DNA of 64,000 nt, from contig JANQQL010000029.1 in NCBI GenBank assembly GCA_028289345.1, positions 1 through 64,000 of the forward strand, read 5' to 3'. Position numbers and translations under genes: made by a program. Shown here piece by piece: positions 1 to 64,000 of the stretch. How positions within the stretch are numbered: the first letter of the stretch is position 1; the number at the start of each line of letters is the position of its first letter. The notes under the pieces are model-generated. The model was not told the origin of the DNA and did no database searches. It saw only the letters and a list, made by a program, of their open reading frames with translations. This stretch comes from Planctomycetota bacterium (GTDB taxonomy: Bacteria; Planctomycetota; B15-G4; SIAN01).

Positions 1-1
1 T

Positions 2-1830
2 GACGCGAACGCTGCCTCTCCGACATTCACCGCGCCGGAAGGGCTTTCGAACTCCGACATCACTTTCGAGCTGCAAATCAGCGACGGCACCAACACCTCC
101 ACCGACACGGTCATCGTCACCGTCAATGCGGACAATGATGGCCCTTCGGTGGGTGCTGGCCCCGACCAAACCGTGGACGAGGGGGCCACCGTCTCCTTGT
201 CTGGAACTGGCACCGATCCCGAAGGACAAAGTCTCACCTACACCTGGGTGCAGACCGGAGGTCCGAGTGTCACGCTAGATGACGCCAACGCCACGGCCCC
301 GACATTCACTGCGCCCGAGGGGCTTTCCAATTCCGACATCACCTTCGAGTTGCAAGTCAGCGATGGGACGAACACATCCACCGACACGGTCACCGTCACG
401 GTCAATGCAGACAACGACGCCCCCTCGGCGAGTGCCGGCGCGAATCAGACCGTGGACGAAGGCGACTCGGTCTCTTTGTCTGGATCCGGAACGGACCCAG
501 AAGGGCAAGGACTGACCTACACCTGGGTGCAGACTGGGGGTCCAAGCGTCACGCTGGATGACGCCAACGCAGCGGCCCCGACGTTCACCGCACCGGAAGG
601 GCTTTCGAATTCCGACATCATCTTCGAACTGCAAGTCAGCGACGGGACGAACACCTCCACCGACACAGTCACGGTGACCGTCAACGCCGACAACGACGCT
701 CCTTCGGCAAGCGCCGGCGCAAACCAGACCGTGGACGAGGGCGATTCGGTGTCCTTGTCGGGATCCGGGACCGACCCCGAAGGCCAAGGACTGACCTACA
801 CCTGGGTGCAGACCGGGGGTCCGAGTGTCACGTTGGATGACGCGAACGCCACAGCCCCGACATTCACTGCGCCGGAAGGGCTTTCGAACTCCGACATCAC
901 CTTCGAACTGCAAGTCAGCGATGGCACCCACACCTCTACCGACACGGTCACCGTGACCGTCAACGCCGACAATGATGCGCCGTCCGCAAGCGCCGGGGCC
1001 AACCAGACCGTCGACGAAGGCGACTCCGTCTCTCTGTTTGGATCTGGGACGGATCCTGAAGGCCAAGGCCTGACCTATACCTGGGTCCAGACCGGAGGTC
1101 CGAGCGTTACGTTGGATGACGCCAACGCAGCGGCCCCGACGTTCACCGCACCGGAAGGTCTCTCGAACTCCGACATCACCTTCGAGTTACAAATCAGCGA
1201 CGAGACGAACACATCCACCGACACGGTCACCGTCACGGTCAATGCGGACAACGACGCTCCTTCGGCAAGCGCCGGCGCAAATCAGACGGTGGACGAGGGC
1301 GACTCAGTCTTTTTGTCAGGATCCGGGACCGACCCCGAAGGCCAAGGACTCACCTACACCTGGGTGCAGACCGGGGGTCCAAGCGTCACGCTGGATGATG
1401 CCAACGCAGCGGCGCCGACGTTCACCGCACCGGAAGGTCTCTCGAACTCCGACATCACCTTTGAGCTGCAAGTCAACGACGGCACCAACACATCCACCGA
1501 CACCGTGACCGTCACCGTCAACGCCGACAACGACGCCCCGTCCGCAAGCGCCGGCGCAAATCAGACGGTAGACGAGGGCGACTCAGTCTCCTTGTCTGGA
1601 TCCGGGACCGACCCCGAAGGCCAAGGAGTCACCTACACATGGGTGCAGACCGGGGGTCCGAGCGTCACGCTGAATGACGCCAACGCCGCCTCCCCGACAT
1701 TCACCGCACCGGAAGGTCTCTCGAACTCCGATATCACCTTCGAACTGCAAGTCAGCGATGGCACCAGCACATCCACCGATACGGTCACCGTCACGGTGAA
1801 TGCCGACAACGACGCTCCTTCTGCGAACGC
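2..1830 (+). repeat. Near-identical in-frame tandem repeats, 279-nt period (93 aa), continuing as diverged copies to about 2370
   Basis: The 'gatgacgccaacg' block recurs at about 278, 557, 836, 1115, 1394, 1673, a strict 279-nt spacing. Confidence 0.92.
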
Positions 1831-3025
1831 GGGGCCCATACAAACCGTGGGTGAGGGGGAGATCGTCACCCTCACCGGTGCGGGCACGGACCCGGAAGGT
1901 CAAGGTCTTCAGTACGAGTGGGTGCAAATCACGGGACCCGAAGTGGAACTCAGCGATGCGAACTCCACCAGCCCCACGTTCACCGCTCCGGAGCAATCGG
2001 CTTCCTACGAGGTGGGCTTCGAGCTTCGCATCAGTGACGGAACCAACAGCTCGGTGGATACCGTCATGGTTTCGGTCGAGGCCATCGACAATGTCCCAGT
2101 GGTGAGCGCTGGCGACGGGCAACTCGTGGAGCAAGGTAGTCGGGTTGCGCTGCGGGGCACCGCCACCGATGTTGACTCAACGAACCTCCAGTACCGCTGG
2201 GTGCAAATGGACGGTCCTCTGGTGATCCTGGAGGACGCCGACACTCCCCAACCGAAGTTCCTCGCGCCCGAGGGTGGCGATCCATTCAGCATGGTCTTCG
2301 AACTCCACGTCAGCGACGGCAGCTCGACGATGGTGGAATCGGTCACCATCAACGTGATGGGCCACGAATCGGCGCAGAACGAGGACAATTCTGAGAACCC
2401 CGGAGCCGAGGAGAGCGAAGACCTTCCCACGCCTGATGAGGAAGAGTCTTTCATCGACGAGGATCTCGTGGTGGAGCCGGTGCCCACTCCCGACACGGAC
2501 GAGCCGGGACTCCGGATCCTGGACCCCACCGCGGAGTTCGACACCGGGGATGGCGATGACGTCCCCTTGGACGATGTCGACGAAAGAGCCGAAGCAACAG
2601 CGGCGGCCGAGGCTGCTCCCGTCGACCTGTCTTCATTCTTCGTGAACGAGGTCGACATGGAAGAAGAGCCTCCCGCCGAACGCTCCTCGAGCCAGGATCT
2701 CGACTCCCTCGAAACGGAGAACTCCGTGCAGTTCTCGAACGTGTTCTACGAAACCGACGCGCTGGAAGATTCCACCGAGGTTGCCGAGCCCCGAAAGGAA
2801 ACCGCGGAAGTGGCGACCTCCATGGAGGAAGCGGCGGAGCGGGCCCAATCCGACGCGAGAGAAGAAGTGCACGAGGACCGCGGCACCCGTTCATCGAGTT
2901 TCCTGGCGGCGTTCTGGGGCCTGGTGCGAACCAGTTTCTCACGTCGAAACGTAGAACCCAGCAGCCAACCTGTTTCGGGGAGTGACGATCCTTTGAACAA
3001 CTCGTCCTCGCGACGCCGCGAATAG
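2..3025 (+). CDS. C-terminal part of a giant PKD/REJ (cadherin-like) repeat surface protein; 5' end lies outside the window
   Basis: Frame stays open to the window edge. Tandem ~93-aa units 'GANQTVDEGDSVSLSGSGTDPEGQGLTYTWVQTGGPSVTLDDANAAAPTFTAPEGLSNSDITFELQVSDGTNTSTDTVTVTVNADNDAPSASA', then diverged copies, then an acidic low-complexity tail. Confidence 0.9.
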   Translation, partial: DANAASPTFTAPEGLSNSDITFELQISDGTNTSTDTVIVTVNADNDGPSVGAGPDQTVDEGATVSLSGTGTDPEGQSLTYTWVQTGGPSVTLDDANATAPTFTAPEGLSNSDITFELQVSDGTNTSTDTVTVTVNADNDAPSASAGANQTVDEGDSVSLSGSGTDPEGQGLTYTWVQTGGPSVTLDDANAAAPTFTAPEGLSNSDIIFELQVSDGTNTSTDTVTVTVNADNDAPSASAGANQTVDEGDSVSLSGSGTDPEGQGLTYTWVQTGGPSVTLDDANATAPTFTAPEGLSNSDITFELQVSDGTHTSTDTVTVTVNADNDAPSASAGANQTVDEGDSVSLFGSGTDPEGQGLTYTWVQTGGPSVTLDDANAAAPTFTAPEGLSNSDITFELQISDETNTSTDTVTVTVNADNDAPSASAGANQTVDEGDSVFLSGSGTDPEGQGLTYTWVQTGGPSVTLDDANAAAPTFTAPEGLSNSDITFELQVNDGTNTSTDTVTVTVNADNDAPSASAGANQTVDEGDSVSLSGSGTDPEGQGVTYTWVQTGGPSVTLNDANAASPTFTAPEGLSNSDITFELQVSDGTSTSTDTVTVTVNADNDAPSANAGPIQTVGEGEIVTLTGAGTDPEGQGLQYEWVQITGPEVELSDANSTSPTFTAPEQSASYEVGFELRISDGTNSSVDTVMVSVEAIDNVPVVSAGDGQLVEQGSRVALRGTATDVDSTNLQYRWVQMDGPLVILEDADTPQPKFLAPEGGDPFSMVFELHVSDGSSTMVESVTINVMGHESAQNEDNSENPGAEESEDLPTPDEEESFIDEDLVVEPVPTPDTDEPGLRILDPTAEFDTGDGDDVPLDDVDERAEATAAAEAAPVDLSSFFVNEVDMEEEPPAERSSSQDLDSLETENSVQFSNVFYETDALEDSTEVAEPRKETAEVATSMEEAAERAQSDAREEVHEDRGTRSSSFLAAFWGLVRTSFSRRNVEPSSQPVSGSDDPLNNSSSRRRE

Positions 3026-3144
3026 GCGTTTCCCCCGATCTCTGCGGGAAGTCCCCAAGCGAGATTCCATGATTCGACGGGGAACAACGGTCGATGCATG
3101 GATCAGGACTCTGTTGGTGCAATCGAGTTGGCGGAGAAACCCCG

Positions 3145-3567
3145 ATGCCCCATGGCCATTCACCGGACTCTGTTCGTTCCTCGGACGGACCCGATCTCGA
3201 ATACCTCAAAGAACTAGAACAACAAAGCTCGGAGCTCGTTCGCCAAAGAGTTCATGCTCGCAAGGACGCCAAGGTCAAAGTGGTCCTGCAGCCGGGCAAC
3301 TCGAGTGAGCTTCTCACCCTGAAGATCCAAGGGGTGACGGGGGACATCTCAGAAGGAGGTTGCCGAGCGATGTTCCCACTTCCTCTGAAGGTCGGGGACA
3401 TCTACCGGCTCAAATTCGACCATTCCCAAGTCGAGATTCCCTTGGTCTTTGCTCGTTGCGTTCGCTGCAGGCTCGTTCGCGAGACGGCCTTCGAAACCGG
3501 CTTCAGTTTCTTCCAACCCATCACACTGCCGGACAACCTTTCGGAGGGGGAAGACCTTCTGGTCTGA
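3145..3567 (+). CDS. PilZ-like domain protein (putative c-di-GMP receptor)
   Basis: 'RQRVHARKDAKVKVVLQP...GVTGDISEGGCRAMFPLPLKVGDIYRLKF' resembles the PilZ R..R / D.S.GG pattern; sits between adhesin and HlyD genes; ATG at 3145 preferred to 3094. Confidence 0.6.
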   Translation: MPHGHSPDSVRSSDGPDLEYLKELEQQSSELVRQRVHARKDAKVKVVLQPGNSSELLTLKIQGVTGDISEGGCRAMFPLPLKVGDIYRLKFDHSQVEIPLVFARCVRCRLVRETAFETGFSFFQPITLPDNLSEGEDLLV

Positions 3568-3570
3568 GCC

Positions 3571-5460
3571 ATGCCCACCGAGACTCCCACCTCTCAAGAA
3601 ACGACCACGACCTCCGCCCCTCGACCGGATTGGCACGAGCAAGTGCGTGGGCTGATGTCCTGCCAGGCCAGTTCCAACCCGGCGTATTGCGAACAAGCAC
3701 TGGAACACGTGACCCGCGCGGTGGACGGGTTCTCGGCATCGCTCGAAATCCGTGACGGCGGTTCAGTCATCCAACAGGTTTATCACCTGCCAGATGCCAA
3801 TGGCCCGTTCTGGGCACCGACCGTGCAGTCGGCTCTGACCGAGGTCATGTCGGATCCTCGTTCCAGCGCTCGCCTGTTTCAAAGCCGCCAGGGCAACATG
3901 CGGATTGCCCTGCTGTGCAATCCGGTTCACGACGCCTCGGGCAACATGATCGGGGCGGTCGCGGTCCTCGTGTTCTGCGAGGACAAAGATCGTGCACGAT
4001 TGCTACTCACTCGTCTTCAGGCCCTTTCCTGCTGGTTGAACCCGGAATCGAGAGAGTCTCGGAAGAACGCGGAACGGCTTGTGGGAAACCGCGGCAACGA
4101 AGAGGGAATTCGGCCGGAGATTGCGCAACGCGCCGCCCGCTATCAGTCACCGATGGAACTGGCGTTTGCCATCGTCAACCATCTGCGCAGCCGGACTCAC
4201 TGTGAACAGGTGGCCCTGGGAATGGTGCGCGGGACCAGAGTTCAGGTCTCCTGCGTGTCCGGTCAGGACCACGTGGGCTCGCGACATCCCGGGGTGCTGG
4301 ACATTCAATCCGCGATGGAAGAGTGCCTGGATCAAGAAGAGGTCTTGGTCGTCCAGTCCGAGAACGAATGGGATGAAAGCGCGGCGACCGGCACCTGGCG
4401 ACTCCACCGCAAGTGGCACGAAGCCACCGGAGGAGCGGCAGTCGCCTCCATCCCCCTCATGCACGAAGAAAGCTGCTGCGCCATTCTCAGCCTCAGGCGT
4501 CATGCGGAGAACCCGTTCACCGCTGCGCAACTGCAGGAGTACCGGAACATCGTCGAGCCGTACGCTCCAGCATTCGAACTCGTCCAGCGCGCGCGTCGAG
4601 GACTCACACGCCATCTCCTTGACAACCTGCGGGAGCTTCCCGCCACCCTGGTCGGCCGAGAACACTGGTTGCGCAACTCCTTGGTCGCCGTGGGACTCCT
4701 CGTCCTTGGCTGGTTCGTGATGGGAACCAGTGTTTACGAACTCACGGTTCCGTGTCGTTTGGCGCCCAAGGAATCGCGACACTTCAACTGCCCCGTGGAT
4801 GCGATCCTGGTCGACACCACGGTGCGCCCGGGGGATCTCGTCGAAGCAGGACAGATTCTCTGCGTGTTCGACACCTCCGACGTGGACCTCCGCATCGCGC
4901 AAACGAGCGCTCAGATTGCCATGGCGGAACTGGACGAGCGCCGGGCAATGGCCGCGGGCACCATCTTGGAACAGCAGATGGCCGCCAACCGGATCAAAGA
5001 ACTGACAGCGACCCGCGCCATGGACGAAGCTCTTCGCGACGCCTCCGTTCTGGTGGCCCCCAGTGACGGGTTCATCGTCGAGGGAGACTTCGAGGAGCGA
5101 CGCGGCGACATGTTTCAGCGCGGAGAACCACTGTTCGTGTTTTCGACCGACCTTCAATGGCGTCTCGAACTGGAGGTGCCAGAGGGGGAAGTGCGTCAGG
5201 TGGAACCCAAACTGTCCGGGTTGTTCTCGCCGCGGGCTCGTCCCGATGACGAGTTTTCGTTCGAGATCGACCACCTGGGATTCCATGCCGAACAACGGGG
5301 TCGCGGGAACGTGTACGTGGCCGAGGCGTCGGTGGACCTGGACGGCCGCTGGATGCGTGCGGGGATGGAAGGCATGGCCGTCATCGAAGTCGGACCCCGT
5401 CCCGTCTGGTGGATCCACCTGCATTCGCTACTGGATGCCGTGCGCATGAAGGTTCTTTGA
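3571..5460 (+). CDS. GAF-like N-terminal region fused to a HlyD/membrane-fusion-type adaptor (one TM segment, lipoyl-like half motifs)
   Basis: TM 'SLVAVGLLVLGWFVMG' followed by 'CPVDAILVDTTVRPGDLVEAGQILCVFDTSDVDLRIAQTSAQIA' and 'VLVAPSDGFIVEGDFEERRGDMFQRGEPLFVF'; GAF-like segments upstream. Confidence 0.75.
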   Translation: MPTETPTSQETTTTSAPRPDWHEQVRGLMSCQASSNPAYCEQALEHVTRAVDGFSASLEIRDGGSVIQQVYHLPDANGPFWAPTVQSALTEVMSDPRSSARLFQSRQGNMRIALLCNPVHDASGNMIGAVAVLVFCEDKDRARLLLTRLQALSCWLNPESRESRKNAERLVGNRGNEEGIRPEIAQRAARYQSPMELAFAIVNHLRSRTHCEQVALGMVRGTRVQVSCVSGQDHVGSRHPGVLDIQSAMEECLDQEEVLVVQSENEWDESAATGTWRLHRKWHEATGGAAVASIPLMHEESCCAILSLRRHAENPFTAAQLQEYRNIVEPYAPAFELVQRARRGLTRHLLDNLRELPATLVGREHWLRNSLVAVGLLVLGWFVMGTSVYELTVPCRLAPKESRHFNCPVDAILVDTTVRPGDLVEAGQILCVFDTSDVDLRIAQTSAQIAMAELDERRAMAAGTILEQQMAANRIKELTATRAMDEALRDASVLVAPSDGFIVEGDFEERRGDMFQRGEPLFVFSTDLQWRLELEVPEGEVRQVEPKLSGLFSPRARPDDEFSFEIDHLGFHAEQRGRGNVYVAEASVDLDGRWMRAGMEGMAVIEVGPRPVWWIHLHSLLDAVRMKVL

Positions 5461-5461
5461 C

Positions 5462-7600
5462 ATGGGTCCGGAGGCAGCGGGGCCCTCCCCCGGACTTGCA
5501 GACCGATTGGCCGACGTGCATGTCGACGTCCGCGACGACCTGGACATCAGTCGCCACGTGTTCCGCGGCGAGCCCTCCTATGTCGTCCATGATCCGCTGA
5601 CTTTTCAGACCCACTGGCTGAGCCCCGGCGACTACGCCATCTTGGTCAGCCTCACCTCTTCTCTCTCGCTTCAGCAGACCTTCGAGTCGCTGGTGGAGAA
5701 AGGCATCCTCGAGCAGGATTCCCGCGAGGAGTTCTTCGCATTCGTCTTGTCCCTGCACAAACGCGGCTTGCTGCAGCTTCCGGTGAACGATGACCAGTCG
5801 CTCTACCGGCGCTACCTGTCCCGGGCCAAGCAACGCCGTCAGCAACTGTCTCAGGCCGTCTTCTTTTGCCAGGTTCCCCTTTGGAACCCGAATCAGTTCT
5901 TGAACCGGACCATGGTGTTCCTGCGGCCGCTGTTCTCGCGCGGCTGCTTCTTCGCCTGGTGTCTCCTTATGGCCCTGGCAGGATTCGTCCTAATGAAGAA
6001 CTGGGACGCCTTCCGCGAGCCCACGGCCGAAACTCTGACGCTGCAAAACCTTCCCGCGCTGTGGATCACCCTGATCGTCTTGAAGATCGCTCACGAATTC
6101 GGTCATGCCTACGCCTGCAAGCACTTCGGCGGTCACGTGCCGGAGATGGGTGTGTTTCTGATCGTGTTCACTCCCTGCGCTTATGTAGATGCGACCGCTT
6201 CGTGGTGTTTCTCCCGAAAACTTCATCGATTGATCGTTTGCTTCGCCGGAATGTACGTGGAGCTGGCGATTGCGGCTATCGCACTCCTGGCTTGGAGCGT
6301 CATGGATCCGGGCGAGATGAAGTCGATTGCCCACAATGTCGTCCTCCTCGCCAGTGTCGTGACCTTGGCGTTCAATGTGAATCCGCTGATGCGATTCGAT
6401 GGTTACTACGCATTTAGCGATCTGGTCGAGGTCCCCAATCTTCGAGCTCGAAGCCAACACTACGCCTTGCAGTTCCTGCGCTGGATCGCCATCGGCGGAG
6501 CCCGCCCGACGGTTGGGCAACACGAGCCGCGCAGACTCTTGCTTGGCTTCGGCGTCAGTGCCAGCGTGTACAAGATCATGGTGGTGCTTGGCATCTCGGC
6601 GGTCATTGCCACGAAGTACTTCTTGGTCGGCGTTCTTCTGGGCGGTCTGTACATTGCCCTCGAGGTGTTCCGCATCGTGAGCCGGCTGGTGCCGTTCCTG
6701 TGGAACGCTCGTGAGTCTTGGCTGGTGCGGTTTCGAGCCGCGACCGTGTCCACCCTCCTGTTCCTGATCCTGCCGGCGGCGGCGATGATGCTCCCGGTCT
6801 CCACCACGATTCGCGCTCCCGCCGTCGTTTCCACGACGGAAGCTCGAGAGATTCGCTCGCAAACCTCCGGCTTCGTTCGTGACGTACCAGCGATCGTCGG
6901 CGCAACCGTTCAGGCAAACGAGCTCCTGGTCGCTTTGGACGATGTTCCGAAGAAGCAGGCTCTTCTGGCGGCCATCGCGTTGCGCGACAACGCCCGGATT
7001 CGCCTGGACTCGGTCAGGCGCTCCGATCCCATGAGTCTCGAGCAGACCGAACATGAGGCTCGCTATCACCAGGCCACCTACGAAACCCTTGCCACAGACG
7101 TCGCCAACCTTCAGGTCCGTTCCTCGACCTCCGGATTGTTGGTCCGTTCCTTGCGTCCCTCCGATGTGGGGACCTACGTCACGGTGGGAGAACCCCTGGC
7201 GCTGGTGGCTGGCGGAGTGCCGGTCGTTCGCGCCTACTTGACCGAAGCAGAAGTTGCGCGGACCCAACCAAAGGTCGGACAAGAAGCACGCTTCCGACTG
7301 ACCGCCGACCCGTCCACCACCCGACGCGGGACCATCACCGGCATCCGAGGAACCGCTTCCCGCCGCGTGGCCGACGCCGCGCTCGGCCAGGAAGGGACCG
7401 GCGAGATCGCCATGGCCCCCGGCTCCCTCGAAACCACCCAGCCGTATCTCGAAATCACCGTGTGTCTCGAAGATCCTCTGGACCAGTCTCTTCGCTATGG
7501 GGGAACGGGACGGGTTGAACTGGTCGGCGAAGAGCAAACAGTCGCCGACACCTTGGTCCGCAAAGTGCTGCTGTTCCTTCAGCAGCTGAAGACTGCTTGA
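5462..7600 (+). CDS. M50/site-2-protease-like membrane metallopeptidase fused to HlyD-like lipoyl domain
   Basis: HExxH in 'IVLKIAHEFGHAYACKHFGGHVPEMG', 'NVNPLMRFDGYYAFSDLVEVPNL', multiple TM segments, C-terminal 'IRSQTSGFVRDVPAIVGATVQANELLVALDD'; ATG 1 nt after the previous stop. Confidence 0.85.
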   Translation: MGPEAAGPSPGLADRLADVHVDVRDDLDISRHVFRGEPSYVVHDPLTFQTHWLSPGDYAILVSLTSSLSLQQTFESLVEKGILEQDSREEFFAFVLSLHKRGLLQLPVNDDQSLYRRYLSRAKQRRQQLSQAVFFCQVPLWNPNQFLNRTMVFLRPLFSRGCFFAWCLLMALAGFVLMKNWDAFREPTAETLTLQNLPALWITLIVLKIAHEFGHAYACKHFGGHVPEMGVFLIVFTPCAYVDATASWCFSRKLHRLIVCFAGMYVELAIAAIALLAWSVMDPGEMKSIAHNVVLLASVVTLAFNVNPLMRFDGYYAFSDLVEVPNLRARSQHYALQFLRWIAIGGARPTVGQHEPRRLLLGFGVSASVYKIMVVLGISAVIATKYFLVGVLLGGLYIALEVFRIVSRLVPFLWNARESWLVRFRAATVSTLLFLILPAAAMMLPVSTTIRAPAVVSTTEAREIRSQTSGFVRDVPAIVGATVQANELLVALDDVPKKQALLAAIALRDNARIRLDSVRRSDPMSLEQTEHEARYHQATYETLATDVANLQVRSSTSGLLVRSLRPSDVGTYVTVGEPLALVAGGVPVVRAYLTEAEVARTQPKVGQEARFRLTADPSTTRRGTITGIRGTASRRVADAALGQEGTGEIAMAPGSLETTQPYLEITVCLEDPLDQSLRYGGTGRVELVGEEQTVADTLVRKVLLFLQQLKTA

Positions 7601-7721
7601 GAGCGGGTGGACTTGGGTCCAGGAGTCTGATTCCACGACACACCGGTGGTCCGGTGGGCGAATCCAGACTTCCACAGCTCGCCATCCCTCGATCCCCATC
7701 CATCGTCCAAGACTCCCTTGG

Positions 7722-7745
7722 GTTCGAGGGATTCTCGCCTCGAAC
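7722..7745. terminator. Candidate bidirectional hairpin between convergent genes
   Basis: GTTCGAGG-GATTCTCG-CCTCGAAC, perfect 8-bp stem, between genes ending at 7600 (+) and 7748 (-). Confidence 0.4.
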
Positions 7746-7747
7746 TT

Positions 7748-10700
7748 CTAGTTCGCGGAGTCTTCCCCTCCGGAAGGCGCCTTGAGAGCCTTCAACAATG
7801 CGACCACTTTCCGCAAGTTGTTTTGCGTCCTAGCCCAGTCCTGCGGCGTGCGTTCTTGGGTGAATTCCTCAAGGGCCTTTCGGTAAGCACACTCAGCCTC
7901 TTGCAATGCCTGGACATCCCCGTCCAGTTGGCCGCGCACCTTGAGCACAGTGCCCAAGTTGTTTTGCGTAGCAGCCCAGTGCTGCGGCGTGCGCTCTTGG
8001 GTGTATTCTTCGAGGGCTTGTCGGAAGGCAGACTCCGCCTCTCGCAACGCTTGGACGTCCCCTTCCAGCTGGCCAAGCACCTTGAGCACAACGCCCAGGT
8101 TGTTTTGCGTCATGGCCCAGCCCTGCGGCGTGCCCTCTTGGGTGCGCTCTTCGAGGGCCTTTCGGTAGGCAGACTCCGCTTCTTGCAACGCCTGGGCGTC
8201 CCCTTCCAACTGGCCCCGCACCTTGAGCACAATGCCCAAGTTGTTCTGCGTCATGGCCCACTGCTGCGGTGTGCGCTCCTGCGTGTATTCTTCGAGGGCC
8301 TTTCGGAAAGCACACTCTGCCTCTTGCAAGGCCTGGACGTCCCCTTCCAACTGGCCCCGCACCTTGAGCACAATGCCCAGGTTGTTTTGCGTCCTAGCCC
8401 AGTCCTGCGGCGTGCGCTCTTGGGTGTGTTCCTCGAGAGCCTTTTGGTAGGCAGACTCCGCCTCTCGCAACGCCTGGACGTCCCCTTCCTGCTGGCCCCG
8501 CACCTGAAGCACGATGCCCAAGTTGTTTTGCGTCATGGCCCAGCCCTGCGGCGTGCCCCCTTGGGTGCGCTCTTCCAGGGCCTTTCGGTAGGCAGACTCC
8601 GCCTCTTGCAACGCTTCGACGTCTCCCTCAAGCTGGCCGCGCGCCTGAAGCACAGCGCCCATGTTGTTCTGCGTCGTAGCCCATTCCTGTGGCGTGCGCT
8701 CTTGGGTGTATTCTTCGAGGGCCTGTCGGAAGGCAGACTCCGCCTCTCGCAACGCCTCGACATCCCCTTCGTGCTGGCCGCGCACCTTGAGCACAATGCC
8801 CAAGTTGTTTTGCGCCCTAGCCCAGTCCAACGGCGTGCGCTCTTGGGTGCGCTCTTCCAGGGCCTTTCGGTAAGCACACTCCGCCGCTTGCAACGCCTGC
8901 ACGTCCCCTTCCAGCTGGCCCCGCACCTGAAGCACAAGACCCCAGTTGTTTTGCGTCATGGCCCACTGCTGCGGCGTTCGCTTCTGCGTGAATTCTTCGA
9001 GGGCCTTTCGGTAAGCACACTCCGCCTCTTGCAACGACAGGACGTCTCCCTCCAGCTCGCCCCGCACCTTGAGCACAATGCCCAAGTTGTTTTGCGTCCT
9101 AGCCCAGTCCTGCGGCACGCGCTCTTGGGTGTATTCCTCGAGGGCTTTTCGGTAGGCGGTCGTCGCAACCTCGAGAGACACTCCGTCTCCTGCAGTCTGG
9201 CCTAGGTCGGTAAGCCTTCTCGCAAGGTCGCTCAATCGCCGTGCTCCCGAAGTCTCGAGGGGTTCGGGAGTCCGCTCCATCGCTCGCCCGGCGGCGGCCA
9301 CGCAGTCGAGAGACAAGCGCCGAGCTTCGGTTTCTGCAAACCGCTCGGGCTCGATGATTCGTTGGAGCGCGTCCATTGCCCGGCTCCAATCATCTCGAAC
9401 CTCCCCCCTTTCGCGCAGGAAGTCGGCCAGCACTCGGTGCATGGTCCAGTGGGCGGAGCCGCGCGCGTGGAAAAGGAACGATCGACCAACGAGTCGCACC
9501 TCCGATTGACGTCCGCCAAGGTCTCCGCAGATCTCGGTGAGCAGTTTCGCGGGGATCGGTTCAGGGGCGAGGATCGAACAGACCCGTGCCGCAACTCGAG
9601 TTTCCTCCGGCAGGCGTTCGTAGGAGACCGCCAACGCCTCGGTGATCCCTCGCAGGTGCTCTTCCGGAATGGAGTCGCGCAGTGCATCGCATTCACGGTC
9701 CAAGACATCGACCGTGCTTCTTCCGTCCGCGTAACTCAACAACTGGCTGGGATCGAGCCCGTGTTGCAACGCCTGGTGAAGAAGGGTCAATGCCAATGGC
9801 AAGTGCCCCACCCACTCGGTGATTCGATCCCACTCTTCGGCCGAAAGTGAGTTTCCGTTCGGCACTTGGGAGGTCAAGAGTTCTCGAGCGGGGTCTTTTT
9901 CGAGGACGTCTACCGCGAGACCGGCCCCCGCGTCCCCAATGGACCGACGCGAAGTCGCAAGCACGGTCACCCAAGCCCGTCCGGGAAGAAGGTCATCCAA
10001 GGATTTCGGGGGCTGGTTCTTCAGTGACTCGGGAACGTTGTCCAACACGAACAGCTTCGAGCCCTTCTCGTCTCCATGGAGGGCCTGCTCCAGCTCCGAA
10101 CGCACGCTTCGCCCCGCCCGGCGCATCTCCTGAATCGTGGGCAAGGCCGCCGGTCGGAACACGCGAAGGATGTCGAGCCACTGCTGCTCGAGCTGATCCT
10201 CCGACACCTCGGTATCGAGCCAGAACACGCCTCCGGGGTAGTAGGGACTCTGAAACCGCCACAGGTATTCGAGAGCAAGCTGCGACTTTCCGAATCCACC
10301 GCCCCCGGTCAGCGCGCCGGTCAGGGACGCCGATGTTCCCGAGGGTTCTCCCCCGGGCAGGAGAGCATCGTGCAGTTGCTGCATGAGGCGGGCGCGACCC
10401 ACGAAACGCTCTCGCAATGACAACGGCAGCGAAAGCGGATAGACCCGCCCGCGAGGTTCCCGGGGAGGAGGGATCGGCTCCACTCCGGCCAGGGAGTCCC
10501 GGACTTCTTCCAAGGCGTGCAATCGAGACAGTCGCTCTTGGAGAGACGGCCCGTGCTGGTCGCGTCCGGAGGTTCTCTGGAGAACACCCTCGACCGCTTG
10601 CCGAACTTCCTCCACATCCTCGGAACAGGCCAGGTTGAGGGTTTGGATCTTCGGCGGGAGACGAGAGTGGAAGTCGGGAGCGGCCCCCGAAGGCAACACG

Positions 10701-11026
10701 ACGACGAGGGGTTCCAGCTCCTGGTCGCAATCCCTACCACGTTCCCCGCGAGCAAGCCGGATGCGATAGGGCGAGAGAGCCATCTGCCACTCTTTCCAGC
10801 AGTACCATCGATCGAAATAGGTGTCGCTGGCGAACACCACCACGACCTGGCTCGCGAGCATGGCGTCGGCAATTCGCTTGGGAAACGGCTCGCCGAGAGG
10901 AATGTCCTCACGATTGACATCGAGGAATGTTCGATCAGAGCCCAGCGCCTCCTGCAACGCGCGCGCAGACTCGCTCGAGACCGAGCGCGCATAGGAGAGG
11001 AAAACCTGTTTTGCAGAACGGTTCAT
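7748..11026 (-). CDS. TIR domain / NB-ARC-type STAND NTPase / TPR protein
   Basis: N-term 'KQVFLSYARSVSSESARALQEALGSDRTFLDVNREDIPLGEPFPKRIADAMLASQVVVVFASDTYFDRWYCWKEW' (TIR-like); P-loop 'GGGGFGKSQLALEYLWRF'; 'KLFVLDNV' Walker-B-like; ten C-terminal TPR-like units. Start moved to ATG at 11026 (MNRSAKQ). Confidence 0.85.
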   Translation of the reverse strand: MNRSAKQVFLSYARSVSSESARALQEALGSDRTFLDVNREDIPLGEPFPKRIADAMLASQVVVVFASDTYFDRWYCWKEWQMALSPYRIRLARGERGRDCDQELEPLVVVLPSGAAPDFHSRLPPKIQTLNLACSEDVEEVRQAVEGVLQRTSGRDQHGPSLQERLSRLHALEEVRDSLAGVEPIPPPREPRGRVYPLSLPLSLRERFVGRARLMQQLHDALLPGGEPSGTSASLTGALTGGGGFGKSQLALEYLWRFQSPYYPGGVFWLDTEVSEDQLEQQWLDILRVFRPAALPTIQEMRRAGRSVRSELEQALHGDEKGSKLFVLDNVPESLKNQPPKSLDDLLPGRAWVTVLATSRRSIGDAGAGLAVDVLEKDPARELLTSQVPNGNSLSAEEWDRITEWVGHLPLALTLLHQALQHGLDPSQLLSYADGRSTVDVLDRECDALRDSIPEEHLRGITEALAVSYERLPEETRVAARVCSILAPEPIPAKLLTEICGDLGGRQSEVRLVGRSFLFHARGSAHWTMHRVLADFLRERGEVRDDWSRAMDALQRIIEPERFAETEARRLSLDCVAAAGRAMERTPEPLETSGARRLSDLARRLTDLGQTAGDGVSLEVATTAYRKALEEYTQERVPQDWARTQNNLGIVLKVRGELEGDVLSLQEAECAYRKALEEFTQKRTPQQWAMTQNNWGLVLQVRGQLEGDVQALQAAECAYRKALEERTQERTPLDWARAQNNLGIVLKVRGQHEGDVEALREAESAFRQALEEYTQERTPQEWATTQNNMGAVLQARGQLEGDVEALQEAESAYRKALEERTQGGTPQGWAMTQNNLGIVLQVRGQQEGDVQALREAESAYQKALEEHTQERTPQDWARTQNNLGIVLKVRGQLEGDVQALQEAECAFRKALEEYTQERTPQQWAMTQNNLGIVLKVRGQLEGDAQALQEAESAYRKALEERTQEGTPQGWAMTQNNLGVVLKVLGQLEGDVQALREAESAFRQALEEYTQERTPQHWAATQNNLGTVLKVRGQLDGDVQALQEAECAYRKALEEFTQERTPQDWARTQNNLRKVVALLKALKAPSGGEDSAN
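7810..9200 (-). repeat. Ten tandem 141-nt (47-aa) TPR-type repeats within the TIR/NB-ARC gene
   Basis: 'gttgttttgcgt'-type motif at 7817, 7958, 8099, 8240, 8381, 8522, 8663, 8804, 8945, 9086, an exact 141-nt register; protein unit 'RTQNNLGIVLKVRGQLEGDVQALQEAECAYRKALEEYTQERTPQQWA'. Confidence 0.92.
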
Positions 11027-11364
11027 GAATGGGAAGGCGGTGACTTGTCGGCCAGGTATGTGCATCGGCCAGTTATGTGCAAACGTCCCGTGGGCGCTGG
11101 CGAAACCCGTCGCCCTCTGGGCGGAAATCTGCCCAGCCCGAGATCGGGGGAGAGTGTAGCAACGCGCTCGCCAAGTGCACTTCGGAGGAAAGGCGCCGCC
11201 GGGGATGGCGAGCCACGGATTCGGGCGAGATCGCGCGCTCCTCGGGAGAGGCGTTCCCCCGATTCGCCGACTCCGGCCATCTCGAGCCAGGACGCGGGGC
11301 ACGGCGTCGGCTGCCAGAGCACGTCGCGCAAGCTGCGCTGCGAACAGCCGCCGACCACTCCCGT

Positions 11365-13887
11365 TCAATGAAACAAAGGCAAGGGGTGATCCGTGGGCAT
11401 CGGGACCATCGGTTCGGCGCCGTCATTCAGCCAAGCGATCTCATCCTCCAGCTCCAAGGCTCGCTGGATCTGCCCCGCCTGCCTCAACAGCTGGGCGAAG
11501 CGGCTCAAGCCACGGAGGATGTCGTCTTCCTCGCCGGGTCCTTCCCAAAGGAACTCCACGCCCTCATCGATGACTGCGAGAGCTTCTTCGTGTTCGCTGA
11601 GTTGGAGGAGGAGCATGGCGAGGTAACAACGCACTTCGATCGCTTTGAAATGGGCGGGCCCGAATTCCGAGTCCACGCACGCCGCGGCGCGACGCATTTG
11701 CTCGAGCGCTTCGGAAATCCGGTTCTGCTGGAACAAGCAAAGCGCCAAGGAGAACTGCAGCAACCCAATCTCACGGGTCTGGGACCCCATGGTGACGGAC
11801 GCAATCTCCAGGGCCTCACGCAAGATTTGCTCGGACTCGAGGAGCTTGGACTGCTCCATGCACACCTTGCCGAGAAGGCCAAGGATGACCGTCTCTTGCG
11901 GGTGCCCGCTCCCGTATCGTTGGATGAGCAACGCGTGGGCGCGACGCAGGCGTCTCTCCGCCAGCGCGCGCTCCCCCCGCTGGTTGTCCATCACGGAAAC
12001 CCTGACCAAGAATCGCGTGGTGTAGTCCGAGTCTTCCCCGTAAAGAGCCATCGCAGATTGCAACGCTCGTTCGGCCAACTGCCCGCCCTGGTCGAACCGC
12101 CCGAGCAGGTGCAGACACTGGGCGAGTTCGGCCTGGAGGTCAAGGATATCCATTGGGTTCTCACCCGTCTGCTGATACCAGACGATGCACTGGTTCAGGA
12201 TCTCGACCGCGGCTTCGAACTCTTCGGCACCCATCCGAATCGTCGCCCGAAGCCGGTTCGATGCGGTCCGCGCAGCTTCCACCCGAGCCGGGATCAAGTC
12301 ATCCCGTTCCGCGAGGAGTTGATCCGCCGCCGAAACCAGCGCTTCGGCTTCGTCATAGCGGCCACGTTGAATTCTGACCGCCGCCGCCAGCTGCAACGCA
12401 TCCACTCTCCGCCAGGGAAGCGCAAAGGCGTGGTCGCCGGTGACCCTCAACGCCGCCTCCGCGGCCGCCACTGCGCCAGGCAGATGGCCGAGGCTCAACA
12501 TCGCTTTTCCGAGAGTCCGCTGAACGTCACACTCCAACCGGGGCTCGTCCACAAAGAACGACTCTGCCCGAGCATGCGCTTCTTCGAGCATCTCCGAAAC
12601 CGAAGTTCGCGAGCTCACGGACGGCAAAGAGAGGACGTCTTTCAACAGAAACTGCAACACGGACTGGGTTCGCTGAGCTTCCTCGCCGGCTTCGCGAGAG
12701 GCCTGCTCCGCCAGCCCGAGGGCACGACGAGCCTGCTCGCTGGAGCGTAGCGCCGCATTGCGCTGTACCTTCATGCGACGAGATTGAAGAGTCATGCCTC
12801 CCGCAAGCACGATCAACGCCAGAAGCAACAAGGTCGACAGAGTGCTGACCACGGGGTTCCGTCGGACCCATTTGCGGAATTGGTAGGCAACCGTCAGCGG
12901 ATGGGCCAACACCGCTTCGCCACGGAGATAGCGGCGCAAGTCCTGAGCAAGGCCATCCACGGATTGGTAGCGAGCGCGGGGATCTCGAGCCATCGCTTTG
13001 TGGGCGATCGCATCGATCTCTCGGCCAAGACCCGGACAGCGCGTGGATGGCCGTCCGAACTCTCCCCGCTCGATCGCTTCGAGATAGCCGTGAACTCCGG
13101 TCGCGTCGACGAACGGCCGCTCGCCGACCAGGATTTCGACCAAGACGACGCCAAGTGAGAACACGTCGCTGCGGACATCGAGCTGAGCTGCACCGTGGTC
13201 AAAGGTCTCTGGAGCGGCATAGCCAGGCGTCCCGAAGAACTCTCCACTGACCGTGGCATCCAAGGTCCCGGAGTCGAGAAGTTTCGCCAGGCCAAAGTCC
13301 ACAATGCGGGGCTGCTGCTGGCGATCGACAAGGACGTTGGCGGGCTTGATGTCCCGGTGGAGGACTCCATTCTGATGGGCGTGATGAACTGCATCGCAAA
13401 CCTGCAGGAAGGCCTCCAGGATTGCTCGGGAGCCTTGAGTTCGAGCTCGCACCTGTCGAGCCCAATCGGCCAAGGAGATCCCATCGATCCACTCCATGGT
13501 GAGATGGGGAATCCCGCAAATGGTCTCCATCCCAAACACGGTGACGACCCCGGGATGGCGAAGGTTGGCCGCCGCCTCCATCTCGCGCTCGAAGCGCCGG
13601 CGATGGCTGGGTGAAGCAAAGACCCCCGCTTGGAGACGCTTGATCGCGACCAAGCGGTTGGTTCCGCGCTGACGGGCGCGATAGATGATGCCCTGGCCCC
13701 CGCGGGAGACCTCACACACTTCCGCGAACGATCCGAGCAACTCGGGGGGTGGCATGGACTCCGCGCATTGCACCCGGTCCATCCAGCCATCGGCTTCCGA
13801 TGTGAAGCCAAACAGTCGGACGTCCTCGGGGGGAAGCGGCGGCGCACCCTCCGACCAGGGGCCGTCAGGCGGACCACTCTTCATCAT
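11365..13887 (-). CDS. Serine/threonine protein kinase (Pkn type), TM segment and C-terminal TPR-like region
   Basis: 'VSRGGQGIIYRARQRGTNRLVAIKRL', 'GVLHRDIKPANVLVD', 'IVDFGLAKLL', 'GTPGYAAPE'; TM 'VVSTLSTLLLLALIVLAGGMTL'. Confidence 0.9.
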   Translation of the reverse strand: MMKSGPPDGPWSEGAPPLPPEDVRLFGFTSEADGWMDRVQCAESMPPPELLGSFAEVCEVSRGGQGIIYRARQRGTNRLVAIKRLQAGVFASPSHRRRFEREMEAAANLRHPGVVTVFGMETICGIPHLTMEWIDGISLADWARQVRARTQGSRAILEAFLQVCDAVHHAHQNGVLHRDIKPANVLVDRQQQPRIVDFGLAKLLDSGTLDATVSGEFFGTPGYAAPETFDHGAAQLDVRSDVFSLGVVLVEILVGERPFVDATGVHGYLEAIERGEFGRPSTRCPGLGREIDAIAHKAMARDPRARYQSVDGLAQDLRRYLRGEAVLAHPLTVAYQFRKWVRRNPVVSTLSTLLLLALIVLAGGMTLQSRRMKVQRNAALRSSEQARRALGLAEQASREAGEEAQRTQSVLQFLLKDVLSLPSVSSRTSVSEMLEEAHARAESFFVDEPRLECDVQRTLGKAMLSLGHLPGAVAAAEAALRVTGDHAFALPWRRVDALQLAAAVRIQRGRYDEAEALVSAADQLLAERDDLIPARVEAARTASNRLRATIRMGAEEFEAAVEILNQCIVWYQQTGENPMDILDLQAELAQCLHLLGRFDQGGQLAERALQSAMALYGEDSDYTTRFLVRVSVMDNQRGERALAERRLRRAHALLIQRYGSGHPQETVILGLLGKVCMEQSKLLESEQILREALEIASVTMGSQTREIGLLQFSLALCLFQQNRISEALEQMRRAAACVDSEFGPAHFKAIEVRCYLAMLLLQLSEHEEALAVIDEGVEFLWEGPGEEDDILRGLSRFAQLLRQAGQIQRALELEDEIAWLNDGAEPMVPMPTDHPLPLFH

Positions 13888-14455
13888 GGATCTGCTTCTC
13901 AATCAGTCCCTTCAGGCGATCACGAATGCGCTGTTTGACTTTCTCCACTGCCTCTGGAGTCGTGGCGTATCGGGCGGCCACTTCGCGGATTCCTTCTCCA
14001 CGGAGGAGATCGCTGAACATGAGGACACTGCGCGGCTCGAACGACGCCCTGACCGATCTCATGGCAAGGCGATAGTGGTGGTGCATCCACTCTCGTTCCC
14101 ACAACTCGTGGTCGGCTCTGGAAGACGGAGCCATTTCTTCAAGAGCGTGGGAACTCAGCAGCTGGACGCTACGACGTCGCCCATGGTGCTGCCGGATGGC
14201 GTTCTGCACGACCCGCCAGAGGTAGTCGCGGAAGCGCCCGCGCCGGGGCTGATATCGAAATCGAGGAGCCGAGCGCGCCAGATCCATCATGACCGTCTGA
14301 CGAACGTCTTCGGCGTCCGTGAGCTGCAGGCCATGGTAGTAACAGACCCGCAGAACGAGACTTCGGTACCGTTCCTCGAATTCCCGCCAAGCTGCGTGAT
14401 CCGTCCGATCTCTCAATCGAGAGAGCAGGGACGGAGACGTCGTCGGTGATGCCAT
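13865..14455 (-). CDS. ECF-type RNA polymerase sigma factor
   Basis: 'LLSRLRDRTDHAAWREFEERYRSLVLRVCYYHGLQLTDAEDVRQTVMMDLARS...FRDYLWRVVQNAIRQHHGRRR'; start at MASPTTSP; overlaps the kinase start by about 23 nt. Confidence 0.85.
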   Translation of the reverse strand: MASPTTSPSLLSRLRDRTDHAAWREFEERYRSLVLRVCYYHGLQLTDAEDVRQTVMMDLARSAPRFRYQPRRGRFRDYLWRVVQNAIRQHHGRRRSVQLLSSHALEEMAPSSRADHELWEREWMHHHYRLAMRSVRASFEPRSVLMFSDLLRGEGIREVAARYATTPEAVEKVKQRIRDRLKGLIEKQIHDEEWSA

Positions 14456-14530
14456 GAATACAACCCGGTCCTGGCCACGGCGTGACGCAGGACGCTTGGT
14501 CGACGCTGCCAAAACTCGGGCTACCAAAGC

Positions 14531-14854
14531 TCAAGCAGGGCCGTTTGAAATCGAGCGGACTCGCAGTATAGCAACTGCGATCTTCCAGGAGCTCTCGGAC
14601 GAAGTCGTTTCCGCTGAACAAACTTTGGACTCAAGAAAGTTTGAGTTTTGCTCGCAGGAAGCCCTCGCTTGGTCGTTCGACGCAAGCCCCATCCTCTCAA
14701 GCATCAACCACAAAGCGAGCGCTCCCATCAAAACGGTGATCCCGAGAACCCACCACATCCCCGTCCTCACCGGCCAGGGCGGACTCGCGTGGAGAACGGG
14801 CCTTAGCTCGCGGAGCTGATCGGCGTGGGACAGGGGCGCGTCATCAGGCGGCAT
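14531..14854 (-). CDS. Small putative membrane protein (107 aa), accessory or immunity candidate for the peptide exporter cassette
   Basis: Single TM 'MWWVLGITVLMGALALWLML'; 11-nt overlap with the end of the upstream ABC exporter gene. Confidence 0.5.
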   Translation of the reverse strand: MPPDDAPLSHADQLRELRPVLHASPPWPVRTGMWWVLGITVLMGALALWLMLERMGLASNDQARASCEQNSNFLESKVCSAETTSSESSWKIAVAILRVRSISNGPA

Positions 14855-17057
14855 GGTCTTCGAGCTCGAGTTGATTCTTCACCAAGTGGTAGTAGCGGCC
14901 CCGGGCCAAAAGCAGCTCTCCATGGGTTCCGACTTCATCCACGCGACCCCGATTCATGACGACGATGCGATCCGCGTCCTTGATGGTGCTAAGCCGATGG
15001 GCGACCACCAAAACGCTTTTCCCGAGAAAGAACCGACGCAGGTTTCTCATGACTAAGCGCTCGGTGGCAGCATCAAGGGAACTGGTTGCTTCATCGAAGA
15101 ACAGATAGTCAGGGTTCTTGTACACCGCTCGGGCGATCAGAAGGCGCTGACGCTCCCCACCGCTCATCTGAAATCCGTTCGGGCCAACCGGGGTCTCGTA
15201 GCCCTGCGGAAGCCTCTCAATGAACTCGTGAAGGCATGCCACTCGAGCCGCGGCGACCAGGCGTTTCGGGTCCTGATCTCTGCCAAGGGCGATGTTGGCA
15301 GCAATCGAGTTGGAGAACAGGAAGCCGTCCTGGAGAACGACACCACATCGACGCCGCCAAGCTTGACTCTGGATCGAACTCAGTGCCCATGGACCGACGC
15401 AAACCTCCCCCGAATCGGTCGCGTGGAACTTCAGGAGGATCTTCAGCAGAGTCGATTTCCCACTTCCACTGGACCCCACGACCGCCGTGAACTTTCCGGC
15501 GGCGACACAAACAGTGGCGGCACTCAGCGCGGCTTCTCGATCGGACGAATAACGAAAGCTCACGTCACGCAGGTTCAGATCGAGCGGACGAGGACCAAGC
15601 TCGGCAATCAGGTTCGGGGGATCTTCGTCCGGTTCCCGGCGGACCTGATGAAGACGCTCGAGACTCAGACGCGCGTCTTGGAACGCCCGAGCGAACCGAG
15701 TCATCTGGCTGATGGGCCCCCCGAGCTGGCCCACGATGTACTGCACGGCAAGCATCATGCCCAGGGTCATGTCCCCCTGAATCACGAGATAGGCCGCGCA
15801 GAAGGTAATCAGGAGGTTCTTCAGTTCGTGCAAGGCGAGAGCACCGCCGTCCTGAATCTGGTTCACCCCCAACGAGCGCAGTTTGTTGCGGTGAATTCTG
15901 GCCTGGTGTCGCCCCCAACCTTCCAGTTGGGTTCGTTCCGAACCCGCCAGCTTGATCTCAGCCATGCCGTGAACGAGCTGGATCATGAGGTTCTGTTCTT
16001 CGGACAGGTCGTGGAACCGTTGGTCATCCACCGCTCGTCGACGGCGCCGCCACAACAAGGTCCAGCCGATTGCCAACGAGGTTCCAACCATGAAGATCGC
16101 GAAGATCCAGACGCTGTACGTCAACAACACCGTCCCAAAGACGAGGACGGAAACGCCGGAGAACAGGACATCGAGAGTCGTCGCCGTCAGAAAAGTCTCG
16201 ACTCGCTCGTGATCGCGAATGCGTTGCAGGATTTCTCCCACCCGGCGTCGATCGAAGAAAGGAACAGGCAACCGGGTGAGCTTCATCAGAAACTCCGCGA
16301 CCATCTGCACGTGCACACGCACTCCCAGGTGTAGCAAGATCCATGCGCGCAGAAAGTCGGTGGTGACGCGACCGGCGAACAGCGCCACCTGAGCAACGAG
16401 AATGATCCCGACCCAGTGGAGGTCCTGTTCGCGCACCCCCCAGTCCACCAGGTACTGAGTGAGGAACGGCAAACACAGGCTGAACAGAGCTCCCAACAGC
16501 ACCGCGAGAATCAGTTGCGGCCATGCCCAGGTTTGTCGGCGGAGAAGCTCTTTGAACGGATGAACCAAGGTTCCCAGCGAGGGCACTCCGCCGAATCGCT
16601 CGGAAGAGGAGGGCTGGGTTTCTTCGAAGACCAAAAGCACGCCGCGATCCGTGGCACGACCGTCGACACAGGACAGCCAGCGAGCGAGGAACTCGTCCAC
16701 GGAACAGCGCCGCCGACCACGCGCCGGATCCGCCAGAAGTACGGAGCCGCGCCGCCAACCGTACACCACAACGAAATGCGACTCGTCCGGCAGGTGAGCG
16801 ATGCATGGGAGAGGAGTTTTCTCGAGCGCCTCCGCAGTCAGACGAAACGCGGAACCATGGAGTCCGATCTCCCGACCAGCCCGAGCAAGGGCTTCCAGGG
16901 AGGCACCGGACCGGGCCGTTTGGCAGCGTTGTTCCCAGGAGGTCCCCCCCTCGTCAAGTCCATAGTGGCGAGCAATCATCCGCAGGCAGGTGGCACCACA
17001 ATCGGTGCCGCCTCTCTGCAGAAGAACCGGGAATCGCCCCATCCTGCGCCCGATCAT
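14844..17057 (-). CDS. Peptidase-containing ABC transporter (C39 peptidase + ABC TM + ATPase), bacteriocin/double-Gly peptide exporter type
   Basis: C39 motif 'LLQRGGTDCGATCLRMIARHYG', 'ESHFVVVYGW', 'LADPARG'; Walker A 'GSSGSGKSTLLK', signature 'MSGGERQRLLIARAV', Walker B 'YLFFDEATSSLD'. Confidence 0.93.
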   Translation of the reverse strand: MIGRRMGRFPVLLQRGGTDCGATCLRMIARHYGLDEGGTSWEQRCQTARSGASLEALARAGREIGLHGSAFRLTAEALEKTPLPCIAHLPDESHFVVVYGWRRGSVLLADPARGRRRCSVDEFLARWLSCVDGRATDRGVLLVFEETQPSSSERFGGVPSLGTLVHPFKELLRRQTWAWPQLILAVLLGALFSLCLPFLTQYLVDWGVREQDLHWVGIILVAQVALFAGRVTTDFLRAWILLHLGVRVHVQMVAEFLMKLTRLPVPFFDRRRVGEILQRIRDHERVETFLTATTLDVLFSGVSVLVFGTVLLTYSVWIFAIFMVGTSLAIGWTLLWRRRRRAVDDQRFHDLSEEQNLMIQLVHGMAEIKLAGSERTQLEGWGRHQARIHRNKLRSLGVNQIQDGGALALHELKNLLITFCAAYLVIQGDMTLGMMLAVQYIVGQLGGPISQMTRFARAFQDARLSLERLHQVRREPDEDPPNLIAELGPRPLDLNLRDVSFRYSSDREAALSAATVCVAAGKFTAVVGSSGSGKSTLLKILLKFHATDSGEVCVGPWALSSIQSQAWRRRCGVVLQDGFLFSNSIAANIALGRDQDPKRLVAAARVACLHEFIERLPQGYETPVGPNGFQMSGGERQRLLIARAVYKNPDYLFFDEATSSLDAATERLVMRNLRRFFLGKSVLVVAHRLSTIKDADRIVVMNRGRVDEVGTHGELLLARGRYYHLVKNQLELEDHAA

Positions 17058-18688
17058 TCTGAGTCGGTCGCCAAGCCGTTCAGCAAGAACGCCAAATCAC
17101 TCAGCTCCACCGTGGCCGGAATCTTTCGTCCATCGAAGAAGTAGGTGGGTGTGCCTCGGAGCCCCGAGGCCACCGCCCATTCCTGCATCGTGTCCCACGC
17201 GGCTTTCACTTCTGGGTCATGAGGCGATCGGGAATCGGTTGCCGCAGCTCCGCCAGGAACGAAAGCCTCCGTGAGAGCCCGCCTCGCCCGGACCGAGTCA
17301 CCGGCGAGCTGATGCACAAGGATCGGTTCGACTGCCTGAAAGGAGCCGAGCTGTTGTTGCTGACCAAAGAATCGAAACCGAAGTTTCAGCAGAGCGGGAA
17401 ACCGCTGCACCAGGGCCTGCACCTGGCGGTGGGCCCGTCGACAGTGACCGCAATGAGGATGGGTGATGACAAGGAGCTCGTGGGCGGCCGTCGCATCGCC
17501 AATCTCGACATCCCCCGCCAAACAGGGGAGATCCACCGCGGGAACCTGTTCGAGCAACGCGCGGAGCACCACCGGATCTTGGCGCAATCGCCGATATTGA
17601 TAGCGCCAGCGTTCCGACTCTCGAGAACGTTGAACCGTCGATCGAAGAAACAGCCATGCCCCAGCGACCAAGCAGAACCCCGACAATGCGATCGAGGGGG
17701 CAGCGATTGTCGTTTCGAGTAGGGAGCCACTCGCCAGCACGAACCACACGACTTGAGCAATCACGACGGTTTGGACGGCCGAACAGAGGATGCACCACGA
17801 TCGCAGCACAACGCCCTGGTAGTACAAAGAGAACACCGAATAAGGGGTCGCGGCAACACTCAGAACGGCCACCCAAACTGCCACAGGCTCTAGGATTGAG
17901 GGAAGACTCGCAATCACGAGGGCCAAACCACCGCCCGCGAAATACATCGCTCCCCATTCCCCCATGGACACCCCCAAGAAGGATGCCGCCGAAGAACGCA
18001 GCACTTTCTGGCAACCGGAGTTCTTCCGTGTCGAGCAGATCCGGTCGATGAGGGGAAGCGAGCGATCGCGCTGCAACTGCAGCAGGGCGATGCTGAGCCC
18101 CCCTCCGATGATCTGGAGAGCGAACAACGACCAGAGCCGTCCATTCGCCCCCGCGGCAATCGCGAATGACGAGAAAGCAAGGAGAGCAAGCACCGAGGCG
18201 GCGACCCAAGCGACCCACTGACGCGCCCGCTCCTGGCGTTCCCGGCGCCGCTGCAGTTCAAAATCCCGTTCGCCGGCAGATTGTGCCGGAGGATCCAGAA
18301 CCAGGGTTGCGCCCGAGCTTTGGGCAAGGAAGTCCGCTCGTGGCACATCGTTCCAACCGGACGAGGGATCGAGCACTCGAAAGCCACCAGCATCGACGCG
18401 TTGGACGATCACAAAGCGACCCCCGTCGTCGTGAAGGTGGACCAACGCCGGTAGGGGGATTTGATCCCAGAGAGCATCGTCCACGCGAAACGCGGCGGCC
18501 GTGAGCCCCCAATCGTGCAGCGCGTCCCTCGCCGCCCCGAGACTGGGATAGCGGGGATGCGAACGGATCGTCTCGGCGGTTGTGGCTTGAGTCACCGACA
18601 CACCGCTCAAGGCGAGTAAGTTGTAGACGGCAGTCTCGAGATTCTCGTCCGGGACTCTCTGACGGCGCCAGCGTGAGTTGATTTGCAT
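17054..18688 (-). CDS. C39-like (no catalytic Cys) / VKOR (DsbB-like) / thioredoxin (DsbA-like) fusion oxidase
   Basis: N-term C39-like fold segment 'LETAVYNLLALSGVSV...PLPALVHLHDDGGRFVIVQRVDAGGFRVLDPSSGWNDVP'; VKOR 'SGCQKVLRSSAASFLGVSMGEWGAMYFAGG' and 'LRSWCILCSAVQ'; thioredoxin-like 'THPHCGHCRRAHRQVQALV'; ATGA overlap with the exporter. Confidence 0.85.
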   Translation of the reverse strand: MQINSRWRRQRVPDENLETAVYNLLALSGVSVTQATTAETIRSHPRYPSLGAARDALHDWGLTAAAFRVDDALWDQIPLPALVHLHDDGGRFVIVQRVDAGGFRVLDPSSGWNDVPRADFLAQSSGATLVLDPPAQSAGERDFELQRRRERQERARQWVAWVAASVLALLAFSSFAIAAGANGRLWSLFALQIIGGGLSIALLQLQRDRSLPLIDRICSTRKNSGCQKVLRSSAASFLGVSMGEWGAMYFAGGGLALVIASLPSILEPVAVWVAVLSVAATPYSVFSLYYQGVVLRSWCILCSAVQTVVIAQVVWFVLASGSLLETTIAAPSIALSGFCLVAGAWLFLRSTVQRSRESERWRYQYRRLRQDPVVLRALLEQVPAVDLPCLAGDVEIGDATAAHELLVITHPHCGHCRRAHRQVQALVQRFPALLKLRFRFFGQQQQLGSFQAVEPILVHQLAGDSVRARRALTEAFVPGGAAATDSRSPHDPEVKAAWDTMQEWAVASGLRGTPTYFFDGRKIPATVELSDLAFLLNGLATDSE

Positions 18689-18889
18689 TCCAGTCGTCGA
18701 GAGAAACAAGAGGGGAAGTTTCTCGATGCCGCCAGCTTCGACTCCCAGGACAGCGGCTACGCCAGGGCAGCGTCATCGCAACGCAGATTGCCGAACCTGA
18801 CAGCCGAAGGGGCTGGCGACACCGAGACAGCACTGTGCATGAAATGAACCAGCCCGACCGAAACTCCGGGACGAGCCAGGCTCACGTCA

Positions 18890-19090
18890 CTAGCAGTTGT
18901 ACTGGATACAAATGTTGTAGATGTTGTCGCACTGGTGCGGACGTCCGCCGCAGGACAAGCAGCCCTGACGCTCTTCTTCGCACATGTCTTCGCAGCTTCC
19001 CGAGGCGCCGCGGAACGAAGTCATTTCGTTCTGGCTCAGTTCGGTGGTTCCCGGCAGCGCACGGAGTTCGTCGAGAGTCAGCTTCTTCAT
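18890..19090 (-). CDS. Candidate secreted peptide precursor: double-Gly-type leader + 7-Cys core
   Basis: 'MKKLTLDELRALPGTTELSQNEMTSFRGASGSCEDMCEEERQGCLSCGGRPHQCDNIYNICIQYNC'; SD 'GAGGAAATC-ATG'; immediately upstream of the VKOR fusion and C39 exporter. Confidence 0.8.
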   Translation of the reverse strand: MKKLTLDELRALPGTTELSQNEMTSFRGASGSCEDMCEEERQGCLSCGGRPHQCDNIYNICIQYNC

Positions 19091-19615
19091 GATTTCCTCG
19101 CTAGAGAATGAAAGCAGAACATTGCCGACAGTCGACGCAGCGGATCACCCCGCCTTTCGATCGTCCGGCAACACTCGGTGAAGCCCAAGGCTCGTTCCGA
19201 GGAACCCTCGGGCATCAACGTCAGCGGGGCTCTATGGACCGCGCGCCGGATTTCGGACGGCACTGTTCAAAAATCAGCAGAAATTTCATGCGGCATTGCC
19301 GCTCGGCGGCTTTCCCGACCCGCGAACGACGGAAGCGACTCGAGCTCTCACGCGGTTCTTTGCCGGGCTCATGACAGGCGGCGCGGTTCCGCCCACCGCT
19401 CCCCCCCCATCCCTTGCCGCCGATCGCCGCCCGCTGGATCAACGAGCCGTTGTCTGCAATCCGTTGGTCGCTGACTTTCCTCTCGGAGCCTTGGATCCGG
19501 GATTCAGAGCATCGATCCGGGACGCGCCACTGTTTTCCACCTCCCGGGTCAATGAGTTCAAGAGCGAAGAACGTGGACTCCACCACAGCTCGGTGAGGCG
19601 ACTTCGCAGAACGAC

Positions 19616-21109
19616 CTACCTCTCGAGGCGTCCCAAGATCATCTTCAGCCTTGCCACACCCTCTTGGATCGCGTCCTCAGCGACGCCCGCGAATCCCAAC
19701 ATCAGGTGACAAGTCGGCGGTGGCTCGCAAAAGAGGTCGTCCATCGCATAGACCGCAACTCCGTGGCGGAGTGACTCCTGAACAAAGGCTTGGGTCCGGG
19801 GTTGGGGAATCTCGGGAATCTCTACCATGAGGTGCAAGCCGGCTCGGGTATCGCGAAATCGGACCCGGTTGCCCAACTCCTTCCGCAGGGCAGCAAGGAG
19901 ACTCGAGCGACGCTTGCCGTACAGTGTCCGGGCACGTCGAACGTGACGCTCGAGGTCGCCGTTGGCAAGAAACTCGGCGAGGGCTTCCTGCTCGAGAACG
20001 GGACAGGACCAATCCATGACCCACCGCCCCTCGCGAAACGAGTCAAGAAGCGCTTCCGGCAACACCATGTAAGCCAAGCGCAAACCGGGGTAGAGAATCT
20101 TGGAGAACGTCCCCATGTAGATCACTCGATCTTCACGATCCAGACTCTTCATGGCCTGGATGGGACGGCGGGCGTAGCGGAACTCGGAGTCATAGTCATC
20201 CTCGAGGATCCAGGCTCCGGCATCGTTCGCCCACTCGAGCAATGCTTGGCGGCGAGGCAACGACATCACCACGCCGGTCGGGAACTGATGAGACGGCGTC
20301 ACGTAGGTGAGTCGGGTGGAAGCTCGGATGCGCCGGGGAACCTTCTCCAAGTTGGCTCCCTCGTGGTCCACCGGCAACGGACAAGCCCGGATGCCCGCCA
20401 TCACAAGTGCTCGATGGGCGCCCGGGTAATGGGGATCCTCGAGAAGCACCGAGTCTCCTTCGTCGGTCAGCATCCGAATCGCAAGATCGAGACACTGGGC
20501 CACGCCATTCAGAACAAGGACATCCTTCGCTTCACAGCGGACTCCTCGGACCCGACCCAGGTACGACGCCACTTCTCGACGCAAGGCGAGTGACCCCGCG
20601 GGGTCTCCGTACCCCAGCCGACTCGGATCGCGGCGCGCCGCGACTCGAGAGACGCAGCGCCGCCATCGCAGACTCGGCAATCCTTGGACATCGGGCAGAC
20701 ATGGCCGGAGGTCGAACTCCACGGGTTTCCGGGCATCGAGTGCATCGTGGGGTTTGCGTGGCCGCCAGCGTTGGAGTCGTTGCCCCCAACGGGAGAACTT
20801 CACCGGGGTGTCCGCGGAACCCCTCATGGGATTCCCTTTCGACGCACGCTCGTCGGGCAAGTCCGGGGAGGGCTCGGCCACGAAAGTCCCCGCGCCCACC
20901 CGCGAGATGACATAGCCCTCCGCCAGGAGTTGTTCGAAGGCGCAGAGCACCGTGCCGCGTGACACCCTCAGCTCACTGGCCAGATCCCGGGTCGAGGGCA
21001 GACGCCGGCCGCTTTGGAGACGTCCCTCCAGGATTGCGTCACGCAGGTCCCGGTAGATCTGCTCGTACACGGGCCCCCTGCCGTCCAGGTGGGTTTCGAA
21101 AATTGGCAT
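19616..21109 (-). CDS. MocR/PdxR-type regulator (GntR HTH + aminotransferase-like domain)
   Basis: 'GPVYEQIYRDLRDAILEGRLQSGRRLPSTRDLASELRVSRGTVLCAFEQL' and fold-type-I aminotransferase-like body with 'YMGTFSKILYPGLRLAYMVLP'. Confidence 0.9.
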   Translation of the reverse strand: MPIFETHLDGRGPVYEQIYRDLRDAILEGRLQSGRRLPSTRDLASELRVSRGTVLCAFEQLLAEGYVISRVGAGTFVAEPSPDLPDERASKGNPMRGSADTPVKFSRWGQRLQRWRPRKPHDALDARKPVEFDLRPCLPDVQGLPSLRWRRCVSRVAARRDPSRLGYGDPAGSLALRREVASYLGRVRGVRCEAKDVLVLNGVAQCLDLAIRMLTDEGDSVLLEDPHYPGAHRALVMAGIRACPLPVDHEGANLEKVPRRIRASTRLTYVTPSHQFPTGVVMSLPRRQALLEWANDAGAWILEDDYDSEFRYARRPIQAMKSLDREDRVIYMGTFSKILYPGLRLAYMVLPEALLDSFREGRWVMDWSCPVLEQEALAEFLANGDLERHVRRARTLYGKRRSSLLAALRKELGNRVRFRDTRAGLHLMVEIPEIPQPRTQAFVQESLRHGVAVYAMDDLFCEPPPTCHLMLGFAGVAEDAIQEGVARLKMILGRLER

Positions 21110-21241
21110 GGTCCAATAATCCTCTAATGGCCCATCTCACCATACCAATTGACCCGTAGGTTGGTCGGGGCCGCCACGCGGGCGCCCCTCCCACTCGGTG
21201 CCCCGCCAGCCAATGGGCGCACCCCGACCCGGAGACCCTCC

Positions 21242-22027
21242 ATGAAGTCCAGGTGCCTTTTCCTTCTCTTCGCCTTGGTGGCCACTCCCCTGACCATCGC
21301 CACGGAACGGGGTTCCCGCCTCGAAGTCACGGCAACCTATCACCCGGCCGAGGGAGAGGTGATCGACGAAGCGCATCCCTTGTTCGTCATCCTGTTCGAC
21401 GGCCCACCGGGTCACCCCACGAGCCACATGACCGCCGTAGAAATGCTGTCTCGCAACGGCGGCAAGGCAACCTTCGAAAAGGTGGCCGAGGAGGTTCACG
21501 TGGTCACCTTGTACGACCCCTCGGGAAACTTCACCGGACTCTCCGGGATGATCCCCGGAATGGTGATCGGCGCGTACGTTGAAGAAGGCGCTACGGAGCC
21601 GACTCCGGTACGGGCGGACACTCGAACCCGTATCGAAATCGAGTTCGACTCCACCACCCGCTTACCCGGCGACGTCTGCACCGTCGTCCCGGCCACGGTG
21701 CAGAAAGCAGACAAGGGAATCCTCGAGATCCGCACCTACACCGCTCGACCCGGAATGCGCGAACAGTTCATCGAGTTCTTTGAGAATCGAACCCTGGACG
21801 GTCAACGCGATGCCGGCTTGCGCGTGATCGGACAGTTTCGTCACCTGCAGAACGAGGACACCTTCGTCTGGATCCGCGCCTACGAATCCCAAGCCGAACG
21901 AGTCAAGGAACTTCGCGACTACTACCTCGGCCCTGCCTGGTTGGCCGTGCAGAAGGAAGCCGAGACTCTCATCGCCGACACCCACGTGATGCTCGTCGCT
22001 CCCACTTCTCTTTCCGACATTCGCTGA
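21242..22027 (+). CDS. Secreted protein with C-terminal NIPSNAP-like domain
   Basis: Signal peptide 'MKSRCLFLLFALVATPLTIA'; 'ILEIRTYTARPGMREQFIEFFENRTL...FVWIRAYESQAERVKELRDYYLGPAW'. Confidence 0.75.
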   Translation: MKSRCLFLLFALVATPLTIATERGSRLEVTATYHPAEGEVIDEAHPLFVILFDGPPGHPTSHMTAVEMLSRNGGKATFEKVAEEVHVVTLYDPSGNFTGLSGMIPGMVIGAYVEEGATEPTPVRADTRTRIEIEFDSTTRLPGDVCTVVPATVQKADKGILEIRTYTARPGMREQFIEFFENRTLDGQRDAGLRVIGQFRHLQNEDTFVWIRAYESQAERVKELRDYYLGPAWLAVQKEAETLIADTHVMLVAPTSLSDIR

Positions 22028-22041
22028 AGGAGGACTGGATC

Positions 22042-23058
22042 ATGATTTTCGTCACGCTCACACTGGCAGCTCTTGCCGCAGCAGGAAACGAGAACTCTGG
22101 CGTCCCCGGGAGCGACGGCTTCGCGTTCTGGGCCGGAGAGTGGGACGTCGTGAACCGCTCGCTCGGCCCCGATGGAACCTGGTCGGAGTCGGGTCGCGCA
22201 CGAGACCGAGTCCACTCGCTGTTCGACGGGAAGCTCGCCCTCGAACAGTGGGAAGGCACCAATCTGGGCGTCGAGATCACCGGCATGAGTCTCCGTGCCC
22301 TCGACCCCACAACCGACCGCTGGTATTCGCTCCTGAACTGGCCGGGAGCCGACATCCCCTCCTTCGCCCTGATGGTCGGCGAATTCGTCACACCGGACCG
22401 GGCCGAGTTCATTGCCGGAGGCGGAGGCCGGCAAACCCGTTACACGTTTCGGGATCTGACCGCGGACTCGCTGCGCTGGGAATCGGCCTTCACCACGGTC
22501 GGAAGAGATTGGCAAACCACCTGGACGATGGACTTCACTCGGCGCGGTCCCCCGCTGCCCCTCGAAGAACTCTTCGAAGTCCCGGCAGACCGCGCGGTTC
22601 GCTGCCAGCGCCCCGAAGCTCGTCAATACGACTTCCTGATCGGAGAGTGGGAGGTCGTGGAGGAGCAATTCGACGAAGACGGCGAGACCATTCACGAAGA
22701 GGAGTTCCGCCTGCGGGCCACTCCTTTGATTCAAAACTGCGCCATCATGGAACTGTTCCAGTCCCTCGACAGCGGCCGACAGTCTCTCCACGTGCGGTCG
22801 TTCGTCCCCACCGGCGGTCCTCATTGGGACCTGTGGACCATCGACAGCGAAACCCTTCGGTTCCAACACTGGATCGGCGATGCGGACGAACTCGGCCGTG
22901 AGTTTCACCCCATGCCCGTGGGCATCCCGAAGCCCGCAGGCTCCCCCAAGCAACGTCAGACCTGGATCCAGGTCGAGGAAGACTCCTTCGAGTGGGAGAT
23001 CCAGGAGTCCCACGGGAACGAGTGGATCCCACGGTTGAGGTACTACGGAATCCGGTAA
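22042..23058 (+). CDS. Secreted tandem DUF1579-like (lipocalin-like) protein
   Basis: Two related segments 'FAFWAGEWDVVNRSLGPDGTWSES' and 'YDFLIGEWEVVEEQFDEDGETIHEEE'; hydrophobic N-terminus; 14 nt after the previous gene. Confidence 0.6.
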   Translation: MIFVTLTLAALAAAGNENSGVPGSDGFAFWAGEWDVVNRSLGPDGTWSESGRARDRVHSLFDGKLALEQWEGTNLGVEITGMSLRALDPTTDRWYSLLNWPGADIPSFALMVGEFVTPDRAEFIAGGGGRQTRYTFRDLTADSLRWESAFTTVGRDWQTTWTMDFTRRGPPLPLEELFEVPADRAVRCQRPEARQYDFLIGEWEVVEEQFDEDGETIHEEEFRLRATPLIQNCAIMELFQSLDSGRQSLHVRSFVPTGGPHWDLWTIDSETLRFQHWIGDADELGREFHPMPVGIPKPAGSPKQRQTWIQVEEDSFEWEIQESHGNEWIPRLRYYGIR

Positions 23059-23212
23059 TCGATCCGGACCGGATCGCTTCGTGGCCCGGTCTTCCGGCAA
23101 GCGGATGAGTCGGCCGTCGATGACGAATACAGGTCGCTGAACCGTCGCAGAGGAAGCCGTCTCGGGAGACTGCCATCCACCAGCGGATTCTGCTCGACAC
23201 AGGAATGGTCAA

Positions 23213-23245
23213 AGGCGAGTGCCGGTTCTTCACCGGCACTCGCCT
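23213..23245. terminator. Strong bidirectional hairpin between convergent genes
   Basis: AGGCGAGTGCCGGT-TCTTC-ACCGGCACTCGCCT, perfect 14-bp stem with 5-nt loop. Confidence 0.75.
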
Positions 23246-23277
23246 CTTCAATGGTCAGTTTCCTGGCGCAGGAAAGG

Positions 23278-24726
23278 TCACGGAGTCGTGGTCTGCAAAC
23301 CGTTGGTGGCGGCCTTGCCCCGGGGCGCGGTGGAGTCGGCAATCCAGGACTGCCAGTAGATGTCCACGTCCGAGGGCAGATCCGGCGGCCAGAGTGCATC
23401 GATCCGGGACGTGCCACTCTCGTCCAGAGGATTGACCACAAGCAGGTCGGGAGTCGGGATCAGAGTGCCGCCCTTGTATGGGGCATCGAGCAGATCAAAG
23501 CCGATGATCAGCAGCGACATCGAGGACGCGGGGCCGCCACTGACCTCGAGAGTGAACGGAGAGTCCGAGGTCAGATCGCCATCGCCCCAGAGCAACGGGC
23601 GGCCCGCCGCTCCTGCCACGGCCCCCCCGTGATTGGTCCACCCGTCCGGCAAGCGAATGGCCCGGCCTTCCACCACCCGTCGCTCAACGGTCGTGTCGGT
23701 GCAAGACGGGTCGTTGCATCGCGACTCGAAGGAGGGTCCAGAGTCCGTTCCAGGACGGATCCCCGCCACTTTGTCCGCGAGCGAGAGTCTGTCGACGAAA
23801 TCGAGGAACATGAGCTGCTCGTTCCTGTCGTTCAAAGGGATGAACGTGTCGTAACCGGGATCCGCGTGATCGTAATCCACGTAGACCCTTCCCGTGGACA
23901 TCCGAATGGCGTGCTCTCCTGTCCACGTCGTCGCGGGGTTGTACACGAAGGTTCCTTCTGCCGTGACCCCGTCGTCGTAAACCACCCCATCCAGATGCCA
24001 CCGATACCCTCCCGGGCGGTTGATCCGGATGTTGTCCACTCGCTGTTCCGCGGCCTCGATCGCGGCGGTCGCACCAAAGCCGACGCGGAGAGTTCTCGAC
24101 TCGAAGAAGCCATCCAGGGACAGCTCATCGATCACCACCTGCTCCACACCCTGAGCCGAGGTGAGGGTCACCGAACAAGAAGGTCCGTCCATGGTGAAGG
24201 CGGCGTGGAGCCACTCGTCGCTGTCCAGGGGGAAGTCGACTGGCTGGGTCGTGAGGAATGTCCCATCCCACCTCACCCATACATGGTTTTGGTTGACCGT
24301 AGGGATCCGACTCAGTTCGATCACCAGCGCTCCCGTACTCGGTCCGCCTTTCCCGAACAGAGCGTCGTCATCGTGCTGGGTCGCATCCAGCAGGGCCAGG
24401 CAGATCCCCTGCACACTGCCTCCGCTCATCTTGAAATCGAACTCCACCGTGATCCGCTCATCGGGCAAGTCGAACGACTCGACGGACACGACCGATCCCG
24501 TCTCGTCCGCGACCGCGCCGGCCAAGCGCAGCGACCCATTGTCGACGGCCGCCGTTCCGTTGTTCGTGAATGGGAACCCGAACGATTCGTCGAAGCCCTG
24601 GAACTCCTCCGCAAAGCCGCTGCCCCCGAGCACGGCTGAGGAGATCAGGGTCAATAGGCCGCGCCGTGTGGCGACCGACCGGGAATCAGAGGAAGCACAG
24701 GGGGAGGACAGACCGCAAGAAGACAT
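23278..24726 (-). CDS. Secreted hypothetical protein with LamG/lectin-like region and a C-terminal domain shared with the gene at 54723
   Basis: 'RRGLLTLISSAVLGGSGFA' export signal; C-term 'PASSMSLLIIGFDLLDAPYKGGTLIPTPDLL...PSDVDIYWQSWIADSTAPRGKAATNGLQTTTP'; start at MSSCGL. Confidence 0.65.
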   Translation of the reverse strand: MSSCGLSSPCASSDSRSVATRRGLLTLISSAVLGGSGFAEEFQGFDESFGFPFTNNGTAAVDNGSLRLAGAVADETGSVVSVESFDLPDERITVEFDFKMSGGSVQGICLALLDATQHDDDALFGKGGPSTGALVIELSRIPTVNQNHVWVRWDGTFLTTQPVDFPLDSDEWLHAAFTMDGPSCSVTLTSAQGVEQVVIDELSLDGFFESRTLRVGFGATAAIEAAEQRVDNIRINRPGGYRWHLDGVVYDDGVTAEGTFVYNPATTWTGEHAIRMSTGRVYVDYDHADPGYDTFIPLNDRNEQLMFLDFVDRLSLADKVAGIRPGTDSGPSFESRCNDPSCTDTTVERRVVEGRAIRLPDGWTNHGGAVAGAAGRPLLWGDGDLTSDSPFTLEVSGGPASSMSLLIIGFDLLDAPYKGGTLIPTPDLLVVNPLDESGTSRIDALWPPDLPSDVDIYWQSWIADSTAPRGKAATNGLQTTTP

Positions 24727-25052
24727 CGGAACTCTCCGCGAAGTCCGGCGGAATTGCCGGGGCCAGGGAACGGGCCCGATCCCTCGTCGAGGTCGTGGCC
24801 GCCGGGACAACGACAAGGAGCCGATTCGCGGCACGACATTCCGGGAAAAAGGCGCGCCCCCCGGTGAGCCAGCCGAGACTCCCGCGGTGCCGGTTCTTGG
24901 GAAGGGAACCGCATCTGGAGTTCCCCGCCGACTGCGACCGGTCGATGTTGCGGAATCAACATGCGGCCACCATGCCCCTCGCCCGTTCCATTGAGCGTCC
25001 GTCGGCCCTCCCCTACGATGAGAGGTGGGCACCCTCTTCCAGAGGGGTAGTG

Positions 25053-26177
25053 ATGTCGATGTTTCGATCGCTCGTGTCTCTATGTCCAGGCTGGGCCGTT
25101 GGCCTTTTGGGATCCTCACCGACGACGATTCCCGAGGAGCCCCCGCTCGCTGCCGAACTGGCTTTGCGTCTGGAGAGCGAAGGTCAGGCCCTCTGGTCCG
25201 ATGGCAACATCGCGACCGTCGTCTTTGAAGGGGAAGCAGAGCGTGTCAGCGCCTGGCTCGGCGGAGAACTGCTGCCGTTGAGCCCGATTCCAGACAGCCC
25301 GCTCTGGCACGGAACTCGCCGCTACGATCGACTCGCTGAGGGCCTCCTGAGCTACTCGTTCGCGGTGACCACCGAAGGGAAAAGTCATCGGACAGAGCTT
25401 CACTTGTGGAGAGGGTCGGAGGCTCCCCCGCCGATTGGCCTCGCCGATTCGCTCCAGGGTCAGATTCACACCCAAGCGATCGACAGCGATCGATTGGGCG
25501 GCGCCCGTGAAGTTTCGGTCTACCTCCCTCCCACACCATCGGAAACCACTCCGCCCCCTGTCATCTACATGGCGGACGGCGCCTCTGTGGAGGTTTACGC
25601 AAAGGTCTTGGAACCACTCATCTTCGCCGATCGAATTCCCGCAACGGTCATTGTTGGTGTTCACAACGGCGGATATCTGGGAGAGCATGCCCCGGACTTC
25701 AGCGACTACGATCCTGAAAAAGACCTCCGAATGGCCGAGTACCTTCCTGTTCTCGCTTCTGAACATTTCCCTCGTCACGAGGAGTTCTTCTGTGAGGAAG
25801 TGCCAATCTGGGCGGAAGACGAGTTCGGGGTCTCCGACAGCAGCTCACAGATCGCCGTTCTTGGCCACTCCAACGGCGGCCGATTTGCCGCGACAATGGG
25901 CATCGACCATCCCGATCATTTCGGGCATGTGATCGCCTTCTCGATGGGAGCAGGGGAGTCCCCGAGTTGGGATTCGCCCCCCGACCGAAAGGCGCGCTTT
26001 TACCTCGCCGCGGGAACATGGGAACAAAGGTATCACTCCACGACCCAGGACTTTCATCGTGCTTTGAAGGAAGCTGGGTTTCACTCGACCTTCTCCTCCC
26101 GAGTCGCCAGTCATGATGTGACGATGTGGCAGGAAGAGTTCGCGATCGCCGTCGTGCAAGCGTTCGCCAGACAGTGA
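25053..26177 (+). CDS. Alpha/beta-hydrolase esterase (esterase-D/Fes-like)
   Basis: 'VSVYLPPTPSETTPPPVIYMADGASVEVYAKVLEPLI', nucleophile elbow 'GHSNGGRFAATMG', C-terminal 'ASHDVTMWQEEF'. Confidence 0.8.
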   Translation: MSMFRSLVSLCPGWAVGLLGSSPTTIPEEPPLAAELALRLESEGQALWSDGNIATVVFEGEAERVSAWLGGELLPLSPIPDSPLWHGTRRYDRLAEGLLSYSFAVTTEGKSHRTELHLWRGSEAPPPIGLADSLQGQIHTQAIDSDRLGGAREVSVYLPPTPSETTPPPVIYMADGASVEVYAKVLEPLIFADRIPATVIVGVHNGGYLGEHAPDFSDYDPEKDLRMAEYLPVLASEHFPRHEEFFCEEVPIWAEDEFGVSDSSSQIAVLGHSNGGRFAATMGIDHPDHFGHVIAFSMGAGESPSWDSPPDRKARFYLAAGTWEQRYHSTTQDFHRALKEAGFHSTFSSRVASHDVTMWQEEFAIAVVQAFARQ

Positions 26178-26325
26178 GTCACGCCCTCCAAAAAAGGGCC
26201 ATTCACCGTGACCGCATCACCGTTGCCAATGGCTACGGCTCGGGGGCATCCGTGATGAGTATGCCGCGGAGGCTCCGCTCATCGTCGAGCCTCTCGAAGG
26301 AAGAACAGAGATCGTTGGAACTGCG

Positions 26326-27240
26326 CTAGAGTTCCTCACGCGTGTAGTCAAAGTACCGGGGGCTGCCACCGTGAATGTATCCGATGGAGGTCGTCAAGAG
26401 ATTGTCGTCGGTCAGCTCATACACGATGCGCTGGGGGTAGTCGTGGCGAGGGTTCTCAAACACGGCATACCCGATGTCGAATTCAGTGAGCACGAACTCG
26501 GTGGGTGGATTGCCGCCGGGCTGCGCGACGTAGATCAGCCCCCCCTTGCGCTCGACGATCCGTAGGTACTCAAACCCAGTCATCCGGTCGCTCTTGACCG
26601 TGCGCGACACACCGAGCATCGCCCCACCGAGCGGGGGCCCCCAACGCTCTTCGATCGACGACGAGTTGCTCGTGCCGACCCAACCGCCGGCCAGCCAGTC
26701 CAAGTCCTCGATTCCGGCATTGGCCGCCTCCGGTTGTGCGATGTCTTCTGGGTGTTTGTAGAGCGCATGAGAATCCAACTCTGGGGGCTCGCCAATCACA
26801 ATGCGCACAACGAGTCCGTCGGGCGAAGGCCGAAACTCCTTTCGGAGCAACGTCGCACGAGACCGATCCGACGCTTTCAAGATCTCGGTCTCGTAGGCCA
26901 ACACGCCATCCTTCCAGGTGCCGCGGTAGCGGTAGATGGAGTTCCCCTGGGGCACTTCGTTGACCGAACCGTCCAGCGCAATCCGCTCGTCGCCCCTTGG
27001 GCGCTCCCAGAAGACCGCGTCACTCTCGACACGCAGCATGAACCTCGGGCTCATGGGAGGGCCTTGCTCTTCGCTGGCACGATCCTCCGTGATGTCTTCG
27101 ACGTAGAGCCATTCGCCACCGAGATCGCGCAGTTGGTCGTTCTCGGATGAGCGCGTCGACGTCGAGGCGGACGCGACCGCCGTGTCGGCAACAACCGCGA
27201 GGAGGGCGAGCGACGGAACGAACCAAGTGCGAATGTGCAT
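26326..27240 (-). CDS. Secreted DUF6265-like protein (two related halves)
   Basis: Signal peptide 'MHIRTWFVPSLALLAVVADTAVASA'; 'LDWLAGGWVGTS...EERWGPPLGGAMLGVSRTV...FEYLRIVERKGGLIYVAQPGGNPPTEFVLTE...ENPRHDYPQRIVYE'. Confidence 0.7.
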   Translation of the reverse strand: MHIRTWFVPSLALLAVVADTAVASASTSTRSSENDQLRDLGGEWLYVEDITEDRASEEQGPPMSPRFMLRVESDAVFWERPRGDERIALDGSVNEVPQGNSIYRYRGTWKDGVLAYETEILKASDRSRATLLRKEFRPSPDGLVVRIVIGEPPELDSHALYKHPEDIAQPEAANAGIEDLDWLAGGWVGTSNSSSIEERWGPPLGGAMLGVSRTVKSDRMTGFEYLRIVERKGGLIYVAQPGGNPPTEFVLTEFDIGYAVFENPRHDYPQRIVYELTDDNLLTTSIGYIHGGSPRYFDYTREEL

Positions 27241-27518
27241 GGCGGGATCCCTTGTCTGTGAGGTTCCCGAGAGACTAGCGCAATTGCCGAGGTCTCCGTC
27301 GGCTGATCAGGGTGGCGGAACCGGGGGACGACCTGGCCTCTGACGCTCCAGGAACCATCCGAGCCCGAAGCAAACCCCGACGGGGAGTCGATCCAAGAGA
27401 TCCATCTCCTCGGGGAAAAGCTGGCCCGGATGGACCGAGTTCACCAGCACGGAGTGGATCCCTCCTCTTGGCGAGCGCTCAGATCCCTCCATCCTTCCAG
27501 ATTCCGCTCTTCGATGAA

Positions 27519-28232
27519 TCAGTACACGATCAACCGATACGCATTGCGGAAGTGATCGAAGGCCTGCGGGTAGTCCGCGTTGTTGAAGGCCATGTCTCCA
27601 AGGCTGACTTCCTGCGGAACCAGGGGGTGAGGCTGGAGACCGGCCTGGACGTGCATCTGGTACGTCTCGAGCACGATCTGGCGAACGAACTCGAGGTCCC
27701 CTCCGGCCGAGGCCGGCAACTGAAAGGAGGCGATTCGATGATGGCGGGGATCATCAGCGTCCAGACACAGGTGCTCCTCGATCTGCATGCGCAAGTTCGC
27801 GTCGCCCACCTGGAGCACAGCCTGCATCACCTCGTCGACCTGGGACTTCAACACGACCACTTCGTCTTCGAGGTTCTGCAAGCGGACGTCCTGCTGACCG
27901 AGTCGATCGAGCACTTCGACATGAATGTCCTCGACCCGACTTCGAAAGGAGGCGATCCGGCCATGGGTGAAAATATGATCGCTCCGCAGGACGCCCTCTG
28001 CGGCGTCAATCTCTTGTCGCAGTTCGTCGAATCGGTCCTGAGACTCGAGGAAAATCGCGACTCGGTGGTCGAAAGCGTCGGCATGCCAGCGCTTGAGATT
28101 GTCCGTCTCCTGGACCAGGACATCGTAGACATCCCCCAGGGTGATCAGCCCTTCTTCGTCCCCCCAGATCGTGGCGGCACCGAGCACCGTGGCCAACGTT
28201 CCCCCGAGAAGCTTTGCGTTGATCATCATCAT
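27519..28232 (-). CDS. Secreted coiled-coil hypothetical protein
   Basis: N-term 'MMMINAKLLGGTLATVLGAATIWG', then heptad-rich 'RLGQQDVRLQNLEDEVVVLKSQVDEVMQAVLQV'; start inside the ORF at 28232. Confidence 0.5.
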   Translation of the reverse strand: MMMINAKLLGGTLATVLGAATIWGDEEGLITLGDVYDVLVQETDNLKRWHADAFDHRVAIFLESQDRFDELRQEIDAAEGVLRSDHIFTHGRIASFRSRVEDIHVEVLDRLGQQDVRLQNLEDEVVVLKSQVDEVMQAVLQVGDANLRMQIEEHLCLDADDPRHHRIASFQLPASAGGDLEFVRQIVLETYQMHVQAGLQPHPLVPQEVSLGDMAFNNADYPQAFDHFRNAYRLIVY

Positions 28233-28675
28233 TCTCTCTCCGTTCGATCCGGCACTGGGTGGATCCCCCTGCCGAGCCCTGCATCCGGAAGGAGGAGGGT
28301 GCGTCGCACGAAAAATCGAATCCATAACTCCCACGGTCTCATCCCGGGGAAGACCGGAGAGCGGCGACCCGGAGGTGACCCATTCTCCGCTGGTCGGAAT
28401 CATCGGTTCGAGATGCTCCGGATCGTCATTCGCAATCCGCTCGCAGCCCCAACGCGGTGACGATCTCGCCCGTCGCGTGAGGATTCGAATCCTGCGAGGC
28501 GTGAGCACTTGACAGGCCGGGACATCGAGCGTCCCTGGCGCCCACAACTCGTTTCTCGAAGTGGAGAACTATTTCGACCAGGACACCGGGCTTCGACGGA
28601 GTTCCTCACGCAGCAACGACCGACTCCGGAGGCTGCAAACAACATCGACCAAAACCTGTGAAGAAAGGCTCCGCC

Positions 28676-29740
28676 ATGCGAGCACTCCTTGGAATTCTCA
28701 TTTCGTTCTCATTGCTGCAGTTCCCTGCCCATTCCCAGACCCCCATCGGCGGCGGCGAGCTCGGCGTGTCGGTGGCTGATGTCCAGGCAAGCCACACAGA
28801 GATATTCGAAGCTCTGTTCCAAACGCCGTACGACGCAAACACCGCCGCGTGGGAGCTCGATCAGCAAGTGACCGGTGAGGGCTCCTACACCGGTGTGAAC
28901 GAGCACGGCCAGCCATTCCAACTTGATGTGCAGACCTACGTCTCGGTTGACTGGACGACGCTCGCCCTCACTCCCCAAGATGCCCAGGATCTGGCGAATC
29001 GCAACGCGCAATTCTGTGGCATCGTGGCGACCCTGTCCACGGATCTTGCCAGCTACGACGTTTGGGGGACCGTGGCGTTCCAAAGCAATCGTGGAGTCCC
29101 ATTTCAGTCCCGCCTCCTTCTTGGCCATGAGGTGGAGTCCAGAATCGAGACCGCTGCTTCGACCTCCGTGGTCACGGTTCCCGTCCTGATCCCGATCCTT
29201 TGCAATCCTGATGACTGTGCCGCCGGCTGTCACACGGACTACGACGCGGACGTGCAAGCAATTGCGGACGACGCCTTCGAGAACGACCCGAGCGTCCAGG
29301 CCGCGCAGGCGGCTCTCGAACAGGCCGAAATTACGAATGCGGCCATCCGCGATTCACGAGTTCAAGATGCCGAGAGCCAACTCGCGGCTGATCTTCTCGT
29401 CGCAACCACAAGCGCAACGATCTCCCACATCGCGTGCGGTGTGACGGCGCTCTTCTCTGGGCCCGTTGGCGTTGGCTGCATTGTCCTTGCGCAGGCGCAA
29501 TACACTTACGAAGTCGCCTCGGCTGTCGTCAACCGCAATGCCGAAATCACTCAAGCAGAAGCAGAGTATGAAACCGCGATGCAGGAAGCCCGACAGGATG
29601 TTCTGGATGCCATCGAAGATGCACGCCAGGCCGCGCTCGCACAGGCCTGGGACGACTACATGGAATGCTTGGACGGCTGTGACGTTCTTCCCATCTGTGG
29701 TTATGACATTTTGTGGATCACCGTAGAGACACACGACTGA
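28676..29740 (+). CDS. Secreted hypothetical protein, Ala-rich helical C-terminus with several Cys
   Basis: Signal peptide 'MRALLGILISFSLLQFPAHSQ'; terminator-like hairpin directly downstream. Confidence 0.6.
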   Translation: MRALLGILISFSLLQFPAHSQTPIGGGELGVSVADVQASHTEIFEALFQTPYDANTAAWELDQQVTGEGSYTGVNEHGQPFQLDVQTYVSVDWTTLALTPQDAQDLANRNAQFCGIVATLSTDLASYDVWGTVAFQSNRGVPFQSRLLLGHEVESRIETAASTSVVTVPVLIPILCNPDDCAAGCHTDYDADVQAIADDAFENDPSVQAAQAALEQAEITNAAIRDSRVQDAESQLAADLLVATTSATISHIACGVTALFSGPVGVGCIVLAQAQYTYEVASAVVNRNAEITQAEAEYETAMQEARQDVLDAIEDARQAALAQAWDDYMECLDGCDVLPICGYDILWITVETHD

Positions 29741-29788
29741 TCCAATGACGCTCGAGGGCCATCACCTCGGCATCCTCTGAACCGTTTC

Positions 29789-29819
29789 GCCAGCTCCCGG
29801 ATTCACTCCGGGAGCTGGC
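29789..29819. terminator. Bidirectional hairpin
   Basis: GCCAGCTCCCGG-ATTCACT-CCGGGAGCTGGC, perfect 12-bp stem, between convergent genes. Confidence 0.7.
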
Positions 29820-29925
29820 ATCATCGCACCAAGGGGAAAGTCGCCACCCCACCCGGCGGATCCATGGCCCAGAAGACTCTCGCAGAAGCTTTGGCCCCCG
29901 AGAACAAGCCAGCAGGACGAGGCCA

Positions 29926-32544
29926 TTACAGTGGCTGAAGCTTGTAGAAGACCACGCTGAGAGCGGGCACCGTGTCGTTCGGGCGCTGGAACTTGTTGTC
30001 CGTGAACGAACCGACCGGAGCCACGCTGGTGTCAGTGAACCTCAACGCGTTGTATGTGGCGGGCGCTGGCATTCCGTGGTCCGGCCCGCCGATGCCCCAA
30101 GAGATCTGATGGTCTTTGTCGTCCCAGTTGACCAAGACGATCCCGAGAGAACCATCGTTGGCTTTCCAGACAGAGTTCAGGATGTAGGGCATGTCGGTCG
30201 AAATGGCCTTTGTCTGTGAAGTGAGGACGCCGTACATCAGACAATTGTCGAGGTCGTCGTCGATGGTCCGATCCACCGCAATCACACGCGCCTCTCTCAG
30301 CATCGTTCCGTCTTTGGTGTAGGGAAGTAGAAAGTCGGTCCAACCGGTGAGGTTTCCAAAGAACTCGTTGGCCACGTCGAACTCGTAGGGGCTCACCTCG
30401 GCGTCAATGAACCGCGCGGACTGCCCGTTGATCGGAAACGTTAGCTCCACGCGACTCAAGATGTTGCCGAACACGAATCCCATCGCTTGGAGCAAGTTGT
30501 CCGCGAGCTGCTGCCGGTACTCGGGAACGACAGAATCGTCGCACGGGTCGTTGCTTCGGTGACCGGGAAAGATCACCCCCTTATCCACATGCCAGAGCGG
30601 GAACGGGTTCGAACCACCCACCCGCTGGTAGGGGCCATAGACTACTTTCCACATGGGAACAAACGATCCACCGGGGTCGATGCCTCCGCGGTAGGTGGTC
30701 CGAGGAATCCCACTGAAGAAGTTGTGAGACATGATGTCTGTCACTCCGATGAAAACCTCGTGACTGGCTTCGACCGTTGTCGCGAACACAGGCTCTTGCA
30801 CCTGCAACTGGGCACGAACGTGGTCGAGAAAGTCGCGGCAGTCCTCGTAGCCATACGTCCCCCCTCCGAGCGTTCTCCCTCGGTAGCTGGCGTAGTCCGT
30901 GTGATCCGCGGTGAACAAGTCGAAGTGACGCCCCTTGATCGGACTCGTTTGGTGGATCCGGTCAGTCACTTCGACCGAGAGATCCTTCCATAAGGTTTCT
31001 CCCGGATACATGTACATGGTGTGGCCAAGCGGACAGATCGTCGCCGCATCGTTTGGCCCCAGTCTCTTGAGAGATCCCCCTTCTTCACATTGATAGGCGA
31101 ACAGCTCTGCATCTTGCTGAGTCCAGGGCTCGAACTGCGGAGTGGATGGATCTGGGTCGTATTGAGTGGAAGTGATGGTCGCAAACCGATGCCACTGGTT
31201 GCCGTTCATCCAGAGGGTCACCGCGGAACTCTTCCCGGTCGGGTCGTTGTGGAGCTGAGCGAAAGTAGAATCGAACCCAGGCTTCGGATTCGCACGCTCA
31301 TGAGTGTTGTTGATGTCAACTTGTTGCCACTGAAACCAGAACACCCCCGGCAAAAGGTCCGGCTGTAGGCTCGGGTTGGTCCCCGTCGGAAAGAACTCGT
31401 CCCGATAGTGCCGTGCTGTTTCGACGGTCGTGTCATTCGGGCTACCGAGCTGCGGTTCTCCAGACACGACCGCCACAGAATAGGGAGCCTCCTTGACCCA
31501 ACGAGCGATCGAAGGATTGTTCTTCACCAGTCCCTTGTCGAGCCAGGAAACGTTGCTGGATTCCACCCAGTCGCGGTAGATCAAGCATGCGTGATACCAG
31601 TCCCCACGGTAGGGCTCGATGGTCAAGGAATAGGGGATTTGATAGTCGCCGAGGGTCGGGTCGTGGTCCTCGACCAGGTGTCGAAAGCTCATCTCCAAAC
31701 TCGGGCTTTGGCTCACTTGCGATGCCCGGATGACACTCGATTTCCGGTACTGCAACGGATCTTCGGTGGCCAGGTACAAGCCACCGACGTTCTGCGGATC
31801 CCCATCGTCGTACAGTGCAAGGAATTGCATCGACCTGCTGTGACCGGGAAACCGTGAACTGAAGTCGACGCCAACACCAATGGGATCTCGGACCTTTTCA
31901 CCCGGGGCCTTGTTGGTGGCAAGCGCCAGAACATCATCCTGAGCGTCCATGCCACCCACGGACTGGTCCGCGAGATCCCACAAGTAAAGCCGGAGGCCGA
32001 GCTGAACCAAAGTGTGATCCAGATTCACCGTACGAGCCGAAAGATCCCAGTCCGTACGCTTCGATCCGTTCTCAAGATTGACCACGAGAGTGACCGAATC
32101 CAGAACCGTCGCCGAACCCAGGACCTTCGTCCAAACCGCGGTCAGAGAGTTACCGGCCGGGTTGACCTGCACGCTCAGATCCAGATCCGTCGGCGGCTCA
32201 TGGGTCGTTTTCGCGCCGGAAAGATCCTGGGTCACAATCTCCCAAATCGCCGCATCGGCGAAGTTGGAAATCAGACCCGTTTGCTTGTCCTCGATGTAGA
32301 GCAGACACAGGTGATTGGACTGCTCGATGAAGTAGTACTCGACCAGAGGATTGCTGAGCATGTGTATCGTGGACGGGACCTCGCTCTCGGCCTGCGCGGG
32401 AACACCCATCCATGTCGCCAAGAAAAACGAGCACAGAAATCGTCGCCACCAACCCGCCGAAGCCGTCGGTTGCCTGCAACTTTTCCCTCGACTCGGCTCC
32501 TGCGGTCCAAGGGTTTCCACGGTCGGCAACGCCTCAGCGTTCAT
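29926..32544 (-). CDS. Secreted DUF6259-like (glycoside-hydrolase-like) protein
   Basis: Signal peptide 'RRFLCSFFLATWMGVPAQA'; body pattern 'IEPYRGDWYHACLIYRDWVES' and 'MYMYPGETLWKDL' recalls DUF6259/TIM-barrel glycosidases; start at MNAEAL. Confidence 0.65.
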   Translation of the reverse strand: MNAEALPTVETLGPQEPSRGKSCRQPTASAGWWRRFLCSFFLATWMGVPAQAESEVPSTIHMLSNPLVEYYFIEQSNHLCLLYIEDKQTGLISNFADAAIWEIVTQDLSGAKTTHEPPTDLDLSVQVNPAGNSLTAVWTKVLGSATVLDSVTLVVNLENGSKRTDWDLSARTVNLDHTLVQLGLRLYLWDLADQSVGGMDAQDDVLALATNKAPGEKVRDPIGVGVDFSSRFPGHSRSMQFLALYDDGDPQNVGGLYLATEDPLQYRKSSVIRASQVSQSPSLEMSFRHLVEDHDPTLGDYQIPYSLTIEPYRGDWYHACLIYRDWVESSNVSWLDKGLVKNNPSIARWVKEAPYSVAVVSGEPQLGSPNDTTVETARHYRDEFFPTGTNPSLQPDLLPGVFWFQWQQVDINNTHERANPKPGFDSTFAQLHNDPTGKSSAVTLWMNGNQWHRFATITSTQYDPDPSTPQFEPWTQQDAELFAYQCEEGGSLKRLGPNDAATICPLGHTMYMYPGETLWKDLSVEVTDRIHQTSPIKGRHFDLFTADHTDYASYRGRTLGGGTYGYEDCRDFLDHVRAQLQVQEPVFATTVEASHEVFIGVTDIMSHNFFSGIPRTTYRGGIDPGGSFVPMWKVVYGPYQRVGGSNPFPLWHVDKGVIFPGHRSNDPCDDSVVPEYRQQLADNLLQAMGFVFGNILSRVELTFPINGQSARFIDAEVSPYEFDVANEFFGNLTGWTDFLLPYTKDGTMLREARVIAVDRTIDDDLDNCLMYGVLTSQTKAISTDMPYILNSVWKANDGSLGIVLVNWDDKDHQISWGIGGPDHGMPAPATYNALRFTDTSVAPVGSFTDNKFQRPNDTVPALSVVFYKLQPL

Positions 32545-32806
32545 CTCTGGGTTCCTTTCTGGTCGCGCGGTTTTCCGAGTACGAACGGCACTCGAGGCAC
32601 GAACGGGTTGCATGGGAGACGAGCCCACGAAGTGCAGGACGCTCGGCAAACAAAGGAACGCGGGATGCCCGATGGGTCACAGAAAATCGGCTTTTGCTCC
32701 GAGCCCGAGAACTCGGGGGCGGGACGACAACGCAGGTGGCTTCAAATCCTCCAACGGATGCTCGGTTCCGATTGCTTTCCGGGTGCCGAACATCCTTCGC
32801 CCACCG

Positions 32807-34060
32807 CTACCGCATCGCCTGCAGTGCCCTGACCTGATCTTCAAGATCGGCAAGTCGCCTCTCGAAGTCCTTGCTGGGCGAGAACCAGCCCAGGTTTGCA
32901 AGAACCAGAATGGTGCCCTCTCCCTGGTGCCAGGATTCGAGCGCAGTGCCAATGACAGGTCCCGATTCCGTCGCTTTTCCGGCGTGGCCCGGGATCGAGG
33001 ACACGGCCAACAGGTCACCTGCTTCGATGGCACCGTTCTCCGCGCTGACCTTGCAGGGGACCCGGCCCGTCAAAGCGAGGGGAGCGCGCCGGTTGACGTG
33101 AATCTCATGACTCACGGTCCGGTCTAGGTTGTGCCCTCCGCTGGTGCGAAGAAAGCGTTTTTCTCCAATCCGGAGTTCTGGCTCGATTCCCCCCTCCTCT
33201 TCACGGGTGTAGGAGAGCCCGAGAACGACTCCCGGTGCGGACGAGACGATCCCTGCCAAGGGGGCGCCGTTCCCCGACACGGCCAGCTCGAGCTCGGCTC
33301 CGTCCCGAAAAACCACGACATCCCCCGGCTCAACGCGGCCACGGACAGGGTAGTACTCCGCCACGTCAGCACCACCGGTGAAGAAGCCGCCGTCGATGTG
33401 CCAGTCACCGTCTTGATCGAGGCGGCCTTTCGGATCGACAGGAAGACCACCGAACTTTCGAAACTCCCAATCCGCCAGCCCGTTCAGCGGTAAGTGAAAG
33501 ACCATGTCACTGTCATTCGAAGCCGACATGGTGAGACTGTTGGTCCCACGCTCATATCCAATGAAGCTGCTCACTCCCCCGCCATCCTGACTGAAACGAA
33601 TCTTCGGGTGATCGAACTCTCCGACGTCGTCGATGTCGGCCGCCAGAATGATTTCGGCGCTTCCGGACCGCAGGATGTGAACTTCGGCAGCCGGACTCAG
33701 AATCCCGATGCCAATTCGATCGGTGAGGATGCGGTCGGTGGAGATTCCATCCGCCACGAAGAGTTGGTTCGTGGAGATTCCATTGAAGGATCCATTCGAA
33801 GCAGAAACGGAGAAGCCGAATGTTCCGGAGCCACCGAACTCCACACTACCTTGTACTTGAAGCTTGCCGGACGAGTCGAAGAAGAACTCGTCGCTCAGCG
33901 GAAAGAGCATGCCTCTCTTCGGGACGCTCGACACGCCGATGCACTTATCGCTTGCGTCGTCATGCAACGTGGCCGCACACTTGTCCCTGTCGGCCGGGTC
34001 ACCGTGGGCCAACGCCGAGCCCGCAACAATCGAAATCCCGAGAAACCACGAGCATCGCAT
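32807..34060 (-). CDS. Secreted protein with tail-fibre/peptidase-G2-like C-terminal region
   Basis: Signal peptide 'MRCSWFLGISIVAGSALA'; 'TDRIGIGILSPAAEVHILRSG', 'GGADVAEYYPVRGRVEPGDVVVFRDG...GIVSSAPGVVLG', terminal coiled coil 'DFERRLADLEDQVRALQAMR'. Confidence 0.6.
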   Translation of the reverse strand: MRCSWFLGISIVAGSALAHGDPADRDKCAATLHDDASDKCIGVSSVPKRGMLFPLSDEFFFDSSGKLQVQGSVEFGGSGTFGFSVSASNGSFNGISTNQLFVADGISTDRILTDRIGIGILSPAAEVHILRSGSAEIILAADIDDVGEFDHPKIRFSQDGGGVSSFIGYERGTNSLTMSASNDSDMVFHLPLNGLADWEFRKFGGLPVDPKGRLDQDGDWHIDGGFFTGGADVAEYYPVRGRVEPGDVVVFRDGAELELAVSGNGAPLAGIVSSAPGVVLGLSYTREEEGGIEPELRIGEKRFLRTSGGHNLDRTVSHEIHVNRRAPLALTGRVPCKVSAENGAIEAGDLLAVSSIPGHAGKATESGPVIGTALESWHQGEGTILVLANLGWFSPSKDFERRLADLEDQVRALQAMR

Positions 34061-34395
34061 TGGTCCACTCCCAAGCTAGAGCGCTGGGGAATCCAGCACT
34101 GCTGTGCCCTGAACGCGATTGGCTCGAAATCTCCGACAAGAAAGAGTTCCCGTGGCGCTGCCGACCACCGTGACGAGGGAGCTCCGCTCGGTCGAAGTCC
34201 ATGCCCATGGCCGGGCCTATTTTTCCATCCGGTGCCCTAGGCCCGGGCCATCGAGGACAAAGCGATCGCCGCTCTCGGCAGACTTGCGATCGGCCCCTCG
34301 CTTCCCATGGAACTCGTCCCGATTTGTCCTACGATGCACGACGATTCAACGGTAGGAAGACGGTTCGGGCAGAACCTTTCACAAATGAGGTCTGT

Positions 34396-34743
34396 ATGCG
34401 TCGGATCGATCGCGCGGATTCGCGCACGCTCCCCCTTCTTTTGCTATTGGCAGTCCTCTGCAATTGCTCGAGCCTGATCAGCAACGCGCCCCCGGAATCC
34501 GACATTGGAATTCCCTATTCCGGCCTGAAGTTCCACGGGGACTGTTGGGGCTATCACGCCTACCTCGGAATCATGGGAGCTCCGCTGGGAACGGTCGAAG
34601 CCATCATCGCCTTCCCGCTCCTGGTCGTCGATTTCTGCTTGACGGCGATCGCGGACAGTCTTTTGTTGCCCATCGACCTAAGCGTGGAGTCTCAGAAGAC
34701 AGATCACAAGACGCCAGAGAACGTGTTCGGACCTCTTCACTGA
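34396..34743 (+). CDS. YceK/YidQ-like lipoprotein
   Basis: Lipobox-like 'LLLAVLCNCSSL'; 'PYSGLKFHGDCWGYHAYLGIMGAPLGTVEAIIAFPLLVVDFCLTAIADSLLLPIDLSVE'. Confidence 0.7.
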   Translation: MRRIDRADSRTLPLLLLLAVLCNCSSLISNAPPESDIGIPYSGLKFHGDCWGYHAYLGIMGAPLGTVEAIIAFPLLVVDFCLTAIADSLLLPIDLSVESQKTDHKTPENVFGPLH

Positions 34744-35063
34744 GGTTCCGCCAAGGAGTACAACTCCGGCTCTCCCATCGATCCCAGACACTCGGACCGG
34801 AGGTCGGGTCACTCGCCGACGCGAAAACAGGGCCGCCGCATCTGTCTCCCCCATGAATCCGCGAGCTCTCACAGCCACTGGTCGACTTCACCGCTGCGAT
34901 CCGGCGGCCACGTGACAGCAGGGCCGATTTCGGTTACGGTCCCTTCTCCGTCATTCTGAAGTCGAGCTTTCGGACCAAAAAGAGACAAGTCCAATGTCTC
35001 ACAGGCGTCCGGCTCAACTCTTGAATGCACCCGCGCAAGTGCTGACCAAGCCGAAAACACACC

Positions 35064-35270
35064 ATGTCCGACGTCGAGATCAACTCAGAAACCCTCGAGG
35101 CAGTCTCGGTTGTATGGGACTACCTCGTCATGGGCGCTCAGCCAACCAATGCCCAGTGCCTTCTGGTCATGGGCTCTTATGACATCGGTGTCGCTGAGCA
35201 TGCTGCACACCTGATGCTCACGGACCCCTCCGGAACGCTCAAAGTGCTGGCGGAGATGTGGTCGTCTTGA
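35064..35270 (+). pseudogene. YdcF/DUF218-like N-terminal fragment (68 aa), probable gene remnant
   Basis: 'SETLEAVSVVWDYLVMGAQPTNAQCLLVMGSYDIGVAEHAAHLMLTDPSG' resembles the YdcF N-terminus, then stops; no continuation recognised in other frames. Confidence 0.4.
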
Positions 35271-35374
35271 CCGCCCTGGGCGAAACCCATCGCTGGCGCC
35301 GTCATCCACTGGAGACCCGAGGACACCCGCGGTGTGCACCAATGGTGACGGCTCCCCCGCGCGGGCCACTCTTC

Positions 35375-35848
35375 TCAATCGTCCCGTCGGTACTTCCCTT
35401 CCAGCCGCAGCTCCCAGTTCTCGCCGTCCTTGGAGTCGTACATCTCGAACTCGTAGCGTCCCTGGTTGACGCTCCTTAGCTGGTAGACCAGTTTGCCGAA
35501 CCCGAACTGCTCATCCTCGGTCGTCAAGGTCAGCACTCCGTCAACGAGCTTGCCGCGAAACTCCATGGGGTGCAGACCCATCGAGTCGAACCAGTGGCAG
35601 ACATAGGAATCGTCGCGGGAGTCGTAGGTGTAGACGCCGTGGCCGGTGAAAACGATCTGTCCGTCCTTCACTTGTTCGTAGTCGCCGATGACGGCGAAGC
35701 CGCTGAGTCCGAGGCGACACGTGGATCGCCCCAACGCCTGATGGAGTTCGGGGTTCCACGGCGAGGGATGGCAAGTGTCCTCGCCTGACCAGGATCCCGC
35801 GAGAAGTTCGAGGTTCTTGTGGCCATCGGTCAGGGTCACGGTTTGCAT
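35375..35848 (-). CDS. DUF1579-like protein
   Basis: 'NLELLAGSWSGEDTCHPSPW...GDYEQVKDGQIVFTGHGVYTYDSRDDSYVCHWFDSMG...YEFEMYDSKDGENWELRLEGKYRR'; start at MQTVTL. Confidence 0.7.
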   Translation of the reverse strand: MQTVTLTDGHKNLELLAGSWSGEDTCHPSPWNPELHQALGRSTCRLGLSGFAVIGDYEQVKDGQIVFTGHGVYTYDSRDDSYVCHWFDSMGLHPMEFRGKLVDGVLTLTTEDEQFGFGKLVYQLRSVNQGRYEFEMYDSKDGENWELRLEGKYRRDD

Positions 35849-35951
35849 GGCTGAGCTCCTTGAAGTCGTCGAGTTCATTGGCTGAATCTCTCCCCGGTCC
35901 ATCGCGAGTCGGACTTGGAGAGAAGAAGAGGAGAGCGAATCTATCGGCCCC

Positions 35952-35975
35952 CTCCTGACACCGTCCTGTCAGGAG
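35952..35975. promoter_or_regulatory. Palindromic operator candidate 1
   Basis: CTCCTGACA-CCGTCC-TGTCAGGAG in the divergent DUF1579/YafY intergenic region. Confidence 0.6.
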
Positions 35976-36030
35976 CCTTTGTGGGAGAGCCGCTTTTTTC
36001 TGGGAGTTTGCGGCGCGTCGCCGGAACATC

Positions 36031-36048
36031 CTGACACCGAGTTGTCAG
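36031..36048. promoter_or_regulatory. Palindromic operator candidate 2
   Basis: CTGACA-CCGAGT-TGTCAG, same half-sites and same 6-nt spacer as candidate 1. Confidence 0.6.
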
Positions 36049-36134
36049 ACGGATGGATTTCGCCTGCACGTCGGCCCGGGTCAGCGGAGCGACCGATCGG
36101 GTGACTGCACGCGGGAAAGCTCACCAGAACCACC

Positions 36135-36839
36135 ATGCGACGCGCCGATCGCCTGTTTCAGATCATTCAGCTTCTTCGTGTTCGAGGCACGGTGACCGCC
36201 GCCAACCTCGCCGACGAGCTAGAGGTTTCCGAGCGGACCATCTACCGCGACATTCAGGACCTGATGGCAAGTGGCGTTCCTATCGAAGGCGAAGCCGGCG
36301 TCGGCTACGCGTTGCCCCGCGAGTTCGATCTGCCCCCACTGATGTTCACTGATCAAGAAATCGAAGCCCTGGTCGTGGGGGCGCGCATGGTCGAGGCTTG
36401 GGGCGACCAGGCTCTGGCCCAGCAAGCCCGCAACGTCCTGGTCAAGGCGGAATCCGTCCTCCCGGAGCAGCTCCGCGAACGCCTCCGCTCGGTCGACATC
36501 TACGTCCCGGACTATCACATCTCCCAGAGTCTGACGGAGAATATGGCGCCCCTGCGCAAGGCCATCTCCCGCAGACGCAAGATTCGCTTTGGCTACACCA
36601 ACCTCGAGAGCGTGACGACCGAGCGCACCGTACGGCCTCTCGGGCTGTACTTCTGGGGCACCGCATGGACCGTCGTTGGATGGTGTGAACTCCGTCAGAG
36701 CTTCCGCAACTTCCGCCCCGACCGCATGCGCGACCTTCAAGTGACCGACGATCCCATTCCCGAAGAAAAGGGACGCGACCTGGAGACGTTCCTCCAACGG
36801 ATCATCGCGGGAATGGAGCGGGGCGACGACAATTGCTGA
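36135..36839 (+). CDS. YafY/WYL-family HTH transcriptional regulator
   Basis: 'MRRADRLFQIIQLLRVRGTVTAANLADELEVSERTIYRDIQDLMASGVPIEGEAGVGYAL' and WYL-like 'AISRRRKIRFGYTNLESVTTERTVRPLGLYFWGTAWTVVGWCELRQSFRNFRPDRM'. Confidence 0.92.
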   Translation: MRRADRLFQIIQLLRVRGTVTAANLADELEVSERTIYRDIQDLMASGVPIEGEAGVGYALPREFDLPPLMFTDQEIEALVVGARMVEAWGDQALAQQARNVLVKAESVLPEQLRERLRSVDIYVPDYHISQSLTENMAPLRKAISRRRKIRFGYTNLESVTTERTVRPLGLYFWGTAWTVVGWCELRQSFRNFRPDRMRDLQVTDDPIPEEKGRDLETFLQRIIAGMERGDDNC

Positions 36840-36936
36840 GATCGGGCTGTCGGCAACAGTTTCCAACCAATCCAGAACTCGCTGGCAGCCCCTTCCGTGA
36901 AACTCTCGGAGTAGATGTGCCCCCCACTTGGTCTGC

Positions 36937-37164
36937 TCATTGATCGCTAGCGTCCAAACGCACGAGTCGCCCCATGGCTCCGAAGCCTCTGCGTCCGATC
37001 CACCGGAGTCCTCCGGGCTCTCCCGGAAGCGGAGGAGAGGGACCGATGGAAAAGACGAAGTCCTTTGGCGGATCGCCTTCCGTCGTCCCTTCGGTGGAGA
37101 GACATCCTGGAAGGAGCAACGTCGCAAGGTCCAGGAGCACACAGCGGACACAGTTTTTTCTCAT
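36937..37164 (-). CDS. Possible short lipoprotein (75 aa)
   Basis: 'MRKNCVRCVLLDLATLLLPGCLSTEGTTEGDPPKDF', lipobox LLPGC; purine-rich 'GGGGGA' upstream of ATG; internal start within a longer ORF. Confidence 0.4.
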   Translation of the reverse strand: MRKNCVRCVLLDLATLLLPGCLSTEGTTEGDPPKDFVFSIGPSPPLPGEPGGLRWIGRRGFGAMGRLVRLDASDQ

Positions 37165-37437
37165 CGCATTCCCCCGGACGGAAGCTTCAACGCACACCGC
37201 TCTTTGGGAGGATGCAGCCAGGAGGAATGAGAAGACAAAAAGACTGCGCCAAGGAGTGAGATCCCGATCTCCACTGGATGTTCTGGCCCATTCGTCCTTG
37301 TCGTTCACTGCCCATCCGGGGTCCCTTGACACCCGATCGGCGCCGATGGGAAGATCCCCCCTCGTCGCGAAGTTCGGGTCGCGGGATGCGCCACCCCCAT
37401 CCGGCTGGACGCGGTGAAGTAGGCTCGAGCACCCCAC

Positions 37438-39369
37438 ATGACGCGGTACGGTTGGCGGCCAGACAGAGGAGCGGCTTTGAGTCCCGAGACTCCCACGAAG
37501 TGCCATCGCCCGATCGTCCATGGGTTCCGTCGACGCGCTTGGATCCTGACCCTTCTTGGAACCGTGCTCCTCCTCTCCCCAGGGACGCTCAAGGCGCAAG
37601 AGTCGGCGGCGACTCCGCAGCCGCCTAATTTTTTGATCGTGCTCGTCGATGACGTCGGCATGGATTCGCTGGAGATCTTTGACGTTGTGGGGAAGTCAAC
37701 GCGGTTCCCTCCGATGCCCCATGTGGAGGGCCTCGCGAAAAAGGGAATGATGTTTCGCAACGTGTGGTCCGCTCCGGTGTGCTCGCCCGCGCGGGCAATG
37801 CTTCAGACCGGATGCCAAGCGTTTCGACCACAGAACGGCCTCGGGTTCAACATCCGGATTCATGAAGAGGACAGTGCCTGGTCTCTGCCCACCGACAACC
37901 CGGCCACGCTCCCCAAGGCTCTGAAGGCTGCCACAGGAAACCTCTATCAGACGGCGTTCTTTGGCAAGTGGCATGTCGCGAACCTTCCCGACCTGAAACA
38001 CCCCAATGAATTCGGCTACGACCACTTTGCGGGTCCCTTCGGAAACCTCTCCCGGAGCTACCACCTCTACACCAAGATCGTGAACGGGGAGGCAAAGGAT
38101 CACGACGTCTACGCAATGACGGACAAGGTGAACGACACCATCGACTGGATCGACGCTCAAGAAGGCCCTTGGATGGTCAATCTGTCCACGAATCTCGTCC
38201 ATGCCCCGTTTCATGAACCTCCTGCCGACCTGTTCACCATCGATATTCACGATCCGGCGTTTGGAGCGACTCAAGAGATTCGCCACTTCAAAGCGATGCT
38301 GGAAGCCTTCGACACCGAGCTGGGGCGACTGCTGCGCTACCTGGAAGGACGCGGCGACGAAAACACGTACGTCTTATTCCTGAGTGACAACGGAACTCCG
38401 CATCCCGTCACGGAAGCGCCGTACGAGTCGAACCATGCCAAGGGCTCCGCCTATCAAGGAGGCGTGCACGTTCCCATGATCGTGACGGGACCCGGGATCG
38501 CCCCGGGCACCGAGAATCACGACCTCGTCAGCTTCACGGATGTGCTCCCCACCATCCTCGAACTGGCGGGAGTCGAGGATCTAAGCGTGGTTCCGAAAGC
38601 AGCACGGGCCGACATGGTCAGCTTCGCAGGCTCGCTCCGCGGAGATCCGCAGACCGGTCGCAAGTGGGTGATGGCGGGACGGTTCAGTCCCAATGGCCAC
38701 GAGAATGGATACCTCCGTGTTCCCGAAGATCCCCCCGAGCCGCCCATCTGCTACGAAGACCTCGGTTACCAGTTTCCGAAGGAAGGCTCCGAAGTCGTGA
38801 CGCTGTCGATCTGCAGCGAACGACTCATGAGCGCCACGCGCTCGGCCAGCTTGTCCTTGTGGAGTTCGAATCCGGACGCGGAGTTCCTCGTCCTGCAGTC
38901 CGTAGACTTCCATCCCCGACCGATCGAGGAGCTTCCCGGGGCATTCCTGGTCCCGGACCCCGAGTCTGCGGCGGATCACCCGGACACCAATGTGAGACGG
39001 GTCGAATCCAACGGAAAGACCCTGACCTTCGAGCCGACATTCTTCACGAATCGCAACAACAATCACCAGACTCGGACCGTGTTCGTCCAAGCCGTCTCGG
39101 TGTCCCCGAAAGATGGAAACACTCCCCTCGCAGTCAGCAATGTGGTCGGCATCCGCATGTACTCGAACATCGTCAAGGCCATCCGCAATGACCGCTACAA
39201 GCTGATTCTCCGCTTCCCCGACGCGGGCGAGGAGCTCTACGACTTGGAGACCGATCCACTCGAGACATCCAACCTTCTCGAGCTTGGAGTGCTCTCGAAA
39301 GAAGCGAGATCCGCTCGAAAATCATTGCGAAGGATCCTGTTTCGGGTCGTTCCCCGCGCTCCGCTGTAA
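37438..39369 (+). CDS. Secreted sulfatase (type I)
   Basis: 'NFLIVLVDDVGMDS', FGly motif 'CSPARAMLQTG', 'FFGKWHV', 'YVLFLSDNGTPHP'; N-terminal TM/signal 'RRAWILTLLGTVLLLSPGTLKAQ'; true start uncertain. Confidence 0.88.
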   Translation: MTRYGWRPDRGAALSPETPTKCHRPIVHGFRRRAWILTLLGTVLLLSPGTLKAQESAATPQPPNFLIVLVDDVGMDSLEIFDVVGKSTRFPPMPHVEGLAKKGMMFRNVWSAPVCSPARAMLQTGCQAFRPQNGLGFNIRIHEEDSAWSLPTDNPATLPKALKAATGNLYQTAFFGKWHVANLPDLKHPNEFGYDHFAGPFGNLSRSYHLYTKIVNGEAKDHDVYAMTDKVNDTIDWIDAQEGPWMVNLSTNLVHAPFHEPPADLFTIDIHDPAFGATQEIRHFKAMLEAFDTELGRLLRYLEGRGDENTYVLFLSDNGTPHPVTEAPYESNHAKGSAYQGGVHVPMIVTGPGIAPGTENHDLVSFTDVLPTILELAGVEDLSVVPKAARADMVSFAGSLRGDPQTGRKWVMAGRFSPNGHENGYLRVPEDPPEPPICYEDLGYQFPKEGSEVVTLSICSERLMSATRSASLSLWSSNPDAEFLVLQSVDFHPRPIEELPGAFLVPDPESAADHPDTNVRRVESNGKTLTFEPTFFTNRNNNHQTRTVFVQAVSVSPKDGNTPLAVSNVVGIRMYSNIVKAIRNDRYKLILRFPDAGEELYDLETDPLETSNLLELGVLSKEARSARKSLRRILFRVVPRAPL

Positions 39370-39466
39370 TGCCAGGTTGACCGCGCGGGACTCGGCGGAA
39401 GCGCATGGACCCGAGGATCTCGGTAGGCGAGAATCCATCGCCACGCCCCTCAACCAGGAAAGAGCG

Positions 39467-41095
39467 ATGCCAACTTCGCCGCCCGCCACCGAAGAGCAAG
39501 CACGGCTCGAGGCGCTCGAATTCTTCTCCATCGTGGATACGGAGAAAGAGCGCACCTTCGACATGATCACCGAGATGCTTGCCCAGATGCTGGGCGTGCC
39601 TCACGCGTGCGTTTCCTTGGTTGACCGCGAGCGGGTTTGGTTCAAGTCGATCGTGGGAATCGACGCGGACGAGGTCCCGAGAGAGCCCGGTTTCTGCTCG
39701 ACGTTGGTCGAAAGCTCCGAAACCGTGCGCTACATCGAGGATGCTCGGACGAATCCCGAGACAAGGAACAACTCGCTGGTCATCGGAGGACCGGAGATCC
39801 GCTTCTACGCAGGTGCTCCCCTGTGCACGGAGGACGGACACCGCATCGGGACACTGTGCGCGTTCGGGCCCGAGCCCCGCGCTTTTGGGGAAATCGAAAG
39901 TGCGAGCCTGGTCAACCTGGCCACCCTCGTCATGCACGAGATCGACTCGCGCAGGGTTCGCAACGAGCTTCAGCGAACCGAAGAAGTCTTGGCGGCTTCC
40001 CAGAGGCTCGACAGCCTTGGACTGGTGGCCAGCGGTGTCGCCCACGACTTCAACAACCTGCTCTGCGCCATCCTTGGCAACACCGAGCTGTTGCGGGAAG
40101 AGCTGGTCGGAGTGGAACGGGTCCACGACCTCCTTCAGGAGATCGAAGACACCGGAAAACGCGCCACCGAACTCGCGAGCCAGGTGCTCGCCTATGCCGG
40201 AGGAGATGGAGAACCGATTGCCACTCTCGACCTGAACGGGATCGTGAGTGACAGCTATCGCATGGCCCGCAGCGCATTCGAAAGCCAAGTTCGCATCGAG
40301 CTGGAACTCGGACAAGGGCTGCTGCCAGTTCGTGGTCAAGCAACTGCGCTGCGCCAGGTGGTGGTAAACTTGCTGACCAATGCGGTCCAAGCCTGTGATC
40401 GAGCCGGCGGCGAAGTCCGAGTCCGAACGTGCCCGATCGACGAGACCGAAGAGGTCTTGTTGAGCGTCACCGACTCGGGACCCGGGCTGAGTGATGCGGT
40501 GAAGCGCAAGGCATTCGAGCCGTTCTTTTCTTCCAAGCCCAACGGCCGCGGACTCGGCCTTCCAATTTGCAAGCGCATTGTCGAGCAACACGCGGGCTCG
40601 ATCGACATCGAGCCCGGCAAGGGGTCCGGAACAACAGCGCTCGTTCGTCTCCCGCGATCCAGCGCTCCCCTCGAACCCGGCGGCGCTCCGACCACAGGTT
40701 CTTTGATCTCTGGTCGCGGAGAGTCGATCCTGGTCGTGGACGACGACCCGGCCATTCGCTCGATGGTTCAGGCACACTTGGAGAGGGCCGGCTACGCCGT
40801 GGTTGCCGCCGCCGGTGGACAGGAAGCCATCCATTTGCTCCAAGAGCATTTCGCGGAGTTCCGTGCCGTGGTTCTCGATTGGAGCATGCCTCTCGTCAAT
40901 GGCGAAAGAGTCTTGGACCGGATGAGCGAGTTGGACATCCATCTCCCGGTGATCCTCTCGAGTGGGCACCCCGAGCACCAAACGAGTCAAGGGGGGCGCA
41001 ACAGGGAAATGCCGGTGACCTTTCTCAAGAAGCCGTTCGCCCGCGCAGATCTGCTGAAGAGAGTGAATACGGCGCTCGGTGAGCGGGAGGGGTAG
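39467..41095 (+). CDS. GAF-domain hybrid sensor histidine kinase with C-terminal receiver
   Basis: GAF 'CVSLVDRERVWFKSIVGID...FYAGAPLCTEDGHRIGTLCAF'; H-box 'VASGVAHDFNNLLCAILGNTELL'; G-boxes 'DSGPGLSD', 'GRGLGLPICKRIVEQHAG'; REC 'ILVVDDDPAIRSMVQ', 'AVVLDWSMP'. Confidence 0.92.
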   Translation: MPTSPPATEEQARLEALEFFSIVDTEKERTFDMITEMLAQMLGVPHACVSLVDRERVWFKSIVGIDADEVPREPGFCSTLVESSETVRYIEDARTNPETRNNSLVIGGPEIRFYAGAPLCTEDGHRIGTLCAFGPEPRAFGEIESASLVNLATLVMHEIDSRRVRNELQRTEEVLAASQRLDSLGLVASGVAHDFNNLLCAILGNTELLREELVGVERVHDLLQEIEDTGKRATELASQVLAYAGGDGEPIATLDLNGIVSDSYRMARSAFESQVRIELELGQGLLPVRGQATALRQVVVNLLTNAVQACDRAGGEVRVRTCPIDETEEVLLSVTDSGPGLSDAVKRKAFEPFFSSKPNGRGLGLPICKRIVEQHAGSIDIEPGKGSGTTALVRLPRSSAPLEPGGAPTTGSLISGRGESILVVDDDPAIRSMVQAHLERAGYAVVAAAGGQEAIHLLQEHFAEFRAVVLDWSMPLVNGERVLDRMSELDIHLPVILSSGHPEHQTSQGGRNREMPVTFLKKPFARADLLKRVNTALGEREG

Positions 41096-41108
41096 AGCGG
41101 GGTGTCTT

Positions 41109-41131
41109 GGGCTTCTCGTTCGCGGAAGCCC
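41109..41131. terminator. Weak hairpin candidate after the histidine kinase
   Basis: GGGCTTC-TCGTTCGCG-GAAGCCC. Confidence 0.3.
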
Positions 41132-41386
41132 GGTCCGCCTGCGAGGTCGCTGGGGCGCACGGAGTCAGCCTGCTCCGAGAAGGAGTGCCGGAGAACCGAC
41201 AAACTCGACTCCCGAACATTCATGATCACGTGCGCTCTGCACCCCAAGATGTGAGCGATGTGGCGCGGGGTCACGAGTCGGTCCGTTTCGTGATTGCGAA
41301 TCCCGGCTATTCTCTAGGGGAGACCGTCCTGGCAAGAAAGGCGGTGCTCCCATGAACCGTTCGTCCGTCTCGTCCTAGAGTGCGCC

Positions 41387-41908
41387 TTGAATCACAAGAG
41401 AACCGTCGATGAGGTCCTGCCGGAACTCTATGCGGAACTTCGCTCAGTGGCCGCACAAGCGATGGGCCGCAAGGAACGTGGCAATACGCTGCAACCCACG
41501 CTGATCGTCCACGAGGCATACCTCCGGCTCATTCAACAGCGGAGTGGTCCGATCGCGGACCGGGCCTACTTCCTCGCTGCCGCCGCCGGAACGATTCGGC
41601 GGCTCTTGGTCGATCACGATCGCAAGCGACGCGCGGCCAAACGAGGCGGAGAACAGCTCCGAGTGGACCTCGACCCCGAACTGCTCACGACCGAGAACCG
41701 CGAGTACCGCCTCTTCGACATCAACCAGGCCCTCGAGAAGCTGGCGCGGCGGGATCCCCGCCAGGCACGGGTCGTCGAACTACGCTTCTTCGCAGGCCTC
41801 ACGATTGCCGAGGTGGCGTCTGTGCTGGAAGTCTCGGCACGATCCGTGGATGAGGACTGGGCCATGGCCCGAGCTTGGCTGAAACGCGAGCTGGCCACCG
41901 AGCGATGA
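41387..41908 (+). CDS. ECF-type sigma factor
   Basis: 'VDEVLPELYAELRSVAAQAMGRKERGNTLQPTLIVHEAYLRL...RRLLVDHDRKRRAAKRGG...VVELRFFAGLTIAEVASVLEVSARSVDEDWAMARAWLKREL'; probable TTG start. Confidence 0.9.
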   Translation: MNHKRTVDEVLPELYAELRSVAAQAMGRKERGNTLQPTLIVHEAYLRLIQQRSGPIADRAYFLAAAAGTIRRLLVDHDRKRRAAKRGGEQLRVDLDPELLTTENREYRLFDINQALEKLARRDPRQARVVELRFFAGLTIAEVASVLEVSARSVDEDWAMARAWLKRELATER

Positions 41909-44766
41909 CCCTTCCCGATGCAAACTCCTCCCAACCTGAGCTCGACTGGCATCGACTCCGCCAACTCTTTACCCGTGCTCGTTCCCTCTCCCCGGACGAT
42001 CGGGAGGCTTTCCTCAACGCAGAAACCGCCGGTGATCCATTGCTACAAAAGGAGGTCGAGTCCCTCCTCGCCCATTCTGCGGGGGAAACAGACTTTCTGG
42101 GGACCCCGGCGTTCCCGGGAGAGCTGTTCGACCCCGAACAAGTTCTTGCGGTCACCGAGGAGAACCACGCGGCCGAGCCGAGTGCCACCGAACTCCCGGA
42201 GCGCATCGGCCCTTATGTCCCGCGCGAGCTTCTTGGTGAGGGTGGCATGGGTGCGGTCTACCTCGCGGAACAGCGTGAGCCAATTCACCGCCTTGTGGCG
42301 CTGAAGCTCATCCGTCGGGGTCTGGACGGGCGCCAGGTGATCTCTCGGTTTCGTGCGGAACTCCAGGTTCTGGCGAGGCTTCAACACCCGAACGTGGCTC
42401 GAGTGTACGACGCGGGTGATGACGAGATGTGGGGCCCATACATCGTCATGGAGTACGTCGCCGGGCCGTCGATCCTCGCGGCCTGCGAAGGAGTCGCTCT
42501 GGAAACCAAGCTTCGGTTGTTCGTGGCTTGTTGCCAAGCGATCTCTCATTGCCATCTGCGAGGAGTGATTCACCGCGATATCAAGCCATCAAACCTACTC
42601 GTGGAACGAGTGGATGGCATCGACCATCCCAAGGTGATCGACTTCGGCGTGGCGAAGGCGCGTTTCGGAAATCGGCCGGAGGCAACGAGCGAGACTCGTC
42701 CGGGTCAGTTGATCGGAACGCCAGACTACGCAAGTCCCGAACAACTCGGGGCGGCCCCGGACGTAGACGTACGAAGCGACGTCTATTCCCTGGGAGTCGT
42801 CCTCCACAAACTCGTGACCGGGCAGCTGCCGGCGCCGCCGGAAGATGTCGGGATAACACGATCGGTCAGCTTGGGCATTGCGGGCGAGTCCCTGAGTGCA
42901 GGGGCCCGGCGTGATCTGGAAGCCATGCTCGGGCGCGCCCTTGCCACGGATCGCGAGGACCGCTACCCCTCAGTTCGCGAGTTCGCCGAGGACTTGGAGC
43001 GATTCCTCCGCGGGGACCCGGTCGAAGCACGGCTCGGCCCTTTGGGCGAGAGATTGCAAAGAAGCGTTCGCCGCCATCGCGTCACTCTCGCGGTCTCGGG
43101 GGCGATGATTGTTGGGCTCCTGGTGGGATTCGAAGGACTCCGTCGCGGCCTGGGTCGAGCCAACAAAGCCGAAGCCAAGGCTCTCAGTTCCGCGAAGGAA
43201 GCCAACGCCTCGGCGGAAGAAGCGATCGAAGCTCGTCGCGAAGCGAGACTCGCCGAGCAGGAAGCACGCAACGAGGCGGGAGCCGCGGAGGAAATCGTCC
43301 AGTTTCTTCTCGAGTTGATCGAGAGCGCCGGCCCCACCGCCGAGCGGCGAGACGCCATGACCACCCTGGCGTTGGTCGATCAAGCCAGCGCACGGATCCG
43401 CGAGGATTTCCCGGACCAACCCATGGTCCGCGCTCGGCTCTCCCTTGCCATGTCTCGGGTTCAAAGTCGTCTTGGACGATACGATCTCGCCCTCGAGCTG
43501 GCGGAGGAGGCACTGGAAACTCTGACCGGCATGGGCACCGACGCCTCCCTGCTGATCGTCGAAGCACACTTCCTCGTGGCCTTCCAGTCGTTCAACGCCG
43601 CGCGACTAGAAGCGGCGGCCGATGCATGCCATCGTGGACTTCAGGCACTCGAAGAGTTGGAACCGGAGTCCGGTCTGAAACCTCAGTTCTATCTCTGCCT
43701 GGCCAGGACCCAGGTGGCGGGAGGAGACGGAGACTCCGCGAAGCAATCCCTTCGATTTGTCTTCGATCGTTTCGACGAGCTATCCGATCCTCTCAAGTGC
43801 GACGCCTGGGAAATCGAGGGACGAGTGCGGGCCCATGCCGGACAGTTCGCCAAGGCCCTCGACGCTCATGATCGCGCCTTGGAACTTTCCGGTAGGAACC
43901 GTTCCCAGTCCGGCTCCCATCAAATCGAACCCCATCTCGGGCGAGCAGAAGCCTTGCTTCGGCTCGGACGTTTGGAGGAGGCAAGTGCTTCTGCACAGGA
44001 AGCACACGAGTTGCAGCTCCGGCACCTGGGGGAATGGCATCCGGATCGATCGCGCGCCCTGATCCTGCTCGCGAGGGCCGATCGCCGGCAAGGAAATCTG
44101 GAGGATGCCAAACGTCGACTCCAAACCGCACTCGAGCTGGTGGAAGACTCCCGGCACGAGAACCACCCACACCTTGCGACCGTTCTCAGCGACCTTGCCC
44201 AGGTCTCCTTCCACACCGGCGAATTCGAAGAGGCTCTGGACACCTACGACCGGATCCTCGAGATCTTCGAAGCAAACCCGAAAGTGATTCCCCTCGACTA
44301 CTTGGGAGGGCTCATGAACCGGGCGAGTGTCCTGCTACTCCTCGGCGAGGTGGAGTTTGCGGTCGATGAGTTTCGCGCGGTCCGTGATCAGGCTCTCGAT
44401 GAGCTTGGCGAGCAGCACCCCCTGACTCACCAGGCAACTCTGAATCTGGCGATGGGACTTTCGGACCTGGAGGAATACGAAGAGGCGTTTGATCGGATGG
44501 TCGAAGCTCTGGATGGACTGCGTAGGCAGTTTCCCGCCCACCACCCTCATGTGGTCAAGGGGATCACTCGATTGGCCTGGATCGAACTTCACCGCGGAAA
44601 TCCGCTCGATGCCCAACGGGAAGCGCAGCGCGTGCAGCGTCTTCTCCCGGCTTCCGGCAACAGCTGGCCGGGACGAGATGACGTGGTCCTGACGATCGAA
44701 CAGGTGTTCGAGGCGGTGGGCGCTCCCGAGCCCAAGCGGGACTCGCTGGACGACACCGGTCACTGA
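41905..44766 (+). CDS. Serine/threonine protein kinase with TM and TPR-like region
   Basis: 'GEGGMGAVYLAEQ', 'LVALKLIRRGLDGRQVISRF', 'GVIHRDIKPSNLLV', 'VIDFGVAKARF', 'GTPDYASPEQ'; ATGA overlap with the sigma gene stop. Confidence 0.93.
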   Translation: MTLPDANSSQPELDWHRLRQLFTRARSLSPDDREAFLNAETAGDPLLQKEVESLLAHSAGETDFLGTPAFPGELFDPEQVLAVTEENHAAEPSATELPERIGPYVPRELLGEGGMGAVYLAEQREPIHRLVALKLIRRGLDGRQVISRFRAELQVLARLQHPNVARVYDAGDDEMWGPYIVMEYVAGPSILAACEGVALETKLRLFVACCQAISHCHLRGVIHRDIKPSNLLVERVDGIDHPKVIDFGVAKARFGNRPEATSETRPGQLIGTPDYASPEQLGAAPDVDVRSDVYSLGVVLHKLVTGQLPAPPEDVGITRSVSLGIAGESLSAGARRDLEAMLGRALATDREDRYPSVREFAEDLERFLRGDPVEARLGPLGERLQRSVRRHRVTLAVSGAMIVGLLVGFEGLRRGLGRANKAEAKALSSAKEANASAEEAIEARREARLAEQEARNEAGAAEEIVQFLLELIESAGPTAERRDAMTTLALVDQASARIREDFPDQPMVRARLSLAMSRVQSRLGRYDLALELAEEALETLTGMGTDASLLIVEAHFLVAFQSFNAARLEAAADACHRGLQALEELEPESGLKPQFYLCLARTQVAGGDGDSAKQSLRFVFDRFDELSDPLKCDAWEIEGRVRAHAGQFAKALDAHDRALELSGRNRSQSGSHQIEPHLGRAEALLRLGRLEEASASAQEAHELQLRHLGEWHPDRSRALILLARADRRQGNLEDAKRRLQTALELVEDSRHENHPHLATVLSDLAQVSFHTGEFEEALDTYDRILEIFEANPKVIPLDYLGGLMNRASVLLLLGEVEFAVDEFRAVRDQALDELGEQHPLTHQATLNLAMGLSDLEEYEEAFDRMVEALDGLRRQFPAHHPHVVKGITRLAWIELHRGNPLDAQREAQRVQRLLPASGNSWPGRDDVVLTIEQVFEAVGAPEPKRDSLDDTGH

Positions 44767-44841
44767 GCCAGCGGTTTTCAAACGAGTTCCACGGGAGATT
44801 GGCGAACACACGAATCCCGACCCCGGTCCCCCACCCGAAAA

Positions 44842-44882
44842 CGCAAGCGGCACGGCATCACGAACTCGCCGCACCGCTTGCG
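44842..44882. terminator. Bidirectional terminator-like hairpin between convergent genes
   Basis: CGCAAGCGG ... CCGCTTGCG (9-bp stem) with inner CGGC/GCCG stem. Confidence 0.6.
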
Positions 44883-44917
44883 ATCACCCAACACGACGGA
44901 GAACCGCCAACACGGGT

Positions 44918-47900
44918 CTATTTTCTTAGATGCACGTAGAACTGGGAGATCTGCAAACCAACCTGGGTGTACTGGATCGTTTTTCCTGCATTCTTTCCCC
45001 TGAGATAGGACTCGTGGTTCGCTGGATCGTTCAGCCCGAAACCCGCTTCATGAAGTGTGCTGTGAAGGTGGCCGGATTGCCACCTCTCGTTAATTCCTTC
45101 CAGCATTCCCACTGAGACCCAGAAACTGTCGAGAATCTCGCGCAATTCGCCTTCCGGGATCGCATCGAGATTCGCCAGAAGCTCGTTCGCGCCGTTTCGG
45201 ATGTCTTCCCTGAAAGGCTTCACGATTGAGTCGGTCATCAGCTGGACTCGAAACAGGTTACTTTCAACACTGAGAAAGAAGCGATTCAATTCCCTGCCAT
45301 AGTTGCTGGAGGCGTCAGCGGTGCCTGCCTTGACGTACTCCTGCTTCGCTTTCGTCATGCTCTTGAACTTGCTGTTCGTATGGTCGAGCCAGTCAACCGT
45401 GTCCTCGGCATATTCCAAGAAATCTTCCTCATAAGAATCAAGACCAAGCCGATAACGGACGGTTTTCTCAGGGTCGTCGAGCATCGACCCATAGGTGTCG
45501 AAGAGGCTGATCAACTGGTCGACAGCATTGATGAGAGCGTCAAGTTCCTCCAGAAGGAGCGAGCTCGCGTCATTCTTCTTTGCCTCCTTTCTCAGCTCTT
45601 TCAGTTCGTCGCGTTTCTCCTTGAGTTCGTTCCGAATGCGCTTGCGGCGCTCCCGGGGCGTTTCTTTCTTCTTCTCGAGTCCCGTCGGGTCGGTATGAGA
45701 CCATGGGTTGTTACCGACGTATGCGTATGAATTGCCATAGCTGTCAGGATCACCCCAGGCCCCGAGTGGATCACGGGTGGTGAATCGACCGGCGATTGGG
45801 TCAAAGTACCGAGCCCGGAAGTAGTAGAGACCACTTTCTGAGTCTAGTCGCCTGCCGGTGAAGAAGAGTGGATTGCCCACCGAGGATCCCGTCGGTCGGA
45901 CCGTGAAGCTGCTCTCGTCGAGAAGCTCGCCATAGTCTTCGTATTCGTATTCCTCTCCATCCACAAGGTTCCCCGACGGGTCGATCAGGCGATGCACGTT
46001 TCCGAGATCGTCCGTGACATACGCGTACGAGTTCACTCCTCGGGACATGACGAGGATGTCGTCGATGTGGTCGCCGTAGACGTAGGTCGCCAGAGTGATT
46101 CCCTGCTCGTCGCGCTCCTCGATCACATGCTCTCCCAAATGGAAGTAGCGCGTCGTTTGCCCCGCAACGATCCGCTCGGTCCGACGACCGAAGGCGTCGT
46201 ATCGGTAGACGGATTGATCTCCGGTCTGGTGGTTGGTGTGACTCACCATCAGGTTTCGGAAGTCATACCCTCGTTGAACCGGGTGCTGCGCAATGGACGG
46301 GCCCTGCTTGGCGTAGGTTTCGAAGAGATTGCCCGCATTGTCGTAGGAACAGAGTTGACGAGGAGTATGGGTGTACTGGTTGACCGGAGCATCCGGGGGC
46401 ATCATCAAGTACGCGCCAGCGCTCGCTCCCCCCGCAACGGCAACTCGGTTCCCGGCCCCATCCAGAGTGTACGAGATGGTGCGATTCTTGCCTCGCCCGG
46501 CACCGGTTCGAACGGACTGAATGAGCTGTCTCACCGAATCGTAGGAGTACGTATGCGTAACCCCCGACAGCTCATTCCGGCGCTGGATTTTGTTGTTCTC
46601 GCGGTCCCATTGGAACGTCCGGTCATCGAGAAGCGGGCTGCCTTCTGCCCCCATCGTCTGAATCGCAAGAATCCTTCCCACCCCGTCGAAAGACCGAGTC
46701 AAAATCACTGAGGACGTGGACGGGAACAGTTCCCGCTGTGCCCATCGAACCGGCCCCACGTGATGATGGGTCGTCAGAGGCACCCCCTCTCCGACATCGA
46801 TCACCTGCTTCAACCGCCCGACGCCGTCTCGCTCGTACCTGAGATGACGCCCCCCCGGGTACATCGCCTCCATGACACGACTGTCGTGGTCGTACTTCGC
46901 GAACACGGTGGCACGGCCTCTCGACTCCTTGACGATGTTCGAAAGGGAATCGTAGGTGCGGGTGATTGTGGCGTCGTCGTTCGATGCGCGCGTGATTCGC
47001 CCGAGCCCGTCATATTCGAACTGCTCCCCCGTCGTTCCGTGAACCCCTGGACCAGGGACAATGGCGCGACTCGTCAGGCGACCGGAAGGATCGTACTGGT
47101 TCACGACAACAGAACCATTGGCATCCATCGACTCGATGATTCGGTCGTTCCCGTCGTAGCTCACCGCTTGAACCATCGTCCCGTCGGCCTGGATCGCGCT
47201 GGCCACTCGGTCGAGAGAATCATATTGCGTTGTGGCACCATGGCCGTTGTCGTCGGTTCTCGAAACCAGACGCCCGTTGCGGTCCCACTGGATCTCCGAT
47301 CGGAGGAAGCCGTCACCGGCAAGGCTGGGGTCGATGTTCCCCTCGCCAGATCCACCGGTTCTCATGGCGTGTTCGACACGCTTCAAACGGTTCAGCGAGT
47401 CATAGGCATAGGTGACGGTGTTTCCATGGTTGTTGATCGGCATCGTGGGAGGGGTCGGGTGTTCCGAGTACCCGTCCAGGCCCGCAAGGTACGACGTCGA
47501 TTGATCCGCGGAACGAGCATCACTCTTGAACACGGGATTGTGGAGTGAGTCGTAAGCGGTTCGGCGAGTGAATCCCAGTCCGTTGACTGTTGCTGTGGCT
47601 CGGTTCACCGCATCGAAGAAATGCCAGCGGTGAAATGTGTCGAACGTGCCGTCCTCACGGAACTCACGCCGGGTTTGCTGAATCTCGTTTCCTTCGAGGT
47701 CGTACACGTGGATCACCTCGAGGCTCAACGCGCTTTGCCAGGTGCCGGCTCCCAGGGAGTCGCCTTCGTTGTCCCATGTCCGAATGACTCGAGACAAACT
47801 GTCGTAAGCGGTCCCAGAGAGGCTTCGGTCATCTCTGACCCGGAGGATCTCTCGTCCCTCTGCGTCGAAGACCATCCGCCGAGTCGCATAGCCGTCTCCC

Positions 47901-50900
47901 GGGGTCAAAGTTCCTTCGTGAACGAGTGCAGGAGGCACGCCTGCCGTGTTCAAGGCGTGCTCGATCTCAAACGCGCGCCCCCGCTCATCGTGATGAGTGA
48001 TCGTGTGGGCGAGAAGTCGATCGCTGGCCCCGTCCACGAACTCCATGTCTCGCGTTTCGACGAGGTTTCCCGCAATGCCCCAAACCGTTTCGCGGTAATG
48101 CCCATCGGCGTTCCCGTCAACGGGAGGCTGCACCTCCTTTGTGAGTCTGTTGAAGGCGTCATACTCGAACCGCCAAAGAGCGCCACTTCCGTCAGTCGTC
48201 CTCACTTCGAGCTCGTTGGCGCCATAGTCGTGAAACACGTTTACTAACTCAGCTGGTGGCGAAGGATTGTCCGGAATCAAGCCGATGGCCGGTTCCGCCA
48301 CAATGTCGGAGTGAGCACCGACGGTTCCGTATCCGGCGGGGCCACCGATCAAGCCCCCGCGAGTCTCGATCCACAAAAGGTTTCTCTCGTCGTAGACCGC
48401 CGATTCGACATTGCTCGGATCGGCGCCCGAGTTCCACTCGGGCTTGAGGGTGACGACCCGATTGCTCTCCTTGTCGTATCGATAGGAGGTGACCGCGCGG
48501 ACCGATTCACTGTCGTCACTGGCGTCCAGGTCCGCGGTGAGCAGGTTTCCAAGGATGTCGTACTCAAAGACGTGAGACACCGTCCCTTGATCGACGAGAG
48601 GCCCCGGCCACCCCGAGCTCGGATCAATGCCAGGGACCTCGTGGTCGATCCGAATGGAAACTTGTTTGTCGTTCCCGTCATACTCGATCGCTGTGGAATG
48701 GCCGAGAGCATTGGTGGCGGTCACGATCTGATCAAGGCTGTTGTATTCTGTCGAAGACAAGTACCCGCGGCCATTCACAGATTGCGTCAGGCGCCCCAGA
48801 ACGTCGTAGGCGTAGTGGACAATCTGGCCGTCCCCAGACTCAGTTTCTGCCAGCAGGCCGCCGCCTGTCTGCGATCCCGGCTCCCCCTGCTGTCCTGTGG
48901 GATCCGTATTCGAGTGATAGCGATAACGGACCAGGCTTCCTTCGGCCGACTGCCGAAGGGTCAAGAGGGAGTGGTCGTTGAAGCGGAGCTTCTCTTCACT
49001 CGCCTGAGCGACAAATGCTGGGGTAGGGCTTGCCGCTGAGGGAATGTCAATCACGTTTGCAGTCGGCGCCCGATTCACAATTGCATTCCCGCGGATCTGG
49101 CCGATTGCACCGTCCCCGTTGACATCTCCCAGCTCGTCTTCCTGAAGAATGGGAGTCAAGTAGGTTTCGACCCCCGGGAGCAACGCAAACTGAGAGTCTT
49201 GATCGAGATCGATCTCCCAGTCTTCGATCAGAGTGTTCACGTCCCCAGTTTCGAGATCCCCTTCCTGGTAGTCGAACACCACGGTGTTCATGTATCGGTC
49301 GAGGGACCACGCACCGCCGTTCGGCGGAGTGTAACTCGGATCGTTGCCCCGTGGATCCACCTGAGCACGGACCTGATTGAACAGAGGCTCGTACACAAAG
49401 GACTCGACAAGGTCCGGAATGCCGGCAGTCCCGGCGTGAACGCGGCGCTGCAGCAGATTTCCCTGCTGAAAGCGATCCGGACTGTCGGTGTCGTACACGT
49501 AGGACTCGTGGCGACCCGGAGCTTTCTCTTCCACCACTTGACCATGCAGGTTGTGAGCTCGAATCGTCACCCAGGACTCGGGATCGGTGGGCCGCATCGG
49601 AGGTTCGTGGGGAACCTTGAGTCGATTGAGAGCTGGATCTCTCGCTTCTGCCTCAGACGACCACGCCATGTCCAGGTAGGTGGAGATCAATAAGGTCTCG
49701 GGGTCCGCGAACTCTGGGCTCTCTGGATTCAGCCTTCCCGTGTATCGGTACTCAAGAACAAGGTTCGCACCCGTGTCGAAAACTCGAAGGGTCACGTTCC
49801 CGTTGGGGCTGACCGACATCGTCTTGCGCGCTTCCACGAACCAACCGTGGTCGACGGGCGATGAAGGAACGTCGTAGAGAAACAGATAGCGACCCCCGGC
49901 CGCGATCCCGGAAGCGTTGGTCCCCCCGAACTCCTGGGCAACGACTCGATCCCCCGACGAGGAGTAGGTATTGACAAGGTAAGGTACCGCGCTGGCGGCA
50001 TCCCCGCCAGCATCCATCAACTCTTGAGGCGCAACAATTCGGGTGAGACACTGGGTGTGGAGACCGTGGTACTGATAGGTGGTCATCTTCCCATCAGGAA
50101 AGTCGTTGCCTGTGGATGTCCCTTGGACGACGGGTGAACGGACGGTCGTGAGATTCTCTCCCTCGTAGCCGTACTCCACGCGTCGTCCGCCGAAGTCTTC
50201 GATCGCAACCAACTTCCCTGTCGGACCGTACGTGAAATCAATGCCCCGCCCGTAGGTATCAAAGATCCGTGACAACCTCTTGTAGTACAGAGGGTTGGGA
50301 TCGACCCCGACCGCTTCGTATTGGAACGAGATGGTGTTTCCATGGCGGTCGGTGGCTTCGCTGATCCAAAACGTCTGAGAGCAGCCTCCCACGTACGGCG
50401 AGGCGGTGTCTCCGGGTGTGAATGTGTAGGTCATTCCGTCGGCGAAACGAATCTGGAATTGGTCAGGCAGAAACCCACTGCTGAAGTCACCGATGGCGCG
50501 GACTTTCCCAAAGAGACCATCGGGAAGATCACCCATCGGCCCCTGCGGGGTCCAGTGAGAGAGCGTCAGACGATCGATGCGGGTTGCACCGTCGTAGTAG
50601 TAAAGACTGGAAAGAACGGGCGTCGAGCCAAAGCACGGCACGCTTCCCCCATCGGGGACGTACTCAACCACGATGCGCTTGAACCAATTGAGGTCCCATC
50701 CGAGACCCAGAGGAGTTTCGACCGCACTGTTGTTGCGATACGTACGCACGATTTCGACATTCATCCCCCGTCCTTGAATGGTGAGGTCCGTCTCTTCCAT
50801 CTGTAGATTTCCGGTGAACTGCACGACCGGGTCACCATCGACAGCGTCTTCTTTCTCGGGATTCGTCTGATCATTCGTTTCGGCCTGGCCGGTTGCTGTT

Positions 50901-50992
50901 CCGGAAGAAGCCCAGGGGGTCAGGGCGACCGCCACTGGCGAACCGGCCAATACGAGGGTCGTGATTCGCAAAGCGTCTTGGAAGTGGCTCAT
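44918..50992 (-). CDS. RHS/YD-repeat secreted protein with variable-looking C-terminal domain
   Basis: DUF6531-like N-term 'DPVVQFTGNLQMEETDLTIQGRGMNVEIVRTYRN', many YD repeats, RHS core 'YFRARYFDPIAGRFTTRDPLGAWGDPDSYGNSYAYVGNNPWSHTDPTGL', then a ~250-aa unrelated tail. Confidence 0.93.
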   Translation of the reverse strand: MSHFQDALRITTLVLAGSPVAVALTPWASSGTATGQAETNDQTNPEKEDAVDGDPVVQFTGNLQMEETDLTIQGRGMNVEIVRTYRNNSAVETPLGLGWDLNWFKRIVVEYVPDGGSVPCFGSTPVLSSLYYYDGATRIDRLTLSHWTPQGPMGDLPDGLFGKVRAIGDFSSGFLPDQFQIRFADGMTYTFTPGDTASPYVGGCSQTFWISEATDRHGNTISFQYEAVGVDPNPLYYKRLSRIFDTYGRGIDFTYGPTGKLVAIEDFGGRRVEYGYEGENLTTVRSPVVQGTSTGNDFPDGKMTTYQYHGLHTQCLTRIVAPQELMDAGGDAASAVPYLVNTYSSSGDRVVAQEFGGTNASGIAAGGRYLFLYDVPSSPVDHGWFVEARKTMSVSPNGNVTLRVFDTGANLVLEYRYTGRLNPESPEFADPETLLISTYLDMAWSSEAEARDPALNRLKVPHEPPMRPTDPESWVTIRAHNLHGQVVEEKAPGRHESYVYDTDSPDRFQQGNLLQRRVHAGTAGIPDLVESFVYEPLFNQVRAQVDPRGNDPSYTPPNGGAWSLDRYMNTVVFDYQEGDLETGDVNTLIEDWEIDLDQDSQFALLPGVETYLTPILQEDELGDVNGDGAIGQIRGNAIVNRAPTANVIDIPSAASPTPAFVAQASEEKLRFNDHSLLTLRQSAEGSLVRYRYHSNTDPTGQQGEPGSQTGGGLLAETESGDGQIVHYAYDVLGRLTQSVNGRGYLSSTEYNSLDQIVTATNALGHSTAIEYDGNDKQVSIRIDHEVPGIDPSSGWPGPLVDQGTVSHVFEYDILGNLLTADLDASDDSESVRAVTSYRYDKESNRVVTLKPEWNSGADPSNVESAVYDERNLLWIETRGGLIGGPAGYGTVGAHSDIVAEPAIGLIPDNPSPPAELVNVFHDYGANELEVRTTDGSGALWRFEYDAFNRLTKEVQPPVDGNADGHYRETVWGIAGNLVETRDMEFVDGASDRLLAHTITHHDERGRAFEIEHALNTAGVPPALVHEGTLTPGDGYATRRMVFDAEGREILRVRDDRSLSGTAYDSLSRVIRTWDNEGDSLGAGTWQSALSLEVIHVYDLEGNEIQQTRREFREDGTFDTFHRWHFFDAVNRATATVNGLGFTRRTAYDSLHNPVFKSDARSADQSTSYLAGLDGYSEHPTPPTMPINNHGNTVTYAYDSLNRLKRVEHAMRTGGSGEGNIDPSLAGDGFLRSEIQWDRNGRLVSRTDDNGHGATTQYDSLDRVASAIQADGTMVQAVSYDGNDRIIESMDANGSVVVNQYDPSGRLTSRAIVPGPGVHGTTGEQFEYDGLGRITRASNDDATITRTYDSLSNIVKESRGRATVFAKYDHDSRVMEAMYPGGRHLRYERDGVGRLKQVIDVGEGVPLTTHHHVGPVRWAQRELFPSTSSVILTRSFDGVGRILAIQTMGAEGSPLLDDRTFQWDRENNKIQRRNELSGVTHTYSYDSVRQLIQSVRTGAGRGKNRTISYTLDGAGNRVAVAGGASAGAYLMMPPDAPVNQYTHTPRQLCSYDNAGNLFETYAKQGPSIAQHPVQRGYDFRNLMVSHTNHQTGDQSVYRYDAFGRRTERIVAGQTTRYFHLGEHVIEERDEQGITLATYVYGDHIDDILVMSRGVNSYAYVTDDLGNVHRLIDPSGNLVDGEEYEYEDYGELLDESSFTVRPTGSSVGNPLFFTGRRLDSESGLYYFRARYFDPIAGRFTTRDPLGAWGDPDSYGNSYAYVGNNPWSHTDPTGLEKKKETPRERRKRIRNELKEKRDELKELRKEAKKNDASSLLLEELDALINAVDQLISLFDTYGSMLDDPEKTVRYRLGLDSYEEDFLEYAEDTVDWLDHTNSKFKSMTKAKQEYVKAGTADASSNYGRELNRFFLSVESNLFRVQLMTDSIVKPFREDIRNGANELLANLDAIPEGELREILDSFWVSVGMLEGINERWQSGHLHSTLHEAGFGLNDPANHESYLRGKNAGKTIQYTQVGLQISQFYVHLRK

Positions 50993-51214
50993 GGATGACG
51001 ACTCCTGTTGGGAGAGAACTTTTCAGGCTCCGATGGATGCTTTCCAGAAAGACGTGGGAGCCCTCAAACCTGAGCAGTGCTCGGGCGAGAGAGTGCTTGG
51101 CGCCAATGCACCGGAAGGCGATCAATCGCTCCGTGCGCAATCAGTGCCGAAAGGCCGGCAGGCGTTGATCGACGGGGGCACCGCACTTCCCTCGCCCAGG
51201 GCTGAAGGAAGGTC

Positions 51215-54200
51215 TCAAGGATCGTTGGGAAGACTGATTGGTCCGGATTGATCGATCATCACGGCGATGCCCGAAGACGTCCGCATGGTCGCTGGATTCG
51301 AGGATTCGATGACTACCTGGAACGTCGCGAGAAGACCGGTGAAGTCGTACGGGATCTCGACGGTGAGATCGCCACCCTCCACTTCACCGAAGAAGCTGAG
51401 GGGAATCGTCACCGGGGTCTCGACGGCATCCGTCAACAAGACTGCGGGGCCCGCGGTTTCGGTGTGAGTGGCGGCTTTCCCGAACTTCAGCTGCCCGGTC
51501 CAACCAGCTTCGTTCGGGAGCCCTTCGATGCGGAACGTGACCGAGTCTCCGGGGCGGACCGGCACTGGTGCGTCGATGATTTCGAGAGAGAGGGCCGCCT
51601 GAGGATCCGGCCCCGCGTAGTCGATCCCATAATGGCCCGCGTCGGCGTTGAAGTTCAGCGTCTGATGAACGTCACTCTCTGCGCGAATCGGGAAGTCCAG
51701 ATCGCTGGGATTCATCCCGGCCCTGGCGTGTCCGCCTTGAAGTCCGTCAGTCCAGATCCCATCCAGGTCATTGCCAAAGTGTTCACCAAGAGTTGGGTGA
51801 TCCGGATCCTCATGGTTCGAGAACGGATGGAGATAGAAAGCCTCGGAGGGGCTCGGAAGGACGGGTGGCACCGCAGGCGCGGGAAAGCTCACGAACTGGG
51901 GATAGGACTTGCCACGACCGGCCCACAACGTGGCTCCTTCGAGAACCTGGAAGCTCACCTCGCGGTCCTTCGCGTCATTCAAGCTCGGGAGGTGCCCACC
52001 GAACGACGCGGTCATCCCAAAGTAAGTGCCCGGAAACTCCGCGGTCAACTCGACATCCTGGTTCGACAGCTGGAAGAGAGCCATGTCGAGCGCATGGGTG
52101 ATCCACAGCAAGATTTCGGCGTCCATGTTCGTCGCCTGGTTCGCCGGAGAGAAGATTGGTTGGAATGGCTGGCACGAGAAGTCGCGATTGGCGAGATCCC
52201 GGGCCAATGACGTGCCACCGGTCTTTCCTGCACCGTACGCCTCTCGCAAGATCGGAAGTTCTGGAGCGGGCGGGGCACCAGCGAGAGCCGGGGCGAGGTG
52301 ATCCTTGATTCGCTGGCTCAACAACAGGATTAGCTTGTAGGTCTCCAGACTATCGGGATCGGGGCCGAGAGACGTGGTGAGGCTCTGCCCGTCGTTTCCG
52401 GTCAAGTCGAGCCAGTGGTGGAAGTCACCCAATCGCGATCCGATCTCCGCGCAGATTCCCACGGGGAGGATGTTCGTTGTGTTACAAATCTCATTGATTG
52501 GAGGGGTGCTGTTGGGGTTGCTTCCGCTTCCAATCTCAGGGAGCTTGGTCAGCAGCTTCACCATCGCTCGCCGGACCGGGTTGACCGCATCGAACGCAGC
52601 GTCGGCGATCTCGTCCGGGGAAAGGTCCCCGGTGTCATCTCGAAAGAGCTGATGAAGTCGGAGGGAGCGCGCGTTGGGCCCCTTGCTACTCGAACGCAAA
52701 CCCAGGGGCAGCTCGTACCAAGTTCCCGCGGGCCTCTGATTCGCCACCAGAAGCTCTCCGGTGTCACGAATCGTCCAAGGAAGCAGGTCGTAGGGCACAT
52801 GGCGCTGCCAGTCCGCGTTCTTGGGATCGGATCCATCTCCCAGGGCAAAGGCGCCGTTGACCGAGTGAATGTTGCTGAGGTCGCCCCGGGTAGGAACTGC
52901 CACCAGCGGCGTGTAGCAAATCGAGCCGCTCGAGTCCGCGGACACGGAGTGGAGCGCAGGAGTGACCCAGTATTTGGCCGACTCTCGGTATTCCTCGACA
53001 CTGCGAGCTTTCATCATCCGGATCGCCGCCTGGATGGAGTGGCGAGCGATGTCCACGTTGAAGTTGGTTCTTAGAACGAGCTCGTCCCGCTCGTTGAACG
53101 TCTGCCCGGCATCGCTCTCGTAGCTGGTTTGCGTGACAAGAGTCGTCACCACCGGCCCGAGAACAGAAGTCGTCACAGGAAAGGTAAAGGTCGGGTTGGG
53201 ACCTTGTGGGTTCGGCAAGGTCTTGCTTTCGATCAACAAGGTGTGGCTCTCCGCCGTTCCATCACCGTCAGCATCGTAGGAGTATTCACCATTCTGGTCC
53301 GTGTCGAGCTGAACGAGATCCATGATGTCGACGCCGAAGGAGGTCACCCCCCAAGTGACGTCCCTGTTGTACGCCAGAAAGAACGCCGGGCAGCCGACAA
53401 GCGAGATTCCTCGTACGTTGAATCCGACCTCTGGGTGGGTGTTGATCAGGTGCACCTGATGGAACTGGCTCGGGTTGATCAGAGCGGTGTGCGGATCGGC
53501 GAACAGCGCTGCTCCATTTGTGGTGGTGCGCCCCTTGCTAATGGCCCAGGCATCGCTACACAGAGGGTCATCGGCTCCCCCCGTCACAGGATCCAACTTC
53601 AGGTCACTGTCGACGACGTCGCCGATCAAGTATTTCTCGCAGATGTAAGTGTCCACTGCCGCGAGATTCGTTCCATTGCCGTTGTTGAATCCGTTGTCGA
53701 CGTCGGCTTCCTGGAGAATCGCCAAGAGGTCGTCAACCCGAGCCTCATTCTCGGTGACGTCCCCGGCCTGAAACTTCAACTCCGCCAGAACCTCCTTGAA
53801 CGGCTTGCCGCTGAACCAGTAGGCCCACCACTCCCAGCACGCGATACTGTCGGCAGGAACCCATTCTTCGAAGGTGCCCGCTCGAAAGTCGGACAGATGG
53901 GACTCTTCGAGGAGTTCCGGCAACAAGGCAAGGTCTTCCGCGGTCGGCGGGTCCCCTTGAGGAATGGCCCCAAATCGTTGCTCCAGTTCGTCGATGTAGG
54001 CGTTCACCCCATCGGCGTAGGCTTGCAGTGCCTCCCGGGTCATCCCGTCGAGCTTCTGCTCACGTTCGACGGCTGCCCGGTAGAGCTGGATCACTAACAT
54101 CTCGCGGTCCTGCATGCCCGGCGTCTTCCCCTGAGGCGTCCCGCCAGCCCCTTCCTCAGGATCGTCCTCCGGATCGCCACGTAGCTCCAGAAGTCGGCCC

Positions 54201-54415
54201 TGCGCAGACATTCGCACGAGGTGCATTTCAGCCAGGCGGTCCTTGGCGGCGGCATAGCCCTGGCCGAAGAACACCGCGGCGTCGGTGCCCGCCTGGACAT
54301 GGGCAACACCGTCGGGGTCCCAGCGGACTTTGACCTGGTGGGCGTGAAGGTGCACGGCACTGGCGGCCGCCATCCCTGCGGCGATGGCCGCACGAGACAA
54401 GCATCGTCGGAACAT
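51215..54415 (-). CDS. Penicillin acylase-like Ntn-hydrolase family protein
   Basis: 'VKVRWDPDGVAHVQAGTDAAVFFGQGYAAAKDRLAEMHLVRMSAQGRLLELRG'; nucleophile region 'CSDAWAISKGRTTTNGAALFADPHT'; 'VTWGVTSFGVDIMDLVQ'; start at MFRRCL. Confidence 0.85.
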   Translation of the reverse strand: MFRRCLSRAAIAAGMAAASAVHLHAHQVKVRWDPDGVAHVQAGTDAAVFFGQGYAAAKDRLAEMHLVRMSAQGRLLELRGDPEDDPEEGAGGTPQGKTPGMQDREMLVIQLYRAAVEREQKLDGMTREALQAYADGVNAYIDELEQRFGAIPQGDPPTAEDLALLPELLEESHLSDFRAGTFEEWVPADSIACWEWWAYWFSGKPFKEVLAELKFQAGDVTENEARVDDLLAILQEADVDNGFNNGNGTNLAAVDTYICEKYLIGDVVDSDLKLDPVTGGADDPLCSDAWAISKGRTTTNGAALFADPHTALINPSQFHQVHLINTHPEVGFNVRGISLVGCPAFFLAYNRDVTWGVTSFGVDIMDLVQLDTDQNGEYSYDADGDGTAESHTLLIESKTLPNPQGPNPTFTFPVTTSVLGPVVTTLVTQTSYESDAGQTFNERDELVLRTNFNVDIARHSIQAAIRMMKARSVEEYRESAKYWVTPALHSVSADSSGSICYTPLVAVPTRGDLSNIHSVNGAFALGDGSDPKNADWQRHVPYDLLPWTIRDTGELLVANQRPAGTWYELPLGLRSSSKGPNARSLRLHQLFRDDTGDLSPDEIADAAFDAVNPVRRAMVKLLTKLPEIGSGSNPNSTPPINEICNTTNILPVGICAEIGSRLGDFHHWLDLTGNDGQSLTTSLGPDPDSLETYKLILLLSQRIKDHLAPALAGAPPAPELPILREAYGAGKTGGTSLARDLANRDFSCQPFQPIFSPANQATNMDAEILLWITHALDMALFQLSNQDVELTAEFPGTYFGMTASFGGHLPSLNDAKDREVSFQVLEGATLWAGRGKSYPQFVSFPAPAVPPVLPSPSEAFYLHPFSNHEDPDHPTLGEHFGNDLDGIWTDGLQGGHARAGMNPSDLDFPIRAESDVHQTLNFNADAGHYGIDYAGPDPQAALSLEIIDAPVPVRPGDSVTFRIEGLPNEAGWTGQLKFGKAATHTETAGPAVLLTDAVETPVTIPLSFFGEVEGGDLTVEIPYDFTGLLATFQVVIESSNPATMRTSSGIAVMIDQSGPISLPNDP

Positions 54416-54722
54416 GGGGAACCCTCGGGGTGCGGGAGATATCGATCGGGAAAAGTCGTCGCCAGAGGCGCCGGAACCGTCCCGTCTCTCCCGTGCGCAA
54501 CAGGGAACGAAAAGACGCAGAAGAAATGGTGATCTGTTCTTGGGAGGGCCGAGGATGCGATCACCCTTCAAAGCGTGCAGAACACAAACAGGGACCGAAT
54601 CCCATCTGCCGACCGGTCGATGCGTTGACGGTTTTCCAGTGGATCCCTAACGTCTTTGGGCAGGTGGAGAGGTCGGTCAAAGCAGGTCATTCGATCAGAC
54701 CAAGTTGACAGGAGCCGGTCCC

Positions 54723-56393
54723 ATGAAAGCTTGCTCATCAGGTATCGCTGTCGCGCTGTCGCTGTTGGGCTTCTCGCTTTTCTCGATGACCATTGCATCC
54801 GCCCAATGCCCCATCGCCAAACTCCTCGAGCCGGTCAGCAATGAGGTCGACGAGTTCGGGTATCAGGTTTGCCTCGAGGGAACCCTCGCGGTCGTTACGG
54901 AACTTGGAGAGCACCGCGACGGCTCTGTGCATTTCTTTCTGCGAACCGGGACCGGGCGCTGGGTCGAGACCCAAGAGCTCCGACCCGACGACGGATATGC
55001 CGGTCAGGAATTCGGTGGAAGCCTTGCTCTCGACGGGAATGTGTTAGTCGTCGGGGCCAGCCGAGATCACGAACTGGGCAACAACCAAGGAGCAGCCTAC
55101 GTTTTCTTGCGAGAGGAAAGCGAGAGCGGCGGTCCAGGCAACTGGTTTCAAGCCGCCAAGCTGCTGCCGTCCGGGCTGCTTCCCGGAGAGTTCGGGGGAA
55201 CGGTCGACGTGTCCGGCGGGACGATCGCTGTGGGCTTGAATCCCGACTACGGCAGTGAGGCTGCCTTTCTCTTCGAGCGCAATGACCAAGGGACAACGGA
55301 TCCTCACGACGACACTTGGGTCCAAACCGCAGCCTTCGAACCAGACGGACTCTCTCCCACTCATCAGTTCGGCCAGAGCGTTGCACTTTCCGAGGACGGC
55401 AACCTGCTCGTGGTTGGAGACCGAGGAGACACCTCTCTCGGCGAAGGGGCTTACCTTCCTTTCCACCGGAACGACGCCGGAACTCCCGACAATCGACTCG
55501 ATGACACCTGGCTGCTCGGAAACAAATTCAGCGTCGCCCCCGACAACTTCATGCGACTCGGATCCACGGCCCGGATCGACGGGGATTGGATCCTGGGATC
55601 CGGTTCCAGTGCAGGCACCGATGGTGCTGGCCGAGCGTTCACCTTCCTGCGGGATGATCAAGGCACGGCGAATCCGGTGGACGACACTTGGGAACTGACC
55701 CAGATCCTGAAGGGCTCCACGGTCGGGTTCTATCAGGGCTTCGGAGACGCGATGGCGATCGATGGAAACTTGGCGGTGATTGGTTCGTCGACGACAGACG
55801 GACGCCCACACGGAGGAGGACGGTGCTACGTCTTCGAGAATCAGGGAGGAACCTGGGTCGAAACGAGCGTGCTGCAGGCTCCGGATGAGGAGCATCTCGA
55901 TCGTGTGGGGACGGCCATCGCTCTGGAAGAAACAACCCTGCTTCTTGGCGCTCATGGTCAAGAGTTCTACGACGACTACGCTCCCGCTGAGGGAGCCGTC
56001 TATGAGGTCGAACTGAGTCGCCCGTCACCCTGGGAAAACCTCGGCCATGAATTCCGGCGCTGGCCGCTTCCTCAACTCGCCGGCTTCGGTTGCCTCGAAC
56101 CGGGAAGTCGCACGCGACTTCGGCTCTACAATTGTGAACGCTTTTCGGCGGCCTTTCTGATACTCGGGATGTCAGTGGTCAACCTCCCATTCAAGGACCA
56201 GCTTCTGGTGCCCGCTCCCGACTACGTGCTCCCCGTTACCCAAACAAGCGAGTGGGGATCCCACGACTTCCTGTCCGACTGGTCCAGTGAATTCCCCAGC
56301 GGAACGGAGTTTTTCTTCCAGGCGTTCGCGATCGATCCGTACTACGAGTTCGGAGTCGAGGCGTCGAACGCGGTGAGGGCGACGGTGCCGTAG
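54723..56393 (+). CDS. Secreted FG-GAP-like beta-propeller protein with a C-terminal domain shared with the gene at 23278
   Basis: 'FGGSLALDGNVLVVGASRDHELGNNQGAAYVFLR', 'FGQSVALSEDGNLLVVGDRGD'; C-term 'LFMILGM'-type segment 'AAFLILGMSVVNLPFKDQLLVPAPDYVLP...PSGTEFFFQAFAIDPYYEFGVEASNAVRATVP'. Confidence 0.75.
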   Translation: MKACSSGIAVALSLLGFSLFSMTIASAQCPIAKLLEPVSNEVDEFGYQVCLEGTLAVVTELGEHRDGSVHFFLRTGTGRWVETQELRPDDGYAGQEFGGSLALDGNVLVVGASRDHELGNNQGAAYVFLREESESGGPGNWFQAAKLLPSGLLPGEFGGTVDVSGGTIAVGLNPDYGSEAAFLFERNDQGTTDPHDDTWVQTAAFEPDGLSPTHQFGQSVALSEDGNLLVVGDRGDTSLGEGAYLPFHRNDAGTPDNRLDDTWLLGNKFSVAPDNFMRLGSTARIDGDWILGSGSSAGTDGAGRAFTFLRDDQGTANPVDDTWELTQILKGSTVGFYQGFGDAMAIDGNLAVIGSSTTDGRPHGGGRCYVFENQGGTWVETSVLQAPDEEHLDRVGTAIALEETTLLLGAHGQEFYDDYAPAEGAVYEVELSRPSPWENLGHEFRRWPLPQLAGFGCLEPGSRTRLRLYNCERFSAAFLILGMSVVNLPFKDQLLVPAPDYVLPVTQTSEWGSHDFLSDWSSEFPSGTEFFFQAFAIDPYYEFGVEASNAVRATVP

Positions 56394-56676
56394 AACCGGG
56401 ACTGTTCTCGAGAGCACAGACTGCGAACCAGGACATTGTCGATGTCCGATTCACAGTCGACGTGCAACCGGACGAGGGAACCGCTCAGTTCAGCTGGACC
56501 TCGGCGGGCGCGGCGGGGCCATCTTGTGTTCCAAGATTCCGCTCCCGAAGAAAAGCAAGCAGGGGCTTTCCCGCGTGGCAGTGCGGAATTCGGTCAAGCG
56601 ATCGTTTCTCCGACTTGAATGCTCGATATGATCCCCCCCTCGCCAGACCCAGGACCACCGGAGAAGGGGCTTCCCT

Positions 56677-59600
56677 GTGACCGACTTTGCTTTCTCGCGG
56701 AAGCTGATCGTCACCGTCGCGACGATCGGCTTTCTGACACTCGCATCCACGCTCAACGCCCACGAGAACTTTTCGCTGCGCATCAACTGTGGGGGAACCG
56801 ACTACGTCGACACGTTTGGCAACACCTGGATGAGTGACACATACTTTTCCGGGTCGTCCAACTCCCACAGCGTGAGCTTGAACATCGCGAGTACCGGTGA
56901 TGATCCGCTGTACCGGGTCTCTCGGGTGGGACGCCCTTTCTTCTATGACATCCCGCTGGAGAACGCGACTTACTCGCTCACGCTGCACTTCGCCGAGAAC
57001 CAAGCCACCTTTCCCGGCACCCGCGTGTTCGACGTCTTCGCGGAGGGCGTCGAGATCATCACGGACCTGGACATCATTGCGGAAGTCGGCACCTTGACGG
57101 CGATGACCCGTCAGATGGATGTCACGGTTTCCGATGGAACCCTCGACCTCGACTTCGTCGGCAACATCGGAACTTGCCTGATCTCCGGGATCGAGATTGT
57201 CGACTTGGAATCCGGGCATCCGTTCTTGCACGTCGTGACGGACACGCCCTCACTGATGGTCGATTACGACGACGATGGAATCGTCGCGGTGGAGTTACGC
57301 GGGGACGAGTCCCACACCCACGAGATTGGCCACGTGCTGACTTCCCATACCTGGACCACCCAGGTGCCCGGCCCCGCCACTCCGGGCGGCGGTGGAAGCA
57401 TGGTGGACCGAGTCCTCGGCTCCGGTCAGACCATCACTTGCGAGCTGACGCCGGGCCCCCACCCCATCACTCTGACGATCGAAGACGACAACATTCCCGC
57501 GGAAACCCTCTCGGGGACGGTCAATCTTCCGGTGTATCGCCCCCATCGAGTCGGCGGAGTGTTCGCCCGCTACTTCACTCGCTCGGCAGGCCCTGGAAAA
57601 CGCCAGCAGAGGCAGGAGTTCGTCGAGGTTTTAGAAGGGCTGAAGGTCGAACCCAACGGCAATCAGATCGGCGGCTCGCCGTTGACCGTGGACACTCGCG
57701 TCGTCATGGAAGGCAATCTGGAGATCACCACGGCGGGGAGTTACCAGTTCCAGCTCTTGGGAGGAAGCTCCGGGGTCGTGTCCTTGAACGGGGCCCGAGT
57801 TCAAGGGGCACGGTTCCTCGACGTCGGCGATCACTCGATCCGGGTCATCGCGATGGTGAACTCCGCTGCGGATCTGCCGCTGGAGGTGGAAATCGCCGTG
57901 GACGGAGGGGGGTTCTCTTCCGTGTCCGCCGCCGACCTTCATCATGACCAGCGAGAGCTTCGTCCATTCATCAACACGGCCAGCCAATCCGGATCGGAAT
58001 TTGGCGGAGAACTCATCACGTTGACCGGTTGGGGGTTCTTCCCGCCAGAGTCGCTGATGGTGCGATGGGGCAACCAGGTCCTCATGGAGCCGGATCTCAC
58101 CATCGGACAGAACGAGATCACATTTCTTTCCCCTGCCGGAACCGGAACCCTCAACCTCTCGATCGAAACCACTCAAGGGCAAAGCAACTCGCGACCGTAC
58201 ACCTTCATCGCCAACCAGGCCCCCATCGTCTTCAACACCACGACTCTCGACAATCTGTCCAATCCGACTCGAGCGGCATGGGGACCCGATGGACGACTGT
58301 ACGTGGGAACACTGGACGGTGCTCTGAAGATTTACACCTTCGATGAGGATTGGGCCATCACCCACAGCCAGACCGTGACCACCATCCAGGCACTCTCGAA
58401 TCCAGAGATTCTCGGATTGGCCTTCAACCCTTTGGATCCTCCAACCCCGCCCAAGATCTACATCGCTCACTGCGAGCTGTTCGCCCACAACGGGGGCGAC
58501 TGCTTTGTCGGGGCATCGCCCTACAACGGCCAGGTGTCAACTCTGGAAGGCCCGAACTTCGACACGGTCACTCCCGTCATCACCAATTTGCCGGTTTCCA
58601 ATCATGACCATGGCATCAACGAGCTTCTGTTCGACAACCATGGCGACCTGTTCCTGGCGAGCGGTGGCAACACCAATGCTGGAATCGACAAGTGCACGAG
58701 TGGCGGGCTGAAAGAATCTCCGCTGACCGGCGGAATCTTGTGGGCGCCGATGTCGGACCCCTTGTTCAACGGGGCGATCCAGTACTACGAGACCGGCACC
58801 GACCCCCAAGTGATCAACAACGATCAGGTGTTCGGAGACATCGTCTCGGTCGTGAACGGAGTGACCGTGTATCCCTTTGCTATGGGAGTCCGCAATTCGT
58901 TCGGGATGGTGCTGACCACGGACGAGGGACTGTATTGCACGGACAACGGCCCGAACAGCGGATTCGGAGTGGCATCCCTGTCGGCCACGACCCAAGGCAG
59001 CATCGCTCCGCAGGACGATGACGAGTTGCTGCGCCCAGTGCAGGGCGGGTACTACGGTCACCCCAACCGCAATTATGGACGCACTTTCGACTACGCCAAC
59101 GTGTACCGCGGGGCCGGTGCTCCGCCAGTCGTCGGAGAGTACATCGCGCCCTTGCTGACCCACGCATCTTCGATCAATGGCGTCTTCCAGTATCGCGCCT
59201 CGACCTTTGGAAACGCCATGCGGAATGATCTGGTGTTCCAGAAATGGAACGGCGAAATGACCCGGGTCGAGCTGGCGAGCGACGGCATGTCTGTCGTGAC
59301 TTCCGAAACGATCAACAATTCCCCGGACGGACTGGACGCACTGCAGGGACCGGGAGGGGTGATCCTGAGCGTCGACTATTCCGGGGACAAGCTGCTGATT
59401 GCCGAACCCACCGATGCCGCCATCAATGGCCTGACCGCCTACGACATCTTTCCGTGGCGCGCCCTTGCGGACGGCACCGTGCCGTTCGTGATCGGCGGTG
59501 AAAACTTCGGATCCTTGTCCGACATGGTGGTGACCATTGGAGGACAGACGGCGGTCCTTACTTCCGTGACCAGCAAGCGCCTCCACGGCTTCATCCCCTC

Positions 59601-60618
59601 TCACCCGATGCCCTCGGCTGATCTTCTAGATGTGGTGGTGCAAAACACGTCCACCGCCGAAACCGAAATGCTGCTCGACTCCTTCCGCTATGTCTTCGAG
59701 CCAGGGGACGGCGCGGGGGCCTGGGAAAGCGAAACCACCATGCCCGCCGATCTGGCGGAAGTCGCCGCGGCCGCAGTCTCCGGGGTGATCTATGTCTTCG
59801 GCTCTGAAAACCCTGACACATTCGCTTACGATCTCTCGACCAAGACGTGGTCTACCAGTCGAGCCCAGCGCCCCTTCCTCGGCGACCATCACTCGGCAGA
59901 AGTCATTGGTCACCGGGTCTACCTGCTTGGTGGACTGGAAGCGTCCGAAGGCAGATTGCAGATCTACGACCCGCTCCTCGACCAATGGACCCTAGGTGCC
60001 CCCATTCCCTTCGCCACGGGCTCTGCGTCCACCGCCGTCATCGATGGCAAGATCTACGTCGCCGGCGGATTCGTCAACAACTCCACCGTGACCGATGCCG
60101 CGGTCTACGACCCGGAGCTCAACTCCTGGTCCACCATCGCAAGCATGCCCGTGGGTCGTAACCATGCCGCGTCTGGCACCGATGGAGAAAAGCTCTACGT
60201 GTTTGGCGGGCGAGGCCCGGGAAGTGGCAACTTCAACACCACCGCGATCGGCTTCGACGACGTGATGATCTACGACCCCGTCACCGACCAGTGGGAAGCC
60301 AGCTTCGATGTCGGTTCCACCATTCCTCCCGTGCCCCAGAAGCGAGGCGGCATGGGCAAGGCCCCCTACTTCCGCGGTGAGTTCTATGTCATGGGCGGGG
60401 AAACGACCAGCCAAGGCACGGGCCAAGTTGCCGGCAACGTCTACGACCGCGTGGACGTCTACGACCCGATTCAGCAAACCTGGCGACTGGACACTGCGAT
60501 GCCCAATCCACGGCACGGGATCTACCCGATTCTTTGCGACCGGAAGATCTACGTAATTTCGGGCGGGGTGGTGGCGTCGATTTCCTCATCGGACATCGTG
60601 GACGTGTTTCGGCACTAA
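56677..60618 (+). CDS. Large secreted multidomain protein: malectin-like, PA14-like, IPT/TIG, sorbosone-dehydrogenase/NHL-like, second IPT/TIG, Kelch
   Basis: 'FSLRINCGGTDYVDTFGNTWMSDTYFSG'; 'GGVFARYF...LEITTAGSYQFQLLGGSSGVVSLNG'; 'PTRAAWGPDGRLYVGTLDGALKIYTFD'; Kelch-like 'VIDGKIYVAGGFVNNSTVTDAAVYDPELNSWSTIASMPVGRNHAASGTDGEKLYVFGGRG'; possible GTG start. Confidence 0.8.
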   Translation: MTDFAFSRKLIVTVATIGFLTLASTLNAHENFSLRINCGGTDYVDTFGNTWMSDTYFSGSSNSHSVSLNIASTGDDPLYRVSRVGRPFFYDIPLENATYSLTLHFAENQATFPGTRVFDVFAEGVEIITDLDIIAEVGTLTAMTRQMDVTVSDGTLDLDFVGNIGTCLISGIEIVDLESGHPFLHVVTDTPSLMVDYDDDGIVAVELRGDESHTHEIGHVLTSHTWTTQVPGPATPGGGGSMVDRVLGSGQTITCELTPGPHPITLTIEDDNIPAETLSGTVNLPVYRPHRVGGVFARYFTRSAGPGKRQQRQEFVEVLEGLKVEPNGNQIGGSPLTVDTRVVMEGNLEITTAGSYQFQLLGGSSGVVSLNGARVQGARFLDVGDHSIRVIAMVNSAADLPLEVEIAVDGGGFSSVSAADLHHDQRELRPFINTASQSGSEFGGELITLTGWGFFPPESLMVRWGNQVLMEPDLTIGQNEITFLSPAGTGTLNLSIETTQGQSNSRPYTFIANQAPIVFNTTTLDNLSNPTRAAWGPDGRLYVGTLDGALKIYTFDEDWAITHSQTVTTIQALSNPEILGLAFNPLDPPTPPKIYIAHCELFAHNGGDCFVGASPYNGQVSTLEGPNFDTVTPVITNLPVSNHDHGINELLFDNHGDLFLASGGNTNAGIDKCTSGGLKESPLTGGILWAPMSDPLFNGAIQYYETGTDPQVINNDQVFGDIVSVVNGVTVYPFAMGVRNSFGMVLTTDEGLYCTDNGPNSGFGVASLSATTQGSIAPQDDDELLRPVQGGYYGHPNRNYGRTFDYANVYRGAGAPPVVGEYIAPLLTHASSINGVFQYRASTFGNAMRNDLVFQKWNGEMTRVELASDGMSVVTSETINNSPDGLDALQGPGGVILSVDYSGDKLLIAEPTDAAINGLTAYDIFPWRALADGTVPFVIGGENFGSLSDMVVTIGGQTAVLTSVTSKRLHGFIPSHPMPSADLLDVVVQNTSTAETEMLLDSFRYVFEPGDGAGAWESETTMPADLAEVAAAAVSGVIYVFGSENPDTFAYDLSTKTWSTSRAQRPFLGDHHSAEVIGHRVYLLGGLEASEGRLQIYDPLLDQWTLGAPIPFATGSASTAVIDGKIYVAGGFVNNSTVTDAAVYDPELNSWSTIASMPVGRNHAASGTDGEKLYVFGGRGPGSGNFNTTAIGFDDVMIYDPVTDQWEASFDVGSTIPPVPQKRGGMGKAPYFRGEFYVMGGETTSQGTGQVAGNVYDRVDVYDPIQQTWRLDTAMPNPRHGIYPILCDRKIYVISGGVVASISSSDIVDVFRH

Positions 60619-60776
60619 GTCAGGCTCGCGCGGGAGTCCGAGGTCGCGACTCCCCTCGAATGTAACGTGCATGTCACAGGCGTAGAGATTTCCGACCGCG
60701 GGGAACACGGCTGCCAGTAGTCTCGAAGAGACTGGCCAAGTCGCCCTCCGAGATCCGAATCATCCAAGAGACGCCC

Positions 60777-61685
60777 ATGACTCGATCCCGCTCCCCGTTC
60801 TTCCACGCTGTGTTTCTCTGGACAACCACTTCCGCCGCTTGTGTTGCGCAGACGACGAACCCACCGTCAACACCCCAGCTTCCACCGGAACCGCGTGCGG
60901 CCAAGGCAGCGCGGATCGACGAAGATCCCGAAGAGCCGGCTCTGTTGGCGAATGACCGGCCGACGGACGAAGCACTGTTCGCGGACCTGCTCGACAATCA
61001 CTGGGACCGGATCTTTCCCAACGGCGACAGAAACGTCGGCGGTCCGCAGTTCTTCAAATACATCTACGAGCAGCTCGCAACCAGCCATGACTTTTTCCAG
61101 CGATACAACCGATTCTACTGCGGGGTGAGCGGCGCCATCGTTCGTCCGAGCGATGGAAACGAGTACGAACTGGTCAAGGTCAAAGACGATGGCGGGAGTT
61201 GCGTGGTGGGCAAGTACTACCGATGCTGCTGGCCGTGCGCGTGCGACATCATGAAGTACGCCCGTGTCGAGCAAGCGGCCATTCGCCTCCCGAATGATCC
61301 AAGCGACCGCGAGGAAACCTATTGGGTGCTGACGATCGGGGATCCCTGCCATCAATGCCCCTCCTCCCCTTGCCCAGACCTTCCCCCCGAAGTGACCACC
61401 TACGAGTGCCTGGACAACGTGACCTCCAACGGCTTGAGGGTCCGTGCGGGACGACTCACGAGCGGCCCCGGACGCTTGGTCTTTGCACTCCTCCATGACG
61501 CAGTCCCCGCGGACCAGGTCGACGAAGCCACCTTGGCGGCCCTCATGACCCAGTGTGCTCCGAGGATCCACGCTTCTCCCAAAGAGCTCGAGACCATGGG
61601 AGGCATGGGAAACACATTCGTGGACGTCGCCCGCATCAACTCGGACGAGACCTTCCTCGACACCTTGGAAGACCTTTGCGAATAG
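60777..61685 (+). CDS. Secreted Cys-rich protein with CCWPCACD motif
   Basis: Signal-like N-term; 'RFYCGVSGAIVRPSDGNEYELVKVKDDGGSCVVGKYYRCCWPCACDIMKYARVEQAAIRLP' and 'GDPCHQCPSSPCPD'. Confidence 0.7.
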   Translation: MTRSRSPFFHAVFLWTTTSAACVAQTTNPPSTPQLPPEPRAAKAARIDEDPEEPALLANDRPTDEALFADLLDNHWDRIFPNGDRNVGGPQFFKYIYEQLATSHDFFQRYNRFYCGVSGAIVRPSDGNEYELVKVKDDGGSCVVGKYYRCCWPCACDIMKYARVEQAAIRLPNDPSDREETYWVLTIGDPCHQCPSSPCPDLPPEVTTYECLDNVTSNGLRVRAGRLTSGPGRLVFALLHDAVPADQVDEATLAALMTQCAPRIHASPKELETMGGMGNTFVDVARINSDETFLDTLEDLCE

Positions 61686-61959
61686 CTTGGACGGTATTCT
61701 TCGCGGGCGAGCCCCGCGGTGGCGAGCAAATCCCGAAGCGCGCACACGAGGAGACGCGCGGGCAAGGAACTCGCTGAAATGCCCCCCGCACGAACTGTCC
61801 CGGCGCGGGAAGAGGTTTCTTGAAACTGTATTTCCATTCTCGGTTATCGTTGGAGGGAACGATGGAGCCATTCGCGCGACGATCCCGGGCGATCGACCCG
61901 GCTCCGATCTCAAGACTGTCCAATGCGCACGGTTTCCCATCGGACAGCAATACCACTGA

Positions 61960-62661
61960 GTGGATGTTCGAGCACACTGGGAGCGCTTCCTCATGGGGGT
62001 CGGCCGGTCGGAGAATCTTGGGCCAGGCGAAAGCCCCCGCGAAACACGATCGCGAGACGAGACTTCGATCCACACCGAACGTGCGATCCAAGGCGATCGC
62101 AAGAGCCTCGACTGGCTCGTGGAGCGATTCACACCGACCTTGAGGGCATGGGCTCGCGCGCGTGCGCGACGCCTCCTTGCTTCCGACCCCTCGCGGCTCG
62201 ACGACATCGTCCAGGAGACCTGGGTTCGAGTCTTGCCGAAGCTGTCTGAATTGAAACCTCGAAATGACCGTTACGGACCGGTGTTGATCAAGTTCGCGAC
62301 GACGGTGCTGAAGAACCTGATTCTCTCCTCCATCGAGAGGCCGGCACGCGAGCAGGCCACGGAACTCCTCGACTTGACCTCCCGGGGCGAGTCTTCGGCG
62401 GGTACAAGACTTGCACGACGAGAGGAGGCGGATCTTCTCTATCACGTTCTCCAGAAGCTCGAACCGCGCAAGCGCCAAGTCGTGCTGCTTTTCGGGCTCG
62501 AGCAACGCTCGCAGAAGGAAGTTGCCAGGCGACTAGGGATCGAGCCCGGACATGTTGGAGTCCTCTACAGCCGTGCTCGTAAAGAACTCAAGTACCACTT
62601 GTTCCGATCGATCGCTGCGGACGAGCCGGCTTCGGGCAAAGACCTCTTGGAGTTTCTGTAA
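61960..62661 (+). CDS. ECF-type sigma factor
   Basis: 'SLDWLVERFTPTLRAWARARARRLLASDPSRLDDIVQETWVRVLPKL...RKRQVVLLFGLEQRSQKEVARRLGIEPGHVGVLYSRARKELKYHL'; GTG at 61960 or ATG at 61993. Confidence 0.82.
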   Translation: MDVRAHWERFLMGVGRSENLGPGESPRETRSRDETSIHTERAIQGDRKSLDWLVERFTPTLRAWARARARRLLASDPSRLDDIVQETWVRVLPKLSELKPRNDRYGPVLIKFATTVLKNLILSSIERPAREQATELLDLTSRGESSAGTRLARREEADLLYHVLQKLEPRKRQVVLLFGLEQRSQKEVARRLGIEPGHVGVLYSRARKELKYHLFRSIAADEPASGKDLLEFL

Positions 62662-62718
62662 TCTTCCACGGATCAATGCGTTCCCATCAGTGGGATGCCC
62701 TCGGCCGATGATGGAACG

Positions 62719-64000
62719 ATGAAGCGGGAGCAATTCGTCATGAGCGGATCCGACGAAAAACTCGGACGTGAGCTGTCGCTCAAGGCTTTCGAGGGCTTCC
62801 TCGATCATCACGATCCTGCGGATGAAGAAGCCTTCGAAGCCCTTTGTCAGGAGAACCCACAAATCGCGATTCCGCTGCGGGTGCTCCGTGAACGCTGGAT
62901 CCAGCTGGCAAGCCCTTTCCTCGAAGCTCTCGACGGGCGAGCCGATCCGGACGGTGAGTCCATGTCGGAAGTGTTCGAGCAAAGCTCGGGAATCGTCGGC
63001 GCCGAGTGCCCCCCGGCATTCTGGAGGCGTTTCCTCGAGCTTCAGGAGGAGCGCTTCCACTACCGCATTGTCGACGAGGTTGATCGCGGCGGCATGGGAA
63101 AGATTCTGCGCGTCTTGGATCCGATTCTGGGTCGCCCTCTTGCGATGAAGGTCATTCGCACGCGCCCGGAATCGCAAGCTCATCCCGGCTCCCCCGCTTG
63201 GTTGCATTCAGCAAGCGCGGCACGCTTTCTTCTGGAAGCACAGGTCAACAGCCAGCTCGATCACCCCGGCGTCATTCCCGTCCACGAACTCGGCGTCGAC
63301 CCCAAAGGGCAACCCTACTTCACCATGCCGCTCGTCGAGGGTCAAACTCTCGACCTCGTGATCCAGCTCTCCCATCAAGTCGACTCCGAGTGGGATCAGA
63401 TGCGCGTGCTCGGCGTGCTGATCAAGGTGTGCGAGACCATGGCGTATTCGCACTCTCGCGGCGTGATCCACCGGGACCTCAAGCCACGCAACGTCATGGT
63501 CGGCCCCTTCGGCGAGACCTATGTCGTGGACTGGGGTCTGGCACGCGTCGAGTCCTCAGCTGGCGAAGTGTCCAAGGAATCCGAGGCCCTGCGCGACAGA
63601 TCGCGACAGGTACTTCGACCGTCCGGGGATGGCCCACTGACCATGGACGACACGGTCGTCGGAACTCCGTCCTACATGTCCCCGGAGCAAGCGCGTGGGA
63701 CAAGCGACTGCGCCACAGCGCTTTCTGACATCTACTCCCTCGGTGCCATTCTCTATGAGACTTTGACCGGGCGCCCGCCTTACTCAGATCAGGGAGTTGA
63801 TCGCTCGAATGCAGAGCGGATTGCAAGTGTCCAGGCCGGCCCGCCGACACCCGTCCGCGAACTGATGGCCAGCGCACCCCGAGAGCTCGTCTCCATCTGC
63901 GAAAAGGCAATGAGCCGCGAACCGGCGAATCGACAATCGAGCATGAGAGACATCGCAAGCCAGCTCGAGGCATACCGGGTGAACCGCCCCGTCGAAGACT
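62719..64000 (+). CDS. Serine/threonine protein kinase, 3' truncated by the window end
   Basis: My translation from ATG 62719: 'YRIVDEVDRGGMGKILRVLDPILGRPLAMKVI', 'HSRGVIHRDLKPRNVMVGPFGETYVVDWGLAR', 'GTPSYMSPEQARG'; open to the window edge (not in the ORF track). Confidence 0.88.
   Translation, partial: MKREQFVMSGSDEKLGRELSLKAFEGFLDHHDPADEEAFEALCQENPQIAIPLRVLRERWIQLASPFLEALDGRADPDGESMSEVFEQSSGIVGAECPPAFWRRFLELQEERFHYRIVDEVDRGGMGKILRVLDPILGRPLAMKVIRTRPESQAHPGSPAWLHSASAARFLLEAQVNSQLDHPGVIPVHELGVDPKGQPYFTMPLVEGQTLDLVIQLSHQVDSEWDQMRVLGVLIKVCETMAYSHSRGVIHRDLKPRNVMVGPFGETYVVDWGLARVESSAGEVSKESEALRDRSRQVLRPSGDGPLTMDDTVVGTPSYMSPEQARGTSDCATALSDIYSLGAILYETLTGRPPYSDQGVDRSNAERIASVQAGPPTPVRELMASAPRELVSICEKAMSREPANRQSSMRDIASQLEAYRVNRPVED

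Follow-up and report, generated by a model that had tools for sequence, protein, structure and literature searches.

A predicted inverted VKOR fusion oxidase in a double-glycine peptide cassette of a planctomycete, with relatives in Bacteroidota

Four neighboring genes on the minus strand of a Planctomycetota contig raise the question of how, and on which side of the membrane, a small cysteine-rich peptide with an export leader would be oxidized. The window, meaning the whole 64,000-nucleotide stretch that was analyzed, covers positions 1 to 64,000 of contig JANQQL010000029.1 (assembly GCA_028289345.1). An ORF check found the precursor, the fusion, the C39 exporter, and a small transmembrane (TM) ORF where the initial annotation had placed them, and the 4-nt overlap it described between the two large genes was seen for the fusion and the exporter. 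The features of the cassette are as follows.

19095..19099, minus strand: Shine-Dalgarno-like GAGGA, 4 nt before the precursor ATG; read from the sequence
18890..19090, minus strand: precursor gene, 66 aa; leader MKKLTLDELRALPGTTELSQNEMTSFRGA, core SGSCEDMCEEERQGCLSCGGRPHQCDNIYNICIQYNC; weak TIGR04149 leader match; GC3 0.76
19004..19090, minus strand: leader-coding part, 29 codons; predicted C39 cleavage after Gly-Ala, from a motif common to the second cassette of this genome (L009) and Bacteroidota precursors
17054..18709, minus strand: C39-like/VKOR/DsbA-type fusion, 551 aa, six predicted TM helices
18290..18652, minus strand: degenerate C39-like domain, fusion residues 20-140; Asn23 at the catalytic Cys position, Arg98 at the His position
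17744..18130, minus strand: VKOR domain of the fusion; C225, C233, C306-x-x-C309
17075..17512, minus strand: DsbA/thioredoxin-type domain of the fusion; C420-x-x-C423, cis-Pro521
14844..17057, minus strand: peptidase-containing ABC exporter (PCAT), 737 aa; intact C39 triad C20/H94/D110 and ATPase motifs
14531..14854, minus strand: small TM ORF, 107 aa; residues 1-55 (about 14690-14854) are a probable HlyD-type adaptor remnant

The GC content of the cassette (0.60-0.62) is close to that of its surroundings, and recent transfer was not shown by base composition. A search of Rfam gave no match to a riboswitch or other RNA, no promoter-like site was found, and terminator-like sites occurred at chance level.

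The precursor proved to be the double-Gly-type peptide that had been proposed, with a 29-aa leader ending in Gly-Ala and a 37-aa core holding seven cysteines. The leader (LSQNEMTSFRGA) fits the hydrophobic/EM pattern of double-Gly leaders, which end in GG, GA, or GS; this pattern is common to the L009 and Bacteroidota precursors, and cleavage at Gly-Ala by the C39 exporter is predicted. A Pfam search with the core found no known peptide family, and a weak PDB match to a nucleocapsid protein fragment (E 0.74) was chance-like and was set aside. Because the leader resembles the TIGR04149 leaders of radical SAM-modified peptides, the precursor could instead be modified by a different RiPP enzyme (radical SAM, lanthipeptide, or graspetide type), with the oxidase a mere helper. 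We consider this very improbable. The TIGR04149 match is sub-threshold (17 vs. a cut-off of 25 bits), and no such enzyme, radical SAM genes included, was seen in either cassette of this genome. Annotated Bacteroidota plasmid neighborhoods recur with TlpA, exporter, and HlyD genes, as do neighborhoods found by profile elsewhere, and the cores are cysteine-rich with even cysteine numbers.

Pfam assigned C39, ABC membrane, and ABC ATPase domains to the exporter, which adjoins the precursor and keeps an intact catalytic triad, as is found in PCATs that export double-Gly peptides. The initial annotation had described the last ORF as a separate small TM protein and had remarked on the lack of an adjacent HlyD adaptor gene. 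No intact adaptor does adjoin the cassette; truncation of an HlyD gene explains this better, and with moderate support we read the small TM ORF as probably what is left of that gene, about 55 codons, in place of a separate protein. A profile of the N-terminal region conserved in 32 HlyD adaptors ('evqeilskkpswllrwG...') aligned with residues 16-48 at 8.4 bits vs. 0.5 for the best of 500 shuffles, and only one of 143 other hydrophobic N-termini ranked higher. Base composition by codon position is coding-like through residue 55 and not beyond. The ORF lies where relatives carry HlyD, and no further HlyD piece was found downstream of it in any frame.

A second cassette with the same gene order, L009, lies on contig 3 of this genome, which comprises 8.4 Mb in 50 contigs. 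Its precursor (leader MRKSLADLRELSAVEPLDETEMKAVRGG, core GGCDGFDFWGFCWKTPCGGCCRNIQTGDVECCCH) has a GG leader and a core with eight cysteines. Its fusion (564 aa) and C39 exporter are 32% and 48% identical to those of the window, respectively, and its HlyD adaptor is intact (454 aa, Pfam HlyD_3). A profile of seven precursors, run over the 8.4 Mb, matched only at the window and L009 places, both of which are within the profile; neither this profile nor a single query found further precursors elsewhere in the genome. With a same-order second cassette and a precursor profile that finds only these two places, the arrangement is more than chance. In the fusion tree, the two copies are sisters (100/97) and stand next to the Agaribacillus copy, although we are unsure of their exact origin because the branches are long. 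At the Agaribacillus locus, the nearest relative in that tree, a 157-aa C39 fragment (L036, 6795-7268, plus strand) is all that occupies the expected place of the exporter behind the fusion, and the precursor has an odd count of nine cysteines.

The window copy may be degenerating: its cysteine number is odd, its leader ends in GA instead of GG, its adaptor is truncated, and its branches in the tree are long. It could be a once functional cassette that is now decaying, has lost its adaptor, and is perhaps silent, which would be compatible with the mechanism that we propose for the family. Besides the HlyD gene cut to about 55 codons, the exporter points this way, with a branch of 2.0 in the window copy vs. 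0.7 in its paralogue. Against decay, none of the precursor, fusion, and exporter ORFs is disrupted, every catalytic residue is retained, and the precursor still has coding base composition. Moreover, HlyD is absent from the four-gene bacteroidetocin cassettes, which nevertheless suffice in E. coli (PMC6671954). We regard decay of the window copy as possible, but as the less probable state of this cassette.

In the fusion, Pfam matched VKOR (1e-12) and C39 (3e-7, starting at residue 63), and it matched Trx/DsbA weakly. Together with its conserved cysteines and the gene neighborhoods of its relatives, these matches support the earlier suggestion that a VKOR/thioredoxin oxidase and a C39 exporter serve a dedicated disulfide-peptide cassette. 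Homology to the Bacteroidota family runs over the full length and includes the HP-x-x-PSL motif, the VKOR cysteines, the CXXC, and the cis-Pro. Of these, the cysteines (four in VKOR, two in the Trx CXXC) and the cis-Pro are conserved in 74-75 of 75 homologues and also in a set of 43 homologues. The N-terminal domain pairs with the C39 domain of the exporter in hhalign (96%), and the AlphaFold2 model (pLDDT 89) has a PCAT1 peptidase-like fold at the N-terminal end (TMt 0.72) and a DsbA-family-like fold at the other. The residues of an active C39 peptidase are absent from this domain, where Asn23 and Arg98 replace Cys and His. Asn occupies the catalytic Cys position in 41 of 75 homologues, and the frequent residues at this site do not include Cys. 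Judged by these residues, the C39-like domain is catalytically dead. Most simply, it would bind leaders, for which C39-like domains of the HlyB type provide a precedent.

Within its own phylum the fusion was found in 2 of 392 genomes, this one and one distant, and the other 13 genomes of the order had none. A plasmid search found it in Bacteroidota only. A genome scan with a 4-sequence alignment returned 72 loci, all from Bacteroidota except one MAG; the same scan with a two-sequence alignment returned no matches. When VKOR loci were fetched from 35 Bacteroidota genomes, which had been selected for holding a fusion, 29 of 30 were the C39-like/VKOR/DsbA fusion. Exporter and HlyD genes are commonly adjacent to it, and TlpA-like genes are frequent. 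Leader-bearing homologues beside VKOR/C39 genes, whose absence from related genomes the initial annotation would have taken as a refutation, occur in many Bacteroidota. A small same-strand ORF with a strict GG leader was found near the fusion at 44 of 75 usable loci, and motif or contig limits account for the remaining 31. The window cassette is an outlying copy of a widespread gene family that is publicly annotated and apparently undescribed; a literature search, subscription papers aside, found no description of a C39-like/VKOR/DsbA fusion.

Two loci depart from the common layout. On a Parabacteroides distasonis plasmid (L032, 8511-10056, plus strand), separate C39-like and VKOR-Trx ORFs, overlapping by 35 nt, stand in place of the single fusion gene, and a GG precursor with six cysteines lies nearby. 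In the same phylum as the window, the gene directly upstream of a distant C39-like/VKOR/Trx fusion encodes a 138-aa precursor that combines a GG motif with a Nif11-like leader (L025, 9416-11703, plus strand), which raises the possibility that this oxidase also serves another class of leader. That distant fusion has the same inverted charge pattern as the others.

Cysteine counts in the cores bear on the chemistry. Among 57 unique cores with at least two cysteines, 53 had an even number (six in 32, eight in 12) and four an odd number (binomial p 3e-12, indicative only since related sequences are among the 57). Cysteine makes up 12.5% of core residues vs. 0.07% of leader residues. Disulfide bonding is well supported by this parity, and the sequences are strong evidence that the cysteine-rich cores pair as disulfides. 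The window precursor follows the family pattern in that it adjoins the fusion and is cysteine-rich, yet its seven cysteines are odd where its own paralogue has eight.

Canonical bacterial VKOR-thioredoxin fusions have five TM helices and a periplasmic Trx domain. The Synechococcus-type VKOR-thioredoxin (PDB 4nv6/3kp9) shares with the present fusion a VKOR with four active cysteines joined to a thioredoxin-fold domain, but canonical VKOR-Trx fusions are without a C39-like domain and the extra TM helix. In the structural model, the six TM helices would put the C39-like domain, the VKOR active-site loops, and the DsbA domain on the same side of the membrane. Which side this is was judged by the positive-inside rule together with the predicted structure, with the topology count anchored on the VKOR cysteines, since an earlier hydropathy-only count lost most canonical proteins. 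Over 74 analyzable fusions, the mean Lys/Arg count was 5.9 on the active-site side vs. 0.84 on the other, and the bias toward the active-site side was positive in 73, negative in none, and tied in one (p 9e-14). Averaged by segment over 75 fusions, Lys plus Arg counts were 4.5/4.2/1.9/5.8 on one side but 0.12/0.13/0.33 on the opposite side. The opposite bias was found in 28 canonical VKORs of the same phylum (2.5 on the active-site side vs. 5.1 on the other; one positive, 25 negative, and two ties). A stand-alone VKOR-like protein (L140) from a fusion-bearing Bacteroidota genome is rich in Lys/Arg in loop 2 and after TM4, and by eye its charge bias looks canonical. The Lys/Arg-poor active-site side predicted for a periplasmic VKOR-Trx enzyme was not what the fusions had.

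By the positive-inside rule, this charge bias and the six TM helices argue that the fusions are inverted, with all redox-active parts in the cytosol, and the 140-residue N-terminal domain, which carries no signal sequence, favors a cytosolic N-terminus. Relative to an ordinary VKOR, the fusion therefore appears inverted, with its C39-like domain, VKOR cysteines, and DsbA domain predicted to be cytosolic. The fusion could instead sit in the ordinary VKOR orientation, with its redox and C39-like domains in the periplasm and oxidation following export, as is assumed for the bacteroidetocin thiol oxidoreductases. That is the orientation of 25 of the 28 canonical VKORs of the phylum and, to our knowledge, of every well-studied bacterial VKOR-Trx enzyme. 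We nevertheless think it unlikely here, since 73 of the 74 fusions have the opposite charge bias and the remaining one is tied, a large signal-less N-terminal domain would need translocation, and a periplasmic C39-like domain would never meet a leader that the exporter removes. Hibender et al. in 2017 (cited in PMC12453122) reportedly described, going by the title, a membrane topology of the Aeropyrum pernix VKOR that supports disulfide formation in two compartments. That enzyme differs in being archaeal and in having no known tie to a peptide leader or exporter.

Our preferred explanation is leader-guided oxidation in the cytosol by the inverted, quinone-linked fusion, followed by C39 cleavage and export, to which we give a probability of roughly 0.65. 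The precursor would be made in the cytosol with its double-Gly-type leader, which the dead C39-like domain would grip without cutting. The DsbA-type domain would then hand disulfides to the core and be re-oxidized by the VKOR domain, with electrons passing to membrane quinone. All of this would take place on the cytosolic face, the fusion being inverted relative to an ordinary VKOR. The oxidized precursor would next pass to the C39 exporter, whose active peptidase would cut after Gly-Ala during export of the core, and the window cassette may borrow the HlyD adaptor of the second cassette. The sequences themselves show the parts, their conservation and co-occurrence, the cysteine parity, and the charge bias, from which leader binding, the direction of electron flow, the cytosolic site and order of oxidation, and the sharing of an adaptor are inferred. 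Against this scheme stands the reducing cytosol, for which a local channel must be assumed. The product is probably an antibacterial peptide, although by analogy this is a guess. For the family as a whole, we judge it on balance probable that these proteins form a large undescribed group of bacterial oxidases, which combine an inverted VKOR with leader-binding C39-like and DsbA-type domains and would make leader-guided, quinone-driven disulfides in the cytosol before double-Gly export.

The closest experimentally characterized analogue is the bacteroidetocins, class IIf bacteriocins that kill Bacteroidales and were described by Coyne et al. 2019 (PMC6671954). A four-gene set of a 5-TM protein, a cysteine peptide, a thiol oxidoreductase, and a C39 exporter was needed and sufficient in E. 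coli, and the peptides ran differently when reduced, a gel mobility that indicates disulfides (PMC6671954). The window cassette likewise has a small GG-leader-type cysteine peptide, a thiol oxidoreductase, and a C39 ABC exporter in a compact cassette, and the minimal bacteroidetocin set likewise includes no adaptor gene. It differs in its peptide, since bacteroidetocins A and B have 15-16-aa leaders and a 42-aa core with four cysteines, whereas the window precursor has a 29-aa leader and a 37-aa core with seven. The separate 5-TM and thiol oxidoreductase genes are replaced here by one protein with C39-like, VKOR, and DsbA parts. Bacteroidota loci annotated as "vitamin K epoxide reductase family protein" (Spirosoma, Emticicia, Hymenobacter, and Aureibacter; plasmids and chromosomes) share the full-length fusion, cysteine-rich GG precursors, a C39 exporter, and HlyD. 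In these loci, however, the precursors mostly follow the fusion and usually have six or eight cysteines, HlyD is intact, and TlpA-like genes are often present. Given the second cassette and these loci, which make up a widespread family, and the similar working of bacteroidetocin cassettes, the idea of a unique arrangement, or of a new peptide class by itself, is not supported.

Bacterial disulfides are usually made only outside the cytosol, which is reducing. If the predicted topology is right, this family would break that rule with a dedicated intracellular route to disulfides, in which the leader peptide marks the selected substrate and the quinone pool serves as the oxidant. It would also explain cysteine-rich secreted peptides in Bacteroidota, which are said to be without general disulfide machinery (PMC6671954). 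The family opens a large unexplored set of cysteine-rich peptides, mostly with 4 to 10 cysteines, that can be listed by a simple genome search, and it is a possible tool for disulfide peptide production. For bench study, the second cassette of this genome and the Bacteroidota copies are better suited than the window copy, which is possibly in decay.

An ECF-type sigma factor and a Ser/Thr kinase-TPR gene adjoin both cassettes of this genome (window 11365-14527, minus strand; L009 6526-9916, plus strand), and such pairs may regulate them. A kinase-like gene is apparently also beside two further C39 loci of the genome (L013 and L014); kinase matches number about 120 genome-wide, roughly one per 70 kb. 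Also in the window, a TIR domain protein carries a long array of near-identical TPR-type repeats (7748-11368, minus strand). The genome has four planctomycete-type PSCyt2 domains, which make membership of Planctomycetota likely, and at 62-74 kb of contig 27 (L010) a C39 ABC exporter lies with a LanC-like protein and a 1103-aa neighbor, which suggests a possible lanthipeptide-type cluster.
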